Part shown: positions 1 through 33,766 of the stretch, piece after piece
How the letters are laid out: each line of letters starts with the position of its first letter
How positions within the stretch are numbered: the stretch's first letter is position 1
Assembly (NCBI GenBank): GCA_030040155.1
Contig: JASHUG010000116.1
Coordinates: forward strand, 1-33,766
DNA from: Streptosporangiaceae bacterium
GTDB lineage: Bacteria > Actinomycetota > Actinomycetes > Streptosporangiales > Streptosporangiaceae
Length of the DNA stretch: 33,766 nucleotides
Direction: 5' to 3'
Notes under the pieces: generated by a model
What the model was told of the DNA's origin: nothing
What the model saw: the letters and a program-made list of their open reading frames with translations, nothing else
Database searches by the model: none
Translations under genes and position numbers: made by a program

Positions 1-2406
1 GATTACGCCGAGACCCGCCCACAGACCCGGGACGTTCTTGGGCAGCTCATCGCGTCCAGCGGGGCCGCGAAGATCCGCGTGCTGCTGCTGGCGCGCGCCG
101 CAGGCGAGTGGTGGCAGCAGATGATCACCGGTGCGCCGCTGGTGGTCAGCGAGACGCTGGCGGCGATCCGGCCGCTGACGCTGGGTCCCCTGACCGGCGC
201 GGCTGAACAGGACGATGTCTACCGGCAGGCGCTGCGGGCGTTCGCCGCCCGTCGGGGTGTCGCCTGCCCGGATGCGCCGATGCCGCCGACGGTCGGTCCC
301 AGCGCGCCGGTCCTGGTCGTGCATGCCGCCGCGCTGGTGGCAGTGCTCGATCACGAGCACGGGGTGACCGGCGGCGCGGCAGCAGGCCGGGCCGGGCTGA
401 TCGACGTCCTGCTGCGCCATGAGGAACGGTACTGGCAGCAGACGCAGGCCCAGTACAGTCTGGTGCTTGGACCGGCCCTGGCCCGCCGGGTTATCGCTGC
501 GGGCACGCTTCTGGGCGCCGACGACGAGGCATCGGCCGACCTGCTGCTCAGCAGCATCGGCGAGCTGGCCGAGGCGCAGACCCGCGCGCGGGCAGCGCGG
601 TGGCTGCATGATTTGTACCCGCCGGATCAGGGTACGGCCGGGCAGCGCGAGTGGATCGGCGCACTGCGCCCTGATCTCGTCGCCGAGCATCTTGTGGTCG
701 CGGTGCTGACCGGGCAACCGCGGCTGGCGTCGCGGCTGCTGGACGGGCAGGACACTCGCCGGGTCGGCCGAGCGCTGACCGTCATGGGCCGTGCGGCGCT
801 GACCGACCCGGCCGCCTGGGACCTAATGGGATCGCTTCTGGCCGCCGGCTCCGGCCAGCTGACCATGGCGGCGCTCGCGGTCGCTACGGAAACCAACCCA
901 CATGTGGGAGATCTTCTCGCCGACCTCCTGGAAACTCGTGAGTGGCCGCCGGAAGTCCTGGCTCAAATAGCCGCTGCGCTGCCGGCTACCACCGTGGCAC
1001 TGGCTCAAACGGGAGCAGTCACCTACCAGCGTCTGGCTGACGCGTCCGTCCCTGGCAGCGAAGATCAGGCTCGCAACTTGGTCGAACTGAGCAGCTATGC
1101 GGCGCAGATGGGCCGCCGCGAGGACGCGCTGGCCGCCATCGACGATGCCGTCACCGCCTACCGGCAGCTGGCCGACGGCCGCCCCGACGCGTTCTTGCCC
1201 GACCTGGCCATGGCGCTGAGCAACCAGTCCAACCGCCTATCGGACTTGGGCCGCCGCGAGGACGCCCTGGCCGCCATCAACGAAGCCACCACCGCCTACC
1301 GGCAGCTGGCCGAAGCCCGCCCCGACGTGTTCCTGCCCGACCTCGCCGCAGCGCTGAACAACCAGGCCCGCTGCCTGTCAGGCTTGGGCCGCCGCGAAGA
1401 CGCCCAGGCCATCATCGACGAAGCCGTCGCGATCCGTCGGCAGCTGGCCGCCGCCCGCCCCGACGCGTTCCTGCCCGACCTGGCCATGGCGCTGAACAAC
1501 CAGTCCAACTCCCTGTCGGGCCTGGGCCGCCGCGAGGACGCCCTGGCCGCCATCAACGAAGCCACCACCGCCTACCGGCAGCTGGCCGAAGCCCGCCCCG
1601 ACGCGTTCCTGCCCGACCTCGCCGCAGCGCTCAACAACCAGTCTTTGCGCCTGTCGGACCTGGGCCGGCGCGAGGACGGCCTGGCCGCCATCGACGAAGC
1701 CGTCACTATCCGTCGGCAGCTGGCCGCCGCCCAGCCCGAAGCGTTCTTGCCCGACCTCGCCGCGGCGCTGACCAACCAGACAATGCTCCTGTTCGGCCTG
1801 GGCCACGGTGAAGACGCCCAGGCCGCCATCGACGAAGCCGTCACCATCCACCGCGAGCTCGCCGCCGCCCGCCCCGACGCGTTCCTGCCCAACCTGGCCA
1901 CGGCGCTGAACAACCAGTCCAACTGCCTGTCGGACCTGGGCCGCCGCGAAGATGCCCTGGCCGCCATCGACGAAGCCGTCGCCATCCGTCGGCAGCTGGC
2001 CGCTGCCCGTCCGGACGCGTTCGTGGCCGAGCTGGCCATGGCGCTGACTAACCAGTCGGGCTGCTTGTCGGGCCTGGGCCGCCGCGAGGACGGCCTGGCC
2101 GCCATCGACGAAGCCGTCACCGCCTACCGGCAGCTGGCCGCTGCCCGCCCCGACGCGTTCCTGCCCGCCCTGGCCATGTCGCTCAACAATCAGTCGGTGC
2201 TCCTGTTCGGGCTGGGAAGCAGCGAAGACGCCCTGACCGCCATCGATGAGGCCGTCAAACTCCGTCGGCAGCTAGCCGCCGCGCGACCACAAGTCTTCTC
2301 CGGAGACCTCGAAATATCACTACGTGTGCGCGCGAGCATCCTTGACAGCCTCGACCCCAGTATCGAAGCCGCCCAGCTCAGAGCCGAGGCGGACAGACGC
2401 GAGTGA
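1..2406 (+). CDS. NTPase/TPR repeat protein, 5'-truncated by window edge
   Basis: The reading frame is open from base 1, so the gene begins outside the window; the GTG at 79 is an internal codon. The visible N-terminal residues DYAETR followed by a hydrophobic LLLARAAGEWW stretch look like the Walker B and sensor strands of a STAND-like P-loop NTPase, whose Walker A would lie upstream. A helical linker follows, then nine tandem 46-residue TPR-like repeats (consensus LGRREDALAAIDEA and RRQLAAARPDAFLPD) and a short charged tail. Actinomycetes carry many such NTPase-TPR proteins, often thought to act as sensors or scaffolds, but no partner is visible here. The repeat half is certain; the NTPase half is inferred from the short visible piece. 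No particular function can be assigned. Confidence 0.85.
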   Translation, partial: DYAETRPQTRDVLGQLIASSGAAKIRVLLLARAAGEWWQQMITGAPLVVSETLAAIRPLTLGPLTGAAEQDDVYRQALRAFAARRGVACPDAPMPPTVGPSAPVLVVHAAALVAVLDHEHGVTGGAAAGRAGLIDVLLRHEERYWQQTQAQYSLVLGPALARRVIAAGTLLGADDEASADLLLSSIGELAEAQTRARAARWLHDLYPPDQGTAGQREWIGALRPDLVAEHLVVAVLTGQPRLASRLLDGQDTRRVGRALTVMGRAALTDPAAWDLMGSLLAAGSGQLTMAALAVATETNPHVGDLLADLLETREWPPEVLAQIAAALPATTVALAQTGAVTYQRLADASVPGSEDQARNLVELSSYAAQMGRREDALAAIDDAVTAYRQLADGRPDAFLPDLAMALSNQSNRLSDLGRREDALAAINEATTAYRQLAEARPDVFLPDLAAALNNQARCLSGLGRREDAQAIIDEAVAIRRQLAAARPDAFLPDLAMALNNQSNSLSGLGRREDALAAINEATTAYRQLAEARPDAFLPDLAAALNNQSLRLSDLGRREDGLAAIDEAVTIRRQLAAAQPEAFLPDLAAALTNQTMLLFGLGHGEDAQAAIDEAVTIHRELAAARPDAFLPNLATALNNQSNCLSDLGRREDALAAIDEAVAIRRQLAAARPDAFVAELAMALTNQSGCLSGLGRREDGLAAIDEAVTAYRQLAAARPDAFLPALAMSLNNQSVLLFGLGSSEDALTAIDEAVKLRRQLAAARPQVFSGDLEISLRVRASILDSLDPSIEAAQLRAEADRRE
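1066..2307 (+). repeat. Nine tandem 138-bp coding repeats (46-residue TPR units)
   Basis: The segment encoding GRRED recurs at 1111, 1249, 1387, 1525, 1663, 1801 (degenerate, GHGED), 1939, 2077 and 2215 (degenerate, GSSED), an exact 138-bp period. Internal units are almost identical in DNA, including third codon positions, which points to recent unequal crossover or gene conversion. The first and last units are more diverged, as expected for the edges of an expanding array. Confidence 0.95.
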
Positions 2407-2901
2407 ATCTCACGCCAGCGTCCGGCTCCAGGCACACATGGCCCGACGAGGCTTCGCTTCTCAGGCGACCGGTCTGGTGGTCTCTGATCAGGCGCGAGTC
2501 CGGCGGATGATCGTCGCTTCGGCGCGTATCGGGCGTGCTTGGGCGACCCCCAAAAGGCGGATCAAGCCCTGAATGCCGCAAGACGGCCTCATGATCGCCG
2601 CTGAGAGAGCTTGACCCGCTTACCTCGAAGGCTGGAGCCCTTCCGGCCCCGACTAAAACCAACGGTGGTAACCCGGTCGGGCCCGTGTCCAACGTGCCAC
2701 TCGAGCCCGAAGGCCTTCCCACCGTTCGTGCCGGCCTAACCGATTCACTCATGCCTCTGCCGGTCGGCCAAGCCGACCGGATGCGCGCAGCTTCCGTACA
2801 AAGCGGCACCAGATACGCCTGGAGCGGTCCGACTCCAGTAACTCAGATGCCTCTCAGCAAACAGACATTTACCGACACCTGGAGGGTTTAGCCCGCGGTG
2901 C
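2407..2901. other. Intergenic region, no gene recognised
   Basis: This stretch separates the TPR gene from the convergent PhzF gene. Open frames exist on both strands, but their translations are rich in Pro, Ser and Arg, have no recognisable domain and no convincing ribosome binding site. The only clear structure is a hairpin at 2760-2780. Codon-position bias fades here, so it looks non-coding or like degraded sequence. Confidence 0.6.
2760..2780. terminator. Hairpin between convergent genes, candidate terminator
   Basis: A perfect 9-bp stem (CCGGTCGGC against GCCGACCGG) encloses a 3-nt loop. It lies downstream of both the TPR gene and the minus-strand PhzF gene, so it could stop transcription from either side. 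It lacks a T-run, which is common for actinobacterial hairpins and limits confidence. Confidence 0.4.
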
Positions 2902-3786
2902 TTACCCGGTGGACAGCCTCATGGTGCCGCTGCCGACAATCGCGGCGCTTCCGCTTACTACGACCTCGGTGATCTCGCCGCCCTCCTTGCGGGCAGTCGC
3001 GGCCAGCTGGCTGGGGCGGCCCATCAGCACGCCCTGGTCGATCTGGATCCGGTAGGTACCGTCACGTTCTCCTGACCGGTTGGCCACACTGGCGGCAAGC
3101 GCCGCACTGGCCGAGCCGGTAGCAGGATCCTCGTCGACACCCGCAGCGGGGGCGAAGAACCGGGCATGCAGCCGGGCCCCATCACGCCAGTCACCGGCGA
3201 AGCAATACAGCTGCGACGACCAGCCTCCTGCGATTCCGGCGGCCCAGGCGGCCCTGTCCAGCACAATCCGGTCGACCAACTCCGGGCTGAGCAGGCGGAC
3301 AAAGCAGAATCGCAGTCCGACGCCGGCGTACCAGCTCTCGGCGATCGCGTCGGGCGCGAGCCCCAGGGCTCTGGCGATCGCAGGGGCGGGCGGTAGCTCA
3401 TCGGTGGTTTCGAAGCTGGGCGGCCGCAGGCGGAACTGGATTCCCGCGCCCTGGACCGTGACCGCGACGGGACCGATCCCCTCCTCGAAGACATAGTTGC
3501 GCGGGGTTGGCTCCGCTGTATCCATGCTGGCTAGCACGGCTGCGGTGCCGATGGTCGGGTGACCAGCGAACGGCAGTTCCTCACGCGGGGTGAAGATCCG
3601 GACCCGGTGCGAGCAGGCGGGGTCGTCTGGCGGTAGCACGAATGTGGTCTCGGAGAAGTTGAACTCGCGGGCGAGCCGCTGCATGTCCGCGTCGGTGATC
3701 CCGGCCGCATCGGGGAACACGGCCAGCTGGTTCCCGCCGAAGGGCTCTTCGGTAAACACGTCGGCCAGCGTGAAGTCGAGGCTCAT
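2902..3786 (-). CDS. PhzF family isomerase/epimerase
   Basis: This 294-residue protein has the usual length and marks of the PhzF/YddE fold: an N-terminal GGNQLAVF motif, the NFSETTF motif whose Glu46 matches the catalytic acid of PhzF, a [11 protein letters not shown] loop in the first half, and [13 protein letters not shown] in the second half. PhzF itself isomerises dihydro-hydroxyanthranilate, but most members have unknown small amino-acid-like or enamine substrates. It is the last gene of a tight minus-strand operon, starting 3 bp after the RidA stop, and has no good ribosome binding site of its own, so it is probably translationally coupled. No phenazine genes are nearby, so a phenazine role is unlikely. 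The family is secure and the substrate unknown. Confidence 0.92.
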
Positions 3787-3789
3787 GGC

Positions 3790-4167
3790 TCAGGCCACCA
3801 CGACGTCCATCTCGACCGAGGCACCCAGCGGCAGGGCGGCGACGCCGATCGCGGTCCTGGCTGGGTACGGGTCACTGAAATGCTCGCGGTACGCCTCATT
3901 CATGGCCGCGAAGTCGGCCATGTCCGTCAGGTAGACGCCCACTCGGATCACGTCGTCCAGGTCCTTGCCTGCGGCCTTAAGTGTCGCGGCAAGGTTGCGC
4001 AGGATCTGATGGGTCTGGCCGGCGATGTCACCGTCGACCAGCTTCCCGGTGGCTGGGTCCTGGGCCACCTGCCCGCTGAGGAAGAGCAAGCCTCCGCCTC
4101 GCACGCCCGGAGAGAACGGCCCCACTGGTGGTGCCAGCGTCTCACCGCTGATGGCGCTTCGCGTCAT
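3790..4167 (-). CDS. RidA family enamine/imine deaminase
   Basis: This 125-residue protein matches the RidA/YjgF/UK114 family. It has the N-terminal [11 protein letters not shown] segment, the [15 protein letters not shown] strand, and the C-terminal [20 protein letters not shown] region containing the family's substrate-binding arginine. RidA proteins hydrolyse reactive 2-aminoacrylate-like enamines and imines released by PLP enzymes. I chose the ATG at 4167 because AAAGGAG lies about 9 nt upstream; a longer start at 4209 would overlap the aminotransferase gene and add residues the family lacks. It sits between the aminotransferase and PhzF genes, which suggests it clears or hydrolyses the aminotransferase's product. 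Confidence 0.92.
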
Positions 4168-4192
4168 CGTCAATGCTCCTTTCAGTTTCCGG

Positions 4193-5320
4193 TCAGGACT
4201 CGTCGGCACTGTCTTGCAGCGCCGCGCCGATCACCGCCAGCGCTTTCTCCAGCTTGTCTGGCGGTTCGTAAGCGATGCCGAGCCGGACGATGCTCGCCGC
4301 GTCCGCGAACCACGGCCCTCGGGCGACGACGATCCGCTCCTGCGCCAGGCGAGCGTCGAAGCGGTCAAGCTCGGTCGGCCCGAAGATGCCAGGCTCGAGC
4401 TGGACGCTGCAGAACGCACCTGCTTCCGGCCGCAGCCAGCGCAGCAGGCCCTCATGTGCCTGCACCCACTCGCCGGTGATGTCCCTGGCCGTAGCCATGA
4501 TCGCGCCGCGACCCGCGAGCACCTGATCGGCCTGCCCTAGCACCGAAGCGGCCAGGAACTCATCGAGGGAACCGCAGGACACGCAGGAGTTGAACTTCGC
4601 GAGCCGGAGCTGGTCGTAGACCGCGGGATCCGACACGGTCAGCCAGCCGATGCGCAGGCCGGGCACGCCGTAGGCCTTCGACAGCGAGGCGCATGTCAGC
4701 AGCCGCGGGTCGCGGCCCGCGAAACTGGCGGCGGGACGGGCATCCCCGTAGCTGGCTTCCCTGAACGTCTCGTCAATCAGCAGCATTGCCTTGGGGCACC
4801 GGCGCGACATTGCCGCGAGGATCTGCTCGACCTCGCCCTCGGTCAGCGAGACCGCCGAGGGATTCTGGGGGGAGGCGAACATGACCAGCCGCGTCTGGGC
4901 AGTCAGCTTGGCCTCGAACGCCGCCAGGTCGAGGCGGTACCCGTCTTCGAATCTCGAGCGCACAGTTTCGACCCGCGCGCCGATCCCCCGCAGCGTATCG
5001 AGCACGGGCGGGAAGCAGGGCACCCCCACGAGGATCTCGCCGTCGCCGTAGATCAGCCCAAGTACGAACAGCGCGCCGGCGGCGCCGCTGGTGATCAGCA
5101 CCTGACCGGCCGGGATCCCGTGCCGCGCGGCGATCAGCGAGCGCAGCTGCTGCCCCCCGGCGGACGTGCCATATTCCAGGGCCACGCCGCCAAGACCGGC
5201 GAGCGTTTCGGGATCCAGTACGTCGGCCACGGTCAGGTCCGGGCCGACGCTCTCGCCCAGGTTGAACAACGGCTTCTCGTCGATCACGGCCGTGATCGGG
5301 CTGGCCGGGAATTGCCGCAT
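4193..5320 (-). CDS. PLP-dependent aminotransferase, class I/II fold
   Basis: This 375-residue, fold-type I PLP enzyme shows the SLSKAYGVPGLRIGWL segment with the Schiff-base lysine, a SPQNPSA motif in place of the common NPTG loop, and LLIDETF around the conserved Asp. The ATG at 5320 is preceded by AAAGGA about 9 nt upstream. An upstream ATG at 5416 is possible but would run through the divergent control region. The substrate is not evident; the enzyme could be an aminotransferase or a beta/gamma-elimination type relative. The gene heads the RidA-PhzF operon and is transcribed away from the MocR regulator, the usual arrangement for a MocR target. Confidence 0.88.
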   Translation of the reverse strand: MRQFPASPITAVIDEKPLFNLGESVGPDLTVADVLDPETLAGLGGVALEYGTSAGGQQLRSLIAARHGIPAGQVLITSGAAGALFVLGLIYGDGEILVGVPCFPPVLDTLRGIGARVETVRSRFEDGYRLDLAAFEAKLTAQTRLVMFASPQNPSAVSLTEGEVEQILAAMSRRCPKAMLLIDETFREASYGDARPAASFAGRDPRLLTCASLSKAYGVPGLRIGWLTVSDPAVYDQLRLAKFNSCVSCGSLDEFLAASVLGQADQVLAGRGAIMATARDITGEWVQAHEGLLRWLRPEAGAFCSVQLEPGIFGPTELDRFDARLAQERIVVARGPWFADAASIVRLGIAYEPPDKLEKALAVIGAALQDSADES

Positions 5321-5391
5321 CGGCGCCGTCCTTTTCAGCTTACGAAGGGGTACCTCGTCATGCTTGCGGTCCGGGGCTGGCCATCCCAGAG

Positions 5392-5428
5392 CCAATCCGG
5401 CAGAATTGGTTTGCATATGAATCCAATT
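5392..5428. promoter_or_regulatory. CCAAT half-sites in the aminotransferase/MocR divergent region
   Basis: Three copies of one half-site lie around the regulator's start: CCAAT at 5392-5396, its reverse complement AATTGG at 5404-5409, and CCAATT at 5423-5428. The two forward copies are 31 bp apart, about three helical turns. MocR/GabR-type regulators are known to bind pairs of direct repeats. The last copy lies inside the regulator's first codons, which would suit autoregulation. Operator function is inferred. Confidence 0.45.
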
Positions 5429-6841
5429 GAGCTGAGCGATCGCCTGGGTCGCTGGTCGTCGGGCCGTGGTCCACTGCCTGCGCTGCTCGCAGCCCGGCTG
5501 CGGCGGCTCATCGATGAAGGCGAGCTGCCGCCGGGTGAGGTGTTGCCGCCTGACCGCGCGCTCGCCTCAGCCCTGGCAGTCGGGCGGACGACGGTCGTGG
5601 CCGCCTACGACCTGCTGCGACAGGACGGCCGGCTCGTGCGCCGGCAAGGCAGCGGCACGCGGGTAGCCGGCCGAGAGCCGACCGGGCCGCGGCCCACCAC
5701 CAGCGCTCCGATCTTCCTGCACCTGCTCGAGCCGCACGATGGCGTGATCCCGCTCGCCTGCGCCGCCCCCGATACACCGCCGCCGGAGCTGGCCGAGGCA
5801 TTCGCTGGCATCCTCCCGGCGCTCGCCGCGACCACGGGCGATATCGGCTACTACCCGGCGGGCCACCCGGCGCTGCTGCGGGCGATCGCCGACCATTACG
5901 AGCGGCGGGGCGTGCCCACCCGGCCCGGCCAGGTCCTCGTGACCAACGGCGGCCAGCAAGCGCTGTCAGTACTGGCCCGGGCCCTGCTGGCGGCCGGGGA
6001 CCAGGTGGCCGTTGAGGGGCCTACTTACCCGGGCGCGCTGGAGGCATTCAGGGAGCAGGCGGCGAGGCCGCGCTGCCTGCCGGTCGGGCTTGCCGGCCTG
6101 ACTGCCGCCGCGCGCCGGCACCCGATTGCGCTGGCCTACGTGGTCTCAACGTTCCACAATCCGACCGGTGCCGTGCTCCCCGCGCTCGCCCGGCGCGAGC
6201 TGGCGGAGGCCGCGTCGGCCTCCGCCATCCCCCTGATTGACGACGAGGTGATGAGCGACCTGGCGTTCCCCGGTGTGGTCGTGCCGCCGCCGATGGCCGC
6301 TTACGCGGACGACGTTATTTCCATCGGCTCGCTGAGCAAGAGCGTCTGGGGCGGATGGCGGATCGGCTGGGTACGGGGTCCGGCACCGCTGATCGCCCGG
6401 CTCGCCCGGCTGCTCGCCGTGCACGACCTCGGCGGCAATGTCGTGGCCCAGATGGCGGCGGCCGAGCTGCTGCCCCGGCTCGACGCGATCGTCTGCCGTC
6501 AGGCCGCGACCCGGCAAGCGCAACACGACCTTCTGCGACGCAGCCTGGCCCGTCAGCTTCCCGACTGGGAGGTTCCGGCAGTGCCCGGTGGGCAGACCCT
6601 GTGGGTGCGGCTGCCCTACGGGGACGGAACTTCGTTCGCGCAGGCGGCACTGCGCTGCGGCGTTGCCGTGCTGCCGGGGAGCGGGCTTGATGCCTCCGGG
6701 GCCAGCCAGGCCTGCGTGCGGCTGCACTTCCTGGCCCGGCCGGAGGTCCTGACCGAGGCTGTCCGCCGGCTCGCGGATGCCTGGCTCTCCTACCGGCCGC
6801 CGTCGGCTCCGGCGACCGCACCGCCGGCGATGTCGGTATGA
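5417..6841 (+). CDS. MocR-type (GntR/aminotransferase) transcriptional regulator
   Basis: This 474-residue protein has a winged helix (residues about 15-85, with LPPDRALASALAVGRTTV and a GSGTRVAG wing) fused to a fold-type I aminotransferase domain. The aminotransferase part has NGGQQALSVLARALL, HNPTGAVLP, IDDEVMSDL, and SIGSLSKSVWGGWRIGW with the PLP lysine. MocR proteins use PLP as an effector sensor and usually control a divergent gene for PLP, GABA or amino-acid metabolism. The start at 5417 begins the winged-helix domain. No Shine-Dalgarno sequence precedes it, so the mRNA may be leaderless. It lies head to head with the aminotransferase-RidA-PhzF operon, its likely target. Confidence 0.92.
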   Translation: MNPIELSDRLGRWSSGRGPLPALLAARLRRLIDEGELPPGEVLPPDRALASALAVGRTTVVAAYDLLRQDGRLVRRQGSGTRVAGREPTGPRPTTSAPIFLHLLEPHDGVIPLACAAPDTPPPELAEAFAGILPALAATTGDIGYYPAGHPALLRAIADHYERRGVPTRPGQVLVTNGGQQALSVLARALLAAGDQVAVEGPTYPGALEAFREQAARPRCLPVGLAGLTAAARRHPIALAYVVSTFHNPTGAVLPALARRELAEAASASAIPLIDDEVMSDLAFPGVVVPPPMAAYADDVISIGSLSKSVWGGWRIGWVRGPAPLIARLARLLAVHDLGGNVVAQMAAAELLPRLDAIVCRQAATRQAQHDLLRRSLARQLPDWEVPAVPGGQTLWVRLPYGDGTSFAQAALRCGVAVLPGSGLDASGASQACVRLHFLARPEVLTEAVRRLADAWLSYRPPSAPATAPPAMSV

Positions 6842-6856
6842 GTGGAGTACGCCGCC

Positions 6857-7456
6857 TCAGAGCTGGCTGAGGACTCCCTCGAGCGGACGCGGCACCCGGC
6901 TCAGGTCGAGCGCGTTCACGAGTAGCCGGGCGTACTGGCTCTTGCGGCCGGACCGAGTACCCATGAAGCGGCGGAGCTGGCGCTCAGGGTCGCGGCCCTG
7001 CTGCGCCGGCTGCATCTGGAAGGTGCGCAGCGATCCGAGGTCACCCGCGGCCTCGGCAACCTGCTCGACGGAGGCGACGCCGAGCGCGCGGATCAGCTCG
7101 TCCTCAAGATCGACGTTGCAGGCGTAGAAGCCCAGCGCCTCCATCGCCTGCCCGGACGGGCCGGAGCCGAGTCCGCCGCGCTCAAGGGCTCGCCGGAAGT
7201 GCCGCTCCTCGGCCGCGTCATACAAGCCCGCGAGCCGGACTCCCAGACCGTGCGGTCCGAGCCTCTCCACGAACCTGGCCGCGTTCGTCGCGCCGCCCAT
7301 CGCGAGGATCGCAATGCCCTCGTCGCTGAGCGCCCGGCCCAGACGGCCCGCCAGCGTCTCAAGCGCGGTCCGGTCGCTCATCCCCTCCACCAGCACGACC
7401 GTCTGCGCCGTCATGGCGGCGGGCAGGCGCGGGCTCTGCGGCGCGGAGAGCACCAT
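6857..7456 (-). CDS. Solo TOPRIM-domain protein (OLD-type nuclease-like)
   Basis: This 199-residue protein begins with VVLVEGMSDRTALETLA, the Glu-containing first motif of TOPRIM domains. It continues with AILAMGGATNAARF and GLYDAAEE, which stands where the DxD motif is expected, and later VDLEDELIRALG and GRKSQYARLL. These resemble the C-terminal TOPRIM part of OLD-family endonucleases, but the ATPase half is absent and the length rules out a hidden one. The start at 7456 has AAAGG about 12 nt upstream; a later ATG at 7414 lacks any site. A role in DNA repair or defence is possible, but no partner ATPase is adjacent. It converges with the MocR gene with 15 bp between. Confidence 0.75.
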   Translation of the reverse strand: MVLSAPQSPRLPAAMTAQTVVLVEGMSDRTALETLAGRLGRALSDEGIAILAMGGATNAARFVERLGPHGLGVRLAGLYDAAEERHFRRALERGGLGSGPSGQAMEALGFYACNVDLEDELIRALGVASVEQVAEAAGDLGSLRTFQMQPAQQGRDPERQLRRFMGTRSGRKSQYARLLVNALDLSRVPRPLEGVLSQL

Positions 7457-7477
7457 CGACGTGACTACCTTTCCGAG

Positions 7478-7507
7478 GTCCTTCGGATAGCGGCAAGTAT
7501 CCAGGAC
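7478..7507 (-). promoter_or_regulatory. Hairpin in the leader of the TOPRIM gene
   Basis: On the minus strand an outer GTCC/GGAC stem encloses a GGATA/TATCC stem with a loop of about 8 nt. It lies between the riboswitch-like motif and the ribosome binding site of the TOPRIM gene, a natural place for an expression platform. Its function is inferred. Confidence 0.35.
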
Positions 7508-7526
7508 GCGCAGCTCCGGCGCTAAA

Positions 7527-7549
7527 GCCTGAGAGTTTCCTCCTTCGGC
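7527..7549 (-). ncRNA. Glycine-riboswitch-like 3' core motif
   Basis: The minus strand carries GCCGAAGGAG followed by GAAACTCTCAGGC. This matches the most conserved 3' half of the glycine riboswitch aptamer (CCGAAGGAG and CUCUCAGG), folding as a GCC/GGC and GAG/CTC helix with a GAAA loop. The 5' GGAGAG segment and the AAAAGGAC tail are not recognisable, so this may be a degenerate aptamer, a variant class, or chance. An alternative stem CGGCT/AGCCG just upstream could compete with it. It lies about 70 nt before the TOPRIM gene, not before a glycine gene. Confidence 0.35.
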
Positions 7550-7610
7550 TAAGCGACAACGGGTGCCCAGCCGTTACTTGAGGCCCGCCCACGGGTGGCC
7601 TGCCACTCCC

Positions 7611-8663
7611 TCAGTTGGCCGCCCGTACGGCCGGAGCTACCTCCTCGCCGAACCTGACCAACGAGGAGCGGGCCTCGGCGTAGCCGAGCGAGCCGAACGA
7701 GAACGCCCCCGCGAAGTGGTTCGCGCCGGACGCGTGCAGCATTTCCGTCAGCTGCACTCGCACCGAGCCCGCCGAGCCCGCAATCACCAGCCCTTCGTCG
7801 AGCGCGCGGGCGAAGTCCTGGGGTGCGCCGAACCGGTCATCGCCATGACGGCGCCATACCGCGGTGAACTGCTGGTAGAACACGTCCATTGCCTCGAGCA
7901 CTCGCTCGCGGGCGGCAGCATCGGACTCGCCCACATAGATGTTGCGCATGATCCCGAACCGGGGTGCTGGCGCGCCTGCTCCTCCTGTCGGGGTTCCCGC
8001 CGGGATATCGCTCACGCCCCCGAAGTACTCGTCCCGGCGACGCCGCGTCTCCTCGACAGTCGGAGACCTGAAGCTGAAACCGAGGATTGTGTTGATCCCC
8101 TTCTTGCCGAGTTCCGGGATGCTCTCGGGGTTGCTGCTCGGATACCACACGGGCGGATGGGGAGTCTGCCGGACCCTGACCGGGATCTCGGTGCCGACAC
8201 CGCTGCCGCCGGCGTCGGCGAGCCCGGTCGTCAGCGCGCGCATGACGGCCGCGAAGTTCTCGTCGTAGAGGCGCTGGGCATCCGCTCGCTCGATGCCGTA
8301 GGCCAGCAGCTCGTACGGGTTGCCGCCCTTGCCGAACCCGATCTCCAGCCGCCCGCCGCTGAGCTGATCAAGCATCGCGATCTCCTCTGCCAGCCGCGTC
8401 GGCTGATAGAGGGGCAGCACGTACACCAGCGGGCACAGCCGGATCCGAGTGGTCCGCATCGCCGCCGCGGCCAGGAAGACGCTCGGCGACGGCGCGAGGC
8501 CGAGCGGAGTGCCGTGATGCTCGGCCAGGTGGTAGATGTCGAATCCCTGGGCCTCGGCGTCGGCGAGCAGGTCAAGCCGCTCCCGGTAGAGCTGGCCGGT
8601 GTCGCGGACGCCGTCGGAGTCGACCCAGTCGAACAACCCGATGGTGACCGCGCGCTGGCTCAC
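7611..8663 (-). CDS. LLM class flavin-dependent oxidoreductase (luciferase-like)
   Basis: This 350-residue TIM-barrel monooxygenase has family marks: an N-terminal GLFDWVDSD strand, DIYHLAEHHGTPLGLAPSP, RIRLCPLVYVLPLYQPTRLAEE, MLDQLSGGRLEIGFGKGGNP, and VWYPSSNPESIPELGKKG. Members use FMNH2 or F420H2 to oxidise varied substrates; the cofactor cannot be decided here. The GTG at 8663 is the best start because it gives the usual N-terminal strand, although no clear Shine-Dalgarno sequence precedes it. The gene stands alone, upstream of the TOPRIM leader and divergent from the nucleoside operon. Confidence 0.9.
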   Translation of the reverse strand: MSQRAVTIGLFDWVDSDGVRDTGQLYRERLDLLADAEAQGFDIYHLAEHHGTPLGLAPSPSVFLAAAAMRTTRIRLCPLVYVLPLYQPTRLAEEIAMLDQLSGGRLEIGFGKGGNPYELLAYGIERADAQRLYDENFAAVMRALTTGLADAGGSGVGTEIPVRVRQTPHPPVWYPSSNPESIPELGKKGINTILGFSFRSPTVEETRRRRDEYFGGVSDIPAGTPTGGAGAPAPRFGIMRNIYVGESDAAARERVLEAMDVFYQQFTAVWRRHGDDRFGAPQDFARALDEGLVIAGSAGSVRVQLTEMLHASGANHFAGAFSFGSLGYAEARSSLVRFGEEVAPAVRAAN

Positions 8664-8855
8664 TGGCCCAACGTAAAGGCGCCCAGCGCGGTGCGTCCAG
8701 TCGCCGGCAGGGCCGCCGTGCGAGTCGTAACCAAGTGGCCATCACCATGCTGACCGGGAGGAACAGCCCCAGACGGTCTCGATTCGGCAACATCCGCGTG
8801 CTGACTTCTTATTGAAGCTTCCACGTCGGCGATGCCAGGACTACCCTTCGGGCAA

Positions 8856-8945
8856 TCCCGGGGGGGAGATCCGGGACGGCTTGAGCCCCAGCCGGCGGGG
8901 CATGCGCATATACGCCGGCGGTCCTTCGGGCGGCCTTGGCCGCCC
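8856..8945 (+). promoter_or_regulatory. Structured leader with three hairpins before the nucleoside operon
   Basis: Three perfect inverted repeats follow one another just upstream of the first gene: TCCCGG/CCGGGA (8856-8861 with 8871-8876), GCCGGCG/CGCCGGC (8891-8897 with 8913-8919), and GGGCGGC/GCCGCCC (8928-8934 with 8939-8945). The strong ribosome binding site GAGGAGG starts 6 nt after the last stem. The layout suits a regulated leader, but I do not recognise a known riboswitch consensus. Confidence 0.4.
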
Positions 8946-8962
8946 CCGCAGAGGAGGTATCC

Positions 8963-10081
8963 GTGAGACGCACATTGAGGGCCGTCGTCGCACTAAGTGC
9001 GGTCGCTCTGCTCGCGGCCGCATGTAGTAGCGCGCCGAAGAGCACTCCGTCGGGCAGTTCGACGACGAGTTCGACCGCTAGCGCCAAGTTCCTGGGCTGC
9101 ATGGTCACCGACACCGGCGGCATCGACGACAAGTCGTTCAACCAATCCTCGTGGGCAGGCATGCATGCCGCCCAGGCCGCCGAGCCGTCCAAGATCCAGA
9201 TCACTTACCTGCCGTCTACGACCTCGGCCGACTACGCCTCCAACATCAGCACGTTCATCGGCCGCAAGTGCGGCATCATCGTCACCGTCGGCTATCTGAT
9301 GGCGGACGCCACCGAGGCCGCTGCCAAGGCGAACCCGAACCAGAAGTTCGCAATCGTCGACTGCTCGTACGCGTCTGAATGCCTGCCCTCTCCGAAGCTA
9401 GGCAATATCGACCAGCTGGTCTTCAACACGGTCCAGGATGGTTTCCTCGGCGGCTACCTCGCAGCCGGCATGACCAAGACGGGCATCGTCGCCACGTACG
9501 GGGGTGAGGACTTCGGCACGGTCACCATCTACGAGGACGGCTTCTGGGACGGCGTCGAGTACTACAACTCCCAGCATCACACCAACGTGAAGGTGCTCGG
9601 CTGGAGCGAGAAGTCCCAGCACGGCAGCTTCATCGGCAACTTCACCGACCTCGCCGCCGGCCAGGCGCTGACCAACACGTTCATCGGCGAGGGCGCTGAC
9701 ATCATCTTCCCGGTGGCCGGCGGCGTCGGCCTCGGCACCGCGAAGGCGATCCAGATCGCGGACTCATCCGGCAAGCACGTGCTGATGGAGTGGGTCGACA
9801 CCGACGGCTGCATCAGCGCGGCGCAGTACTGCAAGTACATGCTCACCAGCGTGACTAAGGGCATCGTCGCGGCGGTGAAGAACGCGGTCCTGTCGGCGGC
9901 GAACAACACCTGGGTCGCCGGTAACACCTACATCGGAACCCTGGCCAACGGCGGCGCCGTGATGTCCCCGTACCACGACCTGTCGTCGCAGGTGCCCGCT
10001 TCGCTAAAGGCTGAGATCTTGTCGCTGGAGCAGCAGATCGAGAACGGGACGATCAAGCCGGCCACCAAGAGCCCGGTCTGA
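8963..10081 (+). CDS. BMP family nucleoside-binding lipoprotein of ABC importer
   Basis: This 372-residue protein starts at a GTG preceded at 6 nt by GAGGAGG. An N-terminal signal ends in the lipobox LAAAC, so Cys21 would be lipidated after cleavage; a Ser/Thr-rich linker follows. The mature part matches the BMP/Med family (TDTGGIDDKSFNQSSW, IIVTVGYLMADA, NTVQDGFLGGYLAAGM, GEGADIIFPVAGGVGLGT, VLMEWVDTDGC). BMP proteins such as PnrA bind purine or other nucleosides outside the membrane. It is the first gene of the import and breakdown operon. The specific nucleoside cannot be read from sequence, although the downstream enzymes favour pyrimidine nucleosides. Confidence 0.93.
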   Translation: MRRTLRAVVALSAVALLAAACSSAPKSTPSGSSTTSSTASAKFLGCMVTDTGGIDDKSFNQSSWAGMHAAQAAEPSKIQITYLPSTTSADYASNISTFIGRKCGIIVTVGYLMADATEAAAKANPNQKFAIVDCSYASECLPSPKLGNIDQLVFNTVQDGFLGGYLAAGMTKTGIVATYGGEDFGTVTIYEDGFWDGVEYYNSQHHTNVKVLGWSEKSQHGSFIGNFTDLAAGQALTNTFIGEGADIIFPVAGGVGLGTAKAIQIADSSGKHVLMEWVDTDGCISAAQYCKYMLTSVTKGIVAAVKNAVLSAANNTWVAGNTYIGTLANGGAVMSPYHDLSSQVPASLKAEILSLEQQIENGTIKPATKSPV

Positions 10082-10120
10082 TCCTGATTTCTCCTAGTCA
10101 GAAGTCGGAACAGAGCCGTC

Positions 10121-10148
10121 CGGCGGCCCGGTCGTGACCGGGCCGCCG
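10121..10148 (+). terminator. Strong hairpin between binding-protein and ATPase genes
   Basis: A near-perfect stem of 12-13 bp (CGGCGGCCCGGTC against GACCGGGCCGCCG) with a minimal loop lies between the lipoprotein stop and the ATPase start. Since all genes run the same way, it probably acts as a partial terminator or mRNA-stabilising element that raises the amount of binding protein over the transporter subunits. There is no T-run. Confidence 0.6.
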
Positions 10149-10176
10149 GGCGGCCGGGTGCATCTGGAGACAGTCG

Positions 10177-11871
10177 GTGAAGCTTGAACTGCGTGGTATT
10201 ACCAAGCGATTCGGCAGTCTCGTCGCCAACGACCACATCGACCTGGTCGTCCAGCCGGGCGAGATCCGGGCGCTGCTGGGTGAGAACGGCGCCGGCAAGA
10301 CCACGCTGATGAACGTCCTGTACGGGCTGTACCAGCCTGACGAGGGCGAGATTCTCATCGACGACCAGCCCGTACGGATCCGGTCGCCGAAGGACGCGAT
10401 CGGCGCCGGGATCGGCATGGTGCACCAGCACTTCATGCTGGTGCCGGTGTTCACCGTGGCCGAGAACGTGACGCTCGGCGCGGAGCCGACCCGGCGGCTC
10501 ACGCTGAAGCTGGGAAGCCGGAACGTCAGCATGCCGTCGCTCGGCCTGCTCGACCGGCGCCGGGCCCGGGCGTCAGTGCGCGACTTGTCGCAGCGCTTCG
10601 GGCTGCGCGTCGATCCCGACGCCTACGTCGAAGACCTGCCCGTGGGCGTGCAGCAGCGCGTCGAGATCATCAAGGCGCTGCTGCGGGATGCCAGCATCCT
10701 GGTCCTGGACGAGCCAACGGCGGTGCTGACCCCGAGCGAAACCGAGGACCTGTTCCAGATCATGCGCCAGCTCCGCGAGAGCGGCCGGTCGATCATCTTC
10801 ATCTCGCACAAGCTGCGTGAGGTCCAGGCCATCGCCGATAACATCACGGTCATCCGGCGCGGCAAGGTCGTGGCCGAGCGCCCGCCCTCGACCAGCGATG
10901 CAGAGCTGGCCGCGCTCATGGTCGGCCGGTCGGTGCAGCTGCGGGTGAGCAAGGAGGCGGCCAGGCCGGCCGGCGTGGTGCTCGACGTCCAGGATCTCAG
11001 CGTGCCGGCCGAGCACGGCGGCCTGGCGGTCGACTCTCTCTCCTTTGAGGTGCGCGGCGGCGAGATCCTCGGGATCGCGGGCGTGCAGGGCAACGGGCAG
11101 ACCGAGCTCTGCGAGGCGCTGATGGGCCTGCGCCCGGCCACCGGTTCGGTGGTGCTCGACGGCGCGGACATCGGCAGCGCCAGCACCCACGACCGGCTCC
11201 GGGCGGGCATCGGCTACATCCCGGAGGACCGGCAGGAGGACGGCCTGGTCGGGAGCTTCCCGGTCGCGGAAAACCTGATCCTGGATGTCTATGACCGGCC
11301 GCCGTATGCGGGCCGCCTCGCAATGAATCCCGAGGCGGTCAGGAAGTCGGCGCAGCACCTGGTCGAGGAGTATGACGTCCGCACCTCGTCGGTGCAGGCG
11401 AGGGCCGGGACGCTGTCCGGCGGCAATCAGCAGAAAGTTGTGGTCGCCAGGGAGCTCAGCCGGCCGAACAAGCTGCTGCTGGCCAGCCAGCCAACCAGGG
11501 GCCTGGATGTCGGCTCGATCGAGTTCGTGCACTCCGAGATCGTCAAGCAGCGCGATCAGGGGATCGCGGTGGTCATCATCTCGTCCGAGCTGGACGAGAT
11601 CTATGCCCTGTCGGACCGGATTGCGGTCATGTACGAGGGCAAGATCGTCGGCGTTCGCGCACCAGACGTCCCCGAGCAGGAGCTGGGTCTGCTGATGGCC
11701 GGGGCTGGCGCCGACGGGCAGGCGACCGGCGCGGAGGCGGCTGGCGCGCACGCGACCGGTGCCGAAGCGACTGTGGGCACCGCGCCCGGGCTCGACGCTG
11801 ACGAGGCCCTGGAGCTGCCGCAGGCGTCGGCCGGCCATACCGAGCCGCTAGCTGAGGAGGGCAAGCCGTGA
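10177..11871 (+). CDS. Double-domain ABC transporter ATPase, nucleoside import
   Basis: This 564-residue protein has two nucleotide-binding domains in the RbsA/NupO arrangement. Domain 1 has Walker [10 protein letters not shown] (residues 35-43) and Walker [16 protein letters not shown]. Domain 2 has a degenerate Walker A (GVQGNGQTE), signature [15 protein letters not shown], and [15 protein letters not shown] in which Gln replaces the catalytic Glu, as is usual in this family. Residues after about 505 form an Ala/Gly/Thr-rich tail of low complexity that is probably disordered. The GTG start has TGGAGA 8 nt upstream. It energises the two permeases that follow and overlaps the first by 4 bp. 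Confidence 0.94.
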
Positions 11872-13202
11872 GCGAGATCCCGGCCACCGGGCCCGATCCG
11901 GCGCCGGCCGCGACCGAGCCGGCTGCGGCCGAGCTAGGCCCGCCGGGCGACTCGGCTGGCCCGCGGCGCTCGCGGGCCTGGCTGACTACGGGTGTCCTCA
12001 TCCAGGCCGTCACGCAGGGCAGCTCGGCGGTCGTCACGATCCTTGCGATCTTCCTGGCGCTCGTCGTAGGCGGCGTGCTGATCGTCTTCAGCGACCCCGT
12101 CGTGACGCGGGCCTGGAGCTCGCTGTTCGTTGATCCCGGATACACGTTCGGGCAGACCTGGGACTCGGTGTCGTTCGCCTACTCGCAGATGTTCGAGGGC
12201 GCGATCCTCAATCCGTCCACGGTGAGCGCGGCCATCCACGGCGGGTCGATCGCGGCGATCTTCTATCCGCTGTCATCGACTTGCGCCCAGGCCACGCCGC
12301 TGATCCTCACCGGCCTATCGGTCGCGGTCGCGTTCCGGTGCGGCCTGTTCAACATCGGCGCCGCCGGGCAGTGGGTGGGCGGCGCGGTCGTCGCGACCTG
12401 GCTCGGCTTCGGCGTGAGCCTGCCGCCGTTTATCCACGTCGTCGTCTGCGTGGCCGGCGGCTTCGTCGGCGGCGCCGTGATCGGCTGGTTCGTCGGCCTG
12501 CTCAAGGCCAAGACAGGCGCGCACGAGGTCATCGTCACGATCATGCTGAACTACGTCATGTATGACCTCCTGTCCTACCTGCTGTCGCATCCGGCGATGC
12601 TCCAGCAGCCGGGCCAGACCAATGAGATCGCGCCGTTCGTCGACAACGACGCCAACCTTGCCCACGTCGGCGGGCCGCCGCCGCAGGTCGGGATCGGCTT
12701 CCTGATCGCCGTGGCGGCCGCAATCGCTTGCGCGTGGCTGCTGACGCGCACCACCACGGGCTTCCAGTTCCGCACGGTCGGCGCCAGCCCGAGCGCCGCC
12801 CGCACGGCCGGCATCAACGTCGAGCGGTCCTGGACGCTGGTGATGCTGCTCGCGGGCGGCCTGGCCGGGCTCTCCGCGGCGGCCATTGTCCTCGGCACCA
12901 ACACGCAGCTGACTTACAACAGTTACGGCACCTACGGCTCTGACGGCATCACGGTCGCGCTGCTCGGGCGGGCCAAGCCGATCGGCGTGATCTGGGCCGG
13001 GCTGCTGTTCGGCGCCCTGCACGTGGGCGGAACCTACGTGGAGGCGGCCACGCTCGGTAACGTCCCGGCCGACATCGTCCAGGTACTCGAGGGGTTGATC
13101 GTGCTGTTCGTGGCCGCACCCGCGCTGATCCGGGCCGTGTTCCGGCTGCGGTCCACATCTGGTACCGGCATGGAGGCCGTCGCGAAGGGATGGAACGGGT
13201 GA
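11868..13202 (+). CDS. ABC transporter permease (nucleoside), subunit 1
   Basis: This 444-residue membrane protein of the BPD_transp_2 (ribose/nucleoside) family starts at a GTG that overlaps the ATPase stop, with GAGGAGG upstream. A Pro/Ala-rich cytosolic N-terminus of about 40 residues precedes several hydrophobic helices. Family marks are [35 protein letters not shown], and the EAA-like loop [17 protein letters not shown]. It pairs with the next permease to form the channel, as in NupPQ-type importers. Orthologues are usually shorter at the N-terminus, so this proline-rich extension is lineage-specific. Confidence 0.92.
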
Positions 13203-14467
13203 CCACACTGGCTGCCGCGGTACGCGCCGCCCCGCTGAGCACCGAACGCCGGCACGTCGCGGCGGTCACCTTTGCCGCGCTCGGGCTCATCAACATCCTG
13301 GTCTTCGGCATGCTCGCGCACCACGGCGACGCGGGATTTGCGCTGTCCGAGTCCGGGCTCGGGATGAGGATCCCGATCATCAGCGTCCCGGCGGCTCCGG
13401 CGTGCTACGTGCTGGGCGCGATCTGCCTCGGGCTCGGCGTCGTCCGGGAGACGGTGCCGGTCGGCGTCCGCGGCAAGCGGATCGCGATCGCCGTCGTGCT
13501 GCTCTGCTTCCTGCTGGCGCTGCTGTGCTGGGCCGACGCCGGAGCCATCCCGCTCAACGTGATCATCATCATGCAGGGCACCTGGGTCGCCTCCATCCCG
13601 CTGATCCTGGGCGCGCTCTCCGGTTGCCTGTGCGAACGATCCGGCGTGATTAACATCGCGATCGAGGGCCAGCTGCTGTTCGGCGCGTTCAGCGCCGCGA
13701 TCGTGGCCAGCGCGTTCGGCGGGGTGTGGGTGGGCTTGATCGCCGGATCGCTGACCGGCGGACTGGTCGGCCTGATGCTCGCGGTGTTCGCGATCACGTT
13801 CCTGATGGACCAGATCATCCTCGGCGTGGTCCTGAACGTCCTCGCGCTGGGGATGACCGACTACTTCTTCGACCGGCTGATGTCGACGAACCCTAACTAC
13901 AACACCGGGAACACATTCGCCATCCTCAAGATCCCCGGGCTGGCCGAGATCCCGGTGATCGGTCCGATCTTCTTCGACTCGAACGTCTTCCTCTACATCA
14001 CCTACGCCGCGATCATCGTGATCCAGATCGCCCTGTTCAGCAGCCGGTGGGGGCTGCGGGTGCGAGCCGTCGGCGAGCACCCGACCGCGGCCGACACGGT
14101 CGGCATCCCGGTGCTGTGGACGCGCTACCGCAACGTCATCCTCGGCGGCCTGGTCGCCGGCATCGGCGGCGCGTTCCTCACGGTCGGGTCGGTCGGCAGC
14201 TTCAGCCCGGATATGAGCTCGGGATTCGGGTATATCGCGCTGGCGGCACTCATCTTCGGCCGGTGGACGCCGCTCGGCGCGCTTGCCGCCTCGCTGCTGT
14301 TTGGTTTCTGCCTGGAACTGGCGCTCGTGCTGCCCACGGTGAACCCGGCGCTGCCAGCGCCGATCATGAACATGGCGCCGTACGTGGCCACGATCATCGC
14401 CGTGGCCGGCCTGGTCGGCAAGGTCAGGGCGCCCAAAGCCGACGGCCAGCCGTACATCAAGTCCTGA
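13199..14467 (+). CDS. ABC transporter permease (nucleoside), subunit 2
   Basis: This is the second permease, 422 residues from the GTG at 13199. That codon overlaps the stop of subunit 1 and has GAAGGGA 8 nt upstream. An ATG at 13190 is possible but has its ribosome site too close. Ten or so hydrophobic segments are visible, and CERSGVINIAIEGQLLFGAF, FLMDQIILGVVLNVLALGM and RAVGEHPTAADTVGI are typical of the YufQ/NupQ side of nucleoside importers. Its C-terminus ends shortly before the cytidine deaminase gene, with a 12-bp gap, so uptake and breakdown are tightly linked. Confidence 0.92.
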   Translation: MTTLAAAVRAAPLSTERRHVAAVTFAALGLINILVFGMLAHHGDAGFALSESGLGMRIPIISVPAAPACYVLGAICLGLGVVRETVPVGVRGKRIAIAVVLLCFLLALLCWADAGAIPLNVIIIMQGTWVASIPLILGALSGCLCERSGVINIAIEGQLLFGAFSAAIVASAFGGVWVGLIAGSLTGGLVGLMLAVFAITFLMDQIILGVVLNVLALGMTDYFFDRLMSTNPNYNTGNTFAILKIPGLAEIPVIGPIFFDSNVFLYITYAAIIVIQIALFSSRWGLRVRAVGEHPTAADTVGIPVLWTRYRNVILGGLVAGIGGAFLTVGSVGSFSPDMSSGFGYIALAALIFGRWTPLGALAASLLFGFCLELALVLPTVNPALPAPIMNMAPYVATIIAVAGLVGKVRAPKADGQPYIKS

Positions 14468-14479
14468 CGGGAAGCCGAG

Positions 14480-14912
14480 ATGGACGTCGACTGGGCAGCA
14501 CTGCGCGCTGCGGCCGCCGCGGCGGCCAGCCGCGCGTACGCCCCGTACTCGGGCCTGCGCGTCGGAGCCGCCGGCCAGGACGACACTGGCACGGTCGTGA
14601 CGGGCTGCAACGTCGAGAACGCGTCCTACGGGCTGACCCTGTGCGCCGAGTGCGGCCTGGTCAGCGCGCGGCACGCGACCGGCCTCGGGCGGCTGGTGGC
14701 GGTCAGCGTGGTCGCCGGCGACGGCGCCCCGCTTGTCCCGTGCGGTCGCTGCCGTCAGCTGCTGCTGGAGGCCGGCGGACCTGAGCTGCTGCTGGACGCC
14801 GACGACGGCCCCGTCCGCCTCGGCGACCTGTTGCCGGGCGCCTTCACGGCCGGTGACCTGACGGCCCGGTCGGCGGGGGGTCTCGGGAGGTCGTCCCCCC
14901 AGGCCAGCACGG

Positions 14913-14929
<17 letters not shown>
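14480..14929 (+). CDS. cdd: Cytidine deaminase
   Basis: This 149-residue cytosolic enzyme converts cytidine and deoxycytidine to uridine and deoxyuridine. The zinc site is complete: CNVENASYGLTLCAE gives Cys55 and catalytic Glu57, and PCGRC gives Cys88 and Cys91. The N-terminal AYAPYSGLRVGAA is also typical. The C-terminus has about 20 extra residues rich in Gly and Ser after the usual end, and they overlap the start of the next gene by 17 bp. It follows the importer genes, so imported cytidine can be deaminated at once for phosphorolysis. Confidence 0.95.
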
Positions 14930-16223
<1,294 letters not shown>

Positions 16224-16242
16224 GGCAAGGTAACGTCGGACG

Positions 16243-17220
16243 GTGGGCATCGAATCTCTTGACCGGCTTGCCCCTGGCCGGGCCGAATTCGACGTCGCCG
16301 AGGTCGCGACGTCCGATGCGGGACTGCGCCAGGTCCTGCACGGTCTCCCCGGCGTGGACCAGGTCGGCGTGCAGGAACGAGTCGCGGGGCTGGCCACTCG
16401 TTCCGTCAAGAAGGATTCCAAGCTGAGGGCGCTTGACCTGGCGATCAGGATGGTTGACCTGACCACGCTCGAGGGAGCAGATACGCCGGGCAAGGTGACG
16501 GCGATGTGCGCGAAGGCGCGGCATCCCGATCTTGCTGACCCGCCCGCGCCGCCCGTGGCCGCGGTCTGCGTCTACCCCGACCTCGTGCCGGTCGCCCGGG
16601 CCGGGGTGGCCGGCAGCGACGTCGCCGTCGCGTCGGTCGCGACCGCATTCCCGTCGGGCCGCGCGTCGCTGGCCGTGAAACTGGCCGACGTCCGGGACGC
16701 CGTGTCCGCCGGAGCGGACGAGGTCGACATGGTGATCGACCGCGGCGCGTTCCTGGCCGGCCGGTACGGCCAGGTGTACGCGGAGATCAGGGCCGTGCGC
16801 GAGGCCTGCGGCCCGGCGCACCTGAAGGTGATCCTGGAGACCGGCGAACTCGCCACGCTCGACAACGTGTCCCGCGCTTCCTGGCTGGCCATGATGGCGG
16901 GCGCCGATTTCATCAAGACGTCCACCGGGAAGGTCACTCCCGCCGCAACGCCGGCCGTTGCGCTGGTGATGCTGGCGGCAGTCAGGGACTTCGAGCTGAC
17001 CGCCGGCCGCCGGGTCGGCGTCAAGGTGGCCGGCGGGATCCGCACGGCCAAGGACGCCATCCGGTACCTGGTGCTGGTGAACGAGACCGCGGGCCCGGCC
17101 TGGCTGACCCCGCGACTGTTCAGGATTGGCGCGTCCACCTTGCTCAACGACCTGCTCATGCAGCGCACCAAGCAGCGGACCGGCCGGTACTCGGGCCCCG
17201 ACTATTTCACCGTGGACTGA
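16243..17220 (+). CDS. deoC: Deoxyribose-phosphate aldolase, long form
   Basis: This 325-residue class I aldolase splits 2-deoxyribose-5-phosphate into glyceraldehyde-3-phosphate and acetaldehyde. FIKTSTGK contains the Schiff-base lysine, HLKVILETGEL contains the second conserved lysine, and VKVAGGIRT forms the phosphate loop. It is longer than the roughly 220-260 residue bacterial form, with about 70 extra N-terminal residues, as in the long actinobacterial and eukaryotic-like members. The GTG start has only a weak ribosome site. It stops 1 bp before the dehydrogenase gene, which would oxidise the acetaldehyde produced. Confidence 0.94.
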   Translation: MGIESLDRLAPGRAEFDVAEVATSDAGLRQVLHGLPGVDQVGVQERVAGLATRSVKKDSKLRALDLAIRMVDLTTLEGADTPGKVTAMCAKARHPDLADPPAPPVAAVCVYPDLVPVARAGVAGSDVAVASVATAFPSGRASLAVKLADVRDAVSAGADEVDMVIDRGAFLAGRYGQVYAEIRAVREACGPAHLKVILETGELATLDNVSRASWLAMMAGADFIKTSTGKVTPAATPAVALVMLAAVRDFELTAGRRVGVKVAGGIRTAKDAIRYLVLVNETAGPAWLTPRLFRIGASTLLNDLLMQRTKQRTGRYSGPDYFTVD

Positions 17221-17221
17221 C

Positions 17222-18703
17222 ATGAGCGCGATCGAGCCGACGCAGGCCGCCCCTGCGGACCAGGACGCGCTGGCATGGGAGTACGCGCCCGCGCCTGAAT
17301 CGCGCGACATCGTCACGATCGCGCCGCAGTACGGGCTGTTCATCGACGGGGAGTTCCGGCCGGCCGCCGAGGGTGCGACGTTTGCGACTTTGAACCCGGC
17401 CAGCGAGGAGAAGCTGGCCGAGGTCGCGAAGGCCGGCCCCGCGGACGTCGATGCCGCGGTCACGGCGGCCCGCCACGCCTACGACCGGGTCTGGGGTCCG
17501 ATGCCGGGCGCCGAGCGGGCCAAGTACCTGTACCGGATCGCGCGGGTGCTGCAGGAGCGCGCCCGCGAGTTCGCCGTGCTGGAGAGCCTGGACAACGGCA
17601 AGCCGATCCGCGAGACGCGGGATGTCGACATCCCCCTGGCCGCCGCGCACTTCTTCTACTACGCGGGCTGGGCCGACAAGCTGGAGTACGCCGGGTTCGG
17701 TCTCGACCCGCGTCCGCTCGGCGTCGCGGGCCAGGTGATCCCGTGGAACTTCCCGCTGCTGATGGCAGCGTGGAAGCTCGCCCCGGCGCTGGCCGCCGGC
17801 AACACGTGCGTGCTCAAGCCCGCGGAGACGACGCCGCTGACCGCCTTGCTGCTCGCCGAGGTCTGCCAGCAAGTCGGCCTGCCGCCGGGCGTCGTCAACG
17901 TGCTGACCGGCGCCGGCGAGACCGGCGCCGCGGTGGTCACGCACCCGGACATCGACAAGATCGCCTTCACCGGGTCCACCGAGGTGGGCAAGCAGATCGC
18001 CGCGGCGGCGGCCGGGACGAGCAAGAAGGTCACGCTGGAACTGGGCGGCAAGGCGGCGAACGTCGTTTTCGATGACGCCCCGGTTGAGCAGGCGGTCGAG
18101 GGCATCGTCAACGGCATCTTCTTCAACCAGGGGCACGTCTGCTGCGCCGGCTCCCGGCTGCTGGTGCAGGAGTCCGTCGCCGACATCGTCGTGGAACGGC
18201 TGCAGCGACGGCTCACCACGCTGCGGCTCGGCGACCCGCTGGACAAGAACACCGACATCGGCGCGATCAACTCGCGTGAGCAGCTCGATAAGATCACCGA
18301 GCTGTCGGCGGCCGGTGATGCCGAGGGCGCGCGGCGCTGGTCGCCACCGTGCCCGCTGCCCGGCCGCGGGTACTGGTTCCCGCCAACGGTGTTCACCGGG
18401 GTGAGCCAGTCGCATCGCATCGCGCGGGAAGAGATCTTCGGCCCGGTGCTATCAGTCCTCACGTTCCGCACTCCGGAGGAGGCCGTGGCCAAGGCGAACA
18501 ACACACCGTACGGGCTGTCGGCCGGCATCTGGACCGACAAGGGCAGCCGGATCCTCTGGATGGCGCAGCGCTTGCGGGCCGGGGTGGTGTGGGCCAACAC
18601 CTACAACCGGTTCGACCCGGCGAGCCCGTTCGGCGGCTACCAGGAGTCCGGTTACGGACGGGAGGGCGGCAGGCACGGCCTGGCCGCGTACCTCGATGCC
18701 TGA
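17222..18703 (+). CDS. NAD-dependent aldehyde dehydrogenase (ALDH16-like catalytic part)
   Basis: This 493-residue aldehyde dehydrogenase has all core motifs: GQVIPWNFPLLMAAWKLAPA, the NAD-site LKPAETTP, FTGSTEVGKQI, LELGGKAANVVFDDA with the general base Glu, and GHVCCAGSR with the catalytic Cys (first of the pair). It ends with PFGGYQESGYGREGG. The ATG at 17222 follows the deoC stop by 1 bp. Its place after deoC implies oxidation of acetaldehyde to acetate. In other bacteria a related enzyme next to deoC is a two-domain ALDH16; here the second domain is a separate gene overlapping by 8 bp. Confidence 0.93.
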   Translation: MSAIEPTQAAPADQDALAWEYAPAPESRDIVTIAPQYGLFIDGEFRPAAEGATFATLNPASEEKLAEVAKAGPADVDAAVTAARHAYDRVWGPMPGAERAKYLYRIARVLQERAREFAVLESLDNGKPIRETRDVDIPLAAAHFFYYAGWADKLEYAGFGLDPRPLGVAGQVIPWNFPLLMAAWKLAPALAAGNTCVLKPAETTPLTALLLAEVCQQVGLPPGVVNVLTGAGETGAAVVTHPDIDKIAFTGSTEVGKQIAAAAAGTSKKVTLELGGKAANVVFDDAPVEQAVEGIVNGIFFNQGHVCCAGSRLLVQESVADIVVERLQRRLTTLRLGDPLDKNTDIGAINSREQLDKITELSAAGDAEGARRWSPPCPLPGRGYWFPPTVFTGVSQSHRIAREEIFGPVLSVLTFRTPEEAVAKANNTPYGLSAGIWTDKGSRILWMAQRLRAGVVWANTYNRFDPASPFGGYQESGYGREGGRHGLAAYLDA

Positions 18704-19580
18704 CCGCGCGAACGGAGACCGCCCGCAGACCCGGCTCGGCGTCCGCAAGACCTACAAGCTGTTCATCGGCGGTGCCTTCCCGCGCTCGGAGTCGGGACGG
18801 TCGTACCCGGTGCACTCGCCCGGTGGCGACCTGCTGGCTTTCGCCGCGAAGGCATCCCGCAAGGACCTGCGGGACGCGGTCGTGGCCGCGCGGGGCGCGT
18901 TCGCGGGCTGGTCAGGTGCCACCGCTTATAACCGCGGCCAGGTGCTCTACCGCGTCGCCGAGCTGATGGAAGGCCGCGCGGCCCAGTTTGCCGCCGAGGT
19001 CAAGGCGGCCGAAGGCCTGCGCCGCGGCCCGGCTGATGCCGTCGTCGCGGCGGCGATCGACCGCTGGGTGTGGTACGCGGGCTGGAGCGACAAGGTGGCG
19101 CAGGTGGCAGGCGCCGCCAATCCGGTGGCCGGCCCGTACTTCAATTTCAGCGTGCCCGAACCGACCGGCGTCGTCGCCGTGCTCGCGCCGGCCGAGTCGA
19201 GCCTGCTCGGGCTGGTCAGCGTGCTCGCGCCGGCGATCGTCACGGGCAACACCGCCGTCGTCGTGGCCAGCGAGCACCGCCCGCTGCCGTCGGTCACGCT
19301 GGCGGAGGTGCTGGCTACCTCGGACGTGCCGCCTGGCGTGGTCAACGTGCTCACGGGCATCCGGGCTGAGCTCGCGCCGGTCGCCGCCGCGCACATGGAC
19401 GTGAACGCTCTCGATGTCACCGGCGCTCCGCTGGGGGAACGAGGGGCGCTCCAGGTTGCCGCCGCCTGCAACCTCAAGCGCGTCTACGCCGATCACGAGC
19501 GGTGGGACGAACCGCCCGGCACCCGGCGGCTGCTGTCACCGCTGGAGATCAAGACCGTCTGGCATCCGGCTGGTATCTGA
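18696..19580 (+). CDS. Aldehyde dehydrogenase-like protein lacking the catalytic half
   Basis: This 294-residue protein aligns by eye with the N-terminal NAD-binding half of aldehyde dehydrogenases (KTYKLFIGGAFPRSESG, GRAAQFAAEV, PTGVVAVLAPAESSLLGLVS, GVVNVLTG). It stops before the ELGG and catalytic Cys regions. The Lys-Pro-Ala-Glu NAD motif is also replaced (VVASEHRPL), so it should be inactive alone. It overlaps the active dehydrogenase by 8 bp in another frame and has no clear ribosome site, implying coupled translation. The pair adds up to 787 residues, about the size of fused bacterial ALDH16, whose second domain is a vestigial ALDH. I infer a structural or stabilising partner. Confidence 0.85.
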   Translation: MPDRANGDRPQTRLGVRKTYKLFIGGAFPRSESGRSYPVHSPGGDLLAFAAKASRKDLRDAVVAARGAFAGWSGATAYNRGQVLYRVAELMEGRAAQFAAEVKAAEGLRRGPADAVVAAAIDRWVWYAGWSDKVAQVAGAANPVAGPYFNFSVPEPTGVVAVLAPAESSLLGLVSVLAPAIVTGNTAVVVASEHRPLPSVTLAEVLATSDVPPGVVNVLTGIRAELAPVAAAHMDVNALDVTGAPLGERGALQVAAACNLKRVYADHERWDEPPGTRRLLSPLEIKTVWHPAGI

Positions 19581-19590
19581 GCGTCGCCCG

Positions 19591-20517
19591 TCACCCCGCG
19601 CGCCGGCGCGCGTCGATCTGCCGCTCCGCCTGCGCCAGGATCCCGGTCACCTCGCGGCCGAAATGCACGTCGCAGGGGTGCGAGAGCCGGCCCGACCGCA
19701 CGTTGTCGGCCAGTTCGGTTAGCGCGGTCCGCAGCGCCGCGGCCGGCTCGGCGGTCTCGCCCGGCGCGGCCGACCGACCCGACCGACCCCACACGGACAG
19801 CTCGAGGCCATCAGCGGAAGGCGGGCCGTTGACCGTGACGGTCACGGTGCTGGTCGGCCCGCCGGAATGGTGCAGGACGAGGTGCGACACGTCGGCCGGA
19901 CCGGCGTCGGCGGTGACGCCTGCAACCGGGCCGAGACTGGCCGACAGCAGCGAGACCGCGTGCGGCCCTAGATCCCACAGGCCGCCCTTCTCGTGTCGCC
20001 ACGGCGTATCGAACGGGCTGGACTCTGCCAGCGCCGACCCGAGCCAGACCGCGTATCCGCCGGTCCAGGTCTTGCCCGCGACCTCGGCCAGCCAGGCCCT
20101 GACGTCAGGCTGGAACCGGGCGGTGAAGAACACGACCGATGCCACCTGCGCGTCGTCGACCGCCTGCGCCAGCGCGGCGGCCGCGCCGTCGCTGGTCGCG
20201 ACCGGCTTCTCCAGGAGCAGGTGCCGCCCGGCGTTGGCCGCCCGGAGCGCGAGATCGCTCTGGACGTCCGGCGGCACGCAGAAGGCCACCGCGTCCACGT
20301 CGGCCAGCAACGTCCCCACGTCGCTGTGCGCCGTCGCGCCGAACGCGTCGGCGATGGCGCCCGCCGCCAGCGGGTTCCGCCCCCAGACAGCGGTGAACTC
20401 GATGCCCGGAGTGGACGCGAGGGCCGGCCCGTGCACTGTCTGCGCCCAGTAGCCAGTGCCGACCAGGCCGAATCGGAGCGAGCGTCCAGGCGAGCCCGCG
20501 AAGGACCTATCCGTCAT
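19591..20517 (-). CDS. Gfo/Idh/MocA family NAD(P)-dependent oxidoreductase
   Basis: This 308-residue protein has the N-terminal Rossmann motif GLVGTGYWA (residues 17-25), the VDAVAFCVPPDVQSDLAL segment, and LLLEKPVA with Glu103-Lys104-Pro105, the catalytic/cofactor motif of the family. A C-terminal alpha/beta domain includes GLWDLGPHAVSLL, whose Gly-x-x-x-Asp/His pattern suits sugar or polyol substrates. The substrate is unknown. It converges with the nucleoside operon, 10 bp from the ALDH-like stop, and is not part of that operon. The assigned ATG has only a weak ribosome binding site. Confidence 0.9.
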   Translation of the reverse strand: MTDRSFAGSPGRSLRFGLVGTGYWAQTVHGPALASTPGIEFTAVWGRNPLAAGAIADAFGATAHSDVGTLLADVDAVAFCVPPDVQSDLALRAANAGRHLLLEKPVATSDGAAAALAQAVDDAQVASVVFFTARFQPDVRAWLAEVAGKTWTGGYAVWLGSALAESSPFDTPWRHEKGGLWDLGPHAVSLLSASLGPVAGVTADAGPADVSHLVLHHSGGPTSTVTVTVNGPPSADGLELSVWGRSGRSAAPGETAEPAAALRTALTELADNVRSGRLSHPCDVHFGREVTGILAQAERQIDARRRAG

Positions 20518-20582
20518 CCGGGCAAGGATGCCAGAGCATCACCTGGACGGTCCAGCCCGCGGCCGCGCTCACGCTGACGGGT

Positions 20583-21347
20583 CTACGCTGAGCTGCTCCG
20601 GCGCTGCTCGACGGCCTTGTGATGGTCGTACAGCTGAGCCGGCGGCTGCTGCTGGCGGAGTTCGCCGACAAGGCCGGCGATCGCGTGCATGATGTCGGTC
20701 GTGGCCGCGTGCAGCGTGTCGGCGGTGAGGGGCTGACCCTGATAGCCGGACAGGTCGACCGCCGGGCCGGCGATGACGTGCATCTTCTTGCGCGGCAACG
20801 GGTGGAATCCGGGCTTCAGGGTCCCGGCCAGGCCGTCCTGCTCGCCCTTGCGGTAGGGCAGCAGTTCGTGTGCGCCCCATGACGCCAGCGGAATCACCGG
20901 GCTGCCCGTGGCCAGCGCGAGCCGGGCCGCCCCGGTCTGGCCGGTCATCGGCCAGAGGTTCGGGTCGCGGGTGCAGGTGCCCTCGGGATAGATCACCAGG
21001 CACTGCCCGGCCGTCAGCGCGTCCGCTGCCTCGGTCAGGGACGTGGCCGCGCCGGCCGTGTCTCGGCGGACCGGGATCTGGCCGGTGCCGCGCATCACCC
21101 GCCCCACGAATCCGCTGCCGAAGAGGGTCGACTTGGCCAGGAAGACCGGATAGCGCCCGCACTTCCACAGGTAGTAGGAGATCGCGAGCGGATCGGCCTC
21201 GGAGATGTGGTTGGCCGCGATAATCAGGCCGCCGTGCCGCGGCACATTCTCACTCCCCCGCCAGTCCCGTCCGAGCAGCGCCGTGATGGTCGGCGGTACT
21301 ACTACCATCGTCAGGCCCCGCCAGGCGGGCGAGAAGGTATAGGGCAT
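20583..21347 (-). CDS. 1-acyl-glycerol-3-phosphate acyltransferase-like (PlsC family)
   Basis: This 254-residue membrane-associated acyltransferase has the NHISEAD motif (HX4D, His47 and Asp52) that holds the catalytic His and Asp. Further on come the IPVRRD motif and the IYPEGTCTR motif (EGTxxR) that binds the glycerol-phosphate. The family transfers acyl chains to lysophosphatidic acid or related acceptors. The ATG at 21347 has AGGGAG about 8 nt upstream; the frame stays open further upstream only because it shadows the next gene. It follows the PCD-VOC gene by 26 bp and may share its transcript. Confidence 0.92.
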   Translation of the reverse strand: MPYTFSPAWRGLTMVVVPPTITALLGRDWRGSENVPRHGGLIIAANHISEADPLAISYYLWKCGRYPVFLAKSTLFGSGFVGRVMRGTGQIPVRRDTAGAATSLTEAADALTAGQCLVIYPEGTCTRDPNLWPMTGQTGAARLALATGSPVIPLASWGAHELLPYRKGEQDGLAGTLKPGFHPLPRKKMHVIAGPAVDLSGYQGQPLTADTLHAATTDIMHAIAGLVGELRQQQPPAQLYDHHKAVEQRRSSSA

Positions 21348-21373
21348 GGACTCATTCTCCCTGCTGGCGTGGC

Positions 21374-22021
21374 CTATCCCCAGATGGCCAGGTCGACCTC
21401 GTTGCCCTCGGCGTCGGCGAGCGTCCACCAGAGCGGGGCGTGCTCGTCGCTGACGACGTGACCGCCGGCCGCGAGGGCGGCGGCTAGACGCGCTTCCGCT
21501 TGGTCGCGCGGCACGTACACGTCGATGTGGATGCGGTTGCGCTCCGGGCGCTCGGCGTCCATCTGCTGGAACCAGAACGAAGGCTGGGAGCGATGCGGAT
21601 CGAGCAGGTCCGCGTCGTCCACCTCCTCGAATCCGAGGACTGCCTGCCAGAATGGCCGCACCCCCGGGATGTCGAGCGCGTCGATTGCGACCTGGACATG
21701 CAGCACGGCTGACGGGTCGGCCGTCAGGCCGAGGCCGCGGGCCGCCGCGGAGATCTCGCGGGCTATCTCGACGTCCTTGTTGCTCAGCCCGCCGGGTTCG
21801 CGCGTGAAGACCCGCACGATGACGCCCTCGGGTCGCAGGTCGACGTCGACGTGGTGGCTGGCGACGGACGGAAGCTCGTTGATCGCCTGAATCAGCGCGG
21901 CGCCCGCCCCGAAGGATCCGGTCCTGAAGTACGCGCAGGCCCGTCCGCCACCCCACACCGCACGCCAGTCTTCCGCCCCGGCTGACTCGTCGAACTGCTG
22001 GCCCGTGATCTGGTCGGTCAT
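21374..22021 (-). CDS. Pterin-carbinolamine dehydratase-like/VOC fusion protein
   Basis: This 215-residue protein has two parts. Residues about 35-100 resemble pterin-4a-carbinolamine dehydratase (AINELPSVASHHVDVDLR, then VIVRVFTREPGGLSNKDVEIA), although the usual His-His-Pro motif is reduced to HHVD. Residues about 105-215 are a glyoxalase/VOC domain (LHVQVAIDALDIPGVRPFW, RNRIHIDVYVPRDQA, LADAEGNEVDLAIW). This architecture recurs in actinobacteria with no settled function. The His in IHID and the Glu in GNEVD could be metal ligands in the VOC part. Downstream is the acyltransferase gene; the relation between them is not evident. Confidence 0.8.
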   Translation of the reverse strand: MTDQITGQQFDESAGAEDWRAVWGGGRACAYFRTGSFGAGAALIQAINELPSVASHHVDVDLRPEGVIVRVFTREPGGLSNKDVEIAREISAAARGLGLTADPSAVLHVQVAIDALDIPGVRPFWQAVLGFEEVDDADLLDPHRSQPSFWFQQMDAERPERNRIHIDVYVPRDQAEARLAAALAAGGHVVSDEHAPLWWTLADAEGNEVDLAIWG

Positions 22022-22065
22022 ACCCGCACCTTACCGGCGGTTCGAATGGCCTGGCCGGAGTCGGC

Positions 22066-22566
22066 TCATTGGTCCAGGGACAGGGTGCGCTCAACCGCAT
22101 AGGAGATCGCGTCGGCGGACTTCGCCAGCGAGACCGCCGCCACGCCGATGCCCAGCAGCAGGATGATCGTGCCCGCTAGGACGAGCGCGAGCGCCACCCG
22201 CCCGGCGATATCGTCGTGTTCGACCACGGCTATGGCGATGGTCACGATGCTGAGCCCGAGCACGGCGATGGCCACGTAGATGGTGAGCACGGCCAGGCGC
22301 GTCAGCTTGTGGCGGCGAAATATCAGCGGCATCTGAATCTTGATCTCATTGAGCCGCTCGCGGCTCATTGCCGGCACGCTGGCTAGCTCGAGCCGCTCGC
22401 CCGCCGGGCCGGTGAGGATGTCGATGCGCTCGCGCGTCATCTCGCGCAACCGGTCGTTCACCGAGCCGTACACCGTGAGCAGCCCGTTGGACAGCAGGAC
22501 GCCCATGGTCAGCAGCACGACCGGGGCGACCATCGCGGAGATCGCGTCCACTGCAATCAGCGTCAT
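22066..22566 (-). CDS. DUF2721 family membrane protein
   Basis: This 166-residue protein has an N-terminal helix (ISAMVAPVVLLTMGVLLSNG) followed by a basic, amphipathic stretch with NDRLREMTRERID. Two more hydrophobic helices lie at about 90-115 and 120-145. The layout and the ISAMVAPVVL start match the DUF2721 family of small integral membrane proteins, which has no known biochemical role. It lies between the P450 and PCD-VOC genes on the same strand, with spacers of 77 and 44 bp. I can add nothing about function. Confidence 0.8.
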   Translation of the reverse strand: MTLIAVDAISAMVAPVVLLTMGVLLSNGLLTVYGSVNDRLREMTRERIDILTGPAGERLELASVPAMSRERLNEIKIQMPLIFRRHKLTRLAVLTIYVAIAVLGLSIVTIAIAVVEHDDIAGRVALALVLAGTIILLLGIGVAAVSLAKSADAISYAVERTLSLDQ

Positions 22567-22643
22567 GGTCCTGTCTTGCCCGCGCCCTGGCCAGCCCAGT
22601 CATCTGCCCGGCGCGGACTCCGCGCAACTCGGCATGCACCGGG

Positions 22644-23852
22644 TCAGAACCGGACGGGCATGTGCTTGATGCCATTGATGAAGTTGGAGCGGAGCCGGCT
22701 GGGCTGGCCGTCGAGCCGGATGCTCGGCATCCGCTCGGTCAGCGCCTGCAGCAACACGCGAAGTTCCAGCGCGGCCAAGTGCCTGCCGAGGCAGAAATGG
22801 GGTCCGCCGCCGCCGAATCCCACGTGCGGGTTGACCGCGCGGCCGACGTCAAAGCGCTGGGCCTCGGCGAAGATGCCGTCGTCCCGGTTGGCCGACGCGT
22901 AGAACACGACGACCTTGTCGCCTTCCCTGATCTCCCGGCCGCGCAGGTCGGTGTCGGCGGTTGCGGTGCGGCGGAACAAGTTCACCGGGCTGACCCACCG
23001 GACGATCTCCTCGACTGCGGTCGGGATCAGTGCGGGATCTTCAAGCAGACGTTGCCACTGGTCCGGGTGCTCAAACAAGGCCAGCATCCCGCCGGACGCC
23101 GCGTTCCGCGTCGTCTCATTGCCTGCGACGGTCAGCAGCATGAAGAAGAGGTCGAACTCGTCGGTGGTCAGCGCCTCGCCGTTGTCATTGGGCTGCAGGA
23201 GCTTCGTGACGATGTCGTCGGCCGGCTCCTCCCGGCGTCGAGCGGCCAGTTCCTCGCCATACGCGTAGACCTGCGTGGCGGCGTTCAACTGCGCCTGCTC
23301 CTCGACCTGGAACTCAGGATCTGCCGAGCCAATCAGCAGGTTCGACAGCTCGAAGATCTTCGCGCGGTCCTCGACCGGCGCCCCGACAAGCTCGCAGATG
23401 ACATACAGCGGCAGCGGAGCCGCGATGTCGGTGACGAAGTCGGCTTCGCCCTGGCGCTGAACGTCATCGAGGAGCTGGTGGCAGATCTCGATGATGTGCT
23501 TCTCCAGCGCTGCGATCATCCGCGGGGTGAAGCCGCGATTCACGAAGGCCCGCTGGCGGGTGTGCTGCGGCGGGTCCATGTTGAGCATCATCAGCCGCTG
23601 CAGCACGATGTGCTCCTCGGGTACCTCGCCGAATAGCGCCAGCCGCCGCGAGGAGGAAAACAGCTCAGGGCGGCGGGAGATGTGCGCGATGTCCTCGTGC
23701 CTGGTGAGTGCCCAGAACCCCGGCCAGCCGGGCTCGCCCCCGTCGGCGTGCCAGTGGATCGGGTCGTGCTCGCGCAGCCAGGCGAACTGCTCGTGCGGGG
23801 GGCCGCTGCGCTGGTAGACATCGGGGTCGATGAGGTTGATCTGCTGGGCCAC
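22644..23852 (-). CDS. Cytochrome P450
   Basis: This 402-residue soluble P450 has AGNETTRN in the I-helix, EEIVR as the ExxR helix, and FGGGGPHFCLGRHLA with the haem-ligating Cys354. Overall features, including MDPPQHTRQRAFVNRGFTP, resemble actinobacterial P450s of the CYP124/125/142 range that act on sterol or branched lipid chains, but the subfamily cannot be fixed by eye. I start at the GTG at 23852, with GGAG 6 nt upstream; an in-frame longer start at 23906 adds 18 residues unlike the family. No ferredoxin gene is adjacent, so redox partners are encoded elsewhere. Confidence 0.93.
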   Translation of the reverse strand: MAQQINLIDPDVYQRSGPPHEQFAWLREHDPIHWHADGGEPGWPGFWALTRHEDIAHISRRPELFSSSRRLALFGEVPEEHIVLQRLMMLNMDPPQHTRQRAFVNRGFTPRMIAALEKHIIEICHQLLDDVQRQGEADFVTDIAAPLPLYVICELVGAPVEDRAKIFELSNLLIGSADPEFQVEEQAQLNAATQVYAYGEELAARRREEPADDIVTKLLQPNDNGEALTTDEFDLFFMLLTVAGNETTRNAASGGMLALFEHPDQWQRLLEDPALIPTAVEEIVRWVSPVNLFRRTATADTDLRGREIREGDKVVVFYASANRDDGIFAEAQRFDVGRAVNPHVGFGGGGPHFCLGRHLAALELRVLLQALTERMPSIRLDGQPSRLRSNFINGIKHMPVRF

Positions 23853-23919
23853 CGTCTCCGCCCTTCGCCGTCCCGACAACGCCAACGATACGGTGAACCG
23901 GGGCAAACAAGAACATGTT

Positions 23920-24633
23920 CTAGCGGGCGGCAGGCCCGCCCAGGGCGCCGTGCTCCCAGATGGCGGCGTCCAGTTCCCTGGCTGGCCGGCCCAGGCGGCG
24001 GGCGGCCTCGGTCACCGCCCGCACCACTTCAGCGTCGGTGACGGAGCGGCCCACGACCTCGCCGACGAACCGGTGGACGTGGACATCCGGTTTCACCGTG
24101 TCCACGCCCAGTCGCATCAGGAGCGACTGATAGGCCGCCGGCCCGAGACCGGGCACCCGCCCGGCGAAGTCCTGTCCGTAGTTGCTTCGCTGCGCCCATG
24201 CCCGGAGTTCGTCCTGGGTCCGCAGGTGCTGGCCGGCGAGGAACGCGGCCAGCGCACGCAGTCGCCCGGCTCGCGTCCAGTGGTTGTAGCCCCAGAGGTA
24301 CCTGGCGAGCTGCAGGTTGCCTTCCTTGTCATCGGGATACCGGCGCAGGAGGTGCTCTAGCTGGTCCAGCGTTCGGATCTCACCCCACCGGTGGTCGCGG
24401 TAGTACTGGATCGCGCGCTCGACGGTGACGGTATTCATCTGCAGGTCGAGCACTGCGACCATCAGGTTGGTGATGTAGTCGGGTTCCTCGTGGTCCCACG
24501 AGCTGACCGGGAGGGACCGGCAGGCCTCGGTGAGCCGGCTGATCTCGTCGTCGGTCAGCGCCGACGGACCCGGCCCGGAAGCGCGCGGCCGCCGCGCGGG
24601 ACGGCGGCCGGCCTCAGGGCCGTGCCTGGTCAA
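23920..24633 (-). CDS. HhH-GPD-like DNA glycosylase fold protein
   Basis: This 237-residue protein has VPGLGPAAYQSLLMRLGV followed by KPDVHVHRFV, the helix-hairpin-helix and the conserved Asp of the HhH-GPD DNA glycosylase fold. No C-terminal cluster of four cysteines is present, so it lacks the iron-sulfur cluster of endonuclease III. The start is a TTG at 24633, the only one available before an upstream stop, and no ribosome site is clear. The N-terminal 25 residues are Arg/Pro-rich and may be partly untranslated. The fold call is moderate and the actual substrate unknown. Confidence 0.65.
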   Translation of the reverse strand: MTRHGPEAGRRPARRPRASGPGPSALTDDEISRLTEACRSLPVSSWDHEEPDYITNLMVAVLDLQMNTVTVERAIQYYRDHRWGEIRTLDQLEHLLRRYPDDKEGNLQLARYLWGYNHWTRAGRLRALAAFLAGQHLRTQDELRAWAQRSNYGQDFAGRVPGLGPAAYQSLLMRLGVDTVKPDVHVHRFVGEVVGRSVTDAEVVRAVTEAARRLGRPARELDAAIWEHGALGGPAAR

Positions 24634-24844
24634 CGGTGAACCAGGGCATTGCCATGGTTAGGCCGCCGAACTACCGCTGCTGCATGCGGAAACGGTATTG
24701 TCAACCCAGCCTCGCCGCGCGAGATCAATTCATGATCATGTAGCCCTGGCCCGGTTACACGATCGTTTCTATATGATCACCAGGAGCTTAGTGGCCGCGA
24801 GGCTCCAGCGGCACTACCCTCGCCGCGCTGGGAAGGGCGGAGGC

Positions 24845-25426
24845 ATGAAGTTGCTGTCAGCCAGGCAGCGAAGATGGCTGCTGGTGGCGGTGAGCCTGGC
24901 CGTGGTGCTGCCGCTGGTTTACGTGATCTTGTCGGGCGCGCTGGGCGGCGCGAAGACGCCGCAGAGTTACCCGGACGCCGAGCAGTACGGTTTCACCAGC
25001 GAGAATGCTCCGGCGCCGCAATTCCAGCTTCCGCTGCTTGACCAGCACGGGGACCTGCAGCTGAGCTCGCTGAAGGGCCGCCCCATCGTGCTGAACTTCT
25101 GGGCGTCCTACTGCGACATCTGCCGTCAGGAGTCGCCAGCCATCGCCAAGGTCGCCGATGCTGCCGGGAGCAAGGTCCGCTTCCTGGGCGTCGACACCGA
25201 AGACGAGCAAGGCGCAGCGCTGAAGTTCATGAGCCGGTACGGCATCACCTACCAGGTGGTGTCGGACGTCAACGGGGTCGTGGCGGCCAAGTACGGCGTG
25301 CCGGGGCTGCCTGTCACGGTCTTCATCTCGGCCACCGGCAAGAGGATCCTTGGCATCAATATTGGCGCGCTGACCGTTTCCAGCCTCACCTCGATCCTGC
25401 ACAGGCTCTACGGCGCCGCCGCCTAG
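24845..25426 (+). CDS. Membrane-anchored thioredoxin-like protein (TlpA/ResA type)
   Basis: This 193-residue protein starts at an ATG with GGAGG 4 nt upstream. Residues 10-32 form an N-terminal membrane anchor; the rest is a thioredoxin fold outside the membrane. NFWASYCDICRQESPA has the redox pair Cys90 and Cys93, and YGVPGLPVTVFI has the cis-proline loop. TlpA/ResA proteins reduce disulfides during cytochrome c or copper-site assembly. It stands alone on the plus strand, ending 1 bp from the convergent IclR gene, so no client gene is visible next to it. Confidence 0.92.
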   Translation: MKLLSARQRRWLLVAVSLAVVLPLVYVILSGALGGAKTPQSYPDAEQYGFTSENAPAPQFQLPLLDQHGDLQLSSLKGRPIVLNFWASYCDICRQESPAIAKVADAAGSKVRFLGVDTEDEQGAALKFMSRYGITYQVVSDVNGVVAAKYGVPGLPVTVFISATGKRILGINIGALTVSSLTSILHRLYGAAA

Positions 25427-25427
25427 G

Positions 25428-26276
25428 TCAGCGCTCGGCAGCGTGACGGTGCGGCTGTGCCGCCAGGGCGGCGTGGGGCACGGTGACCTGCGGCACGGAT
25501 TGGAGCGCGGCCCAGTCCGCGCTGACGGCCCCGGCGGTCTGCAGCAGCATCGGCAGGTACTCTTCGGTCAGTACCTCAACCGGCGTCTCGGCGGCGTGCG
25601 TGTTCACGTTGAGCGACGCGATCACCTGGCCGTCCCCCCCGCGGAGGGGGGCGGCGACCGAGCGAATGCCCAGCGCGAGCTGCTGATCGGTCAGCGCCCA
25701 GCCACGCGCCCGGACCTCGCGGAGCTCCGCTGCCCGTTCTTGCTCGTCAGGCTGCCACCGCGGGGTGATCCCCGAGCGGCTGGGCTCGGCGAGAAGGCGC
25801 TCGGCCGCACCGGGAGGCAGCGCGGCGAGCAGCACCTTCCCCAGGGACGTCTGCATAGCGGGGAACCGCGTTCCGATCGTCACCGCCAGCGCGACGATCT
25901 TCGGCACCGCAACCCGCGCCACGTAGACGATGTCGGACCCGTCCAGCTGGGCGATGGATGACGACTCGTGCGTGCGCGCGACGAGTCGCTCCATATGCGG
26001 CCTGGCCACCTCCCAGAGGCCGCGCGACAGGACGTAGTTTGTGCCGAGCTCGAGCACGCGCGGGGTGAGCTCGAAGCCGCCGCCATTTGCCGGCCGCACA
26101 TAACCGAGCTTCTGCAGCGTGAGCAGCAATCGCCTGGCGGTGGGCCTGGGCAGGCCGGCCGCGCCGGCGACGGCGGTCAGGGACATTACCGGCTGGCCCG
26201 GCTCGAAGACCCGCAGCACGTCGAGACCGCGCGCCAGCGCTTCGATGAAGTCGGGGCTGCTATCTCGCCTCGCCAT
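25428..26276 (-). CDS. IclR family transcriptional regulator
   Basis: This 282-residue protein has an N-terminal winged helix (ALARGLDVLRVFEP, SLTAVAGAAGLPRPTARRLL) and a C-terminal IclR effector domain with SSIAQLDGSDIVYVARV, TRFPAMQTSLGKVLLAALPP, and RGWALTDQQLALGIRSVAAPL. This resembles the PcaR/PobR/PcaU branch that controls aromatic acid breakdown, but no such genes are in the window and the target is unknown. The ATG has GAGAGG about 8 nt upstream. The long region upstream of the gene may hold its own operator. A C-terminal extension rich in Ala and His follows the domain. Confidence 0.9.
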   Translation of the reverse strand: MARRDSSPDFIEALARGLDVLRVFEPGQPVMSLTAVAGAAGLPRPTARRLLLTLQKLGYVRPANGGGFELTPRVLELGTNYVLSRGLWEVARPHMERLVARTHESSSIAQLDGSDIVYVARVAVPKIVALAVTIGTRFPAMQTSLGKVLLAALPPGAAERLLAEPSRSGITPRWQPDEQERAAELREVRARGWALTDQQLALGIRSVAAPLRGGDGQVIASLNVNTHAAETPVEVLTEEYLPMLLQTAGAVSADWAALQSVPQVTVPHAALAAQPHRHAAER

Positions 26277-26779
26277 CGCCCAGCCTCTCTAGCCTGAGGT
26301 CGTCCTGCGGTCGGGTGGCACCGACTGTAGCGTGTGGCTGGTCGCGGCGGCCGCATGGCGGACAAGTTTTCTCAATCCGGAACGAGCTGCGGCCCGCGAT
26401 TGGCTATTCCAGGCAGGCGAATGGGCTGGGGGCAGCGGTCTGTCCTGAGAAACGCCATGGCTGATTGGTCACCCAGATCAGTGAGTGATCGCGTTCAAGC
26501 CGTCCGCGGTGCGGACGGCGGTCCGAGACTGGCGTGACCGGTCACCGAGCTCACCCAGCCACACGAAGATCGCAACGCGTACCGGTCAGGGAGCGACCGC
26601 CGCCTGGCCTGCGCCGGCCGGCTGGGCGTCGCCGACAGCTCCGCGGTGCCGCAGCACCAGATGCGCTCTGGCGGGTAGCGGCATTCGCGCGCTATTGCGT
26701 TTCCTAATGGCCGGAGAAAGGATGAGTTATCGCGGGAAGTAGTGAATCTCGCGTAAATGATCCGGACGGAAGGAGCCAT
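26277..26779. promoter_or_regulatory. Divergent control region of the IclR and S53 peptidase genes
   Basis: No gene is supported in these 503 bp, which lie between two divergent starts. It holds a perfect 9-bp hairpin at 26499-26519 (GCCGTCCGC/GCGGACGGC) and a perfect 12-bp palindrome GTGACCGGTCAC at 26534-26545. The sequence near 26700-26760 is AT-richer and may contain the promoter of the peptidase gene, although no clean -35/-10 pair can be assigned. Confidence 0.45.
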
Positions 26780-28213
26780 ATGTTATCGCTATGGGCAAGG
26801 GCGGCTCCCAGCGCCGTTACCGCAGTTCATTGCCGTAAGGGGAGGGGCCCGCTCCGTCATCTGCGGTTAGCTGGCATCCCAGCGCTAGCCGCATTCAGTC
26901 TGCTCTGGTTCCAGGTGCCGACGGCGCCAGCCGCAGCGGCGCGTGTCGCCCAGCCGCACGTGGTCGCGCCAATCCCGGACGTAGCCGGCCCTGGAAGCAT
27001 CGCTGGTCAGCTGCCCGCTCCCATCTCGACGACCCAGTGCGAGGAGCAACTCGGGATCAGGTGCTACTCCCCGCTGCAATACCACGTCGCCTACGATCTC
27101 AATCGCCTCTACGGACAAGGAATCACGGGCGCGGGCGAGACGATCCTCATTGTCGATTCGTACGGATCGCCGACCATCCGCAATGATGTTGCGACTTTCG
27201 ACGCCGAGTTCGGCCTGCCGCCGGTCAACCTCACCATTGACCAGTTCGGCGCGATCCCGCCTTACGATCCGACGAACTCAACGATGATCGGCTGGGCCAT
27301 CGAGACGACGCTGGACGTGGAGTACGCGCACGCGATCGCGCCCGGTGCGAACATCGTGCTGGCCGAGACCCCGGTTGCCGAAGAAGAGGGAACCAGCGGC
27401 TTCCCGCAGATGATGAGCGCCGAGGAGACGCTGATCAACCGCGGCGTCCCCGATGTGATATCGCAGAGCTTCGGCGCCACCGAGAACACGTTCCCCGGCT
27501 TCAGCTCGGGCAACTACTCGAGCCTGCTTGACCTGCGCTACGCGTTCAAGGACGCTCTCCGGCACCACGTCACAGTGCTGGCTGCCGCGGGCGACTACGG
27601 CGCGACCAACCTTGAGTCGAACGGGTCGACGCTCTATCCGTACCCGGTCAACTCCTGGCCGTCGACCGACCCGCTCGTGACCTCCGTCGGCGGATCGGAG
27701 CTCACGCTTGACAACTACGGCAACCGGCTGGCGCCAGACACTGTCTGGAACGACAGCGCGGGAGCCGGGGGCGGTGGCCTCTCGGCCGTCTTCCAGCGCC
27801 CGTGGTTCCAGAATGGGGTCACGAACGTCGTTGGCGATAGCCGCGGTACCCCGGACATCTCGATGAGTGCGGCGGCAACTGCGGGCTGCTGGATCTACGT
27901 CTCGTTCGCGCCTTTCGGTCCGGTGTGGGGCGTCGAGGGCGGCACGTCAGAGGCGACGCCGATGTTCGCTGGGATCGTCGCGCTCGCCGACCAGCTCGCC
28001 GGGCACCGGCTCGGCGACATCAACCCGGCGCTCTACCTGCTCGGGGCGCTCAGCGAGCGCGGTGACAGGACGGGCATCGTGGACATCACGTCCGGCAACA
28101 ACTCCTTCGGGGGCGTGACTGGCTACACCGCCGGCCCTGGCTATGACCTTGCCAGCGGCTGGGGGACGGTCGACGCCTATCAGTTCGTGCACGCGCTGGC
28201 CAGGATCGGCTAG
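26780..28213 (+). CDS. Secreted S53 (sedolisin-type) serine carboxyl peptidase
   Basis: This 477-residue protein has GGAAGGAG just upstream of its ATG and a signal peptide ending near residue 54 (AAFSLLWFQV then APAAAA). The catalytic set of family S53 is visible: Glu175 and Asp179 in GWAIETTLDVEYAHA, oxyanion Asp272 in AAAGDYGAT, and nucleophile Ser390 in GGTSEATPMFAG. DIT and YDLASGWGTVDA near the end suit the calcium site. Only about 45 residues separate the signal from the catalytic domain, so the large activation prodomain of kumamolisins is missing. It is probably an extracellular protease of acidic environments. Confidence 0.93.
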   Translation: MLSLWARAAPSAVTAVHCRKGRGPLRHLRLAGIPALAAFSLLWFQVPTAPAAAARVAQPHVVAPIPDVAGPGSIAGQLPAPISTTQCEEQLGIRCYSPLQYHVAYDLNRLYGQGITGAGETILIVDSYGSPTIRNDVATFDAEFGLPPVNLTIDQFGAIPPYDPTNSTMIGWAIETTLDVEYAHAIAPGANIVLAETPVAEEEGTSGFPQMMSAEETLINRGVPDVISQSFGATENTFPGFSSGNYSSLLDLRYAFKDALRHHVTVLAAAGDYGATNLESNGSTLYPYPVNSWPSTDPLVTSVGGSELTLDNYGNRLAPDTVWNDSAGAGGGGLSAVFQRPWFQNGVTNVVGDSRGTPDISMSAAATAGCWIYVSFAPFGPVWGVEGGTSEATPMFAGIVALADQLAGHRLGDINPALYLLGALSERGDRTGIVDITSGNNSFGGVTGYTAGPGYDLASGWGTVDAYQFVHALARIG

Positions 28214-28228
28214 CGCTCGGATCGGCTT

Positions 28229-28263
28229 GGGCGGTGCCGCGGCCCGCGGCCGCGGCACCGCCC
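28229..28263. terminator. Bidirectional hairpin terminator
   Basis: A perfect 14-bp GC-rich stem (GGGCGGTGCCGCGG against CCGCGGCACCGCCC) with a 7-nt loop lies 16 bp after the peptidase stop and before the convergent decarboxylase-like gene. It would serve both strands. No T-run follows, as is common in high-GC genomes. Confidence 0.75.
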
Positions 28264-28297
28264 GCCACGATCAGGCCAGCACCGCCCGCCGCGGTGG

Positions 28298-28888
28298 TCA
28301 GCGGTCCGGTAGGCCTGGGCGGTCCCACGCAGGCGTGACGCCGGGCGGGACCGGCACGTCGAAGCCGTTCAGGACGAACGAGATGAGCGTGTAGTAACCG
28401 CAGAGCGTGATCAGCTCGACCATCCCGGCCTCGCCGAGCAGTTCGCGGGCAGCGGCGTACGTATCGTCGTCGATCCGGCCGGCGCTGATGAGCTGACGGG
28501 CGACCGCGTACACGGTCCGCTCGTCCCCGACGCGGAACGGCGGGTTGTCTCCGCGGCCGATCGCGTCCACGACGGCGTCGGTCACGCCGTGCTCGCGTGC
28601 CATGCGCGCGTGCGCCCACCACTCGAACTCTGCGTGCCAGTGCGCTCCCACGGTGATGATCGCGATCTCGGTCAGCCTGCGCTCAAGCGACGTCCCGAAG
28701 CGGACGGTCGCGCCGAGCTCGGTGAGCGCGCGGCCTGTTGCCGGCGCGTGCACGAACGCATTGAACGGGCCGGCCAGCGCGCCGTTCTGTGTCACGAGCC
28801 GGCTGCCGCGGGTGCCGACGATGGCGTCCCACACGGCTTGCCCGTCGGCGGTCAGCTGATCCCGGCGAAGATCTGGCAGTCTGCTCAT
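28298..28888 (-). CDS. Carboxymuconolactone decarboxylase (AhpD-like) family protein
   Basis: This 196-residue all-helical protein has the CMD core at residues about 45-125, including ERRLTEIAIITVGAHWHAEF and EWWAHARMAREHG. The CxxC redox motif of AhpD is absent and the site has His and Glu instead, so it is not a peroxidase partner and may be a decarboxylase-type member; the substrate is unknown. It lies 103 bp downstream of the presenilin-like gene on the same strand and could be the last gene of that operon, but the gap leaves this open. Confidence 0.88.
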   Translation of the reverse strand: MSRLPDLRRDQLTADGQAVWDAIVGTRGSRLVTQNGALAGPFNAFVHAPATGRALTELGATVRFGTSLERRLTEIAIITVGAHWHAEFEWWAHARMAREHGVTDAVVDAIGRGDNPPFRVGDERTVYAVARQLISAGRIDDDTYAAARELLGEAGMVELITLCGYYTLISFVLNGFDVPVPPGVTPAWDRPGLPDR

Positions 28889-28991
28889 GGCCCGACGTTA
28901 TAGCCGGCCATCATGGCAGCATCAGCAGGTCCTCGGAACGCTCCTCATCGACGGTGCTCGCGTCCGTTGACTCCGTGGCGAGGTGACAGGG

Positions 28992-29945
28992 TCAGATGGA
29001 CGCCGGCTCCGGGGCCGGGGCCTGCTCGACCTGAGGCGCGGGAGCCGTGCTGCTCTGGCTGGCCAGGTATTCGGCCATGGTGCGCTCACGGCCGTAGTGC
29101 CGTTTCATCCACAGGTAGGTGAGGAAGGCGGCGGGCCCGAACAGCGACTGCGCGGGGACGAGTTCGTCGAGGTTGGCGTTGGTGAAGTTGAACAAGAACG
29201 GGACGAACGCTGTCGCGAAGCCACCGAAGACCACGGTGACGGCGCCCGCTATCGTGGCTGCCCACTTGCCGTAGGCCTTGTACGCGGCCACGAAGAACAG
29301 CGAGTAGACGAGCAGGTCACCGAGGCCGAGGGCGTAGTCGACTCGGCCGAATCGCATGCCTATCACCGGGGTGAGCGGATGCGTAATGTAGCGCGCGATC
29401 AGCCTGCCGGTCAGCGGATAGTACGAGGCGAAAACGATGTCGTAGCACGCGAGTCCGAGCGACATCCAGGCGACGTGCCGCAGCTTCATCCCGCCCTGCA
29501 AGTACAGGTTGCACACGGCGATCGCGCCGAGCAGCACCACGACGCTCTGCTGGGCGTACCACCAGTCCCATCCGGCGACGGTGCCCATGATGTGATTGCT
29601 CGACCAGATATTCAGGCCGAACAGCACCCCGATCCCCAGCCAGATGCCCACCTGGCCGAGCAGGGGTGCGTAGCCGATGTACAGGGCAGAGGCGAACGTA
29701 ACAAGCAGAATGCAGGTGACCGCCGTATCAGGCAGCCAGCCGTACACGAACGGCAGGACTCCGATGACGATCAGCAGGATCACGACGTCGCGAGTGTTGA
29801 ACGCCCCGACTGGCGGCCGCACCATGCGCACGTACCTGAAATAAGCCAGCGCGCCCGAGCAGACCACGATCACGCCGGTCAGGATCACGCAGAACAGAGT
29901 GAGGCTTTCTTCCCACTGGGGTATCGGGAAAATTACGACCGGCAT
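28992..29945 (-). CDS. Presenilin/signal peptide peptidase-like intramembrane aspartyl protease
   Basis: This 317-residue protein shows nine hydrophobic helices and a Pro/Ala-rich cytosolic tail. Helix 6 has ACYDIVFAS (Tyr168-Asp169), helix 7 has ALGLGDLLVYS (GLGD 207-210), and helix 9 has FGPAAFLTYL (Pro271-Ala-Ala, in place of the PAL motif). YD in helix 6, GxGD in helix 7 and PAL in helix 9 are the signature and topology of presenilin, signal peptide peptidase and archaeal PSH. The two Asp are 41 residues apart, near the spacing in signal peptide peptidases. The ATG at 29945 is 1 bp after the stop of the ligase gene, so the two are coupled. By-eye fold call; a chance match in an unrelated membrane protein is the main alternative. 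Confidence 0.75.
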   Translation of the reverse strand: MPVVIFPIPQWEESLTLFCVILTGVIVVCSGALAYFRYVRMVRPPVGAFNTRDVVILLIVIGVLPFVYGWLPDTAVTCILLVTFASALYIGYAPLLGQVGIWLGIGVLFGLNIWSSNHIMGTVAGWDWWYAQQSVVVLLGAIAVCNLYLQGGMKLRHVAWMSLGLACYDIVFASYYPLTGRLIARYITHPLTPVIGMRFGRVDYALGLGDLLVYSLFFVAAYKAYGKWAATIAGAVTVVFGGFATAFVPFLFNFTNANLDELVPAQSLFGPAAFLTYLWMKRHYGRERTMAEYLASQSSTAPAPQVEQAPAPEPASI

Positions 29946-29946
29946 G

Positions 29947-31380
29947 TCATGCTCCGACGAGTGCGTGAGGGCTGGCGAACGTGGTTTCGAGCATGTCGCT
30001 GCGCGTATGGCGAAGCGAGACCGCCTGGTCGTCGCCGACGATGTCCAGGTCGACGTCCAGTCCGGCCGCCGCGAAGTGGCGGACGGCCTCGGCCTGGCTG
30101 TAACCAGCGATAGCGCTGGCCGGCAGGGTGAGCCGGATCCGGCCGTCACAGGCTGCCGCGCGGTATCGGGCGGGCCAGGGTTCGGCAGGCAGCGACTCGA
30201 TCACCTCGATGAACTGCCGGGACGTGACGATCTCACCACCTGGCATCCGCAGCAGATGGTCGGCCTTGCCGAGGACCAGGCTCGTCGCGGGGACGGTGGC
30301 CAGCTCGCAGTGTAGGGGCTCGTCGGGCAGGCACCGCGCGACGTCACGGGTGTCGTAGCGCAGAACGGGCGTGCAGTCCCGGTACGGGAAGTAGGGGGTG
30401 ATCACGAGGGTGCCGAGCGCCCCCGGCGCGGCAGGCTCGCCGGTGTGCAGGTCGACTAGCTCGGTGAGCCCCAGGTTCGTGTCGTGGTGCATGTGTCCCT
30501 GGCTGCAGGGACGCCCGGTGATCGGGACGATCTCGGTCATGCTGTAGGGGTCCTCGACGTGCGGGACGCCGAACATCCCTGATGCCGCCCGGACCAGGCT
30601 CGGCGAGAGTACCTCACCCCCCGACACGAGGCGGCGCAGACGGAAGTCGCCGGCGCCCATTCCGGCGCGCCGGGCCGCCTTCACGAGTTCGGCAAGATAG
30701 CTGGGGTTGGTCAGCAGGATCGTGGCGCCGCCCTCGGCCAGGCTTTCCAGCGCTGTCTCAGGAGGCACGATGCCGAGCAGACGACACCCGGCTCCGGCCA
30801 GCCGGCAGGCGTTGGCCGCCTGGTGCAGGGCCACGGTGGAGCGCGAGCTCAGGTTCACCTGCATGACATCGCCGGGCCGAAGCTCGCCTCGCAGTACCGA
30901 GGCCAGCGCGCCGAGCGCAGGCCACAGTTCCATCTCGTAGCGCGACAGCCACACCTCCGTGGGGCGCCCCGTGGTGCCGGTGGTGCGGGTGGCCAGGTAG
31001 GCCTGGACGTCGGTGCAGCGGAAGTCTCCTGGCCGTTCGGTCAGGTCCGCCTTGACCGTGACTGGGATCGCCCGCAGCCCGGCTACGTCGAGCTTGGCCG
31101 GGTCGATCTGGGCGGAGCTGAAGAGGCGCGCATAGAACGGTGACTGTGCGCCGAGCCTGACCGCGGTCCGGCGCAGGCTGCCATTCGTGAACTCGAGCCG
31201 GTCCTCCGGGTTGGTCGTCGGTCCTTCGACAAGCTCGGCGGCGTCCGCGCCCGCCTCGCCGAACTCGGCCAGGGTGGCGAGGACGTCGCCGACCAGCCGT
31301 TCGACGTTGCGCGGGTCAAGCCGCCGCCGCAGGGCAATGCCCAGCGCCAGCCGGAACTGCCGTACGCCTGTCTCGAACAT
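29947..31380 (-). CDS. PaaK-like adenylate-forming enzyme
   Basis: This 477-residue protein belongs to the phenylacetate-CoA ligase branch of the adenylate-forming superfamily. It has the phosphate loop TTGTTGRPT (133-141), DPYSMTE as the adenine-side motif, VLRYDTRDV around the ribose-binding Asp, and GKADHLLRMPGGEIVTSRQ near the hinge. Such enzymes activate a carboxylic acid as an acyl-adenylate, then pass it to CoA, a carrier protein or an amine. The substrate is unknown. The ATG has GGAGCGGAGCG directly upstream. It lies between the small hydrophobic peptide gene and the presenilin-like gene, so an acyl-peptide or fatty acid tailoring role can be imagined. Confidence 0.88.
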   Translation of the reverse strand: MFETGVRQFRLALGIALRRRLDPRNVERLVGDVLATLAEFGEAGADAAELVEGPTTNPEDRLEFTNGSLRRTAVRLGAQSPFYARLFSSAQIDPAKLDVAGLRAIPVTVKADLTERPGDFRCTDVQAYLATRTTGTTGRPTEVWLSRYEMELWPALGALASVLRGELRPGDVMQVNLSSRSTVALHQAANACRLAGAGCRLLGIVPPETALESLAEGGATILLTNPSYLAELVKAARRAGMGAGDFRLRRLVSGGEVLSPSLVRAASGMFGVPHVEDPYSMTEIVPITGRPCSQGHMHHDTNLGLTELVDLHTGEPAAPGALGTLVITPYFPYRDCTPVLRYDTRDVARCLPDEPLHCELATVPATSLVLGKADHLLRMPGGEIVTSRQFIEVIESLPAEPWPARYRAAACDGRIRLTLPASAIAGYSQAEAVRHFAAAGLDVDLDIVGDDQAVSLRHTRSDMLETTFASPHALVGA

Positions 31381-31401
31381 CGCTCCGCTCCGTCCACTGC
31401 G

Positions 31402-31415
31402 ATCGCAAGTGCGAT
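31402..31415. promoter_or_regulatory. Palindrome upstream of the adenylating enzyme gene
   Basis: ATCGCA and TGCGAT flank a 2-bp centre, about 22 bp upstream of the ligase start and between it and the small peptide gene. It could be an operator for an internal promoter. No regulator gene is adjacent. Confidence 0.35.
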
Positions 31416-31504
31416 TACCTCACTAATGCAGGTCTGGCGTGCGGGCCGACGCCGCCCGTGATCGGAATGCGCCGGCTCGCACGGTACCTCATCGACCTTC
31501 GCGG

Positions 31505-31591
31505 TTAGACGCTCTCGGCCGCGGCGGCGCTGAACAGCACCGCGCTGAGCGAGCCCAGCACGTAACGCAGGTGCTTGACGGAAGAACGCAT
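31505..31591 (-). CDS. 28-residue hydrophobic, signal-peptide-like small protein
   Basis: A short frame of 28 codons has the strongest ribosome binding site of the locus (GGAAGGAGG, 6 nt before the ATG). The product has Arg2, Lys6, His7 and Arg9, then a hydrophobic stretch from Tyr10 to Ala25 (YVLGSLSAVLFSAAAA), and ends Glu-Ser-Val. It resembles a signal peptide with almost no mature part, or a single membrane helix. It lies between the cupredoxin and ligase genes. It may be a peptide precursor, a substrate for the presenilin-like protease, or a leader peptide; I do not recognise a known family. Confidence 0.65.
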   Translation of the reverse strand: MRSSVKHLRYVLGSLSAVLFSAAAAESV

Positions 31592-31663
31592 GGTTTCCCT
31601 CCTTCCCGGATACTCGGCCAATGTGTTGTGGGGTTGGTCAGTGGGTTGCGGGACGGGTCACGG

Positions 31664-32065
31664 TCAGGGGAGGACGAGGACCGTGAGGTTCATCTCGGGG
31701 TGGAGCCCGCAGGTCACGTGGAACGTGCCCGGCGTCAGCCACGGGCCGGTCCTGTAGACCTCGTTCATTTGCATCAGGTGGAAGCCTCGCACTGGCTCGC
31801 CGCGCACCGGGGTGGTGATGAGCCCGTTCTGACCTGGCCCGATGTCGTGGATGTTTTTCGAGCTGTCCACGAACGTGAGGTACTGGCCGCGGTGGATGGT
31901 CACGGAGTCCAGCGTGAAGTCCATGAAGGACATGCCCACGGTATTGGGCGGAGCCGGCTTGGGACTCCCGACGAACACGGCGGGCACGAATATTCCCGCC
32001 AGAATGGGAGGAACGACAAGAAGAATGCGGGGGACTCGGGAGAGAATGCTACCTAATCTAGCCAC
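31664..32065 (-). CDS. Membrane-anchored cupredoxin (plastocyanin-like)
   Basis: This 133-residue protein starts at a GTG preceded by AGAGGA 6 nt upstream; the frame runs further upstream but without a better site. Residues 9-32 form a hydrophobic N-terminal anchor or signal. The C-terminal half is a cupredoxin: NIHDIGPG gives ligand His73, and FHVTCGLHPEM gives Cys119, His122 and Met125, the type 1 copper set. It would carry electrons on the outer membrane face. It is the first gene of the minus-strand run that continues into the small peptide, ligase and presenilin-like genes. Confidence 0.85.
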   Translation of the reverse strand: MARLGSILSRVPRILLVVPPILAGIFVPAVFVGSPKPAPPNTVGMSFMDFTLDSVTIHRGQYLTFVDSSKNIHDIGPGQNGLITTPVRGEPVRGFHLMQMNEVYRTGPWLTPGTFHVTCGLHPEMNLTVLVLP

Positions 32066-33429
32066 CGGTTTCCTCTCGCCAGCAGCGCTCCTCGGCAGAG
32101 GACGACTGTAGATCCATCGGCCGCTTCCCCTCAGACGTCCTTGTCCTTGTTGCCTCGAACGCGACCAGCCGTCGGCTAGCAAGCGCACTCTACGTCGCCG
32201 TTTTTAGCTCGTAAATAGATAGCTTCTAAAATCGTGACCTCTGTCAATTATTGTTGTTATTGTTATCTACTGTTACGGTCATACCGCTTGGCGCACTTGG
32301 CAGCCTGAGGGGACAGCTGCGGCGGTTGCGTGGCATAGGTAACGACAGCCGCAGATTGAGGCGGAGGGCGACGACGCCTTGGGACTGGCACGCCGGCGTT
32401 CTGATTGCGGAGCCGCCAGCGCCCGCCTGCTCCTCCAGCCGGACACGCCGGGCCGAGGGCGACTGAATCAGCGCCTCAGCTGACCGGCCAGAGCGGCTGG
32501 GGCGTTCGGGCCGCTGAAGAGCGGCCGGCGAAATACCGCCGTTGTGGCCTGCTGCGTATTGGCGGGGCGTCGTCAGGTCGGCACCGACCTTCGTCGCTGA
32601 GCGATATGAGCCGGAATTTCGCCGTGCGGCAGGGCCGGGCGCACGTTCCGCAGTTCTGCTGGCCGGTGGACGGCTTTTATTCGGTCGGTCGACGAGCGTT
32701 CAGTTTGTGCTCCCGCCGATCGCCGCGCCGCAGTAGCTGCGCTATATCGCAAGTGTCCGCGCGTCAGCCCCGCATGAGCGCACAAGGCGGCGCGGCGCTT
32801 CAGCGTGTTGACGGCGTAAAGGGTGAACTCGGCCCGCCATCAGATGACGATCTGGACCGAGCCGCGATCGGGCCCGAGGCCGGCCCGGCAGGTTCGCCGG
32901 GATGCCGGGGCCGTGGCCTCGCGCGTGACGACCGATGTCCGTTTTAATGGTAATTAACCGGTAATGCCGTACGCCTCTCGGTGCTGCCGCGTATGCAGCG
33001 CGCATGACTGGCTCACAGCGGTCCTGTCATGCTAATGGCGCTCGGTGTGGAGTTGCTGCACCGGTCTGGTAGGTCACCCGGCGGCTCGCAACAACCTGAA
33101 GAGTATTCGAGCGCGCCGCGCTTAATGTCCTTTACCTGAAAGCGAACTGTGGTCCGGTCGATTTTGTCAACAGAACGGTAAGACATGAACGGAAGCAGCG
33201 CGGCATTCCTCCATTCTTCGAGAGTCTGGCCGGCGTGCGGTTATTCAAGCGACATATCGCGGCGACAGCTTCACCACGCGGTCAGTCGCAACGTTTCGCG
33301 CTCGACAGTCTAGGCTTTGGTGTATAACGCCGATCGATTGCGTCAGCGGTGTCGGGACCGGCGTTTACGGGCGCTCCTTCGATCCGACCATGCATGCCGA
33401 GTACTCCAACCGCACTTCGTGATTCTTCC
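32066..33429. other. Long intergenic region, no convincing gene
   Basis: About 1.36 kb separates the cupredoxin gene from the end of the dioxygenase gene. Base composition drops, most clearly at 32195-32280, where runs such as TTATTGTTGTTATTGTT occur, and again at 32940-32970 and 33150-33200. Open frames here, including one of 180 codons at 32405-32947, have no domain, repeat or ribosome site. An inverted repeat GCATGAC/GTCATGC lies at 33002-33032. It looks like a control region or recent insertion of non-coding DNA. Confidence 0.55.
32195..32268 (-). promoter_or_regulatory. AT-rich promoter-like region upstream of the cupredoxin operon
   Basis: On the minus strand a TTGACA box is found at 32242-32247, followed by AT-rich sequence with TATCTA about 20 bp later, which is longer than ideal. 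An AACAATAACAACAATAA stretch precedes it. A promoter here would give a leader of roughly 150-180 nt for the cupredoxin mRNA. This is the only such AT-rich block in the region. Confidence 0.35.
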
Positions 33430-33766
33430 TTAGCGGTAGGGCGTCAGGTCGGCCCTGGGGTAGCGCGTTTGGGTGTCGGCCAAGGTCTGCTCGTCCCAGT
33501 ACGGGTCGCCGGGAGCGGGCCATCCGAACACCGACCGCTCCCGGGGGGTCGCCCGCTCGACGATCTCAAACCAGCCTGGTTGCGTCGCGCGCTCGGCCCA
33601 GGCGACCCTGCCCGTCCAGCGCGGTCCCCACGCGTCGTAGTTGACGAGGAGCGCAAAGCGGGTTGAGCGTTCCCCGGTCATGGCCGACCCACGGTGAAGC
33701 ACGTCGGTCTGACGAACGAGCAGGGTTCCTGCGGGACCTGTCATGGAGACCTCCTCCTCGGCGAAC
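33430..33766 (-). CDS. Phytanoyl-CoA dioxygenase (PhyH)-like protein, C-terminal part
   Basis: The frame stays open to the right edge, so only the last 111 or so residues are visible. GPAGTLLVRQTDVLHRGSAM and STRFALLVNY match the C-terminal part of PhyH-type Fe(II)/2-oxoglutarate dioxygenases, with the His of VLHRGS as the second iron His and the Arg after TGERSTR as the likely 2-oxoglutarate-binding residue. The HxD motif would lie outside the window. Members hydroxylate lipids, amino acids or natural products; the substrate is unknown. It stops at a TAA and reads into the long intergenic region. Confidence 0.7.
   Translation of the reverse strand, partial: FAEEEVSMTGPAGTLLVRQTDVLHRGSAMTGERSTRFALLVNYDAWGPRWTGRVAWAERATQPGWFEIVERATPRERSVFGWPAPGDPYWDEQTLADTQTRYPRADLTPYR

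Follow-up and report, generated by a model that had tools for sequence, protein, structure and literature searches.

Does a hydrophobic reading frame of only 28 residues, lying in front of a ligase gene in a Streptosporangiaceae bacterium, encode a peptide that the cell makes, and, if so, what might that peptide be for? The frame had been singled out in an original prediction made on a stretch of 33,766 nucleotides (hereafter the window), which read it as a signal peptide without a mature protein and, from its place in an operon with an SPP-like protease, as a natural substrate or pheromone candidate. Our analysis reveals that the 28-residue peptide is encoded by a genuine gene that had been missed, and that it belongs to a cassette whose other constant members are a membrane protein carrying YD and GxGD motifs and a PaaK-like ligase; the role that we favor for it, that of a precursor cut into a secreted signal, is put forward tentatively.

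Results

The micropeptide gene and its surroundings

The hydrophobic ORF of 28 residues, with its claimed coordinates, its strong Shine-Dalgarno site and its basic start, is present in the sequence (Table 1), and 6 nt separate GGAAGGAGG from the ATG. The window holds 335 ATG/GTG ORFs of 20-45 aa; GGAGG stands at Shine-Dalgarno distance in 3/335, and among these three the micropeptide is the only hydrophobic one, with a best 14-residue mean hydropathy of 1.93 versus 0.54 and -0.61 in the other two. Antisense to the peptide and the cupredoxin-like gene there runs a 205-codon open frame (window 31439-32056, plus strand), which is probably a high-GC mirror frame.

Table 1. Features of the cassette in the window.
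Feature	Position	Strand	Description and basis
Micropeptide gene	31505..31591	-	28 aa, MRSSVKHLRYVLGSLSAVLFSAAAAESV; translation and homologues in 35 intact cassettes
Shine-Dalgarno site of the micropeptide, GGAAGGAGG	31598..31606	-	Sequence; SD-like site kept before homologues
PaaK-like adenylate-forming ligase homologue	29947..31380	-	477 aa; PF00501 E 1.4e-10; best PDB relative 4r1l, E 4e-20
Multi-spanning membrane protein bearing YD and GxGD motifs; putative intramembrane aspartyl protease of the GxGD type	28992..29945	-	317 aa; motifs in homologues
Membrane-anchored cupredoxin-like protein	31664..32065	-	First gene of the cluster here; NIH...CGLHPEMN pattern, by eye
Sigma-70-like promoter match	32247..32276	-	Lies before the cupredoxin-like gene; from a consensus scan only (1 match versus 0.1 expected)

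On the minus strand the genes follow one another in the order cupredoxin-like gene, micropeptide, PaaK-like ligase and YD/GxGD (SPP-like) membrane protein, the last two being separated by one base. From this layout and from the terminator and promoter scans, which gave no terminator-like site in 31300-32500, we infer that the cassette is transcribed as one unit; the stretch 28500-33766 holds no Rfam match. The cupredoxin-like protein has no Pfam match, and its gene stands before the peptide in seven loci (the window, L011, L012, L015, L020, L075 and L078), homologues not having been found in the remaining loci of the 35 described below. A gene for a Subtilase-type secreted peptidase adjoins the cassette in the window (26780-28213) and in its nearest relative (L011:7614-9029), in opposite orientations relative to the cassette.

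Related loci carry one peptide each

Relatives were sought in genomes and plasmids with the SPP-like protein as query, and the flanking DNA was then inspected. Thirty-five intact ligase and SPP loci, the window included, were obtained from 33 genomes or records; they belong to Streptosporangiaceae (the window among them), one Embleya and two Streptomyces plasmid records; the hosts are soil actinomycetes of the Streptosporangiaceae and Streptomycetaceae. The 35 include two loci (L020 and L067) in which the contig stops within the SPP gene, decayed copies (L013, L025 and L072) are excluded, and the term Nonomuraea-like is an inferred label for genus g4. Exactly one homologous peptide, of 22-31 aa, is present in each of the 35 loci. 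Its frame and its start, the conservation of which in relatives had been left to be checked, are retained, together with its Shine-Dalgarno site and with no frame-breaking indels, and the predicted clustering with the YD/GxGD membrane protein recurs in every intact relative found. The ligase, which was absent from the earlier interpretation, is tied to the peptide as tightly as the protease is.

A pattern describing the conserved front of the peptide, run over the 928,716 six-frame residues of the loci, gave a single match in each locus and no others; the exception is the L020 peptide, which differs from the pattern at one residue and was recognized by its position and sequence. Since the pattern was composed after most peptides had been seen, a whole-genome search with a peptide alone carries more weight: one 25-aa peptide of the Nonomuraea type gave 21 matches in 343 whole genomes of the family, 20 of them in cassettes already found via the SPP gene and the 21st (E 0.34) in a 273-aa frame and near chance. 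This search is insensitive to the most distant peptides, missing even the window's own, and distant subgroups may therefore hold orphan peptides. A class-wide search of 395 genomes returned the window genome and one marginal match only, from which the cassette looks rare outside Streptosporangiaceae, at thin sampling.

The excluded copies are of two kinds. In a Geodermatophilaceae MAG (L013:7995-8903) a broken SPP-like gene, with neither ligase nor peptide, lies in a housekeeping region and looks like what is left of a cassette that had been transferred. In Nonomuraea gerenzanensis (L025:8231-9390 and L072) matches covered only the C-terminal part of the ligase and an interrupted SPP-like gene, no peptide was found there, and the cassette seems to have decayed.

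The peptide lies 5' of the ligase in 34/35 loci, at a gap of 57-151 nt (368 nt in L075). The remaining locus, L073, has its homologous MIKANMRYLRYAVSTLAAVGFGAHGST starting at the end of the SPP gene, where the whole-genome search recovered it independently but weakly (G501, E 0.69). Peptide distances track those of the ligase and the SPP-like protein (Mantel r 0.91, a value that 0 of 2000 permutations reached), which is what common inheritance of the genes would produce.

A conserved front and a free tail

The first 20 residues of the peptide are strongly conserved and can be written as K..RY..GSLSA..F, in which only Y10 and F20 are near-invariant. We computed pN/pS from the codon alignment on two sets of 11 close pairs, which share pairs and are not mutually independent (a first version of the test used 13 partly overlapping pairs). 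The ratio was 0.13 and 0.18 up to F20 and 1.18 and 1.77 after it, the counts of change in core and tail differing at Fisher P values of 5e-6 and 1e-8 in these overlapping sets. The codon-substitution test thus reveals purifying selection, in agreement with the claim that the gene is real; the tail ratio, near or above 1, means that no constraint is detectable there, and positive selection is unsupported.

Tails are 3-8 residues long (e.g., VLNG, ASMV, QLPCS, TTG, SAAAAESV); some contain Cys, and no modifiable residue is common to them. The front carries a charge of +2 to +4 and, after the conserved Tyr, 13-18 nearly uncharged residues follow, a stretch that is short for a full membrane span. 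The 16-residue hydrophobic core of the prediction stands as a hydrophobic stretch, its length across the family being better given by this range, and the Ala-rich end, while present in the window peptide, is limited to it and to the L011 peptide. The basic N-terminus and hydrophobic core are those of a secretory signal peptide; a conserved A-x-A-type signal peptidase site is absent across the tails of the family. Because the Ala-rich end is not conserved, we reject the reading of the peptide as the product of a signal peptidase, which is the sense in which a signal peptide without a mature protein had been proposed.

The membrane protein and the ligase

Y168 D169 and G207xG209D210, the latter 41 residues from YD, are found in 33/33 full-length homologues of the membrane protein. 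Such YD and GxGD motifs are the signature described for presenilin-like proteases (PMC2947513), and the protein also resembles presenilin/SPP-type GxGD proteases, e.g. archaeal MCMJR1 (PMC2947513), in being multi-spanning. It differs from them in that the PAL motif is at best partial (P264 in 30/33, then AQ, LL, VL or others, not AL) and in that no profile matches it significantly: PF06550 has no match in the genome at E<=1, while the controls do match; Presenilin PF01080 reaches E 1.9 over the GxGD part, which is not significant; and there is no significant Pfam match and no PDB match by sequence or profile. AlphaFold2 gave a pLDDT of 41-43 in two runs, one with a single sequence and one with 4 sequences only. 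In view of these searches and low-pLDDT models we name the protein SPP-like by motif, not a proven member, its putative place in the SPP/presenilin group resting on the two short motifs.

The ligase has an AMP-binding domain (PF00501 above cut-off) and shares with the PaaK-like acyl-CoA ligases (PDB 4r1l, 2y4o, 2y27) the adenylate-binding loop and a similarity over about 310 residues. Its TTGT adenylate-binding loop is invariant in the 35 loci, as are C292, H296, H298 and C358, which perhaps form a metal site; the family also carries an invariant R-x-D-x-x-E-x-x-F. In the adenylate-forming superfamily the catalytic lysine usually lies in the C-terminal part. Among the 35 homologues no conserved Lys column is found in that part. 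In contrast to the PaaK-like acyl-CoA ligases, the cassette ligase thus seems to lack a conserved C-terminal lysine, and it scores below every NCBIfam curated cut-off; ordinary CoA-ligase chemistry is therefore not to be assumed, and the enzyme may be other than an ordinary CoA ligase.

Regulators beside the cassette

A SARP/AfsR-type (BTAD) regulator adjoins 19/35 loci in three arrangements. In 14 Nonomuraea-like loci it follows the SPP gene in convergent orientation, where the one scanned (L064) has BTAD, NB-ARC and TPR parts and lengths run up to 1146 aa, and likewise in L019, whose short SARP of ~242 aa is without TPRs and aligns to the DNA-binding and BTAD part only. It is divergent upstream in L074, L076 and L077, and it lies upstream of the cupredoxin-like gene in L078. 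None was found near the window cassette and 15 other loci. Nonomuraea-like genomes of 12-13 Mb contain 50-59 BTAD genes and those of L077 and L019 15-16, which at an assumed density of about one gene per kilobase amounts to ~0.2-0.5% of genes. Loci within a clade cannot be treated as independent, and even when the adjacency is reduced to some three to four independent arrangements it is well above chance. No peptide importer or exporter, and no tailoring enzyme, transporter or immunity gene, recurs beside the cassette. In L016 (5099-5935) and L017, which represent two species of a single genus, a gene for a PaaX-like repressor precedes the cassette and suggests aryl-CoA-type control there.

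Discussion

We propose, at a probability of roughly 0.45, that the micropeptide is a ribosomally made precursor which the GxGD protein cuts to yield a short secreted peptide, and that this product is most likely a signal. To judge from its charge, the basic N-terminus would stay in the cytoplasm while the hydrophobic stretch enters the membrane; the adjacent YD/GxGD protein would then cleave in or beside this stretch and free the variable C-terminal part outside. The conserved front would be what the processing proteins recognize and the variable tail would be the message, the PaaK-like ligase may modify or activate the precursor or its product, and the SARP/AfsR-type regulator, where present, would probably either respond to the signal or control the cassette. 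A role as precursor or pheromone agrees with a front that is conserved, a tail free of constraint and the repeated presence of a SARP regulator. It is further favored by the presence of one peptide in every intact ligase and SPP locus and the return of the peptide-only search to known cassettes, by distances that follow both enzymes, by the constancy of the YD and GxGD motifs, by a basic front with a nearly uncharged remainder, and by the retention of the peptide after the SPP gene in L073. Against it, the tail is so short that it could simply be unconstrained, the assignment of the protease comes from two motifs that profile searches do not back, 16/35 loci have no BTAD regulator nearby and that of L019 has no TPRs, no peptide importer or exporter recurs beside the cassette, and the proposal leaves the ligase unexplained.

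Several of these observations would be expected under other explanations as well. The main rival, unlikely in our estimate yet deserving serious weight, is that the peptide, in the manner of a regulatory micropeptide, persists as a stable small component of a membrane complex that also contains the GxGD protein and the ligase; its small residues (GSLSA, STLST) would pack against membrane helices and its tail would be a functionless loose end. Strict one-to-one linkage, distances correlated with both enzymes and a hydrophobic part that is strongly conserved down to its small residues, whose spacing is fixed, suit such a subunit, and the variation of the tail in length and sequence is what an end without function would show; tail variability by itself does not discriminate between the two readings. 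A subunit leaves the recurrent SARP-type regulator unexplained, however, its 13-18 residue stretch is short for a stable span, and the strong Shine-Dalgarno site suggests a peptide made in excess of the enzyme. A RiPP-like product, which we regard as somewhat less likely still, would account for the leader-like front and variable end by removal of the front as a leader by the GxGD protein, and for the dedicated ligase of every locus by addition of an acyl or other group; the SARP would then be an ordinary cluster-situated activator, such regulators being typical pathway activators of actinomycete product clusters. Yet its variable part would comprise a mere 3-8 residues with no shared modifiable residue, and the accompanying tailoring, transport and immunity genes do not recur.

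Two further explanations concern the frame rather than its product. That its own translation controls ligase and SPP expression in cis, as a leader peptide does in attenuation, could be thought of from the position of a short ORF with a Shine-Dalgarno site at 57-368 nt before the ligase in 34/35 loci. The placement of the L073 peptide after the SPP gene indicates, however, that this position is not essential, amino acids are conserved across wide divergence while synonymous sites are free, and neither an Rfam element nor a terminator-like site is present; we reject the leader as very improbable on the L073 order and the selection on amino acids. A chance ORF or decayed signal peptide might be suspected where 335 short ORFs share one window, but one peptide per cassette, the pN/pS values and the whole-genome search are all contrary to it; the codon-substitution test and that search refute it, and its probability is negligible.

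That membrane proteases cut short peptides is already known. In the agr system the micropeptide AgrD combines a front that is conserved and membrane-associated with a segment that varies, and it is served by a dedicated membrane protease, AgrB; the cassette is similar in these respects; AgrB is a cysteine protease that makes a thiolactone, and none of its features are seen in the cassette, so we claim likeness only and not homology. In the Eep system the precursor is a lipoprotein signal sequence and the protease, a site-2 metalloprotease, is encoded elsewhere, whereas the micropeptide is a free-standing gene that shares its cluster with a candidate aspartyl protease of the GxGD type and, always, with a ligase. 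The enterococcal and listerial pheromones (cAD1, pPplA) are nonetheless Eep-dependent examples of a hydrophobic peptide of the signal-sequence type freed by an intramembrane protease (PMC4379056), and the short hydrophobic peptide, the intramembrane release and the signal role are proposed likewise for the micropeptide. RRNPP pairs of Bacillota also join a small propeptide gene with a good Shine-Dalgarno site to a nearby regulator with TPR repeats (PMC10075063), and the L064 regulator has TPRs. RRNPP receptors, though, are of 250-500 aa with HTH and TPR and pair directly with a propeptide of 10-100 aa encoded next to them (PMC10075063); the cassette peptides, of 22-31 aa with a Shine-Dalgarno site, have a regulator near them in 19/35 loci, not always as immediate neighbor, and the regulators span ~242-1146 aa, with neither that of L064 nor that of L019 of the receptor type.

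No description of the cassette was found in the open-access papers searched. In L023, the one annotated record examined, the ligase and the SPP-like protein have entries in the gene table and the peptide has none, a weak sign of missing annotation given that PLSDB tables are incomplete. That we are dealing with an undescribed three-gene system, in which the micropeptide is cut by a divergent GxGD protease, modified by the PaaK-like ligase and read as a signal by SARP/AfsR-type regulators, is rather unlikely in this complete form. SARP-type regulators are of the kind that switches on antibiotic clusters.

Whatever its function, the peptide defines a micropeptide family, to which no Pfam or NCBIfam model matches. 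If cut as proposed, it would be a natural substrate of a bacterial protein of the GxGD type. Quorum sensing by peptides prevails in Bacillota; the signals of Actinomycetota are typically described as enzyme-made small molecules (PMC10075063). With a dedicated micropeptide always beside a candidate intramembrane protease and a ligase, and often beside a SARP-type regulator, the cassette makes peptide-based control in Nonomuraea and its relatives directly testable. If the complete three-gene reading is true, the cassette would represent a separate class of peptide signalling in a phylum whose signals are held to be mainly small molecules, the novelty being greater if the ligase makes a new type of signal.
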